Below, piece after piece: positions 1 to 64,000 of a stretch of 64,000 nt of DNA. Position 1 is the stretch's first letter. Each line of letters begins with the position of its first letter. A program made the position numbers and the translations under genes. A model generated the notes under the pieces. That model worked only from the letters and a program-made list of their open reading frames with translations, made no database searches and was not told the origin of the DNA. Source of the DNA: an uncultured Flavobacteriaceae bacterium (GTDB lineage: Bacteria; Bacteroidota; Bacteroidia; Flavobacteriales; Flavobacteriaceae). Location: the NCBI GenBank assembly GCA_947502495.1, contig CANNAC010000001.1, positions 310,001 through 374,000 on the forward strand. The letters run 5' to 3'.

Positions 1-1298
1 AATAATGCAAAACCAAAAGTTAGAACTCCAACTCGTCCAATGAACATCAAAATAATAATCAATATTTTTCCAATATTTGTTAAATCTCCTGTAATTCCTG
101 TGCTTAATCCAACTGTTCCTAAGGCGGATGCTACTTCAAATAATATGCTTTCAAAAGTAAAGTTTTCAAAGTAAGAAAGTAAAAATGAAAACAAGAAAAT
201 TAAACTCGTGTAGAGCATAAAAGTAGATGTCGCAACATATATTCTTTCAAATGGAATAAGTCTGTTTAAAAATGTGATTTTTTTCTGACCAAACAATCGG
301 CTTTTTAATATCGATAGCATTGCCGTCAATGTCGTTATTTTCATTCCTCCAGCTGTCCCTGAAGGCGAAGCTCCGATATACATAAGAAAGGTTACAAGCA
401 ATAATATAGGCAAGGATAATTCACCTATAGGTATCGTGTTAAACCCAACTGTTGTCATAGCCGACATTGATTGAAAGAACGAGGTCATTAGTGAGCTATT
501 TGAACCAAGAATAGATGATGACTCTGATGTGTAAATGAGTAAAGTACCTAAAAAAAGCAAAAGCAAAAAGCCATAAATAATGATTTTAGTTGTAAATGAA
601 ATTTCTTTTGATTTACCCTTAATTCGATACCACAAATCTGTAATTACAATAAAACCTAAAGAACCAGAAATGGCTAATACCGAAATAATTATATTTATAA
701 AAGTATTGTCTTGATAGCTTTCAAAACCATCATTAAACAATCCAAATCCAGCTGTACAAAACGATGAAATACTATGAAAAATTGAAAACCAAATTGCTTT
801 TAAGCTTCCCATTCCAGAATTGGTAAAGGCAAAGAAGAAAAGTATTGCTCCAATAGTTTCCATTATTACGGTAAATACAATAACGCTTTTGATAAAATCT
901 TTTATCTGAATTGTATTAGGTAATGTAAATTCCGTTCCTATTAATTTGCTATGCCAATGCGTTATTTTTTTTGTAGTAAATATTAAATAGTAAGTCGTTA
1001 GCGTCATATATCCAATTCCGCCAATTTGTATTAATGCCATAATAACAAATTGACCGAAAAAATTATAGGAATCGAAAACGCTTATAGTCACAAGACCAGT
1101 AGTTGAAATAGCAGAAGTTGAAATAAATAAATTATCTAAAAAGGAAATGTCGGTTTTGTGAAATAAAGGAATAGACAGTAAAATAAATCCAATTAGCGTA
1201 TACAAAAAGAATCCCCAAACTAAATTCATTTGAGGTGATTTACTAATTTGGATTTTTCGGTACCAATTAGATATTTTCTTGTATGTTTTATTTTCCAT
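1..1298 (-). CDS. TrkH/KtrB-family potassium uptake channel subunit (3' end beyond window)
   Basis: This is a membrane K+ translocating subunit of the Trk/Ktr superfamily, which works with a cytosolic TrkA/KtrA gating protein (not in view). Translation from the ATG at 1298 gives about 432 residues, running off the left edge without a stop. The four selectivity-filter turns of the family are all visible with their glycine: STTGLVT, CTAGFGLF, TTVGFNT and GTVGLSTG, each followed by a hydrophobic segment. The N-terminus opens with a basic stretch (KTYKKISNWYRK) before the first membrane helix, as is usual. The family call is firm; TrkH versus KtrB cannot be decided here. The reading frame is open throughout. 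Confidence 0.9.
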   Translation of the reverse strand, partial: MENKTYKKISNWYRKIQISKSPQMNLVWGFFLYTLIGFILLSIPLFHKTDISFLDNLFISTSAISTTGLVTISVFDSYNFFGQFVIMALIQIGGIGYMTLTTYYLIFTTKKITHWHSKLIGTEFTLPNTIQIKDFIKSVIVFTVIMETIGAILFFFAFTNSGMGSLKAIWFSIFHSISSFCTAGFGLFNDGFESYQDNTFINIIISVLAISGSLGFIVITDLWYRIKGKSKEISFTTKIIIYGFLLLLFLGTLLIYTSESSSILGSNSSLMTSFFQSMSAMTTVGFNTIPIGELSLPILLLVTFLMYIGASPSGTAGGMKITTLTAMLSILKSRLFGQKKITFLNRLIPFERIYVATSTFMLYTSLIFLFSFLLSYFENFTFESILFEVASALGTVGLSTGITGDLTNIGKILIIILMFIGRVGVLTFGFAL

Positions 1299-1564
1299 TC
1301 TTTGTATTCAGTTTCTTGTTTGTAATTCCACACAACTACTCCCTTGATAAGTTATCGTTTTAATGATTTATATCAGCAGTTCAAAAAATTTCGAAGTTAG
1401 TAGATTTTTATTAAAAAGTCAAAAACAATTTTGTGTGCAGTCTTTATAATAAATAAGGCTTTGTTGTTTTAGTTTTAATAAATTTAAGTAAGTGATTTTG
1501 CTTCCTTCTTGTTTAAGTTTTTACCTTAGCTGCATAATTAATGATAAAAGAAGATAGACGATAG

Positions 1565-2608
1565 ATGTTAGATTATATTATAATTGGTGGCGCACAAGCA
1601 GGATTATCGATGGCTTACCATTTAAAAATATTAGAAAAGGAGTTTGTAGTACTCGATGGCGAAAATGAAATTGGCGCTTCCTGGTTAAACCGATGGGATT
1701 CTTTAAAATTATTTACACCAACCGAATATAACCATTTGCCTGGTTTAAAATTTGATGCACCAAAAGGACATTATCCGACTAAAGTAGAGGTAAGTGATTA
1801 TTTTAAAACTTATGTAGATACCTTCCAAATCCCGGTGCAGCTAAATACCTTAGTTACTTCCGTAAGGAAAACAGAGAAAGGTTTTTTTGTAACCTATAAA
1901 GATGGCGAATTGCAAGCCAAAAATGTGATTGTTGCCACAGGACCATTTCATATTCCATACACACCGCCTTGTAATACTAAAATAGCCAAAAGCGTACTGC
2001 AGTTGCATAGTAATTACTATAAAGGAGTAGATCAATTGCAAGAAGGTGATGCTTTGGTAGTTGGTGGCGGAGATTCTGGATATCAAATTTTAAATGAAAT
2101 TTCTAAAGATGCCTCTAGAACCGTTTACTTTTCTGGAGATACTACCGTGCGATCCTTGCCACAACAAATTTTGGGTAAAACCTTATGGTGGTGGTTTACA
2201 TTAGTCGGTTTTTTAAGTTTTACGAAATACAGTTGGATAGGAAAAAAAATCAGTAATTTTTCGCAACCTGTAATCGGTACCGATGTGAAAGAAATTCTTT
2301 CTAGAGAAAATGTAATCATTAAAGGAAGAACCAAAGATGCATTACAAGAAGCAATTATTTTTGAAAAGTCAAAAGTTGCTACTATTAAAAATGTTATTTG
2401 GGCTACAGGTTATCGTCCGAATTTTACATGGATTGAAGGATTAGAACTGGATGAGAATAGCTATCCTAAAAATTATAGAGGCGTAAGTAATATTGATGGT
2501 TTGTATTTTATTGGCTTGCCTTGGATGTACACACGCGGATCTGCAACTTTAGGAGGTGTATCTAAAGATGCTAGTTATTTGGCAGATATTATAAGTAAGC
2601 AGGATTAG
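1565..2608 (+). CDS. FMO/CzcO-like FAD-dependent NAD(P)-binding oxidoreductase
   Basis: A 347-residue flavoprotein of the flavin-containing monooxygenase-like group. Residues 6-16 hold the FAD dinucleotide-binding turn (IIGGAQAG), the middle carries an FMO-type segment (GPFHIPYTPP), around residue 165 there is a second nucleotide-binding turn (VVGGGDSGYQI), and near residue 285 the ATGYRPNF motif that closes the fold. The length is short for FMOs and typical for CzcO-like proteins. The substrate cannot be inferred. Its stop overlaps the convergent rdgB stop by 4 nt. A 7-codon ORF abuts the start codon (see findings). Confidence 0.85.
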   Translation: MLDYIIIGGAQAGLSMAYHLKILEKEFVVLDGENEIGASWLNRWDSLKLFTPTEYNHLPGLKFDAPKGHYPTKVEVSDYFKTYVDTFQIPVQLNTLVTSVRKTEKGFFVTYKDGELQAKNVIVATGPFHIPYTPPCNTKIAKSVLQLHSNYYKGVDQLQEGDALVVGGGDSGYQILNEISKDASRTVYFSGDTTVRSLPQQILGKTLWWWFTLVGFLSFTKYSWIGKKISNFSQPVIGTDVKEILSRENVIIKGRTKDALQEAIIFEKSKVATIKNVIWATGYRPNFTWIEGLELDENSYPKNYRGVSNIDGLYFIGLPWMYTRGSATLGGVSKDASYLADIISKQD

Positions 2609-3183
2609 CGTAAGCTTTGTAAAAAATCAACAAGCTGTTTAACGGCTTTCCCTCTGTGTCCAATTTTATTTTTTTCGTCTAAAGAAATTTCAGCAAATGT
2701 TTTGGTGTAACCTTCCGCTTTAAAAATAGGATCGTAACCAAAACCTTTTTCGCCGTGTTTTTCTGTGGTGATTTCTCCTTTACAAATTCCGGTAAACGTT
2801 TCTAAGTTTCCATTTAAATGCAAAGCAACAACGGTTTTAAATTGTGCTTGTCTGCTGGCTTTATCTTTCAGGTTGGCTAAAAGTAAATTCATATTGTCTT
2901 CGGAGTCTCGTTGTTCTCCTGCGTAACGTGCAGAATACACGCCTGGCTCGTTATTTAAGGCTAAAACTTCTAATCCGGTATCATCTGCAAAACAGTCGTA
3001 GCCATAATGTGCTTTGATGTATTCTGCTTTTTGAATGGCATTACCTGCAATAGTATTTTGTGTTTCTGGCACGTCTTCAAAACAACCAATATCTTTTAAA
3101 CTTAAAAGTTTGATGTGTTGCGGAATTAAAGATTGTACTTCTTTTAATTTATTTAAATTATTGGTGGCGAAAACAAGTTGCAT
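2605..3183 (-). CDS. rdgB: RdgB/HAM1 non-canonical purine NTP pyrophosphatase
   Basis: Hydrolyses dITP, XTP and related damaged purine nucleotides to monophosphates, keeping them out of nucleic acids. The 192-aa product starts with the family N-terminus (FATNNLNKLKEVQ), has the DDTGLEV metal/nucleotide motif near residue 67, the GVYSARYAGE segment, FGYDPIF and a C-terminal KIGHRGKA. The length equals the family norm. The ATG at 3183 is the only reasonable start. It is monocistronic and convergent with the upstream oxidoreductase. Confidence 0.95.
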   Translation of the reverse strand: MQLVFATNNLNKLKEVQSLIPQHIKLLSLKDIGCFEDVPETQNTIAGNAIQKAEYIKAHYGYDCFADDTGLEVLALNNEPGVYSARYAGEQRDSEDNMNLLLANLKDKASRQAQFKTVVALHLNGNLETFTGICKGEITTEKHGEKGFGYDPIFKAEGYTKTFAEISLDEKNKIGHRGKAVKQLVDFLQSLR

Positions 3184-3278
3184 AGTTTCTGGTAATTAAT
3201 GTATTTTAGCTTTTGTAAAAATATATTAATCAAATTAATCCTCCTTTGTTAGAACATAATATTTTTGAAAAGACTTTC

Positions 3279-4241
3279 ATGTCTAAGTTGTTTTTCCTCA
3301 TTATTTTTTGTTTTTCTTTCTTTTCGATGCATTCGCAAACACTGGAAGATGTCGATTCTTTGCTAGTTGATCGTAATTTAGAAAATTATTCTGTACGTGT
3401 TTTTTCTAATTTTAAAGTGAAAAAATTCACTATAAAGGATGGCGATTCGAAGTCGAAATTTGTTCCCAATAATAGATATGGTTTGGGTTTTGGACTAGCT
3501 AGTGAAAAGTTTATCATTGATCTTGCTTTTAATATTAAAAACCCTAACAAAGCCGAAACAAAGCGTTTTGATTTACAAGCGACTACTATTTTAGAAAAGC
3601 AACATTATGTGAATTTATACATTCAAACGTATAAAGGGTTTAATGTTAAAAATGATTTTGATGTGCCAACGGTTTTTAGAAGTGATATTCGTTCTCTAAC
3701 CTTCGGAATTAATTATTTATATACTTTTGATGATGTTGCGTTTTCGTACTCACAACTAAAAGCAGGTTTGCCACAAAAGCGGAATAAAGATGTATATATA
3801 ACTGGTGGAGTTGGAGTTTTTGGTGTCTATGATTATTTTTCAGCAGATGCAACTATTTTATCCGAAGATACTAGTGTATATTATAATGAAGAAGCAAATA
3901 TTAAAAGATATAATGGTCGTGCACTTGGACTTTTAGCAGGATTTGTATCGTATTTTAAACTTCCTGAAAATATTACTGCTACTTTTAATTTTATGCCAGG
4001 AATAGCTTTAATAAACAAGAAAATCACCTTAGAAGAAGATGATTACAGACCATCCAATCCAATGCTTTATAAGATCGATTTTCATGTAGGATTAGGCTAT
4101 AGTTATAAGCGCTATTATGCCAGTTTAACCTACGGAAACGGTTTTTATACTACAGACTTTGATAATGATAATAACTATTTTTTCAACTTATCTAACGCAA
4201 AATTAGCAATAGGGTATAAACTGAAAGCTAGGAGTAAATAG
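3279..4241 (+). CDS. DUF4421-like outer-membrane/periplasmic protein
   Basis: A 320-residue secreted protein. I place the start at the ATG at 3279, which gives a clean signal peptide (MSKLFFLIIFCFSFF, cleavage near SQT); an in-frame TTG at 3246 would add 11 residues ahead of the signal and is less likely. After the signal come alternating amphipathic segments with many aromatic residues and repeated Gly-Leu-Gly patterns (YGLGFGLAS, GVGVFG, GLGYSYKR), consistent with a beta-barrel. It resembles the Bacteroidota DUF4421 family, which has no assigned function. It stands alone. Confidence 0.65.
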   Translation: MSKLFFLIIFCFSFFSMHSQTLEDVDSLLVDRNLENYSVRVFSNFKVKKFTIKDGDSKSKFVPNNRYGLGFGLASEKFIIDLAFNIKNPNKAETKRFDLQATTILEKQHYVNLYIQTYKGFNVKNDFDVPTVFRSDIRSLTFGINYLYTFDDVAFSYSQLKAGLPQKRNKDVYITGGVGVFGVYDYFSADATILSEDTSVYYNEEANIKRYNGRALGLLAGFVSYFKLPENITATFNFMPGIALINKKITLEEDDYRPSNPMLYKIDFHVGLGYSYKRYYASLTYGNGFYTTDFDNDNNYFFNLSNAKLAIGYKLKARSK

Positions 4242-4325
4242 TCTTGTTAAATATGACTTAAATCATTTTTAATGATCTATAAAAAGCTTATTTTTAAATA
4301 ATCGAAAAATAAAACACTTAAGATT

Positions 4326-4625
4326 ATGACAATAAACTTTGAATATGTTGATGTAGATGTTAGTGAAACGTTAAACGCTTTTACAACAGAAAAACTAGAT
4401 AAATTATCGAATAGATATGAGTTTTTAATTAGTGCTACTGTTCGTTTTAAAAAGAACGAAAATGATCCTGTCAAAGGAGAAATCTGCGATATCGAACTAA
4501 GTCTTCCGGGACCAAGAGTATTTGCTACTTCCGATGAAAAAAAGTATGAAGTTGCAGTACGTGAAACCATTAAAGATTTAGAAAAGCAGCTTAAAAAACG
4601 CAAAGAAACTTTTTCTACCCATTAA
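4326..4625 (+). CDS. hpf: Ribosome hibernation-promoting factor (short HPF/RaiA type)
   Basis: A 99-residue HPF/RaiA-family protein that binds the small ribosomal subunit near the decoding centre and silences translation in slow growth. Typical features are the N-terminal beta strand after MTIN, the central VRFKKNEND region, and the C-terminal helix with the basic KDLEKQLKKRKE. It lacks the long-HPF dimerisation domain, so it is the short form. A purine-poor leader with no clear Shine-Dalgarno precedes the ATG. It is convergent with rlmH, 24 nt apart. Confidence 0.9.
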   Translation: MTINFEYVDVDVSETLNAFTTEKLDKLSNRYEFLISATVRFKKNENDPVKGEICDIELSLPGPRVFATSDEKKYEVAVRETIKDLEKQLKKRKETFSTH

Positions 4626-4649
4626 ATTAAATTAAATTTTATAGAGGAT

Positions 4650-5123
4650 TTACCTATGATGATAGGGCTCATTCTTTAAAATGGTAAATCCTCTATACAA
4701 TTGTTCTATTACAAATAAACGCACCATTTGGTGTGAAAAAGTCATTTTAGATAAAGATAGTTTTCCTTGTGCTTTACTATAAACATCGGGACTAAATCCA
4801 TAGGGTCCGCCAATCACAAAAACCAATTGTTTGATACCCGAATTCATGTGTTTTTGTAAGTAGTTGGAAAAACCAACAGAATCCAATTGCTTCCCGTTTT
4901 CATCTAGTAAGATTAACACATCCGTAGCATTTAGTTTACCTAAAATAAGTTCGCCTTCCTTCTGTTTTTGCTGATCTTCACTTAGGTTTTTAACTTTTTT
5001 TAAATCCGGAATAATATCTAATTCAAACTTAATATAAAAGCCAAGACGTTTTGTATAATCATTTATTAAGCTTTGTAATTGCTTGTTGTCGGTTTTGCCA
5101 ATGGCAAGTAGTTTAATCATCAT
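4650..5123 (-). CDS. rlmH: 23S rRNA (pseudouridine1915-N3)-methyltransferase RlmH
   Basis: A SPOUT-family methyltransferase modifying pseudouridine 1915 in helix 69 of 23S rRNA. The SAM-knot motif FVIGGPYGFS is near residue 105 and the protein ends in the diagnostic YHHR. A TTG-initiated extension of three codons (5132) is possible, but MIKLLAIGKT is the conserved N-terminus, so I start at the ATG at 5123; a second ATG follows at 5120. The length of 157 aa matches the family. A consensus -7 box (TATCTTTG, 5130-5137) lies just 6 nt before the ATG, so the mRNA would be nearly leaderless. Confidence 0.95.
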   Translation of the reverse strand: MMIKLLAIGKTDNKQLQSLINDYTKRLGFYIKFELDIIPDLKKVKNLSEDQQKQKEGELILGKLNATDVLILLDENGKQLDSVGFSNYLQKHMNSGIKQLVFVIGGPYGFSPDVYSKAQGKLSLSKMTFSHQMVRLFVIEQLYRGFTILKNEPYHHR

Positions 5124-5129
5124 ATTTCG

Positions 5130-5137
5130 CAAAGATA
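5130..5137 (-). promoter_or_regulatory. Putative -7 box of rlmH
   Basis: TATCTTTG on the minus strand matches the Bacteroidota -7 consensus TAnnTTTG. No convincing -33 TTG was found at 17-23 nt upstream. If it is used, transcription starts about 3 nt before the rlmH ATG. Confidence 0.45.
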
Positions 5138-5214
5138 AAGTTTTTTAGAATTTGGAATTTGAAAATTTGAATATTTCAATTTTCAATCGTTATTTTAGCA
5201 CAAAGAATTATTTT

Positions 5215-6075
5215 ATGATAAGCAAAGCACAATTTGATACAGAAATAGAATTAATAATTGCTAATGCCATTAGAGAAGACGTTGGTGATGGTGACCATAG
5301 CTCACTTGCTTGTATTCCTGCAACTGCACAAGGAAAAGCAAAACTCTTAGTGAAAGATGAAGGTATTATTGCTGGTGTAGCATTCGCAAAACAAGTTTTT
5401 GCGTATGTAGATAAGGATATGAAAGTGGAAACACTTATTGAAGATGGTAGCAAAGTGAAATATGGAGATATTGTTTTTTATGTGGAAGGTGCTTCGCAAT
5501 CGATCTTAAAAGCAGAACGCTTGGTGCTAAATGCCATGCAGCGTATGAGTGCAATCGCTACAAAAACTAAACAGTTTGTAGATTTATTGGATGGTACAGG
5601 AACAAAAATTCTAGATACTAGAAAAACAACTCCGGGAATTCGCGCATTAGAAAAATGGGCTGTGAAAATTGGAGGTGGAGAGAACCATAGATTTGCTTTA
5701 TACGATATGATTATGCTTAAAGATAATCATATAGATTTTGCTGGCGGACTCACCAAAGCAATAGAGAAAACAAAGAATTATCTAAAAGAAACCAATAGAG
5801 ATTTAAAAATTATAGTGGAAGCTAGAGATTTGAATGAAATTGAAGAAATCTTGAAAACCGAAGGTGTATATCGAATTTTGATTGATAACTTTAATTACGA
5901 AGACACTAAGAAAGCAGTAAAATTGATTGGCGATAAATGTCTAACAGAAAGTTCTGGAGGTATCAATGAAAAAACAGTTAGAAAATATGCCGAATGTGGC
6001 GTAAACTTTATATCTTCAGGTGCTTTAACGCATTCGGTGTATAATATGGATTTAAGCTTGAAGGCTGTTCATTAG
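5215..6075 (+). CDS. nadC: Nicotinate-nucleotide pyrophosphorylase (carboxylating), quinolinate phosphoribosyltransferase
   Basis: Converts quinolinate and PRPP to nicotinate mononucleotide, CO2 and PPi in de novo NAD synthesis. The 286-aa protein has the N-terminal REDVGDGDHSS motif, the RKTTPGIR and KIGGGENHR substrate-binding segments, LKDNHI, and the C-terminal ESSGGI and ISSGALTHS phosphate-binding turns. The ATG at 5215 is chosen; a TTG at 5152 would add 21 residues with no family counterpart. nadA and nadB are not in view. It is divergent from rlmH and followed by the YihY gene after 53 nt. Confidence 0.95.
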   Translation: MISKAQFDTEIELIIANAIREDVGDGDHSSLACIPATAQGKAKLLVKDEGIIAGVAFAKQVFAYVDKDMKVETLIEDGSKVKYGDIVFYVEGASQSILKAERLVLNAMQRMSAIATKTKQFVDLLDGTGTKILDTRKTTPGIRALEKWAVKIGGGENHRFALYDMIMLKDNHIDFAGGLTKAIEKTKNYLKETNRDLKIIVEARDLNEIEEILKTEGVYRILIDNFNYEDTKKAVKLIGDKCLTESSGGINEKTVRKYAECGVNFISSGALTHSVYNMDLSLKAVH

Positions 6076-6128
6076 TTTTCAGTCGCAGTACGCAGTTAGT
6101 AATCGAATAAATGAGCTAGTCTAAAGTA

Positions 6129-7076
6129 ATGACCAAAAAAATAGAAGATAAACTAAGTAAACTACCAGTAATAAATATATTGGTAAAGCTTTTTAAGCAA
6201 ATAAAACTTCCGGGTTTTGAGGGTTTATCTATTTATGATTTATTAGAATTGTATGTAATTGGTATTGCAAGAGGAACTTTGGCAACTCGCGCAAGTGCTA
6301 TTGCATTTAGCTTTTTTATGGCCATTTTTCCGTTTTTGTTATTTGTGCTTATTGTTATTCCGCATATCCCAATAGACGATTTTAGAATTGAATTTCTGTC
6401 TTTTTTAAATTCCTTTTTACCTCCAAATACCTCCGAGTTTTTTGATGAAAACATTTACGGGAATATAAATACAGGTCGTGGCGGTTTGCTTTCTTCGGTG
6501 TTTTTACTTTCCATATTTTTAATGGCAAATGGGGTAAATGCTCTATTTTCTGGTTTTGAAAATTCCTATCATGTGCAGCTTACTCGTAATGTTGTAAAGC
6601 AATATTTGTACGCTTTAGGTGTCGCTTTAATTTTAGCAATTATGGTGATTTTAACCGTAGTTATCTTTGGTTATGTAGAGATTTACCTGCTGCAACCTTT
6701 TTTTGATAAGTTAAACGAACAAGGCCTTACAAAAGCAGATTCTAATGTCTTTTGGATTGTTGCGGCCAAATATTTGTTCTTTTTAATTATGACGTATTTA
6801 GCAACGGCAACCTTATATTATTTTGGAACCAGAGAAGGAAAGGATTCTAAATTCTTTTCTGTAGGAGCATTATTAACTACGCTGTTGTTTGTTTTAACTT
6901 CGTATCTTTTTGGTGTTTATATCAATAATTTTGCTCAGTATAATGAGCTTTACGGATCTATTGGAGCCATATTAATTCTAATGTTTTACTTGTGGCTAAA
7001 TGCTAATATTTTACTCTTAGGCTATGAGCTAAATGCATCTTTAAACGGATTGCGGAAAATTAATGGAAATGAATAA
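6129..7076 (+). CDS. YihY/BrkB-family inner-membrane protein
   Basis: A 315-residue polytopic membrane protein of the YihY (formerly RNase BN/BrkB) family. The family hallmark RASAIAFSFFMAIFPF opens the first membrane helix (near residue 55). Five further hydrophobic segments follow, ending with the conserved YGSIGAILILMFYLWLNANILLLGYELNA. The molecular role of the family is unsettled. Its last 14 nt overlap the start of the next ORF, suggesting co-transcription. Confidence 0.85.
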   Translation: MTKKIEDKLSKLPVINILVKLFKQIKLPGFEGLSIYDLLELYVIGIARGTLATRASAIAFSFFMAIFPFLLFVLIVIPHIPIDDFRIEFLSFLNSFLPPNTSEFFDENIYGNINTGRGGLLSSVFLLSIFLMANGVNALFSGFENSYHVQLTRNVVKQYLYALGVALILAIMVILTVVIFGYVEIYLLQPFFDKLNEQGLTKADSNVFWIVAAKYLFFLIMTYLATATLYYFGTREGKDSKFFSVGALLTTLLFVLTSYLFGVYINNFAQYNELYGSIGAILILMFYLWLNANILLLGYELNASLNGLRKINGNE

Positions 7077-7497
7077 ATACTTCTTATTAATCATATTGTT
7101 TTGCGTATCCATTTCTGTTACTGCACAGGATATCTTCGGAAAATGGAAAACGATTGACGACGAAACTGGGGAAGCAAAATCTATTGTCGAAATTTATAAA
7201 AAGGATGGAAAAGTCTTCGGAAAAATTATAGATATCATTAATCCTTTAGATAAAGAGGTACTTTGTACTGCATGTGAAGGCGAAGATTATAACAAACCTG
7301 TTTTAGGATTTGAACTCATTAAAAACCTAACGAAAGAAGGAAGGTATTATAAAAACGGAAGCATTTTTGATCCCGAAAAAGGAAAGAAATATACTTGCAG
7401 ATTGGCTTTAGATAAAGAAAATCCTAATATTCTAGAAGTGCGAGGATATATTTCTTTCTTGTACGCTACACAATATTGGATTCGTGTAGATAGTTAA
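7063..7497 (+). CDS. DUF2147-family secreted protein
   Basis: A 144-residue protein with a signal peptide (start at 7063, or at the ATG six nt later; cleavage near VTAQD). The mature part begins IFGKWKTIDDETG and continues with YKKDGKVFGKI, a CTAC pair and the W/aromatic-rich C-terminus, the pattern of DUF2147, a lipocalin-like small beta-barrel. No function is established. It overlaps the YihY gene by 14 nt and its stop overlaps the convergent response regulator stop by 4 nt. Confidence 0.8.
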   Translation: MEMNKYFLLIILFCVSISVTAQDIFGKWKTIDDETGEAKSIVEIYKKDGKVFGKIIDIINPLDKEVLCTACEGEDYNKPVLGFELIKNLTKEGRYYKNGSIFDPEKGKKYTCRLALDKENPNILEVRGYISFLYATQYWIRVDS

Positions 7498-8231
7498 TTA
7501 AAAAGCTTTAAAAACGCTTCTTTTCTTCTGGTGGACACGTCAATAGAATCGTTATTAGACATAGTAACATAGCCTCCTTTTCCTTTGGTGTATTTCTTAA
7601 CGTGTGCAATATTAATGAGGTGCGAATTGTGTACCCTGAAAAAGTTGGCATCTGCTAAAAGTGCTTCAAAATGTTTTATAGGTTTAGATACTAATATGTA
7701 ATCGGTTTTAGTCTGAATATACGTATAACTCGTATCTGCTTTACAGTGAATAATATTTTCAATTTGTAGGACTTCAAATCCGTTAGAAGTTGGTATTCGT
7801 ATGGTTTTTTTCTTGTCTTCCTTTTGAAGGTTGTTTAATAAAATTTTAATTTGTTCTGCATTATCAATAGGCTGTATTCGCTTTTCTAACCTTTTAATTG
7901 CTCCAATAAAATCATCCTTGTCCATGGGTTTTAGTAAGTAATCCATGGCGCTATATTTAAAGGCTTTTATAGCATAATCATTAAAAGCAGTGGTGAAAAT
8001 TACATTAAAGTTATAGTTCCCTAAGCTTTCTAAATAATCAAAACCAGTTTGATTATGAATCTCAATATCTAGAAAAACAAGATCTGGTTGTAAGGCATTT
8101 GTTTTTTCTAAAGCATCCGCAACAGTGTTACAAGTAGCTACTATTTCAAGGTTTTTTGCATGCGATGTAATTAATTTTTTAATGCTATCTATACAATGTT
8201 GTTCGTCATCAACAATAAGAGTTTTAATCAT
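7494..8231 (-). CDS. LytTR-family response regulator
   Basis: A 245-residue cytosolic regulator. Residues 1-120 form a receiver with the acidic pocket (VDDE) and phospho-acceptor Asp55 in VFLDIEIHN, plus the conserved KP of YLLKPMD. Residues about 140-245 form a LytTR DNA-binding domain, with the VHNSHLINIAHVKKY signature. The gene follows its histidine kinase after 1 nt, so the two form an operon and very probably a cognate pair. The target genes are unknown; the pair lies next to a T9SS cargo gene. Confidence 0.93.
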   Translation of the reverse strand: MIKTLIVDDEQHCIDSIKKLITSHAKNLEIVATCNTVADALEKTNALQPDLVFLDIEIHNQTGFDYLESLGNYNFNVIFTTAFNDYAIKAFKYSAMDYLLKPMDKDDFIGAIKRLEKRIQPIDNAEQIKILLNNLQKEDKKKTIRIPTSNGFEVLQIENIIHCKADTSYTYIQTKTDYILVSKPIKHFEALLADANFFRVHNSHLINIAHVKKYTKGKGGYVTMSNNDSIDVSTRRKEAFLKLFN

Positions 8232-8232
8232 T

Positions 8233-10293
8233 TTAAAAGGCTAGTGTTAGTGGCAGTTTTACTTCAATTTTGGTTCCGTTTGGTTTGTCAATAATATGAA
8301 GATTACCATTGGTGTTCTTTATTTTATTGATGATTTCAATTCTACTTTTGGTAATACTCATTCCTAAAGAATGTTTACTGTTTTTTGTCTTTGCCGATGC
8401 TTCTCGGCCAACACCATTATCTTCCACACTACAAATAATCATATCGTCTTTTCGGATATAATGAATAGTTATTTCTCCGTTTTGAGCACTATTTCTTAAG
8501 CCGTGAATAATGCTGTTCTCTACAAAAGGTTGCAGAATCATTGGGGGAATTAAAGTGTTTTCCGGATCTATGTTTTCGTCTATATTTATAGTGTAGGTAA
8601 AGCTGTTGTTAGCGCGTTTGTTTTCAATATCTAAATAGGTTTTTAAGATGCTGATGTCTTCGTTTAAAGTGATTTCTTTCTTTGTGGATTTTTCTAAAGT
8701 TTCCCGCATTAATTTGGAAAATTTGGTCAAATAATTGGAAGCATTCTTCATATCATTTTTAGCAATATATGCGTTAATGGAATTTAAGGAATTAAAAATA
8801 AAATGCGGATTCATTTGCGCTCGTAACGCTTTCAATTCGGTGTTCGATACTTTTAAATTAAAGGCTGTTTCTTTAGTAATAGTAATTGCTTCTTGTTTCT
8901 TTTTATACAATATAAAACCAATTATTAACCCAATAGCCAAGCTGCTTCCAGCATAAATAGAAGTATTTTTTATAAACTTATGTCTTGTTATTTCTGCTTC
9001 TTGAAGCGCTTGTTTTTTATCGTGAACAGCTGTTAGTGTAGCTTCTTTTTTTTCGTACTCGTATTTGGCTTCTAGTTTGGCAATTTCTTCTTTCTTTTCG
9101 GAAGACATAAAACGATCTTTCAACTTCTTCGCTTCCGTTTGGTTGTTATAGGCGACTTTGTAGTTTTGCAGCTTGGCATTTACCAAGGCCAGATTCTCTA
9201 AAACACTAGCTTGACGTTCTATGTTTTTTATTTCTTCAGAATACAGTAAAGCGCTTTCAAAATTACTTTTGGCTTTTAAAAAGGCACCACTTTCTAAATA
9301 TGCAGTTCCAATACTTTCGTGTACAATAGCTAAATTAATGGTGTTATCTAATGCTTTAAATAAGACTTTGGTTTGGTTTAAATAGCCTAATGCCTTTTCG
9401 TATTCTTTCAAACTTATGTAAGCAATTCCGGTGTTGGTTAAAGCGCTCGCTATTCCAAATTTGTTATTAATACTTTCCATGATAACTAAGGATTCCTTGT
9501 AATATGCAATAGCCTTTTCGGGTTGTTTTATGTCGTCATATAAATTACCAATATTAGTGAGTGTATTTGCTATTCCTATTTTCGTGTCTAGTTTTTTATT
9601 GATTTCTAGACTCTTATTGTAATATTTTAAGGCTTCCTCATATTTTTCTAATCTAGAATATAGCAATCCAATATTCGCAAGAATTGCAGCATGTCGATCT
9701 GTATTTGTAGTATTTGTTTGTTCGTGAATTTTAGAAGCTTTCAGATAGGTATCAATAGCTTCGGGATAAAGCGATTGATACATTTGGTTGATGCCAATAC
9801 TATTAAGCACAACAGCCATTAAAAAACTGTCTTTTTCTTTTTCAAAAATGGCTAAAGCTTTAAAATGATGCGCATTTGCTTTTGGGTAATTCGATTGTCC
9901 GAAATAAATCAATCCTTTGTTATAGTGCATTCGTGCAACTTGATTCCATGCTTCACGTGCGGTCTGAATGTCTATAGCTTCGTTATACGCTACAATGGCC
10001 AAAGAATCTTGCGATAGTGCAATTAAACTTAGGGCTTTGTTTTTGTAGGCAATAGCTTCTTTATCTTTTAAATGAAGGCTTTTTGCTAATGCAATCGCTT
10101 CCGTAGAAAGCTGTAATCCTTTTTCCGGATTCGATTGGTGTACATAAGTGGAGAGTTCATTTATAACATCCAGTTTAGCAGCACTTGGCACTGTCATGGT
10201 TTCTAATTTGCTTTCTAGTGCGTCTATTTTTTGCTGTTGCGAAAAGCAAATAAAAGAACATACCATAAAAATATAGCGGACACTAGATTTCAT
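8233..10293 (-). CDS. TPR-containing LytS-type sensor histidine kinase
   Basis: A 686-residue membrane sensor. A short signal/anchor is followed by an all-helical region (about 60-390) made of TPR repeats, recognisable by recurring A..Y.K.SL.I and GNLY.D patterns. A coiled coil (about 395-440) and one membrane helix (about 442-463, ASSLAIGLIIGF-like) lead to the His_kinase domain, with phospho-acceptor His497 in QMNPHFIFNSLN. Near residue 590 is the N-box (FVENSIIHG), then EDNGVG. This TPR-TM-kinase layout is common in Flavobacteriaceae. The input signal is unknown; TPRs suggest a protein partner. Confidence 0.93.
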   Translation of the reverse strand: MKSSVRYIFMVCSFICFSQQQKIDALESKLETMTVPSAAKLDVINELSTYVHQSNPEKGLQLSTEAIALAKSLHLKDKEAIAYKNKALSLIALSQDSLAIVAYNEAIDIQTAREAWNQVARMHYNKGLIYFGQSNYPKANAHHFKALAIFEKEKDSFLMAVVLNSIGINQMYQSLYPEAIDTYLKASKIHEQTNTTNTDRHAAILANIGLLYSRLEKYEEALKYYNKSLEINKKLDTKIGIANTLTNIGNLYDDIKQPEKAIAYYKESLVIMESINNKFGIASALTNTGIAYISLKEYEKALGYLNQTKVLFKALDNTINLAIVHESIGTAYLESGAFLKAKSNFESALLYSEEIKNIERQASVLENLALVNAKLQNYKVAYNNQTEAKKLKDRFMSSEKKEEIAKLEAKYEYEKKEATLTAVHDKKQALQEAEITRHKFIKNTSIYAGSSLAIGLIIGFILYKKKQEAITITKETAFNLKVSNTELKALRAQMNPHFIFNSLNSINAYIAKNDMKNASNYLTKFSKLMRETLEKSTKKEITLNEDISILKTYLDIENKRANNSFTYTINIDENIDPENTLIPPMILQPFVENSIIHGLRNSAQNGEITIHYIRKDDMIICSVEDNGVGREASAKTKNSKHSLGMSITKSRIEIINKIKNTNGNLHIIDKPNGTKIEVKLPLTLAF

Positions 10294-10465
10294 AGTTTTT
10301 TACGGATTAATTAATAGCTAGATAAATTTAATTCAATTTTTTTTAAAGACCATACCATTCACGCGAAAATAAAGTCAAAGTGCGCACTTATAAGTTGTTA
10401 GTAGTAATTCTGATGGAAGAGATGTTATTTTATAGAACAATTAATCATACTAATAATCCATTTTT

Positions 10466-11602
10466 ATGAAACTAAAACTCTTCTTTCCCTTTTTACTTTA
10501 TGTTACCATGAACTTTGCTCAAATTGCAGCGCCGCCAGTTCCAGAAACTTGGGAAAACGATTTGTGGTTTTCTAACCAATGGATGCATTTTTCTACTGTA
10601 AATTATACGTTTAATATAGACTGTTTGCCAAGTTTAGCGATCTCACAAGTTTTAGATTTTGGTAGCGGTACATTCGTTAATAGCGCTAGATTAACCACAA
10701 GTTATAACGGGAACAATCAGGTTAGCGAAACTATAAATGAATTATGGAATAGTGATAACAATACCTGGGAAAACGATAGAAGATCTACGCAAGCATATGA
10801 TGGAAATAACCTAACAGAGATTATTCATTATCTCTGGATAGATACTAATTGGCAATTGGATTATAGAATTGTCAATAGTTATGATGGTAATAATCTGCCG
10901 CAGGAAAGCCTAATAGAAAATAGAGATTTAAATACTGCGACTTGGATTCCTGTTAGCAAACAAGAATTCACCTATAATACAATCCCGCTTTTAGAAATTG
11001 TTCTAGCTAGTTTGTGGGATGCGGTAAACGATGTTTGGATTAATGATGGTAGATCTACCTTTGTGTATGATACGAATAATTTATTGAGCACAAAGACTTT
11101 TGAAGATTGGGAAAATAACGATTGGGTTATCGATCATCAAGAGGTCTATTCTTTTGATAGCAATGATTTTTTAATAGAAGTTTTGGTTTCGGAGTGGAAT
11201 ACAACGACCATGGTTTATGATTTAGACCGAAGAGAATCCTATACCAATAATAGTCAAGGATACTACACCGAGCTTATTAGAGAAAATTATTTATTAGGGA
11301 CTTGGGCTAATAGTACAAGAGACAGAAGAACCTATCCCAACTGTTATACGTTGCGTATTGAAAAGGAGTTAGCGGAAAGATTTTCGGTATATCCAATTCC
11401 TACCGAAGCTATTTTAAACATTACATCCAATACCGGAAACAGTGAAGCTTTGCTTTTGGATATAAACGGAAGGCTAATAGAAACATATACGCTTTCTAGT
11501 GGAAAACATTCCATAGATCTATCCCATTTACCATCCGGAATTTATCTTTTAAAAATTTCGAAGGATGCGCATACCATTACTAAAAAAATTATAAAGCGAT
11601 AA
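10466..11602 (+). CDS. Repeat-containing secreted protein with T9SS type A sorting domain
   Basis: A 378-residue protein with a signal peptide (cleavage near NFAQ). The middle (about 60-290) is built of degenerate units of about 40 residues, each with Trp-containing strands and a Y-D-G/T-N-N turn (QAYDGNN, NSYDGNN, FVYDTNN). The last 75 residues form a T9SS sorting domain: FSVYPIPTEAILNI, LLDINGRLIETY, LPSGIYLLKI and a basic end. The product should be exported across the outer membrane. The gene lies 172 nt upstream of, and divergent from, the TPR kinase. Confidence 0.8.
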   Translation: MKLKLFFPFLLYVTMNFAQIAAPPVPETWENDLWFSNQWMHFSTVNYTFNIDCLPSLAISQVLDFGSGTFVNSARLTTSYNGNNQVSETINELWNSDNNTWENDRRSTQAYDGNNLTEIIHYLWIDTNWQLDYRIVNSYDGNNLPQESLIENRDLNTATWIPVSKQEFTYNTIPLLEIVLASLWDAVNDVWINDGRSTFVYDTNNLLSTKTFEDWENNDWVIDHQEVYSFDSNDFLIEVLVSEWNTTTMVYDLDRRESYTNNSQGYYTELIRENYLLGTWANSTRDRRTYPNCYTLRIEKELAERFSVYPIPTEAILNITSNTGNSEALLLDINGRLIETYTLSSGKHSIDLSHLPSGIYLLKISKDAHTITKKIIKR

Positions 11603-11634
11603 TGCTATTCTTGCTTTCCATAAAACGATACATT

Positions 11635-12075
11635 ATGAAGATATTTCAGAAAACATCTCCTAAAATTGCGACACTAATTCTAGTACTTTTTTTAATGCCG
11701 ATACGTAGCTTTTCGCAAGAAAAACGCATAAAACCACCAAAGCGAGAATCTAATATTGCTAGTGTAGATCAATTTGTAGATAATACCTTTAATCTGTATC
11801 ATAAAGTATTTGTTTATGATAGCTTAACCCAAGCTGGCGTGGAAGTTCCTGCAGAAATTGAAGACGAATTAATGGAGCGAGCAGAAAAAGATATAGATAG
11901 TCTTTGGGATATTTTTCCAGAAGTGTTAGATGATATGGCGAACGGAAGAGCGAATCTGATGAAAAAAGGAAAGGCAACAGCAAACTTAAACAAGTCAAAA
12001 AAAGTATTGCGATACTGTCTTACCATGGTGAAAACATATTTTGTAGGAACAGAAGAAGAAAACCCTAGTAAATAG
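11635..12075 (+). CDS. Hypothetical secreted protein
   Basis: A 146-residue protein that I do not recognise. The ATG at 11635 gives a signal peptide (PKIATLILVLFLMPIRSFSQ). An ATG at 11602, overlapping the previous stop as TAATG, would add 11 residues ahead of the signal and could serve translational coupling. The mature part is helical and acidic in the middle (VPAEIEDELMERAEKD) and basic at the C-terminus. It is probably co-transcribed with the upstream T9SS cargo and the downstream TPR protein (7 nt gap). Confidence 0.6.
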   Translation: MKIFQKTSPKIATLILVLFLMPIRSFSQEKRIKPPKRESNIASVDQFVDNTFNLYHKVFVYDSLTQAGVEVPAEIEDELMERAEKDIDSLWDIFPEVLDDMANGRANLMKKGKATANLNKSKKVLRYCLTMVKTYFVGTEEENPSK

Positions 12076-12082
12076 ACACAAA

Positions 12083-12955
12083 ATGAAACAGATACATATA
12101 ATTTTCTTCCTTTTATTAAGCCTTAATTTTACATATAGTCAAACCTATAAAAGTGCATTTAGAGCAGCTATCTGCCAATGTGTGGAAGACGAAAGTTTAA
12201 AACGAAACCTCACGCCAAATGCATATAAAAAATGTTATACTGAAATCTTGCCTACATATGCAAATCAAATAGATGCCGCAATTGTAGAAGAAGACTTAAG
12301 TCGGAAATATTATTTGGGACAACTAGCTCGAAAGGATTTGATTGTTGCTTTTCAATACGAACTCATCTATAGTTGTGCGGTGTACTATGATTATTTGGAT
12401 AGAACCAGAACGCGCGAAATATTAATCGCTAGAGAACGCGCAAAAGAAAGCGATTTAGAGTCTAATAACCAAAAGGTCGCAATGTCACCAAATGCGTATG
12501 CCTATTTTCATCGGGCGCAATTACATTTTAATTTGGGAAATTTAAAAGAAGCGGAAGCAGATATTCATAAAAGTTTAGAAGTCAATCCTAACGCTTCTAA
12601 CACACAATCTACAAGACATGAATTGCTATTACTAGCTTGTGTTTATGAAGAGCAAAAACAATATACCAAAGCGATTGCTATATATGATAAAATATATATG
12701 GGAGATTATGATTCGCAAGTAGCAACCTTAAGAGCGCTTGCAGATAAAAAAGCTGGCGGAAGTATGTCTAGCATACCAAAAGCAGTTACCGAAGCAGCAC
12801 CTCAAGGATATAATGCTTCCGAAAGAAGAAAAAGATCGACTTCGCAAAATACAAGAGCGAAAAGGGGAGAACGAAAACCTGCTGTACAGAAGGAGGAATC
12901 CAAAACAAAACAAAAAAGCGATTCGGCTTCCCTTAAAAAATTATTTAAATTATAA
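12083..12955 (+). CDS. Secreted TPR-like protein with basic low-complexity tail
   Basis: A 290-residue protein with a signal peptide (cleavage near FTYSQ). Two Cys close to the mature N-terminus (CQCVEDE) and others near residues 50 and 98 could form disulfides. Residues about 130-215 contain two TPR-like units (YFHRAQLHFNLGNLKEAEADIHKSLEVNP; YEEQKQYTKAIAIYDKIY). The last 60 residues are rich in Lys, Arg, Ser and Gln. I do not recognise a specific family. It is the third gene of the 10466-12955 unit and is followed by a strong terminator. Confidence 0.6.
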   Translation: MKQIHIIFFLLLSLNFTYSQTYKSAFRAAICQCVEDESLKRNLTPNAYKKCYTEILPTYANQIDAAIVEEDLSRKYYLGQLARKDLIVAFQYELIYSCAVYYDYLDRTRTREILIARERAKESDLESNNQKVAMSPNAYAYFHRAQLHFNLGNLKEAEADIHKSLEVNPNASNTQSTRHELLLLACVYEEQKQYTKAIAIYDKIYMGDYDSQVATLRALADKKAGGSMSSIPKAVTEAAPQGYNASERRKRSTSQNTRAKRGERKPAVQKEESKTKQKSDSASLKKLFKL

Positions 12956-12961
12956 TAGATT

Positions 12962-12992
12962 AAAAAAGCAGCTTTCTACAGCTGCTTTTTTT
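12962..12992 (+). terminator. Rho-independent terminator
   Basis: A perfect 12-bp inverted repeat (AAAAAAGCAGCT / AGCTGCTTTTTT) with a 6-nt loop and a T run, 6 nt after the stop of the TPR-like gene. Confidence 0.9.
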
Positions 12993-13004
12993 GTTTAAAC
13001 CTAT

Positions 13005-13012
13005 TATCTTTG
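13005..13012 (+). promoter_or_regulatory. Putative -7 box of priA
   Basis: TATCTTTG, a full match to TAnnTTTG, ends 4 nt before the priA ATG. If used, the priA mRNA would be leaderless. No clear -33 TTG lies at the usual spacing, because the upstream terminator occupies that stretch. Confidence 0.45.
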
Positions 13013-13016
13013 GGGA

Positions 13017-15470
13017 ATGAATCATTTCATAGACGTCATTCTTCCTGTTCCTCTAGAAAAACTATTTACCTATAGTATTACAGAGGCTGAAGCATCTTTC
13101 CTAGAAGTAGGAATGCGTGTGGCTGTTCCTTTTGGTAAAACAAAAATGTACACTGCGATTGTGCATAGCATTCATAACAACAAACCGTTGGTATATGAAG
13201 CTAAAGAAATTCATCAAATTTTAGATGAAACACCAATAATTAACCAACAACAATTAACTTTTTGGCAATGGATTTCTAAATATTACATGTGTACTTTAGG
13301 TGATGTCATGCGTGCCGCTTTACCAAGTGCATTTCTCTTAGAAAGTGAAACGATTATTAGTAAGAATAACGATAAGGTAATTGCAGAGGAAGAATTACAA
13401 GATGATGAATTTTTGGTGTACGATGCGTTGCAGCATCAGTCGTCCTTAAAAATTCAAGATCTAATAAGTATTTTAGATAAAAAAAATGTACTTCCTGTAA
13501 TTAAAAGGCTTTTAGAAAAAGAAGCGATTCATTTACAAGAAGAGATTTACGAAAAGTACAAACCAAAATATGTTCGATATGTAAAGTTGCATGCGAATTA
13601 TTCTTCGGAAGCTGCGCTTCAAAATATACTAGAAGAATTAAATAGAGCACCCAAACAAAAACAAGTGATTATGACTTTGTTTATGTTATCTGCTAAAACA
13701 AAGAAACCGATAAAGGTTACCGAATTAACGGAAGCAAGTGGTGCTTCTTCGGCAATTATAAAAACATTAGTAGATAAAGGTATTCTAGAAGAGTATCATA
13801 TTCAAACGGATAGGATTAACTATTCAGGTGCAGAGAATGAAGCTTCCAAAGAACTAAATGAATATCAAATTAAAGCTTTAGAAGAAGTGAAAACCACTTT
13901 TGAAAAACACAATGTGACTTTATTACATGGTGTAACTTCTTCTGGAAAAACGGAAATATATGTGAAGCTTATTGAAGAAGCATTAGCAAAAGGAGAGCAA
14001 GTATTGTATTTGCTTCCGGAGATTGCATTAACCACACAATTAGTTTCTAGGCTTCAGAATTACTTCGGAGAACAAGTTTCTGTGTTTCATTCTAAGTATT
14101 CGATTCATGAACGCGTAGAAGTCTATCAAAATTTACTGAACAATTCCGCGAAAGCGCAAATCATATTAGGAGCGCGTTCTTCCATATTTTTACCATTCAG
14201 CAACCTAGGGCTAATTATAGTAGACGAAGAGCACGAGCAGTCTTTTAAACAGTTTGATCCTGCACCGCGATATCACGCAAGAGATGCGGCAGTTGTTTTA
14301 GCAAATATTTTTAAAGCAAAAACCTTATTAGGCTCTGCTACGCCAAGTTTAGAAAGTTCTTTTAATGCACAGCAAGATAAGTATGGTTTTGTAGAATTAA
14401 CCACGCGTTATAATAATGTCTTGATGCCAGAAATTGAATTGGTAGATATAAAAGACAAGCAGAAGCGTAAAAAAATGAAAGGGCATTTTAGCGATAGAAT
14501 GATCGAAGAAATGGACGAAACTTTAAAAGACGGACAGCAGATAATACTGTTTCAAAATAGAAGAGGGTATTCGCCAATTGTAGAATGTAATACTTGTGGG
14601 ATTGCGCCGCAATGTCCTAATTGTGATGTGAGTTTGACTTATCATCAATATAGAAATCAGTTGCGTTGTCATTATTGCGGATATAATTCGGCAATGCTAC
14701 AAAAATGTATGGCTTGTGGGAGTCCGTCATTAGATAGTAAAGGTTTCGGTACCGAGCAGATAGAAGTAGAGGTGAAGGCCCTTTTTCCGGACTACAAAGT
14801 AGGTAGAATGGACTTAGATACCACACGTGGTAAATATGGTTATGAAAAAATAATTACTTCTTTTGAACAACAGGAAGTAGATATTTTGGTTGGTACGCAA
14901 ATGCTAACCAAAGGATTGGATTTTAGAAACGTGCGGCTTGTGGGAATTATGAATGCAGATAATATGCTGAATTTTCCAGATTTTAGAGCGCATGAACGTA
15001 GTTTTCAATTGATGCTTCAGGTTTCTGGTAGAGCAGGACGTACCGAAAAACGAGGAAAAGTATTAATACAAACCTATAATCCGTATCATAAGATTTTGCA
15101 ACAAGTGTCTACCAATGATTATGCTGGTATGTACAAAGAACAAATGGATGAAAGGTATACTTTTAAATATCCGCCAATTTTCAGACAAATAAAGATCACT
15201 TTAAAGCATAAAGATTATAATCGCGTAAATATGGCTGCAGATTGGTATGCAAAATCCTTGCGACAAGTTTTTGGGGATTTTGTGCTAGGACCAGAGTTTC
15301 CGCCGGTTTCTAGGATTCGTAATCAGTTTCATAAAAACATTTTAGTGAAGATTCCGCAAAAGCAAGCTTTAGGAAAAACCAAAGAAACCATCTTGAAAAT
15401 AGATCAAAGTTTTAATGCGGTAAAAGATTTTCGATCGGTTCGGGTGATTTTGAATGTGGATAATTATTAA
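13017..15470 (+). CDS. priA: Primosomal protein N' (PriA), replication-restart helicase
   Basis: An 817-residue superfamily-2 3'-5' DNA helicase that reloads the replisome at collapsed forks. The N-terminal 3'BD (FIDVILPVPLEKLFTYSI) is intact. Walker A is GVTSSGKTEIY (about 305-315), the DEEH box is IIVDEEHEQS, and the GSATPSLES motif follows. A zinc-binding insert has four CxxC pairs (CNTCG, CPNCD, CHYCG, CMACG). The C-terminal GTQMLTKGLDF and VSGRAGRTEKRG motifs close the helicase core. Full length for the family. A strong terminator separates it from the preceding operon. Confidence 0.97.
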   Translation: MNHFIDVILPVPLEKLFTYSITEAEASFLEVGMRVAVPFGKTKMYTAIVHSIHNNKPLVYEAKEIHQILDETPIINQQQLTFWQWISKYYMCTLGDVMRAALPSAFLLESETIISKNNDKVIAEEELQDDEFLVYDALQHQSSLKIQDLISILDKKNVLPVIKRLLEKEAIHLQEEIYEKYKPKYVRYVKLHANYSSEAALQNILEELNRAPKQKQVIMTLFMLSAKTKKPIKVTELTEASGASSAIIKTLVDKGILEEYHIQTDRINYSGAENEASKELNEYQIKALEEVKTTFEKHNVTLLHGVTSSGKTEIYVKLIEEALAKGEQVLYLLPEIALTTQLVSRLQNYFGEQVSVFHSKYSIHERVEVYQNLLNNSAKAQIILGARSSIFLPFSNLGLIIVDEEHEQSFKQFDPAPRYHARDAAVVLANIFKAKTLLGSATPSLESSFNAQQDKYGFVELTTRYNNVLMPEIELVDIKDKQKRKKMKGHFSDRMIEEMDETLKDGQQIILFQNRRGYSPIVECNTCGIAPQCPNCDVSLTYHQYRNQLRCHYCGYNSAMLQKCMACGSPSLDSKGFGTEQIEVEVKALFPDYKVGRMDLDTTRGKYGYEKIITSFEQQEVDILVGTQMLTKGLDFRNVRLVGIMNADNMLNFPDFRAHERSFQLMLQVSGRAGRTEKRGKVLIQTYNPYHKILQQVSTNDYAGMYKEQMDERYTFKYPPIFRQIKITLKHKDYNRVNMAADWYAKSLRQVFGDFVLGPEFPPVSRIRNQFHKNILVKIPQKQALGKTKETILKIDQSFNAVKDFRSVRVILNVDNY

Positions 15471-15499
15471 AAGAATCCATTTACATTATGAATACTATT

Positions 15500-15639
15500 T
15501 GTCAGTTCGAGTGAATTTCATGCTTTTTGAGGCATGAAATTAGTATCGAGAACCTTTTCAGTATTCTGAATTATTAGAAGTTTCTTTTCTGAAATAAGTT
15601 CTCGATACTATTTTTTATCAAAAATCACTCGAACTGACA
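15500..15639. repeat. Nested inverted-repeat element in the priA downstream spacer
   Basis: Outer arms: a 15-nt perfect inverted repeat (TGTCAGTTCGAGTGA at 15500-15514, complement at 15625-15639). Second arms: TAGTATCGAGAAC (15541-15553) and GTTCTCGATACTA (15598-15610), 13 nt, perfect. Inside the left half lies a third palindrome, ATTTCATGC/GCATGAAAT (15516-15539). The element of about 140 bp has no coding potential, and its modular, symmetric layout resembles the REP/MITE-like intergenic elements of Flavobacteriia. It sits between convergent genes. Confidence 0.8.
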
Positions 15640-15730
15640 TCGTTTGTTTTGAGATAAAAAGACATAAGAAATAAAGACAAAAAAAGTCCAACAAAAGTTG
15701 GACTTGATAGTGAAAATATGTAATTCTTGG

Positions 15731-16426
15731 TTAGTTGTTGTTCAATGCTTCTACAAGTTGTGTTTTCTTGTTTCTACTTAAAGGAATCTCATAAGCGCCA
15801 ACTTCTACGTTTTTGCTATTAAATCGATCTACTTTATCTAGATTAACGATATATGATTTATGAATTCTTAAAAACTTACCTTCTGGTAATTCATGTTCAA
15901 AAGCTTTCATGGTAGAAAGAACAACAAGACTGGTTTCTTCGGTTACTAATTTTACGTAGTCCCCAAGCGCTTCAATCCATTTAATGTCCTTAATATATAC
16001 TTTACGTTTTTTAAGGTTACTTTTAACAAAAATGTGTTCCCCTTCCGCTTCATTAAAGTCTAATTTTAGTTTATGCTGTTCTAGGGCTTTATCTACAGCA
16101 GTACTAAATCTTTCTTTTGTGATTGGTTTTTGCAAATAATCTGTTGCATCATAATTAAATGCTTTAAAAGCATATTCTGTTTTACCAGTCACAAAAATAA
16201 TCTGTGGTTTATTATTTAATACATCCAATAATTCAAATCCGTTAAGCACAGGCATTTCTATGTCTAAGAAAATTAAATCCACTTTGTGTGTATTTAAACC
16301 ATTTTTAGTTTCAAGAGCGCTACTATATTCTGCTATTAAATTAAGAGAAGAATGATTTTCTATTAACTTTACAATAGACAGCCGCTGTATTGCTGAATCA
16401 TCAACTACTACACAGTTTAAAGTCAT
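15731..16426 (-). CDS. Orphan LytTR-family response regulator
   Basis: A 231-residue regulator with a receiver domain (acidic VDDS, phospho-acceptor Asp55 in IFLDIEMPV, Lys in YLQKPIT) and a LytTR DNA-binding domain (about 130-231, containing RIHKSYIVNLDKVDRF). No kinase gene adjoins it. It may answer to the LytS-like kinase at 8.2-10.3 kb or one outside the window. It is divergent from rpsF, with a spacer of 208 nt. Confidence 0.92.
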   Translation of the reverse strand: MTLNCVVVDDSAIQRLSIVKLIENHSSLNLIAEYSSALETKNGLNTHKVDLIFLDIEMPVLNGFELLDVLNNKPQIIFVTGKTEYAFKAFNYDATDYLQKPITKERFSTAVDKALEQHKLKLDFNEAEGEHIFVKSNLKKRKVYIKDIKWIEALGDYVKLVTEETSLVVLSTMKAFEHELPEGKFLRIHKSYIVNLDKVDRFNSKNVEVGAYEIPLSRNKKTQLVEALNNN

Positions 16427-16572
16427 AACATTATTATTTATTCGGTTAAGATATCGACAATAGTACGAATAATTCGGTTAAAAACCAAAAAACACCGACT
16501 AAATGATTCTTTTAACATATTTTTAACAAATTAAAATATTTGAAAATAGCTTATAATTTGTTTCCTAAATTG

Positions 16573-16603
16573 TTGTGCTATTTAAATAAAAGACTTATTT
16601 TTG
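16573..16603 (+). promoter_or_regulatory. Promoter of the rpsF-rpsR-rplI operon
   Basis: TTG (16573-16575), 20 nt spacer, then TATTTTTG (16596-16603). This fits the Bacteroidota TTG-N17-23-TAnnTTTG promoter. The start would be near 16607, giving a leader of about 28 nt. Confidence 0.65.
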
Positions 16604-16634
16604 CACCCAATTTTAACAAATAAATTAGATTTTT

Positions 16635-16973
16635 ATGAATCACTATGAAACTGTTTTCATCTTAAATCCCGTTTTATCTGATACACAGATAAAGGAGACA
16701 GTAAAGAAATACGAAGATTTTCTTGTTTCTAAAGGAGCAAAGATGGTATCCAAAGAAGATTGGGGCTTAAAGAAATTAGCTTACCCAATTCAAAACAAAA
16801 AAAGTGGATTTTACCACTTATTCGAATTCCAAGTAGATGGAGAAGTAATTAACCCTTTAGAAGTAGAGTTTAGACGTGATGAGCGTTTTATGCGTTACTT
16901 AACTGTATCTTTAGACAAGCACGCGATTTCGTGGGCAGAAAGAAGAAGAGTTAAACTAAAACAAAAAGCATAA
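16635..16973 (+). CDS. rpsF: 30S ribosomal protein S6
   Basis: A 112-aa small-subunit protein that pairs with S18 on the platform. It starts [16 protein letters not shown] and has the [23 protein letters not shown] core and the [18 protein letters not shown] segment. It is first in the S6-S18-L9 operon, with rpsR 2 nt downstream. As usual in Bacteroidota, no ssb or priB sits between rpsF and rpsR. No Shine-Dalgarno is evident, despite the expected high expression. Confidence 0.98.
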
Positions 16974-16975
16974 TT

Positions 16976-17275
16976 ATGGCAAGTACTATAGAACAACAAT
17001 CTAAAGGAAAAAAAGACGGAGAAATTAGATATTTAACTCCTCTTAATATAGAAACGAACAAGAATAAAAAGTACTGTCGTTTTCAAAAATCTGGAATCAA
17101 ATATGTGGATTATAAGAATCCAGACTGGTTATTAGGTTTTGTAAACGAGCAAGGTAAAATTTTACCAAGACGTTTAACAGGAACTTCATTAAAATACCAA
17201 AGAAAAGTGTCTGTTGCTGTAAAAAGAGCGCGTCACTTAGCATTAATGCCTTATGTGGCAGATTTATTAAAATAA
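16976..17275 (+). CDS. rpsR: 30S ribosomal protein S18
   Basis: A 99-aa protein, slightly long for S18 because of an N-terminal Lys/Gln-rich extension ([18 protein letters not shown]). The conserved core carries [33 protein letters not shown] and the basic [12 protein letters not shown]. It binds S6 on the 30S platform. It is the second gene of the operon. Confidence 0.98.
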
Positions 17276-17288
17276 AATACTCATAACA

Positions 17289-17732
17289 ATGGAACTTATA
17301 TTAAAACAAGACGTTGATAATTTAGGATTTAAAGACGATATTGTAACGGTTAAGAACGGTTATGGTAGAAATTTTTTAATCCCTACAGGTAATGCTGTTA
17401 TAGCTACATCTTCTGCTAAAAAAGTATTAGCAGAGAATCTAAAGCAAAGAGCATTTAAAGAAAAGAAAGTTATTGATGATGCTAACAAAGTTGCAGATGC
17501 ACTTAAAGCATTAGAAATTAAAATAGCTGCTAAAGTTGGTTCTGGAGACAAATTATTTGGATCTATTAACAACATTAACGTAGCAGAAGCTTTAACAAAA
17601 GAAGGTCAAGCAATTGATAAAAAATTCATTACTGTTACTACAGTAAAACGTTTAGGAAAGTACAATGCTTCTATCCGTTTACACAGAGAAGTAACTGTTG
17701 ATTTAGAATTTGAAGTTATTGCCCAAGCTTAG
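17289..17732 (+). CDS. rplI: 50S ribosomal protein L9
   Basis: A 147-aa L9 protein. The N-terminal rRNA-binding domain (MELILKQDVDNLGFKDDIVTVKNGYGRNFLIP) is followed by the long connecting helix and the C-terminal domain (GSGDKLFGSI). It is the last gene of the S6-S18-L9 operon and is followed by a strong terminator. Confidence 0.98.
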   Translation: MELILKQDVDNLGFKDDIVTVKNGYGRNFLIPTGNAVIATSSAKKVLAENLKQRAFKEKKVIDDANKVADALKALEIKIAAKVGSGDKLFGSINNINVAEALTKEGQAIDKKFITVTTVKRLGKYNASIRLHREVTVDLEFEVIAQA

Positions 17733-17781
17733 TAAATTATAATTCTTGTTAACAAAACGTTAATAAATTATAACTAAATAT

Positions 17782-17812
17782 AAAACCACTCTATCTAGAG
17801 TGGTTTTTTTTT
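17782..17812 (+). terminator. Rho-independent terminator of the rpsF operon
   Basis: Twelve-base arms (AAAACCACTCTA / TAGAGTGGTTTT), perfect, with a very tight centre, continue into a run of T. Confidence 0.9.
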
Positions 17813-17869
17813 GTGGTATTTTTACTTGATATTATGCATGCATATTAATTAATAAAAACCAACATCACA

Positions 17870-20800
17870 ATGAAAAAACTAAGTTTCACAATTACTTTCC
17901 TGTTATTTGCAGTCTTGAGTTTTGCTCAAGTTACTACATCTAACATTAAAGGTCTTATTTTAGAAGACACTGGCCAAACCTTATTTGGCGCAAATGTTGT
18001 TGCTGTACATCAACCAACTGGTACCAAGTACGGAGCGATAACAAATTTAGATGGACGTTACAATTTGCTAAACCTAAGAGTAGGTGGACCATATCAAGTA
18101 ACTATAACCTATGTAGGATTTAAAGAACAAGTATTTAACGATGTGTATTTAACCTTAGGTAAAACAACCAATATTGATACCGTAATGGCTACAGATACCG
18201 AGTCTTTAGATGAGGTGATTATTACGACATCTTCTTCTGGAACTTTTAGTAGTGATAGAACAGGAGCAGAAACAAGTGTTGGAAGACGCGAATTAACATC
18301 GCTACCAACAATTTCTAGATCTGCATCCGATTTTACAAGATTAGAGCCTTCGGCTTCTGGTAACTCTTTTGGTGGTAGAAATGACCAATTTAATAACTTC
18401 ACATTAGATGGTGCCGTTTTTAATAATCCTTTTGGATTAGATGCTGCAACGCCTGGCGGACAAACAGATTCGCAACCAATATCTTTAGATGCTATCGATC
18501 AAATTCAAGTGTCATTAGCCCCTTATGATGTTACTTTATCTGGCTTTACTGGTGCTGCTGTGAATGCAGTAACAAAAAGTGGATCGAATGAATTTCACGG
18601 TACCGTATATGGTTTTACTAGAAATGAAGACATGACCGGTGGAAAAATTAAAGGGGAAGATGTTGTTCAAGCAGATTTAGAACAACAACAATATGGTATT
18701 AGTATTGGCGGACCAATTGTAAAGAATAAATTATTCTTCTTTGCAAACTTTGAAAAAGATGAACGTTCCGATTTAGGTACCGCTGGTTTTGTTCCTAATA
18801 CCGGAAGTGGTGCTATTAACGAAACTCGTGTTTTAGAATCCGATTTACTATTGGTTCAAAATGCTTTATTGGATATCGGATATAATCCAGGGAACTATGA
18901 AGGTTTCAATTATAAATCTAACTCTACAAAAGGGATTGTTAAATTAGATTGGAATATCAACGATAATAACCGTTTAGCGATTATTTATAATTTCTTAAAT
19001 GCTTCGAAAGAAAAACCTGCACATCCCTCAGCTTTAGGTTTTAGAGGTCCGAGTACCAATACACTGCAATTTGAAAATGCAGGATATGAAATTAATAATA
19101 ATATAAAATCGGTACAATTAGAGTTAAACTCCACGTTACCAGGAGATGTTACTAATAAGTTCCAAATGGGTTTCACTCATTTTGATGACTATAGAGATCC
19201 GCTTTCTACTCCAGCACCAACAGTAACTATTACAAAAGATGGTTCTAACTATATTATTGCAGGACATGAACCATTCTCTATTCACAATAAATTAGATCAA
19301 AAAGTTTTTCAGTTTTCTAATAATTTAAACTTTGTAAAAGGCGATCATACCTATACGGTTGGTTTTTCTTTCGAAAAATTTCAGTTTGATAATTCCTTTA
19401 ACTTAGGAGCATACGGAGCACAAGGCGTTTTCTTTCCAACAACAACTATGGAAGACTTTCAAAGTTTTGCAGATTCCGGACAATTACAAGCTTTATTCAG
19501 TCAAGCAAATGCAGCGCATAATAGCTTAGAAGCAAATGGAGACGGTGTTGCTGGCGGATGGGCTTTAGCCGAAACTAATGTTGGGCAACTTGCTTTTTAT
19601 GTACAAGACGAATGGAATGTAACCGATAATTTTAAATTAACTTATGGTTTGCGATTGGATAAACCATTGTTTTTCGATTCAGCAGAGAAAGCACAAGAAG
19701 TAATTGATAGAGCGTGTTGTTATGCACCAGGTATTGAATACCTAAATCCGAATACAGGCGAAGCTGTTTTTTTAGATAACACCCAAATGCCATCTAGTAA
19801 ACTTTTATTCTCTCCAAGAGTAGGATTTAATTATGATGTTAAAGGAGATAATAGCTTTCAAGTACGTGGAGGAACAGGAATATTTACTGGTAGATTACCT
19901 TTTGTTTGGTTAGGGAACCAAATTGCAAATCCAGAAGTATTCTTTTATCAGGTAGTAGATCCAGATTTTAAATTTCCACAAGTATGGAGAACAAATATTG
20001 GAACCGATTACAGATTCGAAAATGGTATTGTAGCAACAGGAGATATTTCTTATACTAAAGATATTCATGGCGCACACGTACAAAATTGGGGAATTCGTGA
20101 TCCTTCCGGAAACTTAAATGCTCCAGGAGATACCAGACCAATCTATACCTCAAGCGATGTTATTAATAACGCGTATGTATTTACAAATTCTGATAAAGGA
20201 CGTATCTGGAATTTCACAGCTAAAGGACAAAAAACATTCGGTAATGGTTTATATACTAGTGTAGCGTATAACTATTTAAATGCGAAAGATGTAAACTCTA
20301 TTGAAGCAGAAATTACAGGAGATGCTTTTGCTTTTAATCCTGTGGTTGGTAATGCAAATGATGACGTGTTATCTTATTCTAAATATGGAGATACGCATCG
20401 TTTTATTGGTGTTGCTAGTAAAAAGTTTACCTACGGAAAAGACAAATGGTCCACTACCATTTCTACCTTCTTTGAATATGCGCAAGGCGGACGATTTAAC
20501 TACACCTATGGTGGAGATTTAAACGGAGATGGATCCAACTTAAATGATTTATTATATGTACCAACCAATTCCGAATTGCAACAAATGCAATTCTCTGGTG
20601 CCGGACAAGCAGAAGCTTATGAAGCTTTCATTCAACAAGATGATTATTTAAGTGATCGTCGTGGAGATTATGTAGAGCGTTACGGTGCTTTAGCGCCTTG
20701 GAGAGGACGTTGGGATCTTAAAATATTACAAGACTATAAATTTAAAGTAGCTGGAGACAAAACCAATAGCATACAATTAAGTGTCGATGTATTAAACGTA

Positions 20801-20986
20801 GGAAACTTAATTAGTAGTGATTGGGGACTGGTACAGCAACCAACATCTGTGCAACCAATAGGTGTAGATGTGGACGCTTCAGGTGTACCAACCTATACTT
20901 TTACTGGCGTGCAAGAAACTTTTTCTTATGACAGTAGTTTATTATCTAGATGGCAAGCACAATTTGGAGTTAGATACATTTTCTAG
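17870..20986 (+). CDS. Oar-like TonB-dependent outer-membrane receptor
   Basis: A 1038-residue outer-membrane receptor. A signal peptide (cleavage near LSFAQ) is followed by a carboxypeptidase-regulatory-like domain (about 25-115: IKGLILEDTGQTLFGANV, TNLDGRYNL, VTYVGF-like). Then comes a plug domain (about 120-240, with the SLDAIDQIQVSLAPYDV segment typical of Oar proteins) and a large barrel ending in a terminal Phe (GVRYIF). The transported substrate is unknown. It is monocistronic, bounded by terminators on both sides. Confidence 0.88.
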   Translation: MKKLSFTITFLLFAVLSFAQVTTSNIKGLILEDTGQTLFGANVVAVHQPTGTKYGAITNLDGRYNLLNLRVGGPYQVTITYVGFKEQVFNDVYLTLGKTTNIDTVMATDTESLDEVIITTSSSGTFSSDRTGAETSVGRRELTSLPTISRSASDFTRLEPSASGNSFGGRNDQFNNFTLDGAVFNNPFGLDAATPGGQTDSQPISLDAIDQIQVSLAPYDVTLSGFTGAAVNAVTKSGSNEFHGTVYGFTRNEDMTGGKIKGEDVVQADLEQQQYGISIGGPIVKNKLFFFANFEKDERSDLGTAGFVPNTGSGAINETRVLESDLLLVQNALLDIGYNPGNYEGFNYKSNSTKGIVKLDWNINDNNRLAIIYNFLNASKEKPAHPSALGFRGPSTNTLQFENAGYEINNNIKSVQLELNSTLPGDVTNKFQMGFTHFDDYRDPLSTPAPTVTITKDGSNYIIAGHEPFSIHNKLDQKVFQFSNNLNFVKGDHTYTVGFSFEKFQFDNSFNLGAYGAQGVFFPTTTMEDFQSFADSGQLQALFSQANAAHNSLEANGDGVAGGWALAETNVGQLAFYVQDEWNVTDNFKLTYGLRLDKPLFFDSAEKAQEVIDRACCYAPGIEYLNPNTGEAVFLDNTQMPSSKLLFSPRVGFNYDVKGDNSFQVRGGTGIFTGRLPFVWLGNQIANPEVFFYQVVDPDFKFPQVWRTNIGTDYRFENGIVATGDISYTKDIHGAHVQNWGIRDPSGNLNAPGDTRPIYTSSDVINNAYVFTNSDKGRIWNFTAKGQKTFGNGLYTSVAYNYLNAKDVNSIEAEITGDAFAFNPVVGNANDDVLSYSKYGDTHRFIGVASKKFTYGKDKWSTTISTFFEYAQGGRFNYTYGGDLNGDGSNLNDLLYVPTNSELQQMQFSGAGQAEAYEAFIQQDDYLSDRRGDYVERYGALAPWRGRWDLKILQDYKFKVAGDKTNSIQLSVDVLNVGNLISSDWGLVQQPTSVQPIGVDVDASGVPTYTFTGVQETFSYDSSLLSRWQAQFGVRYIF

Positions 20987-21014
20987 TCCGTACGTCACAT
21001 ATATTTTTTAAATT

Positions 21015-21044
21015 TGCGCTCCTTTTAAGGGGCGCATTTTTTTT
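21015..21044 (+). terminator. Rho-independent terminator of the receptor gene
   Basis: TGCGCTCC / GGGGCGCA (one G-T pair) with a 6-nt loop, followed by eight T. Confidence 0.88.
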
Positions 21045-21109
21045 AACGCAACTATTTAAAATTATTTTTAATGACATTTTTATCTAAACGCTTTCGCGGA
21101 AGTCAAGCC

Positions 21110-22009
21110 ATGAAGCATCTATATTTTGTATTCCTTTGTATAGCTCTTGTGTCTTGCAAGAACCAAAATTCTAATGTTTCTAACACAACGGAAGCAGAAA
21201 TAGAAACGACCCAAAAGTCCGCATTAATAGAAGCTTTTAAATACCAACCCAATGCCGACCCAATAATTAGTGTACATCGCGGTGGAAAAAGTATTGCCTT
21301 CTATCCAGAAAACGCCATAGAAACCATAGCGCATGTGTACCAAAGTATTCCGAATGCTATTTTTGAAATAGATGTCGCAAAAACAAAAGACAATCAATTG
21401 GTATTATTACATGATAATACGCTAGATAGAACTTCAACAGGAACCGGAAAGTTAACCGACTATACCTATTCCCAATTAGAAGATTTTCATTTAGAAGACG
21501 ATTTTGGAAATGTAACGACTTTTAAAATCCCATTATTTAAAGACGTTTTAAAATGGGCAAAAAAGAATAATGTAGTACTAACGGTAGATATCAAACGTAG
21601 TGTTTCCGTAGAAACGGTTATAGACGCTATTAGAGCAGAAAAGGCAGAAGATGTTTGTCTTATTATCACTTATGATATGGAACAAGCGGAAAAGGCTTAC
21701 AAAGCTGCTCCAGAGTTGTTGCTATCTGTTTCCGCTAGAAATGAAAAAGAATTAGATTGGTTATTGCATTCTAGTATTCCAACCGAAAACATGTTGGCAT
21801 TTACAGGAACACGCTTATCTTCAGAGGTATTTTATAAAAAAGTACAATCGTATGGTATAAAAACCATTTTGGGTACTTTAGGAAACTTAGATAAGCAAGC
21901 AGCATCTAAAAAAGAGGCACCGTACAAAGTATGGCAAGAAATGGGAGTCGATGTTTTTGCAACCGATAGACCTTTTGCTGCAGCCAAAGCATTAGAAGTA
22001 CATAAATAA
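21110..22009 (+). CDS. Glycerophosphodiester phosphodiesterase-family lipoprotein
   Basis: Hydrolyses glycerophosphodiesters to glycerol-3-phosphate and an alcohol; this copy is probably membrane-anchored. From the ATG at 21110 the product is 299 aa with a lipoprotein signal (FLCIALVSC, Cys18). An upstream ATG at 21071 would bury that signal behind 13 residues and is disfavoured. GDPD motifs are present: VHRGG, PENAIETI, EIDVAKTKD, LLHDNTLDRTSTGTG and a late VDIKR. The extension between the two ATGs contains a CGC-TTTC-GCG mini-hairpin seen elsewhere in the window. Confidence 0.9.
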   Translation: MKHLYFVFLCIALVSCKNQNSNVSNTTEAEIETTQKSALIEAFKYQPNADPIISVHRGGKSIAFYPENAIETIAHVYQSIPNAIFEIDVAKTKDNQLVLLHDNTLDRTSTGTGKLTDYTYSQLEDFHLEDDFGNVTTFKIPLFKDVLKWAKKNNVVLTVDIKRSVSVETVIDAIRAEKAEDVCLIITYDMEQAEKAYKAAPELLLSVSARNEKELDWLLHSSIPTENMLAFTGTRLSSEVFYKKVQSYGIKTILGTLGNLDKQAASKKEAPYKVWQEMGVDVFATDRPFAAAKALEVHK

Positions 22010-22021
22010 TAATATAGTTAT

Positions 22022-22112
22022 CCTGCGAGGTTTTTAAAACCTTGTAGGTATTATAAATAATAATAAATAAAAATTCCCTTTTCTTCCTGTCGGCAGATAG
22101 GTTTAAGGGAAT
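22022..22112. repeat. Two consecutive intergenic palindromic elements
   Basis: First element: CCTGCGAGG (22022-22030) facing CCTTGTAGG (22040-22048) across an A/T core; imperfect palindrome. Second element: ATTCCCTT (22073-22080) and AAGGGAAT (22105-22112), perfect 8-nt arms, enclosing CCTGTCGGCAGATAGG, itself partly symmetric. Neither is followed by a T run long enough to call a canonical terminator. Confidence 0.65.
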
Positions 22113-22122
22113 GATAATTAGA

Positions 22123-22140
22123 CTTCCGTTTTCACGGAAG
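22123..22140 (+). other. Leader hairpin with TTTC loop
   Basis: CTTCCGT-TTTC-ACGGAAG: 7-nt perfect arms, 4-nt loop, 18 nt before the ATG at 22159. The same geometry recurs before hisS. Confidence 0.6.
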
Positions 22141-22158
22141 CAAAAAAAACTTTTTTTG

Positions 22159-22626
22159 ATGAAGTATTCTAGACTTACGAAAGAGCAATTTGAAGAATTG
22201 CACCCAGAATTTATAAACTTTTTAGCAACACAAACCATTACAGCTGCAGAGTGGGACGAAATTAAAACCAGCAAACCAGAAGTTGCAGAACAGGAATTAG
22301 ATGTGTTTAGTGATTTGGTTTGGGAAGGTGTTTTAAACAATGCGCAATTTATTGAACATATTTCGCCACAACAAATGCATTTGTTTTCTTTAGGAGACGA
22401 TAAGATGCATGTAATTGCAGTACAAATTAAAAATGGCATTGATATTACTACTAAAGATGGTTTTAACTGGTTACGTGAAAACTTAATGGATGAAAATGTA
22501 GAGTTTTTACAAGCTAAAAAAGAATATTCCGAAGATAAGAATAAAGACAAGTTTACCCTTATTCAACAAGGTGGCGTAATCACCAAAGGAGAGTTGTATA
22601 CTTATTTAAATAAATTGATTAATTAG
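22159..22626 (+). CDS. DUF6495-like conserved protein
   Basis: A 155-residue acidic cytosolic protein that I match only to a Bacteroidota-restricted family (DUF6495-like); no function is known. The start is set at the ATG at 22159 (MKYSRLTKEQFEELHPEFI), since the upstream extension from 22111 runs through hairpin DNA. A Lys/Glu-rich helical C-terminus follows a central FSLGDDKMHVIAVQI strand. Its last 8 nt overlap the convergent, broken membrane-protein gene. Confidence 0.6.
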   Translation: MKYSRLTKEQFEELHPEFINFLATQTITAAEWDEIKTSKPEVAEQELDVFSDLVWEGVLNNAQFIEHISPQQMHLFSLGDDKMHVIAVQIKNGIDITTKDGFNWLRENLMDENVEFLQAKKEYSEDKNKDKFTLIQQGGVITKGELYTYLNKLIN

Positions 22627-23372
22627 GATTGGTAGTGTAGATTTTAGCGGTAGGTTTTATTTCAGTTATAAAATTATAATCCAGATATCCTTCTTGTAAT
22701 TTTAATAAAACCTTATCTCCAACACGTAACTGATTCCAAAGATCAGGTTTTATTTCAAACCTTTTTTGAGATTCATTTATATTTATAAAAATCCAGTGCG
22801 TGTTATTCCTTTTTCCTCCTTTGCTTTTTCTGTCCATGGTATATAGAAATTCGGTTATTTCTGTTTTTGAATATTTTTTATTAAAAAAAACTAAAACTCG
22901 AAATAGTTAAAGAAGTAAAACCCAGTACAAATCCAAAAACAACAGCATATCTTCTTCCACTTTCACTAAATACAGAAGGTCTGAATTTGTGTAAAATAAA
23001 CAATGCAAGTAAGCTGAAGCTAAATCCAATAAGTCCAAAAAATTTCCAAAAGCTAGATTCTTCAATAATGTTTTCTATGTTTCTCATTAAAAATATTATT
23101 CCAGTGAAAAATAGAGTCATTGAAATAGAACTCCATATTTTATCTTTAAACTTCGGTTTTTTTTCTCGAATGGTCTTGGAAGGAAAAAAATGAAATAGTA
23201 TTTCTTCCGAATTTTTCACAAACCAAATAAGGTTAGATATTATTAATAAAAAGCCAGCTAAAGCAATAAATCGCAACCAAGATTTTTCATTAAAGACAGG
23301 AATAGTAATCAGTATTCCAATCAGTATTTGAATTAAATGGTTTCTTATTTCTTTTTTTTGTTGTGCGTTCAT
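22619..23372 (-). pseudogene. Multi-pass membrane protein split by a one-base frameshift
   Basis: Frame A (23372 to 22881) encodes 163 residues with about five membrane helices and stops at TAA right after SSFSFF. Frame B is open from just before that stop to 22619 and reads SFFNKKYSKTEITEFLYT, then MDRKSKGGKRNN and on to KIYTTNPN. The junction is an 8-base homopolymer (A8 on plus, 22883-22890). Removing one base joins both frames into a continuous 250-residue protein with no lost codons. I read this as one gene with a +1 indel, a sequencing error, or recoding at UUU-UAA. The N-terminal start overlaps the stop of the POT transporter gene by 4 nt. The family is unknown. Confidence 0.7.
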
Positions 23373-24598
23373 TTTTGCTTTTTATCCATTGTGTTTTGGA
23401 TGGGTTTTTTATTCCACAAAACAAAACCAATGAGTCCAAGACTAATAACTGTCATTGCGATAACTCCAAATTTTAATCCAAGAGCAGAGTTTTCATAAAA
23501 TATTCCATTAAATAGACCAAAGCCAAAAGAAATTAATCTTGTTGGTAAAAACGCCAAACTAACTAAAATTGCTAAATATTTTGGGTTAGAATATTTTGTC
23601 AATATGGAGTTGGTTAATGGAGAAATATGAATTTCTGAAATACCAAGTAACAATAAAGAGAATAAATATATACTTAGGTGTTGCTCTGTTGGTATTTCGG
23701 GGATTAAAAATAAAAGACCAAAAGAGAGTGCTCCGAATATAAAACCAATCATTAATTTGAAAAATGGAGAGCTATAAAACTTAGTCCATAAAATAATTGC
23801 TATTATACTAATAGGTAAAATAATAAAAGAGTTAATAGAATGCCATATGCTTTTCAAAATATCTGATGATAATACTTCGTGAAAATCTGTTGGTAAATAT
23901 AAAGAACGAATATTTGAGATTTGATAAATATTCCAAAATAAAGCTATCATAATAAATAGGATAGATATATGTAAGATCCTTTTTTTTAATGGTACTTCCT
24001 TTCTTAAAGTAGCATGTGTTATATTCTCTTTGGAAAGCAATATGGGTATAAACGAGAATAACATGAATATTCCAGATATTATAAACCCAACATTATAACC
24101 ATAGTTTTCTCCGAGATAGCCAATCAAAAGAATACCAAAAAAAGAACCTAGATTTATTGCTAAATGAAAAATAGTAAATGCTGCATCTAACAATTTGGTT
24201 TTACTTAAATATAATTTCCCAAAGTTTGATATAATATTTGGAGTGTATAATCCATTACCCAATGTGATTAAAAACAGTCCTATATACAGCCCGTTTGTTG
24301 AATAAATACAAAGGCTAAATGCGCCCAAGGCTTGAATAATAGCGCCAATAAGAATTGATTTCTTATTTCCAATAACTAAATCTCCAATTAGAGCACCAAT
24401 GATTTGAGAAAACATAATTGAACCGGCAAACCAACCAATAATAGTTAAGGCTTGAGATCTATCCATTTCTAGGACTTCACCTGTCATATATAGAATAACT
24501 AATAATCTAAAACCATAAAAAGAGGCTCTTTCCAACATTCTGGATAAACAGTAGTAGAAAGTTTCTTTATTATGTTTTTGGTTTAGTATTCTATTCAT
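23369..24598 (-). CDS. POT/PTR2-family proton-coupled oligopeptide transporter
   Basis: A 409-residue major-facilitator protein with about 12 membrane helices. The first helix carries a POT-type ExxERxxxYG-like signature (MLERASFYGFRLLVILYM). The second conserved segment GDLVIGNKKSIL follows, then LGNGLYTPNI. It is shorter than usual (450-500 aa), mainly in the loops. It probably imports di/tripeptides with protons. It overlaps the downstream membrane gene by 4 nt, so the two were presumably one operon. Confidence 0.8.
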   Translation of the reverse strand: MNRILNQKHNKETFYYCLSRMLERASFYGFRLLVILYMTGEVLEMDRSQALTIIGWFAGSIMFSQIIGALIGDLVIGNKKSILIGAIIQALGAFSLCIYSTNGLYIGLFLITLGNGLYTPNIISNFGKLYLSKTKLLDAAFTIFHLAINLGSFFGILLIGYLGENYGYNVGFIISGIFMLFSFIPILLSKENITHATLRKEVPLKKRILHISILFIMIALFWNIYQISNIRSLYLPTDFHEVLSSDILKSIWHSINSFIILPISIIAIILWTKFYSSPFFKLMIGFIFGALSFGLLFLIPEIPTEQHLSIYLFSLLLLGISEIHISPLTNSILTKYSNPKYLAILVSLAFLPTRLISFGFGLFNGIFYENSALGLKFGVIAMTVISLGLIGFVLWNKKPIQNTMDKKQK

Positions 24599-24638
24599 TC
24601 ATTTTATAGAGGTAATAAAAAATTAACAAAAAGTAGTA

Positions 24639-25880
24639 TTACTCATATCTCAAAGACTCAATAGGATCCAATTTTGCAGCTTTAAGCGCAGGCATTAAAC
24701 CGGAAACTACGGCAACTAAAAAGGCAATGGCAAATGCGCTAAACATAGCAAACCAAGGCGTTGTAAATTGAAAGTCTGCAAGAGTTGCAACTAGTAAACC
24801 AATAAATACTCCGAAGATAATTCCTAAAATACCACCTAATTGTCCAATGATTAAAGCTTCCATAAAAAACTGAAAAGCAATTGTTTTTCGTTTTGCACCT
24901 AATGCTTTACGAACACCAATTTCTCGTGTTCTTTCGGTTACCGAAACAAAAAGAATATTCATAAGCGCAATCGAAGATCCTAGAATGGTAATAATACTAA
25001 TAATCCAAGCGGCATATTCTAAATAGATGGTTATTGATCCTATTTTATTAATTAAATCATCGCTACGTTCTAGTCCGAAATTATTTTCTTCCACCGGACT
25101 CAAACCACGAATGTTTCTAAAGGTAAGTATCGCTTGATCTTGTGCGCCTTCTAGCATTTCTTTATTTTCTACCATAATACTAATATCATAATTGATATTT
25201 GGTAGAGTGAAAATAGAACGAGCGTTTTGAATAGGTATAATCACACGCAAATCTTGGTTGTTTCCAAAAGTAGCACCTTTAGATTCTAGTGTACCAATTA
25301 CAATAAATTTCACGCCTCTAACGCTAATGGTTTTACCAATTGGGTTTACGTTTTCAAACAAAGCTTTATTTAAATCGCTACCAATAATACAAAGGTTGCT
25401 ATTGTTTTGTACATCAAAGAAATTGAGTTCTCTTCCTGCATCTAATTTTAAACCAGAATTTTGTATAAAATGCTCGTTGGCTCCAATAATAGTAACCTCC
25501 GGATCTGTTTTTTTGCTTTCGTATTTAACCTCAGCACCACGCGTTCCAGTAAAAGAAAGGGATGTTTTTGTACCAGGGAATTCATAATTCTCTTCAAATT
25601 GTTTTACGTTTCTATAGCTAATGATTGGGTTGACTTTTCGTTCTTCACCACGACCTCTGCGTTGGGTAGTAAACTCATAGCGTTGTAAGTTAAAAGTATT
25701 AGAACCCATAGAAGAAAAATCACTGGAAATGGTATTCTCTAGCGCAGAAACCGCACTTAAAATACCAACCAATGCGGTAATACCAATAGCGATGATTAAA
25801 ACGGTTAAAATAGTACGTAGTAATTGACTTTTAATAGAATCGAAAGCAATATTTATATTTTCTCTAACTAATCCAAACAT
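24639..25880 (-). CDS. MacB/FtsX-type ABC transporter permease
   Basis: A 413-residue permease. One membrane helix near the N-terminus (LLRTILTVLIIAIGITALVG) is followed by a large periplasmic MacB-type domain (about 50-270) and three C-terminal helices with the FtsX motif (TERTREIGVRKALGAK) near residue 315. It ends ALKAAKLDPIESLRYE, the classic C-terminus. The matching ATPase is not adjacent. The substrate is unknown. Upstream, 197 nt separate it from hisS. Confidence 0.88.
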   Translation of the reverse strand: MFGLVRENINIAFDSIKSQLLRTILTVLIIAIGITALVGILSAVSALENTISSDFSSMGSNTFNLQRYEFTTQRRGRGEERKVNPIISYRNVKQFEENYEFPGTKTSLSFTGTRGAEVKYESKKTDPEVTIIGANEHFIQNSGLKLDAGRELNFFDVQNNSNLCIIGSDLNKALFENVNPIGKTISVRGVKFIVIGTLESKGATFGNNQDLRVIIPIQNARSIFTLPNINYDISIMVENKEMLEGAQDQAILTFRNIRGLSPVEENNFGLERSDDLINKIGSITIYLEYAAWIISIITILGSSIALMNILFVSVTERTREIGVRKALGAKRKTIAFQFFMEALIIGQLGGILGIIFGVFIGLLVATLADFQFTTPWFAMFSAFAIAFLVAVVSGLMPALKAAKLDPIESLRYE

Positions 25881-26016
25881 GGGTTGTGGTGGTTGTTTTT
25901 TAATAAGACTACTAAAACAGGATAAAGTTACTATAAATACTAAATAATCTTCAAAATAAATATGCTTTATATTAAAATTGGTTTACTATAATTATGATGC
26001 TCTTTAAAAATTATGA

Positions 26017-26024
26017 TATTTTTG
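26017..26024 (+). promoter_or_regulatory. Putative -7 box of hisS
   Basis: TATTTTTG matches TAnnTTTG. The start would fall near 26028, leaving a leader of about 50 nt that contains the hairpin at 26053-26070. No clear -33 element. Confidence 0.45.
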
Positions 26025-26052
26025 CGGGAGTAGAATTAATTTTAAAAAAAGA

Positions 26053-26070
26053 TTCCCACTTTCGTGGGAA
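26053..26070 (+). other. Leader hairpin with TTTC loop before hisS
   Basis: TTCCCAC-TTTC-GTGGGAA: perfect 7-nt arms, TTTC loop, ending 7 nt before the hisS ATG, so it would overlap the ribosome footprint. Confidence 0.65.
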
Positions 26071-26077
26071 GTTAAAC

Positions 26078-27469
26078 ATGGCACAAAAACCAAGCATTCC
26101 TAAAGGTACCAGAGATTTTAATCCAGAGCAAGTAGCAAAACGTAATTATATTTTTAATGTAATTAAAACGAATTTTGAGCGATTCGGATTTCAACCTATT
26201 GAAACACCAAGTTTTGAAAATAGTGATACTTTAATGGGAAAGTATGGCGAAGAAGGCGATCGACTGATTTTTAAGATTTTGAATTCTGGGGATTATTTAT
26301 CTAAAGTAGATGATGCACTTTATACCAGTAGGGATTCTACTAAAATAACTACTAGAATCTCAGAAAAAGCCCTTCGTTATGACCTTACCGTGCCTTTTGC
26401 AAGATACGTGGTGCAACACCAAAACGAAATAGAGTTTCCGTTTAAGCGTTACCAAATACAACCGGTTTGGCGTGCAGATAGACCTCAAAAAGGAAGATTT
26501 AGAGAGTTTTTTCAATGTGATGCAGATGTGGTTGGTTCTGCCTCTTTATTTCAAGAAATAGAATTTATACAATTATATGACGCTGTTTTTTCTGCTTTAA
26601 AACTAGAAGGTGTTACGATTAAAATTAATAACCGAAAAATACTTTCTGGTATTGCCGAAGTTATTGGTGCTAGCGATAAACTTATCGACTTTACGGTTGC
26701 TTTAGATAAGCTGGACAAAATAGGAGAGGAGAAAGTAAAAGAAGAAATGCTAGGTAAAGGTATTGCGCAAAGCGGCATAGATAAATTACAACCTTTGTTT
26801 ACACTTTCGGGAGATTTTGAAAGTCAGATAGAAAGTTTAAAAGGAATTCTAAATACTTCCGAAGAAGGAATAAAAGGTATTGAAGAATTAGAGTTTATAA
26901 ATAAAGGAATTACTGCTTTAGGTTTAACGACTGCCAAATTACAATTAGATGTTACTTTGGCGCGTGGTTTAAATTATTATACCGGAGCAATTTTTGAAGT
27001 ATCTGCACCAGAAAACGTGAAAATGGGTTCTATTGGTGGTGGCGGACGCTATGACGATCTTACTGGAATTTTCGGACTGAAAGATGTGAGTGGTGTTGGT
27101 ATTAGTTTTGGATTAGATAGAATTTATCTGGTTTTAGAGGAGCTAGGATTATTTCCGGAAACGGTGAGTAAATCGGTAGATATACTCTTTATCAATTTTG
27201 GGGATGATGAAGCTTTATTCTGCTTAAAAGCAATAAAAGAATTAAGAAATCAAGGTCTGAATGCCGAATTGTATCCAGATAAAATCACCAACGGAAAACA
27301 CATGAAAAAGCAAATGAATCATGCCAATAAGCGTAGTATTCCTTTTGTGTGTTTGGTTGGTACGGAAGAAATGAATGCGAATACCTATACTTTGAAAAAT
27401 ATGGTTTCTGGAGATCAAGTAAAAGTTTCGTTAGAAGATTTAATATCTTATATAAAGACTGCTTCTTAA
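26078..27469 (+). CDS. hisS: Histidyl-tRNA synthetase
   Basis: A class II aminoacyl-tRNA synthetase charging tRNA-His. From the ATG at 26078 it is 463 aa (MAQKPSIPKGTRDFNP, the family start). An ATG at 25994 would add 28 unrelated residues through the promoter and hairpin. Motif 2 is RYQIQPVWRADRPQKGRFREFFQCDADV. The histidine signature is LARGLNYYTGAIFEV, and motif 3 is GGGGRYDDLTG with GISFGLDR. The C-terminal anticodon-binding domain starts about residue 370. Confidence 0.97.
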   Translation: MAQKPSIPKGTRDFNPEQVAKRNYIFNVIKTNFERFGFQPIETPSFENSDTLMGKYGEEGDRLIFKILNSGDYLSKVDDALYTSRDSTKITTRISEKALRYDLTVPFARYVVQHQNEIEFPFKRYQIQPVWRADRPQKGRFREFFQCDADVVGSASLFQEIEFIQLYDAVFSALKLEGVTIKINNRKILSGIAEVIGASDKLIDFTVALDKLDKIGEEKVKEEMLGKGIAQSGIDKLQPLFTLSGDFESQIESLKGILNTSEEGIKGIEELEFINKGITALGLTTAKLQLDVTLARGLNYYTGAIFEVSAPENVKMGSIGGGGRYDDLTGIFGLKDVSGVGISFGLDRIYLVLEELGLFPETVSKSVDILFINFGDDEALFCLKAIKELRNQGLNAELYPDKITNGKHMKKQMNHANKRSIPFVCLVGTEEMNANTYTLKNMVSGDQVKVSLEDLISYIKTAS

Positions 27470-27495
27470 TTACAGCATTAGGAAATAAATAAAAT

Positions 27496-27529
27496 AAAAA
27501 ACCCGAAACAGAACTGTTTCGGGTTTTTT
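27496..27529. terminator. Bidirectional terminator between hisS and the T9SS island
   Basis: A perfect 16-nt inverted repeat (AAAAAACCCGAAACAG / CTGTTTCGGGTTTTTT) with a 2-nt centre and T runs on both strands, between convergent genes. Confidence 0.92.
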
Positions 27530-27550
27530 AATGCCTAGTAAATACCTGAA

Positions 27551-28369
27551 TTATCTTACAGATACTTTTTTAGAGATGTTTCCTAAATCTGTAGTTACCA
27601 TTAAAATGTAATTTCCAGCACTTAAGTTGTTTGTTTGGATTACGGCTTGATCCACTGCGTTTATATTATTAAACACTGTTATTTGTTGTCCGGAAAGACT
27701 ATAGATTTTTACCGATTTAATATTTTGATTCCCTATGTTTTTAATAGAAATACTTTTTATGTTGTTATAATAATGTAATTCCATAACCGAATTATCTGCA
27801 ACCTCTTCTATCCCTAATTCTTGATCGTTTGCATTTCCATTACTATTTAAATTAGCGTCTTCTATATTGCTATTTGAAAACTTTAGTTCAAAACGAGTTA
27901 GGTATTCTCCAGCTGGTAACTCTATAGAAAAGCTTGACGTTTCTTTAATATTATAAAATATGTCTGTTTCTGTATCTAAAACACCTATTTGTAAGTCTTC
28001 AGGAACATTTGTTAATCCTTCAATAGATATGGTGTTGTTACCGTCTGCACTTGTGTGCAATCCTAGAGGTAGGGTAGTAGTAGCATCAATTTCATTTATA
28101 CCTTGAATTAAAAACTTTCTATTTTCAATCATCCAGTACATATCATCTGCTAGATCTTGATAGTTTCCAGAATCATAACCTAAATCGATTCCAGCTGTAG
28201 TATTATCATCTACGGTTACTAATATTTGTCTGTGTATGTTTTCTGTAGTATAACCTAAACGAATTTTCATTCTGTTATCTTCATCCGAATTATTTTGAGA
28301 AAATAGAGTATTAGATACAAAAAGTAATGAAAGTGCTAGTAGGGATGCTTTAATAGTAAAGTTCTTCAT
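27551..28369 (-). CDS. Stand-alone T9SS tail-module protein (intact copy)
   Basis: A 272-residue secreted protein with a signal peptide (cleavage near NTLFSQ). The whole mature protein is homologous to the last 228 residues of the 1926-aa protein upstream (shared: R.KIRL..T, RQ.LVT, DMYWM.E..KF.IQG.N.ID, LPLG, AGEYL.RFE). It ends with a T9SS type A sorting domain (IKSVKIYSLSGQQITVF, LSAGNYILMV, KKVSVR). It looks like a detached cargo C-terminus with its own signal and promoter. The role is unknown. Confidence 0.75.
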   Translation of the reverse strand: MKNFTIKASLLALSLLFVSNTLFSQNNSDEDNRMKIRLGYTTENIHRQILVTVDDNTTAGIDLGYDSGNYQDLADDMYWMIENRKFLIQGINEIDATTTLPLGLHTSADGNNTISIEGLTNVPEDLQIGVLDTETDIFYNIKETSSFSIELPAGEYLTRFELKFSNSNIEDANLNSNGNANDQELGIEEVADNSVMELHYYNNIKSISIKNIGNQNIKSVKIYSLSGQQITVFNNINAVDQAVIQTNNLSAGNYILMVTTDLGNISKKVSVR

Positions 28370-28717
28370 AAGTAGGGTTTGTTAGAACTCATGGAGGGAC
28401 TTGAGCGTTAATCTTGGTACAAATTTATAACGGAATTAAGTGTCCGGAAAAAAAATACTGTAACTAACTCAAAAATTCGATATACGGATTAAAGGTGCAT
28501 TTATATAGGATTAACAACACGTTTTTGGATGGGAATAACTTGAAATAGATCTAAGAGACTTCTTTTTTTTGTTGTTTTGGGACTTTTCATCTTATGAATT
28601 AACTTAAAAGGTATCACATGAGTATGCCTAGTATTCTTGCTATTTAGAAAAATCATACTGCATAAAAAAATAAAACATATCGTTTTTGGTCTTTTTAATG
28701 TATAATAAATACGTAGA
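28370..28717. other. Spacer with promoter of the intact copy and remnants of the duplicated unit
   Basis: A 348-nt non-coding stretch. Next to the intact copy it holds a -7 box TAAATTTG (28420-28427, minus). Around 28461-28560 it matches the spacer at 29645-29745 (shared: taactaac, tcgatata, aaaggtg, aggattaac). At its low-coordinate flank of the upstream unit (28670-28700) is a degenerate version of the AAAAC-GTTTT terminator found at 29861. Confidence 0.6.
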
Positions 28718-29560
28718 TTATCTTACCGATACTTTTTTAGTCATTCTTCCAGCATCAGAAGTAAGTATTAAAATATAATTACCACTTTTTAGGTTGTATG
28801 TTTTAATTAATGGGTGGTCTACTGCGTTTATATTTTGAAACTGTTTTATTAATTGACCAGTTAAGCTATACACATAAACAGATTTTATATTTTGTTCTCC
28901 TATATTCTTAATAGAAATACTTTTTATTTTATTAATATAATTAAGCTCCATTTTTGCTTCTTCTGCAATAACTTCGTTTTCAAAATCTGTTTCTATACTT
29001 TCTCCTATAGTTTCTTCAGTAATTTCGTCGTCGTCATTAGTATTCTCATCAGACTCATTTAAGAATTTTAATTTAAAACGATTTAGATATTCACCAGCTA
29101 TTAAATGAATAGAAACACTAGAAGTTTATTTTATGTTGTAATAGGTATTCGTTTCTGTATCTAAAAGTCCAATTTCTAAATCTTCAGGAACATTTGCCAA
29201 GCCTGCAATAGATATAGTATGATTACCAGTTGTACCTGTATGTAATCCTAAAGGTAGTGTAGTAGTAGCATCAATTTCATTAATACCTTGAATTACAAAC
29301 TTTCTATTTTCAATCATCCAGTACATATCGTCTACATGATTTTCATAATTTTCAGAATCATAACCAAAATCAATTCCTGTTGTTGTGTTACTATCTACTG
29401 TTACTAATATTTGTCTGTGTATATTATTTGCAGAAGTAAATCCTAAACGGATCTTCATTCTATCGTCTCCATCAGAATTATTTTGACAGGTTACACTATT
29501 GGATATAAAAAGAAATAAAAATGCGAGTATAGATTCTTTAAATGAGGAGGTATTCATCAA
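28718..29560 (-). pseudogene. Paralogous tail-module gene interrupted by one nonsense codon
   Basis: One continuous frame of 281 codons, broken only by TAA at 29126-29128. The intact paralog has NIK-E-TSSFSIELPAGEYL; here it is NIK-stop-TSSVSIHLIAGEYL. A single G-to-T change (GAA to TAA) explains it. The 5' part encodes a signal peptide and 144 residues; the 3' part still encodes an undamaged T9SS domain ending RMTKKVSVR. A 77-aa ORF starting at 28951 is only the residual tail, not a separate gene. The -7 box has also decayed (TAAATTTA versus TAAATTTG). Confidence 0.85.
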
Positions 29561-29932
29561 TATAGATTTTTAACTCGTAAAGGGATGCAGTATAATTAGA
29601 AAGTAAATTTAGGACCAAATCAAAGCTATAAAAAATAAAGACCATAACTAACTTATAAACTCGATATACCGATAAAAGGTGTGTTTTTTTAGGATTAACC
29701 GCATCATTTTGACATAATAGGGGGTTGAAATATAGATGTTTCCCTGTAGGATACTTGATGTTTCTATGGTTGTTTTGTGGCAGATTTAATCTGTTTTAAA
29801 AGAACTAGAGCTCGTATATATATATCTTTCTATCTATTTAAGGTGTATATAAGGTATAAAAAAACCCAAAACAATACGTTTTGGGTTTTAATAAAGTTTA
29901 GTTAAGGTTAATAGTAGATTTGGGGCCTATAT
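29561..29932. other. Spacer between the giant gene and the broken paralog
   Basis: A 372-nt non-coding stretch made of the upstream region of the broken copy (29561-29745, homologous to 28370-28560), then A/T-rich sequence, then the terminator of the giant gene. No ORF or RNA was recognised. Confidence 0.6.
29861..29889 (-). terminator. Terminator of the giant T9SS gene
   Basis: Inverted repeat AAAACCCAAAAC / GTTTTGGGTTTT, 12 nt perfect, 5-nt loop. The A run at 29858-29864 becomes the U run on the minus strand. Confidence 0.85.
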
Positions 29933-32900
29933 TTATTTAACTAATACCTTTTTAGAAATTTCGCCAATTTCTGTTTTTAAGCGGATAATATACGTGCCAG
30001 CACTTAGATCTTTAGCTTTAAGTTCTATATAGTCTGTATGGATAATATCGTCATAACTATAAACTTCTTGTCCTACTATATTAATAATAGAAGCTTGGTC
30101 TATTTGAATATTTTTAGGGTTGTTGATAACCATGCTCTCTATATCGTTAGCAAAATATACATCCACATTATTTGTTTCTACTTCTTCTATACTTAAAGGT
30201 TGATCGGTGAAAGTAACTTCAAAACGCTCTAAATATTCACCAGCAGTTAGCTCAATAGAGTAATCACTATTTCTCAAGTTATGATATAGGTCTAGGGTTT
30301 TATCATGCAAGTATACTTGTAACTCTTCAGGGAAGTTAGTAAGTGCATCAATTTTAAAGGTATTAATGCCGGTTGCACTTATTTTTATTCCTAGCGGAAG
30401 AACGATAGACTCGTCAATAATATTCGTTCCTTGAATGATAAACTTTTCATCTTCTAGCATCCAGAACATATCATTCGCTTGGTCATCTTTATTTATAGCA
30501 TCAAAACCAAAGTCTACTTGTTCTGTAGCCAATTCATCTCTAGTAACTAACAGTTGTCTTTTATAAGTATTTGAAGCGGTAAAGCTTAATCTCATTTTTA
30601 ATCTGTCATCTACTTCACTATTTGTACTTTCTCTGTTGTTACCTTTGGTAGTTTTCGTTTGGCTACTTCTTATAAATACAGAAGAAGCACCTTCTTTTGT
30701 GAAAACTCGTTGGTTGTTATTAAAATGAATAGAACCAGTTGTATTACCAACCACAAAGAATCCTTGAGCAACTGGAATATATCTACCAGGTTCTTTTACA
30801 CCAGTACCTCCAGAAGTATCTGTACCACCAGTAACATAATCATATTGAAGTGCAGGTGTACCACCAGATAGATTATAAATTGCGTATCCACCTTGATATT
30901 GGATTGTGTTGTGCGTACCACCTCCAAAATGTTCCCAATAATATATGGCACCAGTTGTATTTGTATTGTCTAAAATAAACGCATTCGAGTCTAATGAAGA
31001 CGCATACGGATTACCAATTAAGTAGTCGTTACCAGCGTTTAGTGGAAGCGTAATATCTCCATTGTTAGGTTTTCCTTCCACGGTGTAGTTTTGTTCTAAA
31101 CTTAAGTTTCCGCTAGTATCTGCAACACCTTTCATAGTAAATCCTTCACCAGGAAGTAAAGTTCCTGTATTTCTAATATGTTGCCAAGACGCATAATCTT
31201 GAGAAGTTCTGTTACTAAACTTCCAAATCCAATAATTAGCAATACCAATAGGAGTACCATTAGAACCATTATAACCAGATACAAAATTCATATTAACAGG
31301 AGCAAGAGGATTAGAACCATCTTTAAAGATGTTATCATTTAACGTGTAACTGTTATTATTAGATACGGTATTGCTAGCTCCAACAGGAGAAGACCAATAG
31401 TTATAGGTATAATAATCTTCTGTACCTTGTTGGTCTTTTTCAATAGTACCAGCACTAGTAACATTTAGATCACTATCTTCTGTTTGGATAAGTTGTGATT
31501 CTCCTTGTAAATCTATTTTTCCATCTAGATTTAGGTAATGCGAAACGGTTAAACCGTTACCGCTATCTGAAGCATTATCTCCGTTGACAGTAAGTTTGTT
31601 TGCATTTACAAATAAACCTAATACCGATCTGTTATCATTATTAGCACTAGGTAAGCTAGTGTTATTCATGGTTACATTATGATTTGTTACCACAATATTC
31701 CAATCTACAGTTTTGGTATTATCAACAATAGAAGCAGTTCCAGGAATGGTTTGCACATTTCCGTTTAACCAAGTAGCATTGGTATTCCAATCGCCATTTG
31801 CATTCGATCTATATGGAAGTGGAGCCGTTTGGTGATCTACGGTATTTAGGTTTCTTAAGTACCCTTGATTACCTTTACCAGACTCGTCTTCGGTATTTGT
31901 ATACGTATAAATAGACATTGGATAGTAACCTGCTAGATCTGACCAAGGAATAGTTATTATGTCATTTTTTGTAACTGTTGTTGGCATCGCTTTACCGTCT
32001 ACAAATGCACCATTGTCAACTATTTCTTGATTCATGATGTAGTGTAATTGTGTTTCCGTTAAAGCGGTATTCCAAATTCGTACTTCATCAATATTTCCTT
32101 TAAAATGCGCAGTTGGTGTATTTTTTGCTGCAGCACCAATATAAAAGTATTGATTAGTAGCGGTAGGGTTACTTAATGTAGCGGAAACATCTTCAATACC
32201 ATCAATATATAGCGTTGCTGTACCAGAGCTATACACGACGGCAACTTGATGCCATTCGTTCTCAGGAATAACAACGGAAGACCTTACTCTTTCTGTTGAT
32301 GCTCCGTTTTTCCAAGATACTTCAAATTTCCCTGAAGCATTAATTTTAAAGTCATATCCTTCTGAATAAAGGAAATCTCTTTTAGATAGGATAGAGGTAT
32401 TGTTGGAGCCAGACTCTCTATTAATCCATGCAGAAATAGTAAATTCTGAAGCATTTAGATTTAGTTTGTCTTCCATATCAATAAAATCAACAGCACCATC
32501 AAAATATATAGAGCGTTCCACTATAACTTGCGGCGCATATCCAAAAGTGATATACTTTGTTCCATCAAAGTCATAGTCTGTTTCTAAGTTTGCACCATTT
32601 GCAGTCATTAATCTATATTTAGCTGTTGGGTCAAAAACAGGAGTATCTGAAATAAACATATAGTAACTACCAGGAGGAGTAATGTTTCTTACTGCAGCTT
32701 GAGGTATAGATATTTTTACGGAAGGAATATCTCCTCCATTTTCAACTACTTTCCATATACGTTGCATACCAGTAAAAGTTACGTTTGTCGTTAATGTACC
32801 AATACCAACACTCATATCTACAGAAATAGTGGAAGCAGCTAAGTTTAAATCTGTACCATTGTTACCCCAAACTAAAAACTCTTTATCATTTAAGTTTGTT

Positions 32901-35713
32901 GCATTATTAGCTTTATTTAAATTATTTGTGTCATAAATATCTGTTAATCCCATAGTAAGAATACCTTGTGTTCTACCTAAGCCATCTGTTGCATTATTCA
33001 CACTTCTGGATTGTTTTTGGTTTAGGTCGGAATCATCATCACGACCAATTCCTGCAATGTCATAATTAAAACCAACACTTTCAGATTGATCCCAAATTAG
33101 AGAACCATTACTATCTACATAATCTTGCGTGGTACCATTAACACCTAAGGTAATTCCGTATTTAATACCTAAATACGATTGTATTCTGTTTCTTTCAACG
33201 GTTAAATCTGTATCTATTTTTCTATTAGAATATGTAATAACTTCTGCTATTCTTGCATTAGTAGTTGCTTCCCATCCTTCACTACGACCTAACCAATATC
33301 TGGAATTGTTTACATTTACAAAGGAAGGAATATCATTTTGATTGCTTTCAATATTATTCGCATTATAGTATAATTCTTGTTGTGTTACTGCGGGGTTATT
33401 TCTAGCATTAATGATCCCTACGTTGCTATATGAAGTGTTTGGGCCATCATTTACAGCATAACCATCACCAGCAATACTAGTAGTATAAGTGTCTAGTGAA
33501 AAACAGATAGATTCATTACTAACACGACCGGTAAAGTCACCAAAACCAATTCCTGTAGCATCTGTTGCATTTGTAGAAAAATCTGCATCTCCACAAAATA
33601 CATCCATAAACCCGAAATCTTTGTTTATTGGTGTATCATCTGGAATAACTACAAGGAAGATTTCTTGTGTATACATACCAGAAGTACCTTCTAAAAACTG
33701 CGTTGAAGTATTATCAAAGGAGTAATCATCATCTAAAGAAAATGTAGAAAAAGTATTATCAAACTCTACAACAGGGTTAAAGTTTATATTTCTTGAAGTA
33801 TTATCGTAGTACGTTGGTTCTTGTCCGGTAGTATTTACCGCTGCGTCAGAACCATTACCTTGATCTACCCAAAGGGCTACCGATTGTCCATCGGTATATC
33901 CTAAGCCATCTGTACTTTTAAGCCACAGTGCTAAATCGGAATTTACTCCACCAGGAGCAGTTGCTCCAGCACCTTGAATATTAAAAGTATATGGATTTTC
34001 ATCACTGTCATCATTTTCAATTGTAACTGTAGCGGTTCTAGTTCCAAGTGCACTAGGATCGAAAGTAATATCAAAAGTTGTACTTCCGCCAGCTCCAATA
34101 GTAGCATTAGGAGTAGCAGTAACTGTAAAATCTGCTGCATTTGCTCCACCAATAACAATGTAAGGTGCCCCACCAGTTAAATTTAAATTAAGGGATCCAC
34201 TATTTTGGATAGTGAAGGTATTTACTTGCGTTCCTCCAGAAACACTAGCACTTCCAAAATTGGTAGCATCCACCGGAGAAGGAGTTGTATCTCCATCAAG
34301 AATGGTAGTTGTGTTACCTTGCAGGTTTATTTCAGGCGCTATTGAGTATCCATTACCTTGAATTGTAAAAGTATATGGATCTTCATCGTTATCGTCATTT
34401 GCTATAGTAATTATTGCAGATCTTAGTCCAGCTGCACTAGGGTTAAAAGTAATTTCAAATGTAGTACTTCCGCCAGCAGAAATAGGTGTAGTAGGATTTG
34501 CATTTAGTGTGAAATCTCCAGGATGTAATCCAGAAATGACAACATACGGTGATGCATCCGTTAAATTTAGATTAATAGATCCTGTATTTTCAATGGTAAA
34601 TGTATTGGTTTGCGAACCAAATAGTATACCAACAGTTCCGAAATCGGTATCATCGGCTGCAGCAGGTACGGTATCTCCGTCATTAATGTTTTGGCCATTA
34701 CCTACAAGGTTTATTTCTGGTTGTAGAGAAGTTGTTATAATATTAACCGTGTAATCTTCAACTTCACCATAACTAAAAGTTTCACAAGAAGTTGGTATAC
34801 CGTTATATTTTTGACTTACACGCATTCTGGTTGTTCCTGGTAAAGCAGAAAGAGGTATTGTGAAGGATCCAGTTTGTGGTGTTGTTGTATTTGGGCCTGC
34901 TGTAAAAACTTGTTCACCTGGATCTGTAAAATCGGTATCTTGGTTATAATCTATCCAAACAGAAAGTCCTTCGTTATATGCACCCCCAGTCCAAGTTGGA
35001 GTAACGGAGATTGTATATGCAGTATTCTGCATTAGGTCTGTACTAATTGCAGTAAAATCGGAATATCCTGTACTTGTTGTGCCAGCTCCTGAAGGATTAT
35101 TGATTGTATTAAGTTGTACTCGCCCTATGTATTCATCATTTGTATTATTACCATTAGAATTGCAATAAGTCGGTGTCCCTCCGATTACTCCTTCAATAAG
35201 AATATCATCGTATACAGCCCATTCATCTGTTCGATTACATCTACCAACAAATCGAATAGCAGAGTTATTTGAAAAAGTGTGACTACCATTATTTATGGTG
35301 ACACTAAAAGATTCTCGAGCATTAAAATAATCTGTACCTTTTCTAAACTGTCTTATTGTAGTCCAAGTAGAACCATTATAATATTGTAAATCATAACCAT
35401 CTCCATTATCCTGACTGTTACTATTCACATTACAAAAAGAAATAGTAATATCGGTATATGGTGTAAAGTCATAATTGGGAGAAGTTACTCTTGCGCTAGT
35501 ATCTGAATAAAAATCATAGTAGGTATAAAGAGCACCTTGATTAGTACAGCTATTAGCATTATTGTTTCTACCAGCGTAATAACCTCCGTCTATCCAACCT
35601 TCCAATCCGCCACCAAAGGTGTGATCAGCAATGGTAACTTGAGAGAATGTTTGCGTAGCAACAAGTAGGGATAAAAGCAAATATAGCTTACCTAATAAAG
35701 TAAAATTTTTCAT
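29933..35713 (-). CDS. 1926-aa multidomain T9SS cargo (GEVED, choice-of-anchor D, LamG)
   Basis: A very large secreted adhesin-like protein. In order: signal peptide (cleavage near TFSQ); a jelly-roll-like domain (about 26-180); a GEVED domain (about 185-328, ending FSYGEVEDYTVNI); two tandem choice-of-anchor-D repeats (about 335-460 and 460-585, each with EINL.G, DGDT, ITF.PSA.G.R.A..TI.NDD); a region starting LALWLKSTDGLGYTDGQSV; and a LamG-type concanavalin-like domain (about 1085-1250, SEFTISAWINRESGS). A region of Trp/Asn-rich strands leads to a tail module (about 1699-1926) ending in a type A sorting signal. It is probably a surface or matrix-binding protein; the ligand is unknown. Confidence 0.85.
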   Translation of the reverse strand: MKNFTLLGKLYLLLSLLVATQTFSQVTIADHTFGGGLEGWIDGGYYAGRNNNANSCTNQGALYTYYDFYSDTSARVTSPNYDFTPYTDITISFCNVNSNSQDNGDGYDLQYYNGSTWTTIRQFRKGTDYFNARESFSVTINNGSHTFSNNSAIRFVGRCNRTDEWAVYDDILIEGVIGGTPTYCNSNGNNTNDEYIGRVQLNTINNPSGAGTTSTGYSDFTAISTDLMQNTAYTISVTPTWTGGAYNEGLSVWIDYNQDTDFTDPGEQVFTAGPNTTTPQTGSFTIPLSALPGTTRMRVSQKYNGIPTSCETFSYGEVEDYTVNIITTSLQPEINLVGNGQNINDGDTVPAAADDTDFGTVGILFGSQTNTFTIENTGSINLNLTDASPYVVISGLHPGDFTLNANPTTPISAGGSTTFEITFNPSAAGLRSAIITIANDDNDEDPYTFTIQGNGYSIAPEINLQGNTTTILDGDTTPSPVDATNFGSASVSGGTQVNTFTIQNSGSLNLNLTGGAPYIVIGGANAADFTVTATPNATIGAGGSTTFDITFDPSALGTRTATVTIENDDSDENPYTFNIQGAGATAPGGVNSDLALWLKSTDGLGYTDGQSVALWVDQGNGSDAAVNTTGQEPTYYDNTSRNINFNPVVEFDNTFSTFSLDDDYSFDNTSTQFLEGTSGMYTQEIFLVVIPDDTPINKDFGFMDVFCGDADFSTNATDATGIGFGDFTGRVSNESICFSLDTYTTSIAGDGYAVNDGPNTSYSNVGIINARNNPAVTQQELYYNANNIESNQNDIPSFVNVNNSRYWLGRSEGWEATTNARIAEVITYSNRKIDTDLTVERNRIQSYLGIKYGITLGVNGTTQDYVDSNGSLIWDQSESVGFNYDIAGIGRDDDSDLNQKQSRSVNNATDGLGRTQGILTMGLTDIYDTNNLNKANNATNLNDKEFLVWGNNGTDLNLAASTISVDMSVGIGTLTTNVTFTGMQRIWKVVENGGDIPSVKISIPQAAVRNITPPGSYYMFISDTPVFDPTAKYRLMTANGANLETDYDFDGTKYITFGYAPQVIVERSIYFDGAVDFIDMEDKLNLNASEFTISAWINRESGSNNTSILSKRDFLYSEGYDFKINASGKFEVSWKNGASTERVRSSVVIPENEWHQVAVVYSSGTATLYIDGIEDVSATLSNPTATNQYFYIGAAAKNTPTAHFKGNIDEVRIWNTALTETQLHYIMNQEIVDNGAFVDGKAMPTTVTKNDIITIPWSDLAGYYPMSIYTYTNTEDESGKGNQGYLRNLNTVDHQTAPLPYRSNANGDWNTNATWLNGNVQTIPGTASIVDNTKTVDWNIVVTNHNVTMNNTSLPSANNDNRSVLGLFVNANKLTVNGDNASDSGNGLTVSHYLNLDGKIDLQGESQLIQTEDSDLNVTSAGTIEKDQQGTEDYYTYNYWSSPVGASNTVSNNNSYTLNDNIFKDGSNPLAPVNMNFVSGYNGSNGTPIGIANYWIWKFSNRTSQDYASWQHIRNTGTLLPGEGFTMKGVADTSGNLSLEQNYTVEGKPNNGDITLPLNAGNDYLIGNPYASSLDSNAFILDNTNTTGAIYYWEHFGGGTHNTIQYQGGYAIYNLSGGTPALQYDYVTGGTDTSGGTGVKEPGRYIPVAQGFFVVGNTTGSIHFNNNQRVFTKEGASSVFIRSSQTKTTKGNNRESTNSEVDDRLKMRLSFTASNTYKRQLLVTRDELATEQVDFGFDAINKDDQANDMFWMLEDEKFIIQGTNIIDESIVLPLGIKISATGINTFKIDALTNFPEELQVYLHDKTLDLYHNLRNSDYSIELTAGEYLERFEVTFTDQPLSIEEVETNNVDVYFANDIESMVINNPKNIQIDQASIINIVGQEVYSYDDIIHTDYIELKAKDLSAGTYIIRLKTEIGEISKKVLVK

Positions 35714-35753
35714 AAGTAGTTAGATTTAGTTTGGGACTAAATAATTAATAGGA

Positions 35754-35785
35754 CAAATATAGATGCAATCTCCATTAAAAGCAAA
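35754..35785 (-). promoter_or_regulatory. Promoter of the 1926-aa cargo gene
   Basis: On the minus strand: TTTG (35785-35782), 20 nt spacer, TATATTTG (35761-35754). Both boxes match the Bacteroidota consensus exactly; the leader would be about 37 nt. Confidence 0.7.
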
Positions 35786-35881
35786 TTTATTCGACGAAAT
35801 GCATCTTTATGATGCGTTTTTTAGAGAAAATGTTAATTTTTTGAATTGGTTTCTACAGGAAGTACGTTTTATTTAAAACAA

Positions 35882-35913
35882 AAAAAAGCTGAATCTAATG
35901 ATTCAGCTTTTTT
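35882..35913 (-). terminator. Terminator of the M14 carboxypeptidase gene
   Basis: Fourteen-nt perfect arms (AAAAAAGCTGAATC / GATTCAGCTTTTTT), 4-nt loop, 24 nt past the carboxypeptidase stop. Confidence 0.9.
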
Positions 35914-35936
35914 ATTTGTGTTTCATCTATTTTTTT

Positions 35937-38513
35937 TTACTTGATGATTTTTCGAATAACTGTTGAGTTTGTATTGTTGTCTCTGATTTTTACAAAATAG
36001 GTACCGTTAGATAGTTGCTCTAAATTAGATACATTGATTATGTTATTATTAGCTTGTTGGTTTTTTAAGCTATTAATGAGTCTTCCGCTAATATCATATA
36101 AATCTATATCTATATTGTTATTAGCTAAGCTATTTGGTAATTTAATGTTTATGCTATTGTTAAAAGGGTTTGGATAAATAGCAAGGTTTTCTAAAATATT
36201 TTCAGTTATACTTAAAGTTCCTATAACAATATTTACAGTATAGTCTTCTACTTCTCCAAAATCAAAAGAAATACATGGCGCATCAGGTGTTACAGCATCA
36301 TCCATTAGTACTCGCATTCTAGTTGTTCCTGCTGTTAAACCAGAAGGTACAGTAAATTGCCCAGAAACACTTGCGTCTGAGCTTGCAGCATTTTGAAAAA
36401 TTCTTTCGTCTGTTGTAAAATCACCATCTCTATTATAATCTATCCAAACAGCGTACCCTTCACTGTAAGTATTTCCTCTTGGCCATTCTGGCGTTATTGT
36501 AATCGTATATTGCGTATCTATTTCTAAATTTGTAGGTGTGTCTTGTGTAAAATCTGAATAACCAGTGTCATTAGTTCCGTTGGTAGAAGTTTTAGACCAA
36601 GAACCAATTTGTACTTGTTTAATATATTCATAGCTATCATCACTACTACTAATAACACAATATTCTATTTGAGTTGTGAAAATAGTAGAAGGTGAAAAAA
36701 CAGAAGCAGGATTAGTACCACAAATAGAAGCTACTTGTACTTCGTATTCTACACCAACAGTTAATCCTGTAATCTCATACGTGGCACTAGTAAGTCCTGT
36801 AACTGTGGTCCAAGTAGAGCCACTAGTTGCTTTATACTGTAGATTGTAGCTATCTGCATCATCCGTCCATTCTATAGTTGCAGTTGTAGATCCAACAGTC
36901 GAAGCTGTTATTCCTGTTGGTACAGTATTACTTGGTACTAATAAAACATCAGCTAGCGAAATAGTTTGACCATCCCCAATAGTTTGATTTGTTAAAGTAA
37001 CCGATTGGTAACAAGGAGATTCTATTAAAATATCATAAGTGCCAGCTTTAATAGGTCTGTAAAAATCTCCATGAGAAATATCTGTAACTGTATGAGAATT
37101 ATATGCATCATGGCCAACAATAGTAATTGTCGCATCTAATGGATTATTGGTGTTAGCATCTAAAACAGCTCCTCTAAAACCATAAGTACCTTGTGTTAAA
37201 AAATCTACTAAGGCATCTCTGTTGTAGTACCAATAATCATCTAAACTACTTTCAGTTAAGATCTTTTGATCAGATAATTCAATAGTAATTTCTCTACATT
37301 GTTGATAGTAATTCATGTAATCTTGTCTTCCACCATAAACACGATACCATTCTGCACCATGCGTTACTCCAGGACTTTGTATGTAATCATGACCATGAGC
37401 TCCAGTTGAACCGTCCCAATCATCATCATCTGTCATGTAAGAAGATTTATAGCTATATGGTGCACCAGCTGTGCTACCGGAATTTGCATCTGTTTGCGCA
37501 TGTGTAGCATATTCAACAGAGACATGTTCAAACCAATCTCCATCGGAATGCGTGTATTGCTCTGCATATGCATTATCAAAAGGATAATTCACCAATTCTG
37601 TACCTCCATGAAAATTAGCAGCTAATACAAAGTGATTTGCATCTGCTAATGCCATAAAAGCTAAAGTTTCTGTTTGGTATACTTCCCCATCATCATGTGC
37701 TCCAGCTACATTATCTGGATAGTTTCTATTTAAATCTATGTTGTTACCATTTCCTCTTCTTGCGTTAATCACAGAAGTGTTACTAGCACTATTATGGTAT
37801 GTACCATCTGGATTTGCACTTGGGTTTATCCATATTTCTGCATTTTCTACTAAGTTTTTAATTCTCGCGTGATCTGCATGCGCAGGATTGCTATAAACAG
37901 TTAAAATATAATTGATTAGTGAAAGCATCATTGGGTAACCAGCAATTTCATCTCCATGCATAGAAGATGTAAGCATGATTTTTGGTTCTTGTTCATCTGT
38001 TGCTACATTATCCGAAATTTTCACAAATAATAATTCTTTGTCACCTTGTCCTGTAGCTCCAATACTTAATTTTTGAACTAAAGCAGGATAGTCATCTTCA
38101 AATTTTTGCATTTCAACTACGTATTCTGCATAGGTTGGGTAAGCATTAACAGGAAAAGTTAAAGCTGCTCTATTTGCAGTTCCACTTGTTAAAGGTCTTA
38201 CATCATAAATAATATTATAATCTACTTCATTTTCTTCTTTGGGAACAGTAAAAGGAATGTTTTTAGTTTCAAAAATTCTAAACTGTTTTTCGTTAGCCCA
38301 AGCAAGAAGTGTTTTTGTTTGGGCATTATAATTAACAATTGAAAAATCTCTAGAATACATTTCTATTTCTTTAGTATCATTTACTTGAAAAGCGAAAGTT
38401 AATTCACCTTGTTTAGAAATATATTTCTCGGCTTTTTGTTTTTCAGAAATTTGTGCGTTTACTGAAATGGTTGTTGTTAGTAATAATACCAACATTAAAG
38501 TAAGTTTTTTCAT
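35937..38513 (-). CDS. Secreted M14 zinc carboxypeptidase with FnIII, GEVED and T9SS sorting domains
   Basis: An 858-residue extracellular metallopeptidase (start at the ATG at 38513, giving a clean signal MKKLTLMLVLLL..NAQ; an ATG at 38534 adds seven residues). After a propeptide-like region, the M14 domain (about 120-420) has the zinc motif HGDE, the later zinc His in ANFHGG, substrate-binding NPDGT and RRGNGNNIDLNRNYP, and the catalytic Glu in EITIELSDQK. Then come a carboxypeptidase-regulatory-like domain, a fibronectin III domain (about 530-620), a GEVED domain (ending FDFGEVEDYTVNI) and a T9SS sorting signal (LAIYPNPFNNSINI). It probably trims peptides outside the cell. Confidence 0.92.
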   Translation of the reverse strand: MKKLTLMLVLLLTTTISVNAQISEKQKAEKYISKQGELTFAFQVNDTKEIEMYSRDFSIVNYNAQTKTLLAWANEKQFRIFETKNIPFTVPKEENEVDYNIIYDVRPLTSGTANRAALTFPVNAYPTYAEYVVEMQKFEDDYPALVQKLSIGATGQGDKELLFVKISDNVATDEQEPKIMLTSSMHGDEIAGYPMMLSLINYILTVYSNPAHADHARIKNLVENAEIWINPSANPDGTYHNSASNTSVINARRGNGNNIDLNRNYPDNVAGAHDDGEVYQTETLAFMALADANHFVLAANFHGGTELVNYPFDNAYAEQYTHSDGDWFEHVSVEYATHAQTDANSGSTAGAPYSYKSSYMTDDDDWDGSTGAHGHDYIQSPGVTHGAEWYRVYGGRQDYMNYYQQCREITIELSDQKILTESSLDDYWYYNRDALVDFLTQGTYGFRGAVLDANTNNPLDATITIVGHDAYNSHTVTDISHGDFYRPIKAGTYDILIESPCYQSVTLTNQTIGDGQTISLADVLLVPSNTVPTGITASTVGSTTATIEWTDDADSYNLQYKATSGSTWTTVTGLTSATYEITGLTVGVEYEVQVASICGTNPASVFSPSTIFTTQIEYCVISSSDDSYEYIKQVQIGSWSKTSTNGTNDTGYSDFTQDTPTNLEIDTQYTITITPEWPRGNTYSEGYAVWIDYNRDGDFTTDERIFQNAASSDASVSGQFTVPSGLTAGTTRMRVLMDDAVTPDAPCISFDFGEVEDYTVNIVIGTLSITENILENLAIYPNPFNNSINIKLPNSLANNNIDIDLYDISGRLINSLKNQQANNNIINVSNLEQLSNGTYFVKIRDNNTNSTVIRKIIK

Positions 38514-38863
38514 CAGAATTATGGGGTTTATCAATTAATTCGGTGCTAATATATATAATTTTTCAATAAAGCATCCTTGAAATGCAAAAAAATCCGACAA
38601 AATGTAAATTTTAACACTTTTTTCATTTTTTAAAAATAGAAAAGCCAGCATGTTTATACTGGCTTTTGTTAGAAATGAAAAGGGTTTAATTCGTTTGTTT
38701 ACAGTGGTTTTAGAATTGCTGTAGTCTTTTCTTTAAGGATATTAATCCGTTCTTTTGCGAAATTTTACAGTATCCGAAAATAAATAGTAGAGATACTCTT
38801 TTGGTATCTACAGATTTTCTACACCTATTTTTAACCCATATTGCAGCCGATGGCTTCAGTGAT
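38514..38863. other. 350-nt spacer with a hairpin
   Basis: Non-coding. It holds AAAAGCCAG / CTGGCTTTT (38640-38648 and 38659-38667), a likely terminator for the upstream-lying minus-strand gene (38864-40792), although it lies almost 200 nt past that stop. The 38514-38600 part is the A/T-rich leader of the carboxypeptidase gene, with a poor match to a -7 box (TATATTAG). Confidence 0.55.
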
Positions 38864-40792
38864 TTACTTCTTCACTACTTGTTTGGTTAACACTTTATTT
38901 TTATTGTCGTCTAAAAACTGAACGATATATAATCCCGTAGGAAAACTAGAAAGATCTATTTTTCCTGTATTTTCATTAAAAGTATACTTTCCAATGGTTT
39001 GCCCGATAGTATTATATAGGAGTGCTTCAGATATTTTTTTAGAAGCTTTGAAATGGATGTAATCTTCTGTTGGGTTTGGATACACAAATAATAGGTGTTC
39101 ACTTTCTATAGCTTCTGTGCTTAATGTATTATCTGTAATTTCAACGTTTCTTGTTGTGCTATAATAGCCATTTGGGTACGTTGTAGATGTTGGTCCAAAA
39201 GAATAAGTAACGGTATATGTATCCACTAATGAATTGGATGCATCTATTTCTCCTGTATTAGCGTCTATAGTTAATCCTGCTGTGCTAGTAAATATTCCAT
39301 TAGAAACTCCATCTATTGTTGGTGACGGGTCTGTATCTGTTACGTCATATGTGGCAGATCCATAATTAAAAACGGTAAAATCATTATAATGTATATCGAT
39401 ATAGTTTAGTACTACATTGGCATAATCAATAGCAAAAGGTTCTAGTGTGCTTCCTACATCTCTAACACGTCTATTTACTTCAGTCATAATACCATCTATG
39501 GTACCACCACCACCTAGACCATCACTTGTGGCAGGACCAGAACCATGACGTTCATTATTGTAATAAAAACCACTAAAGTAATTGCTGTTATTTGGTGCAG
39601 TATCATTACAACTGTCGCTTCCACCATAAAAGTTACTTGGCGTTGCTCGGTATCCATTCGTTCCATTTCTTCCACATTCTGGATAATTCTGACTTGCATA
39701 ATAAGTACCTGGCGCATCGTGAAATAAGGCACCTAAACTGTTAGAGCCTCTAACTAATTCTTCTTGCGTAAAATTATTAATATTATCGGCAACAAGACTT
39801 GTTATGGAAGAACCAGTTACTGTATTTAAATGATTGGTAGTTGTATTTGTTAAATCACTACGTGAAATTCTATAACCAATTTCAATTCTAGGCACCGTAT
39901 GGCTTTGACCATGTAAATCTATATAAAGACCTTTTTCCCAATTAGTATTTACAGAAGCACTAGCATCATCAATAAATTGGTGCCAAGCATTCCAGTAATA
40001 TAGAGCTTGATTAGTATCGTTTGCATTGGTGTTACTACTACAAGTAGATTCATTAACTTCTCTATTTGGATCTAGTTTTATTCTATTTAAGTTATTTATT
40101 ATAACATGTGCATATCCACCAGTTTGTTGAAAAATTTCATCTTGAATTGCTCTAATTAATATTGCCGTATTGTCATCAGGCTCATTAGTACCGCAGCTTC
40201 TATTTGGTAAGGAACCAGAAGTAATAGTTCCGCCATGAGGAGCTGAAATTATTATAGGTAAGTTACCATGTATGTATTCGATATAATTATTTCCACTACC
40301 ATCAAATTCTGAAACTCCTGGGGCAAGTGGAATAGGAGGAGCAGGATCTTCAACAGCAAAATTTATTGTTTCTGTTATTTCTGTATTTGTACCACTAGTG
40401 CTAAAATTACCATCAAAGTTTACAACCGATACGCCATCTACAGTAATAGACATGTTTCCATTACCATTCCAACCATCTCCATAGGTATCATATACTATTA
40501 CATAATAACCAGTTCCTTCTGGGGAGTTTGCATTATTTGTTAAACCAGAATATGTTTCTGAAGTGTTATACGGATTTGCAGCAACTCCGGAACCATCATA
40601 GCCATTATCAATTATTGGAGTTAGAAGTGTGTCATCTCCAGTTGCTAATGTGCCATTGGAGTTGTATAGCTCTACTTTGTTTTCTGTGGACCATTGTGGC
40701 CAATCTACCGTTATAACAACATCGGATGTTTGTGCTTGTATAGCTATTGTTGCGTACAAGAATAAGCTAAGAAATAGTAAACTTCTTTTCAT
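38864..40792 (-). CDS. Secreted N-formylglutamate-amidohydrolase-like protein with T9SS sorting domain
   Basis: A 642-residue protein with a signal peptide (cleavage near AIQAQ). Residues about 22-150 form a beta domain with the YDTYGDGWNG motif seen in secreted Bacteroidota proteins. The central part (about 165-470) resembles the N-formylglutamate amidohydrolase fold: IIISAPHGG (metal His), KLDPNREVN and YIDLHGQSH. The C-terminus is a T9SS type A signal (LFVYPNPTEDYIHF, LPTGLYIVQF-like, KQVVKK). Cytosolic relatives act in His degradation; an exported version must have another substrate, perhaps formylated or amide-bearing peptides. Confidence 0.75.
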   Translation of the reverse strand: MKRSLLFLSLFLYATIAIQAQTSDVVITVDWPQWSTENKVELYNSNGTLATGDDTLLTPIIDNGYDGSGVAANPYNTSETYSGLTNNANSPEGTGYYVIVYDTYGDGWNGNGNMSITVDGVSVVNFDGNFSTSGTNTEITETINFAVEDPAPPIPLAPGVSEFDGSGNNYIEYIHGNLPIIISAPHGGTITSGSLPNRSCGTNEPDDNTAILIRAIQDEIFQQTGGYAHVIINNLNRIKLDPNREVNESTCSSNTNANDTNQALYYWNAWHQFIDDASASVNTNWEKGLYIDLHGQSHTVPRIEIGYRISRSDLTNTTTNHLNTVTGSSITSLVADNINNFTQEELVRGSNSLGALFHDAPGTYYASQNYPECGRNGTNGYRATPSNFYGGSDSCNDTAPNNSNYFSGFYYNNERHGSGPATSDGLGGGGTIDGIMTEVNRRVRDVGSTLEPFAIDYANVVLNYIDIHYNDFTVFNYGSATYDVTDTDPSPTIDGVSNGIFTSTAGLTIDANTGEIDASNSLVDTYTVTYSFGPTSTTYPNGYYSTTRNVEITDNTLSTEAIESEHLLFVYPNPTEDYIHFKASKKISEALLYNTIGQTIGKYTFNENTGKIDLSSFPTGLYIVQFLDDNKNKVLTKQVVKK

Positions 40793-40977
40793 GATTTGGA
40801 GTTTTTAATTTGGAGTAAAATTATTATATTTTATCTCGCTCACGAATATATACTAAATTTTATAAAAACATCTTTAAAGCGCAATAAAAACCGATGAAAA
40901 GCATAAATAAGACTGTTTAGCGAGGAAGAAGTACTTCTGTGAATAATCCTTTTTTCATGTAATCTATAAGATAGACT

Positions 40978-42318
40978 TTATAGAAGTGCTTTCATTTTAG
41001 TCCTCAAAATCTTCTGTACATCTAAATTATCCTTTTGCGGAATCAAAAAGTTTTCTAAATCATCAGGAGTATTAACCTGTTCCGATTTATCTAGAAATCC
41101 GTAGCCCAAATACACATTGTTTTTAATGAGTACAAAAGCTTCCTCTTGGCTATTTCGTCCTTTTTGTTTGAGCACTAAATCTTGTTTGCTTTCCATAGTA
41201 TGGGTAATTGCTGCTAGTACACGTGTATTATAATCGCTTACCGTTTCATTGCCGCAACAAACCCCTTTACATGTGGTTATTTTATAATGCGAACATTGGG
41301 CAACAGCTTCTTGTAAGTGACAAAATTTCGGACATAATTCAAACTCTGTACACATTTTTTCTAGGTACTGTCGGCAATCAGCAATTGTAGAAAAGGTTTG
41401 CAATGCATTAGGTGTGGCTTTTAATGTATTGTAGGCTAAATGTTTTATTCCTTTTCTATCTTCATAACTAAAAATAGCATACGCTTTTGGTGCGCGTTTA
41501 GAAACCACATTAAACTCTGGATAATGTTGTTTAATGGCAGCATCTTCCATTAGGAAAGCGATAAGTTCACTACCTGATAATTCAAAGTCAATATCTGAAG
41601 TTTCCCTGCATAGATCTAAAGATTTCTGTGTTTTACTGTAAAAGTGACTTAAAACTCGTTTTTTAATGTTTTTCGCTTTTCCGATGTAAAGGATAGTACC
41701 TTTCTTATTTTTAAAGTAATAAATACCTGCTTTATCGGATAGGTTATTAAACACGGAAGTCGGTAAATGTGAAGGTAGTGTCGCTTCTTTAGACGTTTTC
41801 TTTAAGAATTCATTAAAAACCGTTTCTGCTCCTTCTTTTTGCAATAGCATTTCAAACAAAACAACCGTTGCTTCTGCATCACCTCTAGCGCGGTGTCTGC
41901 CAACAATATCAATATGCAATGCTGCGCAAAGTTTTCCTAAGCTATACGATTTATGTCCCGGAATTAGCTTTCGTGACAAACGAATAGTACATAGTTTCTT
42001 TCGGTTGAAATCCATACCTAAATCCTTGAATTCATTGCGTATCACATTATAATCAAAGTTGACATTATGCGCGACAAAAGTCGTATCTTCGGTAATAGCC
42101 AACACATCGTCTGCGATTTCCGAAAAAGTAGGCGCATTAGCAACCATCGCATTATCGATTCCGGTTAACGAAGTGATATATACTGGGATAATTACTTCCG
42201 GATTAACAAGGGATGTAAATTCATCTACAATTTGTTTTCCATCGTATTTAAAAATGGAAATCTCTGTAATTCGGTTACTAGTTCCACTAGTTTCCACATC
42301 AATAATGGTATATGTCAT
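40978..42318 (-). CDS. DnaQ-like DEDDh exonuclease fused to GIY-YIG nuclease (UvrC/Cho-like)
   Basis: A 446-residue DNA nuclease with two domains. Residues 1-165 are a DEDDh exonuclease: Asp7 and Glu9 in IIDVETSG, Asp89 in HNVNFD, His142 and Asp147 in RHRARGDAEA. Residues about 195-280 are a GIY-YIG endonuclease, with GIYYF at 198 and YIGKAKNIKKR at 211. A C-terminal region has a Cys/His cluster (CSHYK, CKGVCC) as in UvrC/Cho relatives. Its start overlaps the stop of the S24 repressor gene by 4 nt (ATGA), so it is translated from the repressor's message. Likely role: DNA repair or proofreading within an SOS-like regulon. Confidence 0.88.
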   Translation of the reverse strand: MTYTIIDVETSGTSNRITEISIFKYDGKQIVDEFTSLVNPEVIIPVYITSLTGIDNAMVANAPTFSEIADDVLAITEDTTFVAHNVNFDYNVIRNEFKDLGMDFNRKKLCTIRLSRKLIPGHKSYSLGKLCAALHIDIVGRHRARGDAEATVVLFEMLLQKEGAETVFNEFLKKTSKEATLPSHLPTSVFNNLSDKAGIYYFKNKKGTILYIGKAKNIKKRVLSHFYSKTQKSLDLCRETSDIDFELSGSELIAFLMEDAAIKQHYPEFNVVSKRAPKAYAIFSYEDRKGIKHLAYNTLKATPNALQTFSTIADCRQYLEKMCTEFELCPKFCHLQEAVAQCSHYKITTCKGVCCGNETVSDYNTRVLAAITHTMESKQDLVLKQKGRNSQEEAFVLIKNNVYLGYGFLDKSEQVNTPDDLENFLIPQKDNLDVQKILRTKMKALL

Positions 42319-43088
42319 CTTATAATTCGTTCTAAAGCTTTTAATTCTACGCCCAATTCCGTAAACATACCAAGAATACTACTAATTTTTAGTTCTTCTT
42401 CGGTGTATTCTTGGGTGTTAATACTACAAGTAAATTCCCAAAGTTCTAAAACTTCATTAATTGGCACACTGTAATCGTTGTATACTTTATTGTCTGACAT
42501 GAGTAACAAAGAACCATTCAAATCAATATTATTATACACCCGTTTATACACCATACCATCATTTAAGGTGATTAAAACATAGGTTTTACCCGTTTTAATA
42601 TCGCTTCTATTTTCTACAAAACGCCCAATAACAAAAGCGCCATCTTTCATTGGGAGCATCGAATCTCCTTTTATAGGAAAGGCACGATGTTTTCCTGTTG
42701 GTAAAAAAGGTAGTTTTATTTTTTGAAGTTGCTCAATATATTCCGGATCGTCATATCCTGCCAAATATCCTGCGGAAGCTTTTACAGGAACAATTTCAAT
42801 TAGATTTTCATTGTCGCTATCTACAGTAATAGGAAATAAAACACGCTGGTTTCCTAATTCGATAAACGAAGTGTCTTTTGCTTTCGTTAAATCATTTCGA
42901 AGTAAAATATCTATAGGAAGTTTAAAATAATCCGACAACTGAATGAGCATTTCAATAGTAGGCGCAGAGCGACCTTCTTCGTAAGAACTTATACGTGATC
43001 GGGTTACCTGTAAATCTTCCGCAAGCACTTCTTGCGTAACTCCTTTTAAGCTTCTTAAATGACGAATGTTTTTAGATATAAATTTCAT
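42315..43088 (-). CDS. LexA/UmuD-like S24 repressor with XRE-type HTH
   Basis: A 257-residue transcription factor. Residues 1-62 form a Cro/CI-type HTH (TQEVLAEDLQVTRSRISSYEEGRSAPT). Residues about 95-225 form a peptidase S24 domain with the complete autocleavage set: Ala106-Gly107 in KASAGY, nucleophile Ser143 in IKGDSMLP and Lys182 in MVYKRVY. The spacings (37 and 39) are close to LexA (35 and 37). It should repress itself, the overlapping nuclease and the divergent polymerases, and be inactivated by RecA filaments. A -7 box (TATATTTG) lies 7 nt before its ATG. Confidence 0.9.
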   Translation of the reverse strand: MKFISKNIRHLRSLKGVTQEVLAEDLQVTRSRISSYEEGRSAPTIEMLIQLSDYFKLPIDILLRNDLTKAKDTSFIELGNQRVLFPITVDSDNENLIEIVPVKASAGYLAGYDDPEYIEQLQKIKLPFLPTGKHRAFPIKGDSMLPMKDGAFVIGRFVENRSDIKTGKTYVLITLNDGMVYKRVYNNIDLNGSLLLMSDNKVYNDYSVPINEVLELWEFTCSINTQEYTEEELKISSILGMFTELGVELKALERIIR

Positions 43089-43095
43089 AATGCTA

Positions 43096-43136
43096 CAAAT
43101 ATAAGCAATAATTGCTTACAAATGTAGCTAGCTTTG
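43096..43136. promoter_or_regulatory. Divergent SOS-like operator/promoter
   Basis: A perfect palindrome TAAGCAAT-A-ATTGCTTA (43102-43118) is flanked by two -7 boxes pointing outward: TATATTTG on minus (43103-43096) for the repressor operon and TAGCTTTG on plus (43129-43136) for dinB. The repressor's box overlaps the palindrome by two bases, so a bound repressor would cover it. A flanking near-repeat (CTACAAAT and AAATGTAG) adds outer symmetry. Confidence 0.75.
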
Positions 43137-43140
43137 TAGT

Positions 43141-44355
43141 ATGAGAAAAAATATTTTGCATCTGGATTTAGATACGTTTTTTGTGTCTTGTGAACGCTTG
43201 ATTGATAGTCGGTTACAGAAAAGGCCATTACTCGTTGGAGGCACAGGAGATAGAGGTGTTGTGGCTGCTTGTAGCTATGAAACGAGACGTTTTGGTGTAC
43301 ATTCTGGTATGGCAATGAAGGTGGCAAGACGTTTATGTCCGGAAGCAGTGGTTATTCGCGGCAATGCTTCCATTTATACCAAACAATCGCATCTGGTGAC
43401 CGAAATTATTAAAGAGAAAGTTCCCCTTTTTGAAAAGGCGAGTATCGATGAGTTTTATGCCGATTTGAGCGGTATGGACACCTTTTTTGGGAGTTATAAA
43501 TATGCTTCGGAATTGAGAGCAACTATCATTCGAGAAACCGGTTTACCTATTTCTTTCGGATTATCGACAAATAAAATGGTGTCTAAAGTGGCGACAGGGG
43601 AAGCGAAACCGAATAACCAATTGCAAATAGATCCTGGTTTTGAAAAATCGTTTTTAGCACCTTTATCGATTAAGAAAATACCTTCGGTTGGAACGAAAAC
43701 CTATCAGATTTTAAGAAACCTAGGAATAGATACCGTTCGTATGGTACAACAAATGCCAGTAGAAATGCTAGTTAGCGCCTTGGGAGTAAATGGTAGAACG
43801 ATTTGGAGACGTGCCAATGGCATCGATAATCCGCCATTAATTCCTTTTCATGAACGGAAATCTATTTCTACAGAACGCACGTTTACCAAAGACACCATTG
43901 ATGTAGCTAAATTACGAACGACCGTTTTTGCCATGGCCGAAAATCTAGCCTATCAATTGCGAAAAGGCGAAAAGCTAACCGCTTGCATTAGTGTGAAGAT
44001 TCGCTATTCCGATTTTAATACCTATACCAAACAGCATAAAATTCCGTATACCAGTGCAGACCATGTGCTTATTCCTAAGATTTTAGAACTCTTTGATCAG
44101 CTGTATCAACGTCGATTATTAATACGATTAGTCGGTGTAAAGTTCACGCATATTGTAAGTGGGAATTATCAAATTAACCTTTTTGATGATACCGAAGAAA
44201 TGCTGCGTTTGTATCATGCTATGGATACCATAAGAGGAAAATATGGCGAATTAAGTATACAAAAAGCAGGATCGATAGGCGCAAAAACGATAGGGCGTTT
44301 TAATAATCCCTTTAATGGAGAACCACCAATTGTTTTAGCACATAGAAAACTATAA
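43141..44355 (+). CDS. dinB: Y-family translesion DNA polymerase (DinB/Pol IV type)
   Basis: A 404-residue Y-family polymerase. The catalytic acidic residues are intact (LDLDTFF, residues 8-12; SIDEFYADL near 101-109), unlike ImuB proteins, which lose them. The CSYETRRFGV finger motif and the helix-hairpin-helix SVGTKTYQILRNLGI are present. Gln344 starts a beta-clamp-binding motif QINLFDD. It should bypass lesions with low fidelity. It is divergent from the S24 repressor; its stop overlaps the dnaE-type start (TAATG), so the two are coupled. The -7 box ends 4 nt before the ATG, making a leaderless mRNA likely. Confidence 0.93.
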   Translation: MRKNILHLDLDTFFVSCERLIDSRLQKRPLLVGGTGDRGVVAACSYETRRFGVHSGMAMKVARRLCPEAVVIRGNASIYTKQSHLVTEIIKEKVPLFEKASIDEFYADLSGMDTFFGSYKYASELRATIIRETGLPISFGLSTNKMVSKVATGEAKPNNQLQIDPGFEKSFLAPLSIKKIPSVGTKTYQILRNLGIDTVRMVQQMPVEMLVSALGVNGRTIWRRANGIDNPPLIPFHERKSISTERTFTKDTIDVAKLRTTVFAMAENLAYQLRKGEKLTACISVKIRYSDFNTYTKQHKIPYTSADHVLIPKILELFDQLYQRRLLIRLVGVKFTHIVSGNYQINLFDDTEEMLRLYHAMDTIRGKYGELSIQKAGSIGAKTIGRFNNPFNGEPPIVLAHRKL

Positions 44356-47312
44356 TGTATTTAAATTGTCATAGCTATTATTCTTTGCGTTTTGGTACCT
44401 TTTCGGAAGTGGCTTTATTAGCATTAGCGAAAGAAAATGGGATCCAAACCCTTGCGTTAACCGATATTAATAATACTTCGGCATGTCTAAATTTTGTCCA
44501 AAAAGCGAAAGAATATGCTATCAAACCTGTTGTTGGTATCGATTTTAGAAATGGCGCAGCACAGCAGTTTGTAGGATTAGCAAAAAATAATGCCGGTTTT
44601 CAGGAATTGAATACTTTTTTATCCCAGCATAGCCATAGTAAAACGAAAATCCCTAATGTTGCGCCAAGCTTTGAAAATGCTTTTGTTATTTATCCGTTTG
44701 AACAGGTTTTGCAACAGGAAAAGACTGTTTTTCATACGAATGAATTTATTGGTATTTCTGCGGAAGAACTTCGGAAGCTTCCTTTTTCTAATTATAAAGA
44801 TTTTAAAAAGAAGCTAGTCGTTCATCAACAGGTGACCATTAGAAGCCAACGCGATTTTAATGCCCATCGCTTGTTGCGAGCAATTGATAATAACATCTTA
44901 TTAAGTAAGCTTCAAAAAACGGAAGAATGCCGGGAAACGGATGTGATGTTGTCTTTAGAAAAGCTGAAAAATGCGTTTGCAGATTTTCCGTTTATTATAG
45001 AAAATACAGCACAGCTTTTAGATGCTTGCTCTATTGAATTTTACTTCGGAAAAGATAGAACTCCACAAAATAAAAGTGTGTATTTAGAGACTAAGGAAGC
45101 AGATTATGAGATGCTAGAAACCTTGTGTGCTACTAAATTACATAGTAGGTATTCGAATCCCGATGAAAAAGTAATCCAACGGTTAGCCACCGAATTGAAA
45201 ACCATTAAGGACTTGGATTTTGTATCCTACTTTTTAATTAATTATGATATTATTAGCTATTCCAAAAGCAGGGAGTATATCCACGTTGGAAGAGGAAGTG
45301 GTGCCAATAGTATTGTTGCTTATATTATAGGAATTACCGATGTAGATCCTATAGAATTAGACTTGTATTTTGAACGTTTTATCAATCCGTTTCGCGCATC
45401 ACCACCAGATTTTGATATTGATTTCTCATGGAAAGATCGCGAAGATATTACTAGTTATATTTTTAAGCGCTTTAAAAATGTGGCGTTATTAGCAGTCTAT
45501 AATACGTTTAAATACAAAGCGGTTGTTCGGGAATTAGGAAAAGTCTTCGGCTTGCCAAAAGAGGAAATTGATAAATTGAGTAGCGGACGATTTTCTAAAG
45601 ATACTCTAGATGAAATTTCCGCTTTAGTTTTAAAATATGGGGATTTAATTAAAGGTTTTCCAAATTATATAAGTGTGCATTCTTGCGGTATTCTAATACT
45701 GGACAAACCGATTCATTATTATTCGGCAACAGACATGCCACCAAAAGGATTTTCAACGGTACAATTTGATATGATGATTGCCGAAGATGTTGGTGTTTTT
45801 AAGTTTGATATTTTAGGGCAACGCGGACTAGCAAAAATTAAAGAAGCTATAGGAATTATAAGATACAACCAACCAGAATTACCGCCAATTGATATTACCC
45901 AAGTCGAGAAATTTAAAAGAGACCCGAAGATTAATCATTTGCTTAAAAGCGGAAAAGCCATTGGTGCGTATTATGTAGAATCGCCAGCCATGCGCGGATT
46001 GATGCAAAAGCTACAAACGCAAGATTATTTAGGATTGGTAGCAGCAAGTTCTATTATTAGACCAGGCGTTTCTGGATCTGGAATGAAACAGGAATTTATT
46101 GTGAGGCAACGGCATCCTGAAAAACGCAAAGAAGCCAACCCGATGTTGCTTCAGATTATGCCAGAAACCTACGGAATTATGGTATATCAAGAAGATGTTT
46201 TAAAAGTGGCGAATCAGTTTGCAGGATTAACTTTAGGGGAAGCAGATGTGTTAAGAAGAGGAATGAGTGGGAAGTATCGATCGAAATCGGAATTTGTAGC
46301 AGTCGAAGAAAAATTCATCTCTAATTGTAAAGCTAGAGGCTATACAGACGAATTAACGTTGGAAGTCTGGAATCAAATTAAAAGCTTTGCAGGCTATGCG
46401 TTTGCAAAAGGACATTCGGCTTCCTACGCTGTGGAAAGCTATCAGAGCTTGTATTTAAAATGCTATTTTCCTTTAGAATTTATGGTGGCTGTTTTAAATA
46501 ATGGTGGCGGATTTTATAGCGCAGAACATTATATCCATGAAACGAAAATGTGTGGCGGAATAATTAATCCGCCTTGCGTAAATACCAGCGATCATCCAAC
46601 AATTATAAAAGGAAAAACTATTTATTTGGGTTTTGGCTATTTAAAAAGTGTAGAGACTTTAGTGGTGCAAAGAATATTAAGTGAAAGACAGCTTTATGGT
46701 GTGTTTAAATCTTTGGACGATTTTATAGATAGAGTCACTATTAGTATAGAACAGCTAACAATTTTGATTCGGATTGATGCCTTTCGATTTACAAAACTAT
46801 CTAAGATTGCATTGTTGTGGCAAGCTATTTTTAAACTGCGTGTTTCTAAAACTAAAACTACACAAGCAAAATTATTTAAAACAGAACATAAACAGTTTGA
46901 TTTACCAACCATTACTACCTCTTTTGTAGAAGAAGCGTATGATCAAATGGAATTATTAGGCTTTCCGTTGTGTGATTATTTTGATTTAATAGACGAGCCT
47001 TTAAACGAAAGTATTCTTGTAAAAGATTTAAATAAAAATAGTAATAAATCGGTTTTACTCTATGGTGTTTTAGTGCATACCAGATTTCATAAAGCTTCTA
47101 ACGGAAAATTATTGCGGTTTTGCACCTTTACAGATCAGGAAGGAAATTATTTTGATACGGTACATTTTACCAAAGTGGTAGAGAAATATCCCATTCATGG
47201 TTTAGGAGTGTATGCATGTTACGGAAAAGCAACCGCTTCTTTTGATTTTTGTAGTCTAGATATTATTTGGTCTAGAAAATTAGCTTTAAAACCAGATCCA
47301 AGAGGAAAATAA
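44355..47312 (+). CDS. Short DnaE-type DNA polymerase III alpha subunit (error-prone class)
   Basis: A 985-residue C-family polymerase, shorter than replicative DnaE (about 1150-1450). The PHP domain (1-250) looks worn: it starts NCHSYYSLRFG and reads LTDIN where DnaE1 has TDHG. Catalytic Asps are in PPDFDIDF (near 351) and KFDILGQRGL (near 483). Fingers and helix-hairpin-helix regions follow, and an OB fold ends the protein (LLYGVLVHTRF..GKLLRFCTF). It is coupled to dinB by a one-base overlap and most likely extends from DinB-inserted bases, as DnaE2/ImuC does. Confidence 0.88.
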   Translation: MYLNCHSYYSLRFGTFSEVALLALAKENGIQTLALTDINNTSACLNFVQKAKEYAIKPVVGIDFRNGAAQQFVGLAKNNAGFQELNTFLSQHSHSKTKIPNVAPSFENAFVIYPFEQVLQQEKTVFHTNEFIGISAEELRKLPFSNYKDFKKKLVVHQQVTIRSQRDFNAHRLLRAIDNNILLSKLQKTEECRETDVMLSLEKLKNAFADFPFIIENTAQLLDACSIEFYFGKDRTPQNKSVYLETKEADYEMLETLCATKLHSRYSNPDEKVIQRLATELKTIKDLDFVSYFLINYDIISYSKSREYIHVGRGSGANSIVAYIIGITDVDPIELDLYFERFINPFRASPPDFDIDFSWKDREDITSYIFKRFKNVALLAVYNTFKYKAVVRELGKVFGLPKEEIDKLSSGRFSKDTLDEISALVLKYGDLIKGFPNYISVHSCGILILDKPIHYYSATDMPPKGFSTVQFDMMIAEDVGVFKFDILGQRGLAKIKEAIGIIRYNQPELPPIDITQVEKFKRDPKINHLLKSGKAIGAYYVESPAMRGLMQKLQTQDYLGLVAASSIIRPGVSGSGMKQEFIVRQRHPEKRKEANPMLLQIMPETYGIMVYQEDVLKVANQFAGLTLGEADVLRRGMSGKYRSKSEFVAVEEKFISNCKARGYTDELTLEVWNQIKSFAGYAFAKGHSASYAVESYQSLYLKCYFPLEFMVAVLNNGGGFYSAEHYIHETKMCGGIINPPCVNTSDHPTIIKGKTIYLGFGYLKSVETLVVQRILSERQLYGVFKSLDDFIDRVTISIEQLTILIRIDAFRFTKLSKIALLWQAIFKLRVSKTKTTQAKLFKTEHKQFDLPTITTSFVEEAYDQMELLGFPLCDYFDLIDEPLNESILVKDLNKNSNKSVLLYGVLVHTRFHKASNGKLLRFCTFTDQEGNYFDTVHFTKVVEKYPIHGLGVYACYGKATASFDFCSLDIIWSRKLALKPDPRGK

Positions 47313-47483
47313 TTTTAAAATCTTACCTTTTTTATCGTGAAGCGCTCCTTTTTTGCATGTAAAATTCGTGTTGTTGGAATATGAAACGCTATTTTTCTTC
47401 TTTTACATTCTGCAGATATCTATGTGTATTAGCTGGTAAAAGGCTTTAATTTTTCAGGAATCCCTTTCGTATAGGCATAAAAA

Positions 47484-47511
47484 AAACGGCCTAGAGTTAT
47501 CTAAACCGTTT
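47484..47511 (-). terminator. Terminator downstream of tRNA-Met
   Basis: AAACGG / CCGTTT with an inner TAGA / TCTA pair; the A run at 47479-47486 gives the U run on the minus strand. Confidence 0.7.
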
Positions 47512-47533
47512 AATAATAAAACGTTACGTTTTG

Positions 47534-47607
47534 TAGCGAGAACGAGATTTGAACTCGTGACCTCTGGGTTATGAATCCAACGCTCTAACCAACTGAGCTA
47601 CCTCGCC
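47534..47607 (-). tRNA. tRNA-Met (CAT), elongator-like
   Basis: A 74-nt cloverleaf on the minus strand, starting GGCGAGGTAGCTCAGTTGG. The anticodon loop is TTCATAA (CAT). The T arm is ACGAGTTCAAATCTCGT. No CCA is encoded. The acceptor has G-U pairs at its first and last positions, and the last anticodon-stem pair is A-C, which I also recall from related Bacteroidota tRNA-Met. G1-U72 argues against the initiator, which has a mispaired 1-72 but the G-C triplet in the anticodon stem; that triplet is absent here. Confidence 0.9.
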
Positions 47608-47621
47608 ATAATTTGAGTTTG

Positions 47622-47652
47622 CAAATATATAAACAATTCTTAAGCACGCAAA
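47622..47652 (-). promoter_or_regulatory. Promoter of tRNA-Met
   Basis: On the minus strand: TTTG (47652-47649), 19 nt, TATATTTG (47629-47622): an exact consensus pair. The transcript would begin about 10 nt before the mature tRNA. Confidence 0.8.
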
Positions 47653-47734
47653 CAAACAAAATAAAATATTTTAAAAATTTATTTTAGAACTTTATAATTA
47701 AATGTATATATTGAACAAAATATTATTTATTTCT

Positions 47735-48121
47735 ATGGACGACAAAGTTAAATACGAATTAGAATTCCCTATACATGCATCACCGCAATTATTATATCAA
47801 TATATATCTACGCCTTCTGGTTTATCAGAATGGTATGCCGAAAATGTAAATTCACGTGGAGAATTTTTTAAATTTATTTGGGATGGTTCAGAAGAAGAAG
47901 CCAAACTACTAAGTAAAAAGAGTGGAGAACGCATCAAATTTAAATGGTTAGATGATGAAGATAGTTCTACTTATTTTGAAATTAGAATCCAAGTAGACGA
48001 AATCACTAAAGATGTTTCTATCATGATTACCGATTTTGCAGATGAAGATGAGGTAGAAGAATCCAAAATGCTTTGGGAAAATCAAATTTCAGATTTAAAG
48101 CAAGTATTAGGTTCTGCTTAA
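47735..48121 (+). CDS. START-like/AHSA1-type small protein
   Basis: A 128-residue cytosolic protein from the ATG at 47735; an ATG at 47702 would prepend 11 hydrophobic residues and is less likely. It has the SRPBCC/START-like pattern: an N-terminal strand, ISTPSGLSEWYAENV (the helix-loop where AHSA1-like proteins have P..W), FIWDGSEEEA, FKWLDDEDSSTYFEI, then a long C-terminal helix. A small conserved Bacteroidota family with no known ligand. It is followed by a hairpin that abuts the next gene. Confidence 0.7.
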   Translation: MDDKVKYELEFPIHASPQLLYQYISTPSGLSEWYAENVNSRGEFFKFIWDGSEEEAKLLSKKSGERIKFKWLDDEDSSTYFEIRIQVDEITKDVSIMITDFADEDEVEESKMLWENQISDLKQVLGSA

Positions 48122-48143
48122 AAAAGAATACGATTATTAAACT

Positions 48144-48178
48144 TATATTTGTCCCGAATTAATTTTCGGGACTTTTTT
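48144..48178 (+). promoter_or_regulatory. Overlapping -7 box and terminator hairpin before the PabC-like gene
   Basis: TATATTTG (48144-48151) overlaps the first base of a hairpin GTCCCGAA (48151-48158) / TTCGGGAC (48165-48172) followed directly by TTTTTT (48173-48178) and then the ATG at 48179. The hairpin is a good rho-independent terminator for the upstream gene. A transcript starting at about 48155 would lack most of the left arm and escape it. Confidence 0.65.
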
Positions 48179-49024
48179 ATGATAAATTTTAATGGAAATA
48201 TTACTGACGAAACAAATATAATTTCGTTTAACAATAGAGGTTTTAATTATGGTGACGCTATATTTGAAACCATAAAATGCTCACACGGTAAACTATTGTT
48301 TTTTGAAGATCACTACTTTAGACTAATGGCTTCTATGCGTATTATGCGTATGGAAATACCAATGCACTTTAGTATGGAATTTCTAGAAGAACAAATTTTA
48401 GAAACCTTAAAAGCAAATCATCTGTCGGATGTATCTGCAAGAGTGAAATTTATGGTGAATAGAGTAGCAGGAGGTTTGTATTTACCACAAAATAACGATG
48501 TGGACTATGTAATAAGTACCGCAAAATTAGATGCCGATTTTTATCTTATTAATTCAGATAAATATGAGGTAGACTTATTTAAAGATTATTATGTATCTCC
48601 AAGTTTACTATCTACACTAAAGACAAATAATAAGGCGTTACACGTAGTAGGAAGTATTTATGGAAACGAAAATAACTTAGACAACTGTTTACTGCTAAAT
48701 ACGAATAAGAGCGTTGTAGAAGCTTTAAATGGAAATATTTTTTTAGTAAAAGGAAAAATAATTAAAACACCACCTTTAACAGATGGTTGTTTAAAAGGAA
48801 TTATGCGTAAGCAAATTATGGAAGTCATTGCACTAATACCAGAATTGACTTTAGAGGAAGCTTCTATTTCTCCTTTTGAATTACAAAAGGCAGACGAATT
48901 ATTTATAACCAATGTTATCACAGGAATACAGTCTATAACCAAATACAGAAAAAAAGCCTTTGCTCATACTATAGCGGAAGATTTAATTAAAAAACTAAAT
49001 GTAAAAATTAGATTATCTAATTAA
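48179..49024 (+). CDS. Class IV PLP aminotransferase, probably aminodeoxychorismate lyase (PabC-like)
   Basis: A 281-residue fold-type IV PLP enzyme. It has the N-terminal NNRGFNYGDAIFETIK motif, the catalytic-Lys region STLKTNNK (near 150), VVEALNGNIFLV and the phosphate-binding GCLKGIMRKQ near 215. 4-amino-4-deoxychorismate lyase (folate p-aminobenzoate step), D-amino-acid and branched-chain aminotransferases all share these; the weak conservation of the ILV-type motifs favours PabC-like. The ATG at 48179 is used; a TTG at 48149 lies inside the terminator hairpin and promoter. Its 3' end overlaps the convergent yqgE by 8 nt. Confidence 0.78.
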   Translation: MINFNGNITDETNIISFNNRGFNYGDAIFETIKCSHGKLLFFEDHYFRLMASMRIMRMEIPMHFSMEFLEEQILETLKANHLSDVSARVKFMVNRVAGGLYLPQNNDVDYVISTAKLDADFYLINSDKYEVDLFKDYYVSPSLLSTLKTNNKALHVVGSIYGNENNLDNCLLLNTNKSVVEALNGNIFLVKGKIIKTPPLTDGCLKGIMRKQIMEVIALIPELTLEEASISPFELQKADELFITNVITGIQSITKYRKKAFAHTIAEDLIKKLNVKIRLSN

Positions 49025-49577
49025 AACTTGGGTTTTCTGGTGCATTAGACCAAATGCTATACTCGCCACCAAATTCTAGCATTTTTTCTCTCCAAAAAGC
49101 TTCACAGTTTTTTTCGATGATTTCTTTTTTATAGCTATTTTCTGTAACTACCCAAGAATTTAATTTTAGTTCTTCGTCTAGTTGGTTGGCTTGCCAGCCA
49201 GAATATCCTAAAAAGAAACGGATATGCTTTTCATTTAATTTTTTATTGGCAATAAGTTCTGCTACTTTACTAAAATCTCCTCCCCAAAAAATACCTAAAG
49301 ATATTTCTATACTATCTGGTATTAGTTCTGGTACTTTATGAATGAAATAGAGATTGTCTTGTTCTACTGGTCCGCCATTATATACTTTAAAATCTGCTTC
49401 GATTTCTGGGATGAGGTCTTGTATGGTGTACTCTAAAGGCTTGTTTAAAATAAAACCAATGGAGCCGTCTGTATTGTGATCTGCTAGTAAAACAATAGAT
49501 CTATTAAAGGACATATCTCCAATAATAGATGGTTCTGCGATGAGTAAATCACCTTTTTTTGGTTTGGTTGAAATCAT
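49017..49577 (-). CDS. YqgE/AlgH-family protein
   Basis: A 186-residue protein of the YqgE/AlgH family. It has the KKGDLLIAEPSIIGD-F-RSIVLLADHN start, GSIGFILNKPLE, the VYNGGPVEQDNLYFIHK core and FFLGYSGWQANQLDEELK. These proteins have been linked to transcriptional regulation in some Proteobacteria, but no mechanism is agreed. It lies between the convergent PabC-like gene and hup, and is separated from hup by a terminator, so it is transcribed on its own. Confidence 0.9.
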   Translation of the reverse strand: MISTKPKKGDLLIAEPSIIGDMSFNRSIVLLADHNTDGSIGFILNKPLEYTIQDLIPEIEADFKVYNGGPVEQDNLYFIHKVPELIPDSIEISLGIFWGGDFSKVAELIANKKLNEKHIRFFLGYSGWQANQLDEELKLNSWVVTENSYKKEIIEKNCEAFWREKMLEFGGEYSIWSNAPENPSFN

Positions 49578-49650
49578 AAAGATTTATTTTGTCTATTTAA
49601 ATCTAATAAATTTTTATTAATTAACCAATATTTATTGGGTTTAACATAAA

Positions 49651-49680
49651 AAAAAGCCTTCTTAAGTAAGAAGGCTTTTT
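49651..49680 (-). terminator. Terminator of hup
   Basis: A perfect 14-nt inverted repeat (AAAAAGCCTTCTTA / TAAGAAGGCTTTTT), 2-nt centre, 21 nt after the HU stop, with U runs in both directions. Confidence 0.9.
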
Positions 49681-49701
49681 TAAAATATTCTAAAAAAAGA
49701 A

Positions 49702-49974
49702 TTAGTTTACAGCGCTAGATAAATCTGAACCTGCTTTAAACTTAACAACGTTTTTAGCTTTAATTTTTATAGTAGCTCCTGTTTGAGGGTTTCTTCCATC
49801 TCTTGCAGCTCTTTTAGATACTGACCAAGAACCAAATCCTACTAAAGAAACTCTGTTTCCTTTTTGTAAAGCACCTTCAATTTCTATTAACGCACATTCT
49901 AAAGCTTTCTTTGAAGCTGCTTTAGTAATTCCTGCGTGTTCTGCCATTGCATCGATTAAATCTGTTTTGTTCAT
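49702..49974 (-). CDS. hup: HU-family DNA-binding protein
   Basis: A 90-residue nucleoid protein that bends DNA as a dimer. The N-terminal helical pair MNKTDLIDAMAEHAGITKAASKKAL is followed by the DNA-binding arm with GFGSWSVSKRAARDGRNPQTG, including the tip Asn-Pro that intercalates, and the final KVKFKAG-like helix. It has its own promoter and terminator, consistent with high expression. Confidence 0.96.
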   Translation of the reverse strand: MNKTDLIDAMAEHAGITKAASKKALECALIEIEGALQKGNRVSLVGFGSWSVSKRAARDGRNPQTGATIKIKAKNVVKFKAGSDLSSAVN

Positions 49975-50031
49975 AATTTTAATTTTAAGTATTAATAAAT
50001 TGTTGGTTAAACATTATTGTTATATCCTCTA

Positions 50032-50061
50032 CAAAATTATACGGAAATTCAAACCACGCAA
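50032..50061 (-). promoter_or_regulatory. Promoter of hup
   Basis: On the minus strand: TTG (50061-50059), 19 nt, TAATTTTG (50039-50032). A leader of about 54 nt precedes the HU ATG. Confidence 0.65.
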
Positions 50062-50164
50062 GTAATAGCAAGGGAAATACGCTTTTTTGTTAATAACTTA
50101 TGCGTTTTGTTAATAAAGCTGGTGGATTTTATCGAATTTTTAACAAGTCAACAAGCATAAGGCT

Positions 50165-51112
50165 TTACAGCATTTTTGCGTTTTCATCAAAATTATAACC
50201 GTTTAAAAGGGAGTTTGCATCCATTTTTCGTTTTCCAGGAAGCTTAATTTCTTTTATAATTAAGTAACCTTCTTGAACAGAAACCTTTATCTCTTTTTTG
50301 GTTGTTATTACTTTTCCTATTTCTAAATCATGTGCTTCTACTTCTTTTTTGGCAGCATAAATCTTAATATCTAAGGTCTCTTCCTTATTTTGTAAAATAC
50401 ACCAAGCAGCAGGGTACGGACTCAATCCTCTTACCTTATTATATATATTGTCTAAAGTGTCATTAAAATCGATCTTACAATTATCTTTATTTAGTTTGTA
50501 TGCCGTTTTCATTTCTGCATTTTCTGGCTGTGGTGTTGTTTCCACATCGCCTTCTGCTATAAGACCAACAGTTTTTAAAACGAGATTACTTCCTAAGCAC
50601 ATTAATTTATCGTGTAGGCTTCCAGCATTTTCGTTTGCTTCAATGGTAACTTCCTCTTGAAGAATCATTGCACCAGTATCTATTTTTTCGTCTATAAAAA
50701 AAGTAGAGACACCTGTTTTTGCTTCCCCATTTATAACCGCCCAGTTTATTGGCGCCGCACCACGATAGTTAGGTAGTAAAGAAGCATGTAAATTAAAAGT
50801 ACCATATGCTGGCATTTGCCAAACTACTTTTGGTAACATTCTAAAAGCAACTACTATTTGTAAATTAGCCTTTAATGCTGCTAATTCTTCGGTAAAGCTT
50901 TCTGCTTTTAAATTGGTGGGTTGCATAATATGTAAACCTTGCGATTTGGCATATTCTTTTACTGCAGATTCATTCAGTTTTCTACCACGTCCAGCAGGTT
51001 TGTCTGGCGCCGTAATTACACCAACAATATTGTACTTGTTTTCTACTAATGTTTGTAAAGTGGCAACAGCAAAATCTGGAGTTCCCATAAATACGATTCT
51101 TAAATCTCTCAT
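50165..51112 (-). CDS. fmt: Methionyl-tRNA formyltransferase
   Basis: A 315-residue enzyme that formylates Met-tRNAfMet using 10-formyltetrahydrofolate. It starts RIVFMGTPDFAVATL, has the folate-binding and catalytic segment FNLHASLLPNYRGAAPINWAVINGE (catalytic Asn/His/Asp set: N, H, then D in FFIDEKIDTG), and the C-terminal tRNA-binding domain from about 205 (LSPYPAAW). It overlaps recQ by one base (TAATG), so it is the last gene of a three-gene operon. Confidence 0.97.
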   Translation of the reverse strand: MRDLRIVFMGTPDFAVATLQTLVENKYNIVGVITAPDKPAGRGRKLNESAVKEYAKSQGLHIMQPTNLKAESFTEELAALKANLQIVVAFRMLPKVVWQMPAYGTFNLHASLLPNYRGAAPINWAVINGEAKTGVSTFFIDEKIDTGAMILQEEVTIEANENAGSLHDKLMCLGSNLVLKTVGLIAEGDVETTPQPENAEMKTAYKLNKDNCKIDFNDTLDNIYNKVRGLSPYPAAWCILQNKEETLDIKIYAAKKEVEAHDLEIGKVITTKKEIKVSVQEGYLIIKEIKLPGKRKMDANSLLNGYNFDENAKML

Positions 51113-53013
51113 TATAAATGTGCTAATTTGTAGGTGTTCGTTTTTGTAATAGTAATAATATGATGCTCTAATAATAATTGGAGCATGTTATTCATTTCTT
51201 TTTCAGAAAATGGTAATTCTTTTAAAATTGCTCTAGAAGATAAATCCCCGCTTTCTAATAAGCTAATGATTGCGTTTTTAACGGATTTTATTTCTTTTAC
51301 TTCCGGTTTTTTCTTGGTAATACAGACAGAGCAAATACCGCAAGGTTTTAAATCTTTTTCCCCAAAATAGGAGAGTAGTTGTATGCTTTTACAAAGATCT
51401 TCTTTTTTAACATAGCTTAAAATAGCAGCGACTTGTTCTTGCTTTAATTCGTTTTGTTGTTTTAAAACATTTGCAATTACATTAATCGTTTTATCGTCTT
51501 CTCTAGGTTCTAGAAAAGTAATTTCGGCATCCGTTTTAGAAGTGTTTAGCGTGATTATTTCATCTTTTTCTAATTGTGCTAAAACTTTTATTACAATGTT
51601 TTCATTTACCGAAGCTTTATCTGCAATTAAGGTTGTATTTAATTTTATTTCTTGATCAAAAATGCCACCGTAAGTTCTTAAAATGGATTTTACAACAAGA
51701 CTTAAATGATTGTTATGTTGTAAATAAGCAAATAAACTATTGTTACTTATAATAAACTGTACTTGCGTTTGTCTATTAAATTGTTTGGATAAACTAATGA
51801 CACTAGTTCTATCTAAAAACTGAATAGCATTATAGCATAAAATGGTATTGAATGTATAGGTTTTACAAAACTGATTAAAATTAAATTGATGGGTGGTATC
51901 TACGCCTTCACCATAGGATATTTGAAAGTAGCTACAGAGTTTTCGATATACTACTTTTACAAAATCTATGGTAGGTAATCCGTCTAAAAATTGCTTTTTC
52001 ACTAAAGTTTCATCGCTATTATTTTTTAGAATAACGGCAAATGCTTTTTTACCATTTCTTCCGGCACGACCAGCTTCTTGAAAATAACTTTCTATGCTTT
52101 CTGGTAAGTTTAGATGAATAACGGTTTTTACATCCGGTTTGTCAATTCCCATACCAAAAGCATTGGTAGCAACCATTACTTGGTTTTTGTTTTGTAACCA
52201 GTCGTTTAGGTGTTTGTCTTTCTCGTTATTACTTAGTCCGCCATGATAATACGTAGCGGTTATGTTTTGTTTGGCTAGCATATTACAAATCTCTACGGTA
52301 GATTTTCTATTTCTAACGTAAATGATGGAAGGCGCATTCTGTTTTTTTAAAATGCTTTCCATTTTGTAATATTTATCATCTTCATGAAAAACCATATAGG
52401 CTACATTTGGTCTTGCAAAAGATTGTTTAAATATTTTAGGATTTATAAAATCGAGTTCTTTTATAATATCATCTACCACCAAAGGTGTTGCAGATGCGGT
52501 AAGTCCGATACAATTTGCACTAGGCTTTATTTGTCGTAATAATTCTATGTTTTTGTAGGATGGTCTAAAATCATTTCCCCATTGTGAGATGCAATGTGCT
52601 TCATCAATAGCAATAAGGTTTACATTCATTTGCTTTATTCGGTCTTGAACTAACTCTTGTTGTAGACGTTCTGGAGAAAGATAGAGAAATTTATAATTAC
52701 CATAAATGCAATTGTCTAGAAGCGCATCTAGTTCTTTATAATGTATTCCGCTAGTAAGCGCAATAGCTTTAATACCCTTATCTGTGAGCGTTTTTACTTG
52801 GTCTTTCATTAAGGCAACCAAAGGTGAAACGACAATACAGATACCATCTTTTGCAAGTGCAGGAATTTGAAAACATAAAGATTTTCCTCCTCCAGTTGGC
52901 ATTAGTGCCATAACATCTTCTCCTGCTATTACCGCATTTATAATGTCTTCTTGAAAAGGTCGGAAACTGGTAAAGTTCCAATAACGTTCTAATATGTTTA
53001 TCGCATTTTGCAT
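51112..53013 (-). CDS. recQ: RecQ-family ATP-dependent DNA helicase
   Basis: A 633-residue 3'-5' helicase. It has the RecQ N-terminus (YWNFTSFRPFQEDII), Walker A TGGGKSLCFQIPA (near 41-53), DEAH box AIDEAHCISQWG, motif VI FQEAGRAGRNGK and the zinc-binding C-terminus (CGICSVC). There is no HRDC domain, as in many Bacteroidota short RecQs. It overlaps fmt and the upstream AAA gene by one base each, so the three are translationally coupled. Full E. coli-type recombination roles cannot be assumed. Confidence 0.95.
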   Translation of the reverse strand: MQNAINILERYWNFTSFRPFQEDIINAVIAGEDVMALMPTGGGKSLCFQIPALAKDGICIVVSPLVALMKDQVKTLTDKGIKAIALTSGIHYKELDALLDNCIYGNYKFLYLSPERLQQELVQDRIKQMNVNLIAIDEAHCISQWGNDFRPSYKNIELLRQIKPSANCIGLTASATPLVVDDIIKELDFINPKIFKQSFARPNVAYMVFHEDDKYYKMESILKKQNAPSIIYVRNRKSTVEICNMLAKQNITATYYHGGLSNNEKDKHLNDWLQNKNQVMVATNAFGMGIDKPDVKTVIHLNLPESIESYFQEAGRAGRNGKKAFAVILKNNSDETLVKKQFLDGLPTIDFVKVVYRKLCSYFQISYGEGVDTTHQFNFNQFCKTYTFNTILCYNAIQFLDRTSVISLSKQFNRQTQVQFIISNNSLFAYLQHNNHLSLVVKSILRTYGGIFDQEIKLNTTLIADKASVNENIVIKVLAQLEKDEIITLNTSKTDAEITFLEPREDDKTINVIANVLKQQNELKQEQVAAILSYVKKEDLCKSIQLLSYFGEKDLKPCGICSVCITKKKPEVKEIKSVKNAIISLLESGDLSSRAILKELPFSEKEMNNMLQLLLEHHIITITKTNTYKLAHL

Positions 53014-53564
53014 TACAATGCTTTTACCACATTTAATATAAAGTCGGCTCTACTTTCTATAGAACCAAACGGTACATCTACTAAACTATACTCATAGGTT
53101 TTGTATGTGTTTAATAAATGTTTGTGAATTTCTATTGCTTGTTCAAAATTTTCGTAGCGTTCGCTATCACTACTAAATATTTCCTGCCAAGGCGCTAAAA
53201 TAAAAACATGATCGTACATATTGTCTTTACAAGCGTTTCTAAAGTCTTCGGGATAATCATCCCCAATAAAATCCATATATGCCAAGACGTCAGGGATTCC
53301 TCTATCTAAAAAAATAAAGTCTTCCTCAAAAGCATTAGCTTCTTCAAATTGTTTTTTTCTTCCTTTTAAAAGTAATTCACTAAATAAAAGAGGTTCTGTT
53401 AAAAACAGTTGCTCAATGCCATCTTCACGCGCTTTTAAGGTGATTTGTCTAGATATTTCTTCGATACAATTATAGCCTCGTTTAATAAGCTCATTAATTA
53501 TAGAAGTCTTTCCCGTTCCTGGTCCTCCAGTTATGATAATTTTTTTTGTATTCAAGTTTGGCAA
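53013..53564 (-). CDS. AAA-type P-loop NTPase (AAA_28-like)
   Basis: A 183-residue P-loop protein. Walker A is GGPGTGKTSII at residues 12-22; FIFLDRGIPDVLAYMD carries the Asp of Walker B. It resembles the AAA_28 group of small kinases/NTPases of unknown substrate that are often near recQ in Flavobacteriia. The start appears to be TTG at 53564, because the P-loop begins just 12 residues in and no in-frame ATG precedes it. It is the first gene of the operon with recQ and fmt. Confidence 0.78.
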   Translation of the reverse strand: MPNLNTKKIIITGGPGTGKTSIINELIKRGYNCIEEISRQITLKAREDGIEQLFLTEPLLFSELLLKGRKKQFEEANAFEEDFIFLDRGIPDVLAYMDFIGDDYPEDFRNACKDNMYDHVFILAPWQEIFSSDSERYENFEQAIEIHKHLLNTYKTYEYSLVDVPFGSIESRADFILNVVKAL

Positions 53565-53696
53565 GGTTTTGGGTGTAAAAATCGGAATTTAAATTTTAAA
53601 TAAAGAACTCCTTTACACTTTTTTCGATTGGTTGTGAAATGCTGTTTGCTGTGTGCGCTTTGTCTTTTATCATTCTGTAGCTATGGAATGCATTTT

Positions 53697-53730
53697 AAAA
53701 AGGCATATATGTTTCAAAAACATCCTTTTT
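53697..53730 (+). other. Bulged hairpin in the divergent spacer
   Basis: AAAAAGG (53697-53703) pairs with CCTTTTT (53724-53730), and inside, ATGTTT (53709-53714) pairs with AAACAT (53718-53723), with a 5-nt bulge. It sits between divergent genes, where a terminator is not expected. Directly downstream is a tandem near-repeat CAAAAAATGTGAAG / CAAAAAATGTAAAG. Confidence 0.45.
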
Positions 53731-53806
53731 CAATTTACCCAAAAAATGTGAAGCGCATTCAAAAAATGTAAAGGAAACCGTATCTTTACCACATATTTTT
53801 TTAATC

Positions 53807-54100
53807 ATGAGCGAAAAACAAAACCCAGAAGAATTTTATAAAAAATTAAAGGCACAATTGTATGATACTGCAACATGGCCATCCAAATACTTATATAAAT
53901 TTATAGTAGAATCGGACTTGCATAAAATAGCAGAAATAGAAGCTTTATTTGACAATATTGGCGCCGTAATTCATACTATAGAGTCTAAAAACGGAAAATA
54001 TACAAGTATTTCTATTCATGTAGTTATGGAAAATCCAGAAGCAGTAATTACAAAATACGAAGAAGTTGCAGAAAATGTAGAAGGAGTTATTAGCCTTTAA
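53807..54100 (+). CDS. DUF493 (YbeD-like) domain protein
   Basis: A 97-residue protein with the DUF493/YbeD ferredoxin-like fold pattern: YKFIVESDLHKIAEIEALFD, then KNGKYTSISIHVVMENPEAV and a final helix and strand. YbeD-like proteins may be ACT-like regulators; the target is unknown. A 65-nt gap leads to DUF4290, so the two may share a message, though a second promoter cannot be excluded. Confidence 0.8.
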   Translation: MSEKQNPEEFYKKLKAQLYDTATWPSKYLYKFIVESDLHKIAEIEALFDNIGAVIHTIESKNGKYTSISIHVVMENPEAVITKYEEVAENVEGVISL

Positions 54101-54165
54101 ATATTTTTTGTACTTTGCACAAGCATAATAACTACGTGCAAATAATATAACTCTACACTTAAATT

Positions 54166-54834
54166 TTGATAGATATTTTAGAATACAATACCGAGCGTGA
54201 ACATTTGATTATACCTGAATATGGAAGACATATGCAGAAAATGATTACGCATGCTAAAACACGTGAAACCAAAGAAGAACGTAATAAGTTAGTAAAAGCC
54301 ATTATTTCTGTAATGGGTAATATGCAACCACATTTACGTGATGTACCAGATTTTCAACATAAACTTTGGGATCAGCTTTTTATTATGGCTGATTTTGATA
54401 TCGATGTAGATTCTCCGTATCCAAAACCTTCTCGTGAAGAATTATACGCAAGACCAGATACTTTAGAATATCCTCAGAATTTTCCAAAATATAGATTTTA
54501 TGGTAATAATATAAAAACCATGATTGATGTTGCCAACACTTGGGAAGATGGAGAAATGAAAGAAGCTTTAGTGTATACTATTGCTAATCATATGAAAAAG
54601 TGTTTTTTAAATTGGAATAAAGATACCGTAGAAGATTATATTATTTTTAATCATTTATTTGAATTATCTGATGGAAAAATTAACTTGAAAGAATCGGAAG
54701 AAGATTTGTCGGATTCTACAAGTTTAATGCGAAGCAAAAAGAAGTATACGAATACCAATACGACTACTAAGAAAACGCATTATAAAAAAAGTAACAGTAA
54801 CACAAACCAAAACAGAAGCAGAAAGCGCTATTAG
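54166..54834 (+). CDS. DUF4290 domain protein
   Basis: A 222-residue protein of the Bacteroidota family DUF4290, function unknown. The conserved core includes EYNTEREHLIIPEYGRHMQKM, MGNMQPHLRDVPDFQHKLWDQLFIM and MKKCFLNWNKDTVEDYI. The last 40 residues are low-complexity Lys/Thr/Asn. The start seems to be the TTG at 54166 (TTG-ATA-GAT-ATT), as no ATG or GTG lies upstream in frame before the conserved N-terminus. It is 6 nt before murA and almost surely co-transcribed with it, suggesting a cell-envelope link. Confidence 0.82.
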   Translation: MIDILEYNTEREHLIIPEYGRHMQKMITHAKTRETKEERNKLVKAIISVMGNMQPHLRDVPDFQHKLWDQLFIMADFDIDVDSPYPKPSREELYARPDTLEYPQNFPKYRFYGNNIKTMIDVANTWEDGEMKEALVYTIANHMKKCFLNWNKDTVEDYIIFNHLFELSDGKINLKESEEDLSDSTSLMRSKKKYTNTNTTTKKTHYKKSNSNTNQNRSRKRY

Positions 54835-54840
54835 TATTTC

Positions 54841-56157
54841 ATGGGAACATTTAAAATTGAAGGAGGTCACCAATTAAAAGGAAAAATACAACCTCAAGGA
54901 GCAAAAAACGAAGCCTTACAAATTTTATGTGCTGTATTACTAACTCCAGAGTTAGTAACTATAAATAACATTCCAGATATTGTAGATGTTAATAAGCTTA
55001 TAGAATTATTAAAAAAGTTAGGTGTAAAAGTTAATAAACTAGAAAAAGGTTCTTATACTTTTCAAGCAGATGAAGTAAATTTAAGTTACTTAGAGTCTGA
55101 ACAATTTAAGATTGATGGTCGTGGACTAAGAGGTTCTATTATGATCGTTGGGCCACTTTTAGCTCGTTTTGGAAAAGGGTATATCCCGAAACCTGGAGGA
55201 GACAAAATTGGTAGACGAAGACTAGATACACACTTTGAAGGTTTTATTAAACTTGGAGCAAAATTTCGTTATAATAAAGAGGATTATTTTTACGGTGTAG
55301 AAGCAGACAAGCTAAAAGGAGCATACATGTTGCTAGATGAAGCATCGGTAACAGGTACTGCAAATATTGTTATGGCTGCAGTTTTAGCAGAAGGAACAAC
55401 CACTATTTATAATGCAGCTTGTGAGCCTTATTTACAACAGCTTTGTAAAATGCTTAACCGAATGGGAGCAAAAATCTCTGGTGTTGGGTCTAATATGTTA
55501 ACTATTGAAGGTGTAGATGCATTAGGAGGAACAGCACACAAAATGCTTCCAGATATGATTGAAATTGGTAGTTGGATCGGTCTAGCTGCTATGACAAAAA
55601 GTGAACTTACTATTACGAATGTTAGTTGGGATGACTTAGGTCAAATCCCTGATGTTTTTAGAAAACTCGGAATTACTGTCGAGAGACGTGGCGATGATAT
55701 TTATATTCCCGCTCATAAAGATGGTTATGAAATACAAAGCTATATCGATGGTTCTATCTTAACCATTGCCGATGCGCCTTGGCCAGGATTTACACCCGAT
55801 TTATTGAGTATCGTTTTAACCGTACTTACACAAGCAAGAGGAAGTGCTTTAGTGCACCAAAAAATGTTTGAATCTCGTCTATTCTTTGTAGATAAATTAA
55901 TAGATATGGGAGCAAAAATCATTCTTTGTGATCCACATAGAGCAACCGTTATTGGTCATGATTTTAATTCCACTTTAAAAGCTACCACAATGACTTCGCC
56001 AGATATTAGAGCAGGAGTTTCTTTATTAATTGCAGCATTATCTGCAAAAGGAACCTCGACTATTCATAATATTGAGCAAATTGATAGAGGTTATGAAAAT
56101 ATAGACGAACGTCTTCGTGCCATTGGTGCAAAGATCGAACGTGTAGAAGGAAACTAA
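54841..56157 (+). CDS. murA: UDP-N-acetylglucosamine 1-carboxyvinyltransferase (MurA) with Asp at the Cys115 position
   Basis: First committed step of peptidoglycan synthesis: transfers enolpyruvate from PEP to UDP-GlcNAc. The 438-aa protein has Lys22 in AKNEAL, the RGLRGSIMIVGPLLARFG segment, and the active-site loop KPGGDKIGRRRLDTHF. In E. coli that loop is PGGCTIGARPVDLH; here Cys is replaced by Asp121. C115D-type enzymes in mycobacteria, Chlamydia and Borrelia remain active and resist fosfomycin. The rest of the family is intact. It follows DUF4290 by 6 nt and ends at a strong terminator. Confidence 0.97.
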   Translation: MGTFKIEGGHQLKGKIQPQGAKNEALQILCAVLLTPELVTINNIPDIVDVNKLIELLKKLGVKVNKLEKGSYTFQADEVNLSYLESEQFKIDGRGLRGSIMIVGPLLARFGKGYIPKPGGDKIGRRRLDTHFEGFIKLGAKFRYNKEDYFYGVEADKLKGAYMLLDEASVTGTANIVMAAVLAEGTTTIYNAACEPYLQQLCKMLNRMGAKISGVGSNMLTIEGVDALGGTAHKMLPDMIEIGSWIGLAAMTKSELTITNVSWDDLGQIPDVFRKLGITVERRGDDIYIPAHKDGYEIQSYIDGSILTIADAPWPGFTPDLLSIVLTVLTQARGSALVHQKMFESRLFFVDKLIDMGAKIILCDPHRATVIGHDFNSTLKATTMTSPDIRAGVSLLIAALSAKGTSTIHNIEQIDRGYENIDERLRAIGAKIERVEGN

Positions 56158-56173
56158 TTACAGGATATATACA

Positions 56174-56208
56174 AAAAAAAGCTTCGAAATAATTTCGAAG
56201 CTTTTTTT
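56174..56208. terminator. Bidirectional terminator after murA
   Basis: An almost perfect palindrome with 17-nt arms (AAAAAAAGCTTCGAAAT / ATTTCGAAGCTTTTTTT, one base between), between convergent murA and the SnoaL-like gene. Confidence 0.92.
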
Positions 56209-56226
56209 ATATACTTAATTCTTAGA

Positions 56227-56589
56227 TTAATCGATGTTGTAAAAATATTGCTCACTAGTAATTTTACCATCTTTCACTTCGTACACACAAACTTCCTCCA
56301 TTTGTTGTCTTCCTCTTTCTTTAAAGGTACAATCGAAAGTCATTTTAGCAGTAAAAAAGTTACCAGCAATAACTGGTTCGCTAATTTCGCTAGCATGAAA
56401 ATCTTCCACACTTTCTAACCATTCTTTACTCTTGTTCCAAATGTTTTGTTTTCCTGTTGTTATTTCTCCAGGCATTCCAGGCATTTCTCTACATACCACA
56501 TTTTCGGCATAGAGTTCATTAACACATTCTAGGTGTTTATCTTCTTTACACATCTTCCACCATGTATTGGCAACCTCTTTAGTATTCAT
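56227..56589 (-). CDS. SnoaL/NTF2-like protein
   Basis: A 120-residue protein with an NTF2/SnoaL-like cone fold pattern: an N-terminal helix (NTKEVANTWWKMCKEDKHLECVNELYAENVVC), alternating strands, and FFTAKMTFDCTF, with a C-terminal YEVKDGKITSEQYFY. Many such proteins bind small ligands; no catalytic residues can be named. It lies at the end of the light/stress operon, 66 nt past the photolyase gene, and may have a separate promoter. Confidence 0.7.
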   Translation of the reverse strand: MNTKEVANTWWKMCKEDKHLECVNELYAENVVCREMPGMPGEITTGKQNIWNKSKEWLESVEDFHASEISEPVIAGNFFTAKMTFDCTFKERGRQQMEEVCVYEVKDGKITSEQYFYNID

Positions 56590-56655
56590 TTTTTTTAGTT
56601 TTAAGTTGTTTTTATAAAGATACGGAATCTTGTAATACGTTATGTTACGCTTGGG

Positions 56656-57966
56656 TTAGGAAACGCTTAAAGCTGCTTTATAGGTTAATAAGCAACGTTC
56701 TCTGGCTTCTTTATGATCTACCATTGGTCTTGGATAGGTGAGTTCTTGAAAATCTGGAACCCATTTTTTAATGTATTCTAGTTTTTTATCAAATTTTTCT
56801 ATCTGTGTTGTTGGATTAAATATTCGAAAATAAGGAGCAGCATCCACACCGCAACCAGCAACCCATTGCCAGTTACCAACATTACTAGCCATTTCATAAT
56901 CGTGTAGTTTTTCAGCAAAATAAGCTTCTCCTAAACGCCAATCGATTAGTAAATGTTTACATAAAAAACTACCAACAAGCATACGCACACGATTGTGCAT
57001 AAAACCGGTTTCATTTAATTGTCGCATTCCCGCATCTACTAAAGGATATCCTGTTTTACCTTCACACCAAAGTTTAAATTCGGCTTCGTTATTTCTCCAT
57101 ACAATCCGGTCATATTTCGGTTTAAAACTAGAAGTCAGTGTTTGTGGAAAATGCCAAAGGGTTTGAATAAAAAATTCTCGCCAAATTAATTCTTGCCAAA
57201 AAATCTCGTTAAATTCTGAAATTGCTTTTTGTACCATTTTTCGAATACTAACGGTACCAAAACGCAGGTGCGGACCTAATTTTGAAGTACTATCTTGTGC
57301 GGGGAAATTTCGAGTAGCTTCGTAATTCTGTATTAAATTAGAGCTTAATTGATAAGCCTTTATTTCTTGGCTAGATGGAGTGAAACCAATATCTTTTAAG
57401 CTCAAATTAGGAAGCTTTTTTTCTTGAAATACATTATGAAGTAAGCTTTTAGAATCGTAATTTTCTAAAGTATTATTTTTAAAAGTGGCTTTCCATACTT
57501 TCATGTATGGTGTATAGACTAAATACGGTTTGCCATCTTTTTTTACAATCTCATCCTTTTCAAAAATAACATGGTCTTTGTAGGTTTGAAAGGCTATGTT
57601 TTTGGTTTCTAAAAAAGTTGCAATTTCGGTATCTCGATCTTTAGCGTATGGTTCATAATCTCGATTGGTAAACACCGTATCTACAGCGTACGTTTCAGCT
57701 AGGCTTTTATAAACGTCTATAGGTTTTGCATGATACATAGCAATACTACTATTGTAGTTGCTTTGTAGGTCTTTGTTTATGCTTTGTAAGGTGTTATGAA
57801 TAAAAGTTACTCGAGCATCTTCTTTTGGTAGTTGTTCTAGTATTTCTGTATCAAAAATAAAAAGAAGTAGTACTGGTTTTCCTGCTTGTAGCGCCTCAAA
57901 TAATCCGGCATTATCTTCTAATCTTAAATCGCGTCTAAACCAAAATATATTTATAGATTCTTTCAT
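56656..57966 (-). CDS. phr: Deoxyribodipyrimidine photolyase/cryptochrome, class I-like
   Basis: A 436-residue blue-light DNA repair enzyme or cryptochrome using FAD. The antenna domain opens INIFWFRRDLRLEDN. The FAD domain has SKLGPHLRFGTVS, WQELIWREFFIQ (with the Trp of the electron relay region), GKTGYPLVDAGMRQL, GFMHNRVRMLVGSFLCKHL and the late MASNVGNWQWVAGCG. Most of these are hallmarks of class I CPD photolyases; it may equally be a DASH-like or other cryptochrome. It overlaps the SRPBCC gene by one base. folE in the same operon could supply a pterin antenna precursor. Confidence 0.93.
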   Translation of the reverse strand: MKESINIFWFRRDLRLEDNAGLFEALQAGKPVLLLFIFDTEILEQLPKEDARVTFIHNTLQSINKDLQSNYNSSIAMYHAKPIDVYKSLAETYAVDTVFTNRDYEPYAKDRDTEIATFLETKNIAFQTYKDHVIFEKDEIVKKDGKPYLVYTPYMKVWKATFKNNTLENYDSKSLLHNVFQEKKLPNLSLKDIGFTPSSQEIKAYQLSSNLIQNYEATRNFPAQDSTSKLGPHLRFGTVSIRKMVQKAISEFNEIFWQELIWREFFIQTLWHFPQTLTSSFKPKYDRIVWRNNEAEFKLWCEGKTGYPLVDAGMRQLNETGFMHNRVRMLVGSFLCKHLLIDWRLGEAYFAEKLHDYEMASNVGNWQWVAGCGVDAAPYFRIFNPTTQIEKFDKKLEYIKKWVPDFQELTYPRPMVDHKEARERCLLTYKAALSVS

Positions 57967-58430
57967 TATTTGTAGGAGCCAAAAAGGTTTTCTAATTTTT
58001 CTTTTCTGTATTCAAAAATCTCATTCAGTTTTGGTTGTACTAAAAAAGGTTGTACTAATCGACCAATAAACCCGAAAGGGACTTTGTAGTCTATAATATC
58101 TTCCATTTCAACGCCGCCTTCAATTTCTTTTATAAAATGCTTATGATGCCAAAGTGCATACGGACCAAAACGTTGTTCGTCTACAAAATAATGTTTATCG
58201 ACTATGTGTGTGATTTCAGTCACCCATTTGGTTTTAATCCCCAAAACAGGTGTAACTATATATTGAATGATTTGTCCTGCATACATTGGTCTGTCTGCTC
58301 CAGAAAGAATATTAAAACTCATATAATCGGGAGTTATAACTTTTAGATTTTTTGGATCGGAAAGAAATGCCCAAGCGGTATCTATAGAAATTGGAAGTTT
58401 CTGCTTTTTATGTAAAGTGTAAATTTTCAT
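57966..58430 (-). CDS. SRPBCC/cyclase-dehydrase-like protein
   Basis: A 154-residue protein of the START-like ligand-binding superfamily. It starts MKIYTLHKKQKLPISIDTAWAFLSDPKNLKVITPDYMSFNI, with the conserved DAWAF..P.NL..ITP motif, then WHHKHFIKEIEGGVEMEDIIDYKVPFG. In Bacteroidota it is often next to photolyase; the ligand is unknown. It overlaps tspO and photolyase by one base each. Confidence 0.82.
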   Translation of the reverse strand: MKIYTLHKKQKLPISIDTAWAFLSDPKNLKVITPDYMSFNILSGADRPMYAGQIIQYIVTPVLGIKTKWVTEITHIVDKHYFVDEQRFGPYALWHHKHFIKEIEGGVEMEDIIDYKVPFGFIGRLVQPFLVQPKLNEIFEYRKEKLENLFGSYK

Positions 58431-58885
58431 TAATTATAGATAAAAATGTAAGCATTAAGTGATGTTGCAATACATAACCAAACCATATATGGTAGTAAGA
58501 GATATCTGGTTGTTACGGTATTAAATTTAAAAAAGAAATAGCATATAAGAATGGTTAGTAATACAATTATTAGTAGACCTAATGCAATCTGATGTTGGTT
58601 AAAAAAAACGTAATTCCACAAAACATTAAGAATAAATTGCATGCTAAAAAGAGTTATGATTTCTTTTGTGGGTATTTTAAGATATAGTTGTGCCATATAA
58701 ATGGAAAAGCATATCATAATGATGGTCCAAGCGACACCAAAAACCCATCCTGGTGGCGTCCAAGGTGCTTGGTTAAGATTTGTGTACCATTCGCTTTGTG
58801 GTCCATTATTCATGAGCCAACGACCAATACCAAGAGCACCAAAATTTAAGATTAAGAACGGAATGAATACTTTGATAAATTGCAT
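58430..58885 (-). CDS. tspO: TspO/MBR-family membrane protein
   Basis: A 151-residue membrane protein with five helices. It has the family WYTNLNQAPWTPPGWVFGVAWTIIM segment, and Trp-rich helices including the QFILNVLWNYVFF pair. TspO proteins bind porphyrins and degrade or move tetrapyrroles and are induced by light or stress in several bacteria. It sits 1 nt after the small 56-aa gene and overlaps SRPBCC by one base, within the operon. Confidence 0.93.
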   Translation of the reverse strand: MQFIKVFIPFLILNFGALGIGRWLMNNGPQSEWYTNLNQAPWTPPGWVFGVAWTIIMICFSIYMAQLYLKIPTKEIITLFSMQFILNVLWNYVFFNQHQIALGLLIIVLLTILICYFFFKFNTVTTRYLLLPYMVWLCIATSLNAYIFIYN

Positions 58886-58886
58886 A

Positions 58887-59057
58887 TTAACCTTTTTTAA
58901 GAATATCTATTTCTTCTAAAACAGCATTTGCTTCTGCATATTTTTTGTCGCTTTGCGATCTGTTTATGTTAGAAAGCTGATGCCATTCTTTCATTAATTT
59001 ATTGTACTTGTCTTGAAGCTTTTCTATTTGTGATTTCTTTTTGAATAATCCGAACAT
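58887..59057 (-). CDS. Small Lacal_2735-like protein (56 aa)
   Basis: An unrecorded short gene: 56 codons from the ATG at 59057, sequence MFGLFKKKSQIEKLQDKYN to the end at KKG. It resembles the small Lacal_2735 family known only from Flavobacteriia: MFGLFKKKS start, one central Lys/Glu-rich helix (KLMKEWHQLSNINRSQSDKKY). Possibly a regulatory peptide. It lies 6 nt after the glutathione peroxidase and 1 nt before tspO, so it is certainly in the operon. Confidence 0.75.
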   Translation of the reverse strand: MFGLFKKKSQIEKLQDKYNKLMKEWHQLSNINRSQSDKKYAEANAVLEEIDILKKG

Positions 59058-59063
59058 GAGTAT

Positions 59064-59579
59064 CTACTTTATATGTTTTGTGATTTTAGTACTTCTCGGA
59101 TTTGTTATCGAAAAGTAATAATCTACTAGTTGGCCTTCTTTGTTAATTAGGTATTTCTGAAAATTCCATTTTACGGCAGAATCCGATGTTCCATTTAATT
59201 CTTTTTTTGTTAACCATTTGTAAAGCGAATGTTGCTTACTTCCTTTAGCTTCTATTTTCTCGGTCATTAAAAAAGTTACTCCATAATTTTTCTGACAAAA
59301 ACTTTTGATTTCACCAGTAGTTCCAGATTCTTGATTACCAAATTGATTACAAGGCACGCCAATAACCATTAAGTTATCTGCATGCGCATCGTATAGTTTT
59401 TGAAGATCTTCATATTGGCCAGTAAAACCACATTCGGAAGCAACATTAACTATAAGTAGCATTTTATCCTTATAATCGGATAAATGAATAGCATTGCCAT
59501 CTAAGCCATTTATTTCTATATCATAAATAGAAGTAGATGGTGGATTTTGCTCTTTCGTTTTGTTAAGAAAATGTAGCAT
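59064..59579 (-). CDS. Glutathione peroxidase-family thiol peroxidase
   Basis: A 171-residue peroxidase reducing H2O2 or lipid hydroperoxides. The peroxidatic Cys is in NVASECGFTGQYEDL (near residue 51); PCNQFGNQESG and the WNFQKYLI Trp/Asn complete the active site. Cys, not selenocysteine. There is no signal peptide, so it is cytosolic, though the first 20 residues are unusual. Thioredoxin rather than glutathione is the likely reductant. Operon member. Confidence 0.93.
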   Translation of the reverse strand: MLHFLNKTKEQNPPSTSIYDIEINGLDGNAIHLSDYKDKMLLIVNVASECGFTGQYEDLQKLYDAHADNLMVIGVPCNQFGNQESGTTGEIKSFCQKNYGVTFLMTEKIEAKGSKQHSLYKWLTKKELNGTSDSAVKWNFQKYLINKEGQLVDYYFSITNPRSTKITKHIK

Positions 59580-59609
59580 AATGCAAGAAGTTATTATGTA
59601 TTTCGTTTA

Positions 59610-60293
59610 TTATATCTTGAAAGAGACAATCCCGCAATCCATTTCAAATACTTGTCCGGACATAGAAGAAGCTTTTTCAGATAATAAAAAGGCAGCCATA
59701 TCTGCAACCTCTTTTGGTTTTAGATACTTTTTTAGTGGGTGACGTTCTGTGATATTTTCTATCATTTTATCATTACGCAATAGCTTAGAAGCTAATTCTG
59801 TATCTGTAACCGTAGGAGCAATAGCATTAATTCGAATACTTGGAGCTAATTCTGCACCAAGAGATTTCACTAAACCTTCTACACCTGATTTTGCAGTCGC
59901 AATACTTGAGTGATAGGGCATTCCTAATTTGGATGCTACCGTACTAAATAATAATATGGAAGGGTTTTTGCTATTCTTTAAAATAGGTAAATACTTTTGA
60001 ATAGCTTTAACCGCTCCAATGACATTTATTTCAAAATCTTGTTTGAAATCTTCTATTTTTAATCTCGTAATTGGTTTTAGGTTTATGCTACCAGGACAAT
60101 ATACCAAGCCATCGGCTTTTTCTATTTCTGGTAAATCATCCACCAAAACGTCACAACTATAATGGGTTACATTATCGGTATGGAAATGAGGAGCAGTTCT
60201 ACTAATATTAATAATTTTATTATCTACCATTAAGGTTTCAATAATAGCCTTACCAATACCTTTGCTACCTCCAATTACTATAAACGTTTTCAT
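59610..60293 (-). CDS. SDR-family oxidoreductase with non-canonical active site
   Basis: A 227-residue Rossmann protein. The cofactor turn is VIGGSKGIGKAI. Ser in LFSTVASKLG is kept, but the catalytic Tyr-x3-Lys is missing: at the position of Tyr (four before Lys) is Ile, in MPYHSSIATAKSGVEG. A Tyr occurs four residues earlier. The remainder (LAPSIRINAIAPTVTDTELA) is normal. It may be a non-catalytic or shifted-site enzyme; I recall related Bacteroidota SDRs with this layout. It is 30 nt before the peroxidase and 1 nt after the 74-aa gene. Confidence 0.88.
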   Translation of the reverse strand: MKTFIVIGGSKGIGKAIIETLMVDNKIINISRTAPHFHTDNVTHYSCDVLVDDLPEIEKADGLVYCPGSINLKPITRLKIEDFKQDFEINVIGAVKAIQKYLPILKNSKNPSILLFSTVASKLGMPYHSSIATAKSGVEGLVKSLGAELAPSIRINAIAPTVTDTELASKLLRNDKMIENITERHPLKKYLKPKEVADMAAFLLSEKASSMSGQVFEMDCGIVSFKI

Positions 60294-60294
60294 A

Positions 60295-60519
60295 TTATGC
60301 CGTTAAAGGTCTCCCTTTTAACCTTTTCTCTACTTTTATTTTGATAGCAGTAAGTCTTTTCATGATATCCATGATTTCTGCATCTTTTTTCTCTTTATAG
60401 ATTTCGTTTAAACCTAAAATTAGGGCTTTTGCTTCTCTAACAATAATAACTCTATCACTTGTAGATAAAGAGTTTAATTTCTGTTTTTCAAATTCTAATG
60501 CTTTGTCTATTAAATCCAT
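60295..60519 (-). CDS. Small conserved protein of unknown function (74 aa)
   Basis: A 74-residue basic helical protein (MDLIDKALEFEKQKL..KGRPLTA) with no recognised domain. It sits between folE (3 nt) and the SDR gene (1 nt), which supports expression. The frame is open with an ATG and no alternative upstream start. Confidence 0.6.
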   Translation of the reverse strand: MDLIDKALEFEKQKLNSLSTSDRVIIVREAKALILGLNEIYKEKKDAEIMDIMKRLTAIKIKVEKRLKGRPLTA

Positions 60520-60522
60520 TCC

Positions 60523-61221
60523 TTAGTTTTTTAAATAGTTTTGTAATTCGGCAACTTTATTCGGAGTGTTAAATTGTCCTCCATAATACGTGGTAACAGT
60601 AGCAGATGTATCATCTTTAATTCCTCTAGAGGAAACGCATAAATGTTTAGCGTCTATGATTACAGCTACATCCTCGGTCTTTAAAATTGTTTTTAATTCT
60701 TCTGCTATTTGGTTTGTTAATCGTTCTTGTACTTGCGGTCTTTTTGCAAAATACTGAACTATTCTGTTTATTTTAGATAATCCTATAACTTTTCCCGAAG
60801 AAATGTATGAAACGTGCACTTTTCCGATAATTGGTACAAAATGATGTTCGCAATTAGAGTAAAAGGTAATGTTTTTTTCGATAAGCATTTGATTGTATTG
60901 ATATTTATTATCAAATAATGCTATTTTGGGTTTGTTTTTCGGATTTAATCCTGAAAATATTTCATCTATATACATTTTAGCAACTCGATTTGGAGTTCCT
61001 TTTAAAGAATCGTCTGTAAGGTCTAATCCCATAACATCCATAATCTCTTCAAAAAGTGTGGCAATGCGTTCTTTTTTTTCGGTATCCGTTAATTTGAAAG
61101 CATCTGCTTTCATTGGTGTTTGCAAGCCAGCATATAAATGGTCGTCACCAATATCGTCATGACTAAAGCCATTTAGTCTGCTTTTATTGGCTGTATTCTC
61201 TTTTAATATTTCTGTTTTCAT
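60523..61221 (-). CDS. folE: GTP cyclohydrolase I
   Basis: A 232-residue type I GTP cyclohydrolase producing dihydroneopterin triphosphate for folate and other pterins. The zinc ligands (Cys, His) are in SNCEHHFVPIIGKVHV and DAKHLCVSSRGIKD. Active-site KINRIVQYFAKRPQVQERLT follows, and STTTYYGG-like (TVTTYYGG) near the end. A 50-residue N-terminal extension is common in Bacteroidota. It begins the compact operon that includes peroxidase, TspO and photolyase; 230 nt separate it from the SDR upstream. Confidence 0.97.
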   Translation of the reverse strand: MKTEILKENTANKSRLNGFSHDDIGDDHLYAGLQTPMKADAFKLTDTEKKERIATLFEEIMDVMGLDLTDDSLKGTPNRVAKMYIDEIFSGLNPKNKPKIALFDNKYQYNQMLIEKNITFYSNCEHHFVPIIGKVHVSYISSGKVIGLSKINRIVQYFAKRPQVQERLTNQIAEELKTILKTEDVAVIIDAKHLCVSSRGIKDDTSATVTTYYGGQFNTPNKVAELQNYLKN

Positions 61222-61451
61222 TATAATCTTTTTTATGTGCTGTCTTTAAAACTATTTTAAAGCAAAGCAACGTTGTTGTTTGGAAACGGTGTGATGTGTT
61301 TTATCTAGGGCATTTAGCGCTATTGAGCTTCCTTTTTATTCGTGTTAAATTAATACTATTTTGATCTTTTGGTATACATAGAAAAAAGATATAACCGCAA
61401 AAGTCAAGCCATTCCAATAGCTTAGTCTATTTTTTCTCTATTTAATTTCAT

Positions 61452-62873
61452 TTAAGTGCTAAGTTTTTTTATCATACCATTAAAAATAAAACCATGAAAG
61501 GGTAAAACGCTGTACCAATATAAGCGACCAAGTATTCCTCTAGGTCTAAAAGTAGCAGTCTGTTTTAATATACTATTTTCTATTTTAAATTCCAACCAAG
61601 CTTCTCCTGGTAGTTTCATTTCGGCATAGAGTAGGAGCTTTTGTTTTTCTTTATCGGCATATATCACTCTCCAGAAATCTAAAGCATCTCCTGGCTCTAA
61701 ATTTGTAGGACTAGTTCTTCCTCGTCTTAATCCAATGCCACCAAAGAGTTTATCTAAATAGCCTCTTAATTTCCAAAGAAAATTACCATAGTACCAACCT
61801 GTTTGTCCGCCAATAGCCCATATTTTATCTATTGTTTTCTGGTTGTCCGTTACTTTACGTTCTTTATAATCTTGAAAGCAACCATATTTGGGAACGTTAA
61901 TATATTTATGAAAGCTATTTTTTAACCTTCCGCTGCTAATAAAAGAATCCTTCCAACTAGATATAATGCTATTCTGTTCTATTTTTTCAAAAGCCAAAGC
62001 AACAGCATCCTTATAACTTAAAGGTTGTACATCTAATATCGTATTGATTTCACTTGGTTTTCCAATAATTTCAACTCCCATACTATCTACTAAATTGGAA
62101 GCTAGTTTATAGGAAGTGGATGTTACAAAATACAGCCAATAGGAAGACAATTTTGCTGTCATTACAGGAACCGTTAAAATGTATCTTTTAAGTTGTCTTA
62201 CTTCTGCAAATTGTAATAGCATTTGCTTGTAGGTTAACACTTCTGGGCCAAAAATATCAAAGGACTTGTTGTAGGTTTCTTTTTTGCCTAAACTTTTAAA
62301 TAAAAAGGAAAGTACATCGCGAACCGCTAAAGGTTGTGTTTTTGTATGCAACCATTTAGGAGCAATCATAAAAGGTAATTTTTCTACTAAATCTCTAATG
62401 ATTTCAAAGGATGAACTACCCGAACCTACAATAATTCCAGCTTTAAATACTGTTAATACATAGCTGTTGGATTGTAAGGTATGCTCTACATTTTTACGCG
62501 ATTTAAGATGCTTAGATAAATTTTCGTCATTAATAATTCCACTTAAGTAAATAACTTGTTGTGCTTCCGTTTTTTCTATATAATATTTAAAATTAGATGC
62601 GCATTCTTGCTCTAGTTTTTCAAAATCGTTCGATGTATTAGACATGGAATGAATGAGGTAATAAGCAGCATCAATTTCTTTGGGTATATTTTTTAATGTT
62701 TCTGGTTTTAAAAAATCGACTTCTATAACATCAATATGTTCTTCTTGTAGGTAGCTTTTATCTGCACGTAATTTATCTCTAACGGCACAAATAACATGAT
62801 GCCCTTCATTTACCAATAAAGGAATTAAGCGTTTGCCTATGTAGCCTGTTGCACCTGTTACAAGAATGTTCAT
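61452..62873 (-). CDS. YbjT-like SDR with DUF2867 C-terminal domain
   Basis: A 473-residue NAD(P)-binding protein. The N-terminus (MNILVTGATGYIGKRLIPLL) has an atypical SDR Rossmann turn; residues 1-280 form the NmrA-like SDR. Residues about 320-470 form a DUF2867 domain (GGIGLRRGRTSPTNLEPGDALDFWRVI). The pair is usual in Bacteroidota light or stress gene clusters; its substrate is unknown, and quinone or membrane-related roles have been suggested. It follows the ABC1 gene by 2 nt. Confidence 0.87.
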   Translation of the reverse strand: MNILVTGATGYIGKRLIPLLVNEGHHVICAVRDKLRADKSYLQEEHIDVIEVDFLKPETLKNIPKEIDAAYYLIHSMSNTSNDFEKLEQECASNFKYYIEKTEAQQVIYLSGIINDENLSKHLKSRKNVEHTLQSNSYVLTVFKAGIIVGSGSSSFEIIRDLVEKLPFMIAPKWLHTKTQPLAVRDVLSFLFKSLGKKETYNKSFDIFGPEVLTYKQMLLQFAEVRQLKRYILTVPVMTAKLSSYWLYFVTSTSYKLASNLVDSMGVEIIGKPSEINTILDVQPLSYKDAVALAFEKIEQNSIISSWKDSFISSGRLKNSFHKYINVPKYGCFQDYKERKVTDNQKTIDKIWAIGGQTGWYYGNFLWKLRGYLDKLFGGIGLRRGRTSPTNLEPGDALDFWRVIYADKEKQKLLLYAEMKLPGEAWLEFKIENSILKQTATFRPRGILGRLYWYSVLPFHGFIFNGMIKKLST

Positions 62874-62875
62874 TT

Positions 62876-64000
62876 TTATAAGGTGTGAAAATTGTTAATA
62901 TTAATGTGCTTTGCTTTTAAGTCGAACATTAAATTATAGAGTCCAAAAAAGGTTCTATTGATATAAATAAAATGTTTGGAACCCCTGTTTCCATTCATTT
63001 TTCTTAATTGTGTGCTTTTTGAATAATGCTCGCCTAGTGCTGCAATTTCTTGAAAGAAATAAGGATTAGAAAAATCAAAAGTTTCGTCTTGTAAGGGTCT
63101 TGCAAATAGGCTTAGCATTTTGTGAAACATCTCTGTGAAAAATTCGATTTCCTCGGCAGTGTCTTCCTCTTTTAAAATTTCTAGTTCGTATAATTTAGAA
63201 AGAAATATTTCTTCATTTTCTATGTTCTCTTTCTTCGCTAATTCAAAATATGGTTTGTAAAAAGTGTCTGGAATACTTTTCATACAACCAAAATCTAATG
63301 CGATTAAATCTCCTTCGTCGGAAACTAAAAAATTTCCTGGATGTGGATCTGCATGTACTTTTTTGAGCACATGAATTTGATACATATAAAAATCCCATAG
63401 TGCTTGTCCGACTTTATTTGCCGTGTCTTCCTTTTTATTTATTGCTGTAAATTCGGATAGATGTATACCATCCATATAATCCATAGTAATAATTCTATTC
63501 GAAGACAGTTCTTCATAATACTCTGGAAACTTCAGATTAGGAATATGTGCACAAGCTTTTGAAACTTCTATGCTTTGTTCTATTTCTAAAATGTAATTCG
63601 TCTCTTCAATTAATTTGGTTTCTACTTCACTAAAATATTTATCTGAATCTTTTCCTTTAATATTGAACATTTTCATTGCTATAGGTTTCACCATAGCTAA
63701 ATCGGAAGAGATACTTTCTGCAACTCCTGGATATTGGATTTTCACAGCAAGTTTTTTCCCATTTCTTTTTGCTATATGAACTTGGCCAATACTAGCAGCA
63801 TTTACAGAAGTTGCATTAAAAGTATCAAATAATTCGTTGGGAGATTTTCCAAAATATTTTTTAAATGTTTTAATTACAAGCGCAGGAGATAAAGGAGGAA
63901 CCGAAAATTGTGACAAAGAGAATTTTTCTACATAAGCCTGCGGAAGTATGCTTTTTTCCATACTTAACATTTGTGCAACTTTTAATGCACTACCTTTAAG
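62876..64000 (-). CDS. ABC1/UbiB-family atypical kinase-like protein (5' end beyond window)
   Basis: An open frame of 375 codons that reaches the right edge without a start; the true 5' end lies outside. The visible residues begin LKGSALKVAQMLSMEKS, the diagnostic KxGQ-like segment (here KGSALKVAQ) of ABC1 kinases. Then come the Ala-rich loop (NAASIGQVHIAK), VKIQYPG (Lys in VKIQ), HADPHPGNFLVSD and LIALDFG. In other bacteria UbiB assists quinone biosynthesis as an ATPase. Start positions inside the window (63970) are internal Met codons only. Confidence 0.9.
   Translation of the reverse strand, partial: LKGSALKVAQMLSMEKSILPQAYVEKFSLSQFSVPPLSPALVIKTFKKYFGKSPNELFDTFNATSVNAASIGQVHIAKRNGKKLAVKIQYPGVAESISSDLAMVKPIAMKMFNIKGKDSDKYFSEVETKLIEETNYILEIEQSIEVSKACAHIPNLKFPEYYEELSSNRIITMDYMDGIHLSEFTAINKKEDTANKVGQALWDFYMYQIHVLKKVHADPHPGNFLVSDEGDLIALDFGCMKSIPDTFYKPYFELAKKENIENEEIFLSKLYELEILKEEDTAEEIEFFTEMFHKMLSLFARPLQDETFDFSNPYFFQEIAALGEHYSKSTQLRKMNGNRGSKHFIYINRTFFGLYNLMFDLKAKHININNFHTL

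Follow-up and report, generated by a model that had tools for sequence, protein, structure and literature searches.

A divergent gene cassette of Flavobacteriaceae in which one small switch probably governs two error-prone polymerases and a DNA-cutting repair enzyme

Gene layout and encoded proteins

Four genes, arranged as two divergent pairs around a common control region, were analyzed in a window of 64,000 nucleotides (the whole stretch of DNA under study) from an uncultured Flavobacteriaceae bacterium (Table 1). On one side, the genes for an S24 repressor and a nuclease overlap by 4 nt (42315-42318); on the other, dinB and a short dnaE share a single nucleotide (position 44355). The open reading frames, strands, overlaps and 52-bp gap agreed to the base with the initial annotation. 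There is no further gene in the cassette, and Pfam identified no ImuA among the four, in agreement with the initial annotation.

Table 1. Features of the cassette (positions in the window)
Feature	Positions	Strand	Basis or remark
Nuclease ORF	40978..42318	-	ORF call and Pfam
S24 repressor ORF	42315..43088	-	ORF call and Pfam
Shared control region, 52 bp	43089..43140		Gap between divergent S24 and dinB starts
Operator-like dyad O1, GCTACAAATATAAGC	43092..43106		2 of 8 dyad positions off CTAC-N5-GTAG
Predicted -7 element of the S24-nuclease promoter, TATATTTG	43096..43103	-	Within O1
Central palindrome, TAAGCAATAATTGCTTA	43102..43118		Formed by the inner half of each dyad
Operator-like dyad O2, GCTTACAAATGTAGC	43114..43128		2 of 8 dyad positions off CTAC-N5-GTAG
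Predicted -7 element of the dinB-dnaE promoter, TAGCTTTG	43129..43136	+	Abuts O2, 4 nt before ATG
dinB ORF	43141..44355	+	ORF call and Pfam
Short dnaE ORF, 985 aa	44355..47312	+	ORF call and Pfam

Conservation was assessed in alignments from which sequences with stops or partial matches had been dropped, and the positions listed here have the window's residue in 97% or more of the aligned sequences; we take them to be the catalytic ones, from what is known of these families. The repressor combines HTH_3 (1.6e-13) and Peptidase_S24 (1.1e-7) domains and keeps A106, G107, S143 and K182 (n = 122); its structure model (mean pLDDT 62.9) was left out of the interpretation. DinB (IMS and IMS_C) keeps D9, D103 and E104 (n = 103) and is, by its residues, a catalytically complete Y-family polymerase. 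Its QINLF (residues 344 to 348) is presumably a clamp-type motif. As a candidate for the RecA-NT-like motif that marks the Y-family C-tail in the published DnaE2B-PolY-RecA module, the DinB segment MDTIRGKYG resembles, by eye, LDKLDKAYG of the RecA of the same genome; when the DinB C-tail was aligned pairwise with the RecA N terminus, 575 of 2000 shuffles scored as well or better. DnaE (PHP, DNA_pol3_alpha, finger and HHH_6) keeps D352, D354, D356 and D485 (n = 102). Among NCBIfam models it passed only the polc superfamily cut-off, with the DnaE (522 bits) and error-prone polymerase (427 bits) models both below theirs, and it is a C-family polymerase and probably a DnaE2-like partner of dinB. 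Nearly all genomes with this DnaE (65/66) also have this DinB.

The nuclease (RNase_T and GIY-YIG in Pfam) consists of a DEDDh exonuclease (residues ~2-160), a Cho/UvrC-type GIY-YIG endonuclease (~190-274) and a C4 cysteine region. DEDDh exonucleases have 3' to 5' polarity. Both halves keep their residues (n = 81), D7, E9, D89, H142 and D147 in the first and G198, Y200, Y211, G213, R221, E258 and N270 in the second; catalytic residues of the GIY-YIG half are kept in 80-81/81, so this half is under selection. The C4 region (C329, C342, C350 and C354) is found in 79-81/81 SOS-type nucleases and in 12/12 sampled paralogues, while two extra cysteines, C323 and C333, are absent from these 12 paralogues (~40% identical). 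The AF2 model (mean pLDDT 87.6) matched DnaQ/PolC-type exonucleases and UvrC (1yd6) in the PDB. No UvrB-binding domain appeared among the Pfam matches, and the match to the Cho model (positions 19-247 of 289) scored 90 bits, below its cut-off of 367. The protein is best read as a nuclease of the Cho+Exo type (PMC1564403).

The repressor HTH matches phage- and XRE-type repressors, and the abstract of PMC8565304 proposes a phage-repressor origin for the published LexA family discussed below. The cassette could then be a module of a phage or mobile element, its repressor being of CI type. This is very improbable, as Pfam showed nothing phage-like, the repressor domain excepted, in the seven proteins checked around the locus, the partners are repair polymerases, and the repressor is matched (E <= 1e-24) in 136/197 genomes across the class.

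Tandem operator-like dyads in the control region

The centers of O1 and O2 lie 22 bp apart, and the exact palindromic word between them occurs only once in the genome. Both predicted promoters, whose -7 consensus was taken from PMC2483708, have -7 elements that touch the dyads. Among 73 distinct gaps shorter than 130 nt, TAnnTTTG is present on the S24-nuclease side in 70 and on the dinB-dnaE side in 68 (in 48 at 4 nt from the start), and the S24-polymerase gap is exactly 52 nt in 46. With the same neighbors recurring across genera and this constant gap, the arrangement goes beyond chance. Some genomes do not hold all four genes together, as chance neighbors would not, but the recurrent adjacency, the 52-nt gap and the common dyads make such a coincidence extremely improbable.

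We then looked at the regions upstream of 43 S24 genes (including the truncated L093, which is left out of the linkage count of 42). They contain 66 CTAC-N5-GTAG-type sites with up to two mismatches, versus 7.9 expected by shuffling, and pairs spaced by exactly 22 bp (up to two mismatches each) in 27/43, O1 and O2 having been defined for this count from those same regions. The exact CTAC-N5-GTAG is upstream of 10/43. In a matrix search, 37/43 loci had a tandem score above 15 and the other six lacked the tandem pattern by score. Its training set comprised 70 sites in the best 80 of 236 loci, and at least 10 of these loci are the same contigs as test loci (e.g., L197 = G049:C27 and L202 = G109:C18); because training and test loci overlap, the count of 37/43 is descriptive, and the shuffles keep single-base composition only. 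In 120 family genomes, all 16 perfect matches to the O1 word are upstream of this S24 gene; with up to one mismatch, 24/50 matches are elsewhere (control, 11). Separate polymerase operons in genomes with an intact repressor elsewhere kept candidate dyads in 3/4 cases, G003 and G084 by score and G013 by eye with a spacing of 23 bp; the fourth (G113) had a tandem score of -1.1.

A global regulon was considered and rejected, since the O1 word (up to one mismatch) has a single site in its own genome, at this cassette; the regulon may therefore be this locus alone. The stretches of its own recA and second dinB showed no tandem above shuffles, though looser or single sites may be present there. With up to three mismatches, the 17-bp palindrome matched the genome 20 times forward and 20 times reverse, compared with 29 and 38 times for its reversed control, so there is no enrichment beyond the cassette, and a looser tandem pattern was uninformative, matching 118/120 genomes.

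The LexA words GGA-N5-TCC and CTAA-N5-TTAG, published together with functional degenerate CTAA-N5-TTAG variants (in the accessible part of PMC8565304), were found in 0/43 S24 promoters. Among 29 loci fetched from the class search, CTAA-N5-TTAG is present in 9 and CTAC-N5-GTAG in 4. As positive controls, GGA-N5-TCC precedes 4/5 polymerase operons adjoining a second S24 family and 11/16 polymerase operons with no S24 in the fetched stretch. This second family adjoins dinB in G010, G057, G077, G094 and G111. Taken as a comparison of sequences, the proposal that the repressor controls both divergent transcripts through the tandem operator-like dyads is well supported.

Linkage of the nuclease to the repressor and the polymerases

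Full-length repressor loci (42 in 40/120 family genomes) adjoin dinB/dnaE in 30 cases, the nuclease in 20, both in 10 and neither in 2; L078, whose dnaE runs to the contig end, was counted as polymerase linked and L076, with a dnaE fragment, was not. The initial annotation had proposed an S24-linked mutagenesis cassette with a complete Y-family polymerase and a fixed nuclease partner. The link to dinB/dnaE holds, while that to the nuclease is not constant, being absent in 22/42. Among the best 80 of 236 named loci (dominated by close relatives because of this selection, and some on the same contigs as family-set loci), the nuclease adjoins S24 in 42 and does not in 38, adjacency being counted up to a distance of 200 nt between S24 end and nuclease start, or of 700 nt to a polymerase gene. 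Across the 120 genomes, 35/55 SOS-type nuclease copies are unlinked to S24. The operator was found at 0/18 of the unlinked copies examined (out of the 35), 12 of which were not expected to carry it because their genomes lack this repressor; the remaining six, in repressor-bearing genomes (L097-L102), also gave 0/6. The two published LexA words were equally absent (0/18). On these counts a fixed nuclease partner was rejected.

Could the nuclease be a hitchhiker, co-transcribed with S24 and with an unrelated role, the functional cassette being only S24-dinB-dnaE? The missing operators in the six repressor-bearing genomes would fit, as would the 24/66 genomes with this DnaE and no SOS-type nuclease, and the gain and loss of nuclease adjacency, with 26 changes on the S24 tree (35/108 inner branches well supported; identical sequences and L051, the window itself, dropped). 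Nevertheless, we consider it unlikely. In 38 of the 42 linked loci (among the best 80 of 236), the S24 and nuclease genes share 4 or 1 nt, and the two are kept together where polymerase genes are fragments (dinB in L191, L192 and L057; dnaE in L076). In two loci titled Algibacter (L203 and L204) the nuclease is at the opposite end of the same cassette, and L316, which belongs to a different family within the class, brings nuclease and S24 together with dinB and the beginning of dnaE.

The initial annotation also offered proofreading as one of two roles for the nuclease. In a dedicated proofreader, the DEDDh domain would edit DinB and DnaE errors and the GIY-YIG domain would be incidental. The DnaQ-like exonuclease domain and the co-occurrence with this DnaE, present in 42/53 genomes with an SOS-type nuclease versus 24/67 without (Fisher p 2.7e-6, ignoring phylogeny; presence lists cut by identity, by hand), speak for it. 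However, the conserved GIY-YIG catalytic residues do not, nor does the nuclease sequence, in which inspection by eye showed no clamp-type motif. Moreover, an exonuclease/GIY-YIG match (E <= 1e-40) occurs in 117/120 genomes and this DnaE in 66/120, so the architecture is independent of these polymerases. A dedicated proofreader is the weaker of the two proposals and seems even less likely than a hitchhiker.

A candidate damage-induced cassette and its known relatives

We favor, with a probability of about 0.6, a single-locus SOS cassette in which an S24 switch controls a nick-and-trim nuclease and error-prone filling by DinB and DnaE. Its regulatory part is well supported by comparison; the excise-and-fill part we infer. 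Against the reading count the two mismatches in each of O1 and O2, the S24 loci below the tandem score, the low score at G113, the one-mismatch O1 matches elsewhere, the lack of a tandem at the genome's own recA, the nuclease copies apart from S24 and devoid of the operator, and 11/53 genomes that have the SOS-type nuclease but neither dinB nor dnaE. Repressor dimers would silence both transcripts until RecA filaments form on damaged DNA and prompt the repressor to cleave itself at A106-G107, as in related families. Repressor, nuclease, DinB and DnaE would then be made together, the repressor within the operon resetting the switch. The GIY-YIG domain may nick 3' to lesions that are bulky or clustered, and the DEDDh domain may digest the damaged strand in the 3' to 5' direction until the lesion is passed, leaving a gap that DinB and DnaE would fill at the cost of mutations. 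Such entry sites for polymerases, the other role offered in the initial annotation, would fit, by analogy, the proposal of Cho+Exo GIY-YIG nucleases as excision enzymes (accessible text of PMC1564403), the filling of nucleotide excision repair gaps by DnaE2 (PMC8102061) and the coupling of excision gaps to Pol IV/Pol V in E. coli, where the gap-enlarging exonuclease is unknown according to the available part of PMC5521853. That the cassette is a self-contained excise-and-fill mutagenesis device, one damage switch producing the gap-opening and gap-enlarging enzyme and two gap-filling polymerases, is a tentative extension.

Excision repair can itself be mutagenic when a gap exposes a second lesion. 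If this extension is true, the nuclease would be a counterpart of the exonuclease missing from the E. coli model of excision-repair mutagenesis. Because the repressor of two polymerases that probably fill gaps is coupled here to an enzyme that probably nicks and trims, excision gaps as a substrate of induced mutagenesis become addressable. The dyad pattern suggests a non-canonical LexA governing one locus, a useful case for SOS regulon shrinkage and operator drift.

The cassette is thus probably one small self-controlled switch that silences two error-prone polymerases and a DNA-cutting repair enzyme until damage. Both the switch and the polymerase pair belong to kinds already in print (PMC8565304, PMC6511836 and PMC12926913, from their accessible text), and less has been described of the repair enzyme that is tightly coupled to them. 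Sequence comparison favors reading the repressor as a published non-canonical LexA of Bacteroidetes whose operator has drifted (Sanchez-Osuna et al. 2021, PMC8565304). In the accessible text, such S24 regulators recognize dyad-N5-dyad sites, and mitomycin C induces both the regulator gene and the opposite error-prone polymerase gene of E. anophelis. The likeness includes HTH_3 and S24 domains, the Ala-Gly and Ser-Lys residues, a candidate palindromic site at the own promoter, an error-prone polymerase gene opposite, a dinB-dnaE operon, and a GIY-YIG exonuclease (COG0847) in the predicted regulon. The class-wide spread of our repressor also resembles that published for the CTAA-N5-TTAG group. 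In contrast, the cassette dyads are of the CTAC-N5-GTAG type in tandem at 22 bp, a motif that Supplementary Table S10 of that work may already list. As in the ImuA-ImuB-DnaE2 mutasome (PMC6511836, as far as its available text goes), a Y-family gene is beside a putative DnaE2-type gene, but the catalytic residues are intact, whereas ImuB is catalytically dead, and ImuA is absent from the cassette. The two polymerases are best read as the published PolY-DnaE2 pair of Bacteroidetes (the PolY2-DnaE2 or DnaE2B-PolY-RecA module), with an active Y-family and a DnaE2-type polymerase and neither ImuA nor ImuB-C; the nuclease and this repressor are absent from the module descriptions in the accessible portions of PMC6511836 and PMC12926913. 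Finally, the nuclease shares with Cho+Exo and Cho-like+Exo proteins the N-terminal exonuclease, the GIY-YIG domain and the C4 cysteine region (available text of PMC1564403), and differs as a Bacteroidota version with the additional C323 and C333, coupled to an S24 repressor.

Cassette layout and the two nuclease families

Rechecking the open reading frames showed that the coordinates proposed for the cassette in the initial annotation are exact to the base. In the window, the nuclease and S24 frames overlap by 4 nt and those of dinB and dnaE by 1 nt, with two genes diverging each way from the 52-bp gap between the S24 and dinB starts. The closest named records in the S24 search (best 80 of 236) are titled Oceanihabitans and Lacinutrix, and the repressor is found in four of the seven genomes of the window's genus. 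Flanking the cassette are two genes with secretion-sorting tails (35937-40792), without evident link to it; one product is an M14 carboxypeptidase, and the other has a weak match, below the cut-off, to formylglutamate amidohydrolase.

Genes of the cassette, with window coordinates and Pfam domains
Gene	Position	Direction	Domains
Nuclease	40978-42318	leftward from gap	RNase_T + GIY-YIG
S24 repressor	42315-43088	leftward from gap	HTH_3 + Peptidase_S24
dinB	43141-44355	rightward from gap	IMS + IMS_C
dnaE	44355-47312	rightward from gap	PHP + DNA_pol3_alpha + finger + HHH_6

The residues that we take, from family knowledge, to act in catalysis or cleavage match the window in 97% or more of the aligned relatives, i.e., A106-G107, S143 and K182 of S24 (n = 122), those of both catalytic domains of the nuclease (n = 81), D9/D103/E104 of DinB (n = 103) and D352/D354/D356/D485 of DnaE (n = 102). 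Modelled with AlphaFold2 (mean pLDDT, 87.6), the nuclease has a predicted fold matching exonucleases of the DnaQ/PolC type and the GIY-YIG domain of UvrC (1yd6).

Exo/GIY-YIG nucleases fall into two related families, the kind found in the cassette (SOS type) and a paralogue ca. 40% identical to it. At 46% identity or more, the SOS type is present in 53 of the 120 family genomes, and the two together give a match in 117. All the DEDDh residues are kept in both (81/81 SOS-type and 12/12 sampled paralogues), as are nearly all the GIY-YIG residues, while C323 (81/81) and C333 (80/81) belong to the SOS type alone and are not found in the 12 sampled paralogues. Cassette-type DnaE accompanies the SOS-type nuclease in 42 of 53 genomes, versus 24 of the 67 without this nuclease (P = 2.7e-6, uncorrected for phylogeny); 11 genomes have the nuclease without the polymerases. 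The window's own genome also carries a paralogue (G000:C9:65432-66757, ca. 40% identical), a type present in most family genomes.

Linkage and loss across relatives

The family set comprised 120 genomes, one per genus, in which the repressor was counted at 46% identity or more and adjacency was taken from match coordinates with open reading frame checks. A cassette-type repressor was found in 40 of them, at 42 full-length loci: 30 adjoin the polymerases, 20 the nuclease, 10 both and two (L060 and L091) neither. Of 236 named loci, the best 80 were analysed; their contigs are partly shared with the family set. Polymerases adjoin S24 in 57 of these, the nuclease in 42 and both in 22; one locus has neither partner, and two further ones end at the contig edge with no nuclease seen. 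The overlap between S24 and nuclease, of 4 or 1 nt, recurs in 38 of these 42 linked loci. Polymerase gene order varies by locus (dinB-dnaE or dnaE-dinB), two loci titled Algibacter (L203 and L204) have the nuclease at the far end of the cassette, next to dnaE, and in some genomes the partners are split over two repressor copies, as in Flaviramulus basaltis, with polymerases at L197 and the nuclease at L210. In a class-wide search (29 loci, flanks up to 1.5 kb), dinB diverges from S24 in 10, and a nuclease-type gene lies on the S24 strand in six, at 39 to 49% identity, where either paralogue is possible; one locus (L316) holds nuclease, S24, dinB and the start of dnaE together. One genome (G061) has two complete four-gene cassettes ca. 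0.7 Mb apart, with a dyad pair at each. Another (G108) has a same-strand run of dinB, dnaE and SOS-type nuclease without cassette-type S24, and a GGAAATATTCC site upstream of dinB instead.

Polymerase remnants are found at four loci. Two of these, L192 in L. himadriensis and L191 in an Oceanihabitans MAG, have dinB reduced to approximately its first 46 codons beside S24-nuclease; the gene survives as scattered pieces at G049:C16 (L057), and dnaE is a fragment in G047 (L076). All four genes are present in a congener (G122, L286). Therefore, the polymerases were lost at these loci and S24-nuclease was kept. On the S24 tree, the support of which is modest, nuclease adjacency requires 26 changes and polymerase adjacency 20.

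Operator-like dyads and predicted promoters

The gaps share two 15-bp dyads, GCTACAAATATAAGC (O1) and GCTTACAAATGTAGC-like (O2). With up to two mismatches, CTAC-N5-GTAG occurs at 66 sites in 43 upstream regions, against 7.9 expected by shuffling; O1 and O2 of the window have two mismatches each, and the exact word lies upstream of the S24 gene at 10 of the 43 loci. The dyads are spaced exactly 22 bp apart at 27 of the 43 loci, which is close to two helical turns and suggests two dimers on one DNA face. All 16 perfect matches to GCTACAAATRTAAGCAA in the 120 genomes are upstream of a cassette-type S24 gene. Allowing one mismatch gives 50 matches, compared with 11 for the word in reverse as a control; of the 50, 25 belong to S24 loci, one to a separate polymerase operon (G084) and 24 lie elsewhere; the window's own genome has a single such match. 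Since class-search loci carry CTAA-N5-TTAG (nine of 29) as well as CTAC-N5-GTAG (four) upstream, with both in two, we read the repressor as a probable member of the widely spread CTAA-N5-TTAG group whose operator has drifted.

TAnnTTTG, which is the Bacteroides fragilis -7 consensus (PMC2483708), occurs in 68 of the 73 distinct gaps on the polymerase side and in 70 on the S24 side (shuffled mean, 2.8; highest, 10), most commonly 4 nt ahead of the start codon on the polymerase side (48 gaps) and 7 nt ahead of it on the S24 side (46 gaps). In the window, the predicted S24 element is covered by O1 and that of dinB is abutted by O2; 4 nt (43137-43140) separate the latter from the dinB start, as in those 48 gaps. 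The dinB mRNA may thus be leaderless, and we infer near-leaderless transcripts for the cassette.

In four genomes, an intact repressor is present but the polymerase operon is located elsewhere. Scoring finds the dyads retained upstream of this operon in G003 and G084, and visual inspection finds them in G013 at 23-bp spacing; in G113 they are absent by score. There, a repressor copy reduced to its DNA-binding domain (L093, G113:C1:1905803-1906018) diverges from dnaE-dinB, and the intact copy (L072) sits elsewhere, adjoining the nuclease. By eye, the altered half-sites next to the truncated copy resemble those before the intact one, which would be co-drift. No tandem dyads were found before unlinked SOS-type nucleases, either in repressor-bearing genomes (0/6) or overall (0/18, with 18 of 35 covered).

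Proposed mechanism and known systems

Control by a cleavable repressor is the best-supported step of the model, on the analogy of relatives that have been tested. The nuclease, whose exonuclease we assume from DEDDh family knowledge to have 3'-5' polarity, would open and trim the damaged strand, and the excision gaps would then be filled by DinB and DnaE. Published work already describes this type of repressor, the pairing of the polymerases and a GIY-YIG exonuclease predicted to be in the regulon. In the part of the literature covered, we found no account of the nuclease gene overlapping the repressor gene or of the 22-bp tandem dyads. The repressor of E. anophelis binds a diverged dyad, and mitomycin C induces both the repressor gene and the opposite polymerase gene (PMC8565304). 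The exo/GIY-YIG architecture is known as Cho+Exo. In the published proposal cited in PMC1564403, GIY-YIG makes the incision, and the damaged strand is degraded through the lesion by the exonuclease; the wording of the direction in that paper differs from the polarity assumed here. DnaE2 of Caulobacter is fed by excision gaps (PMC8102061), and excision-repair mutagenesis in E. coli involves Pol IV and Pol V, with the gap-enlarging activity given as unknown (PMC5521853). The putative output of the cassette, a nick-and-trim enzyme made jointly with DinB and DnaE, fits this excision-gap scheme.
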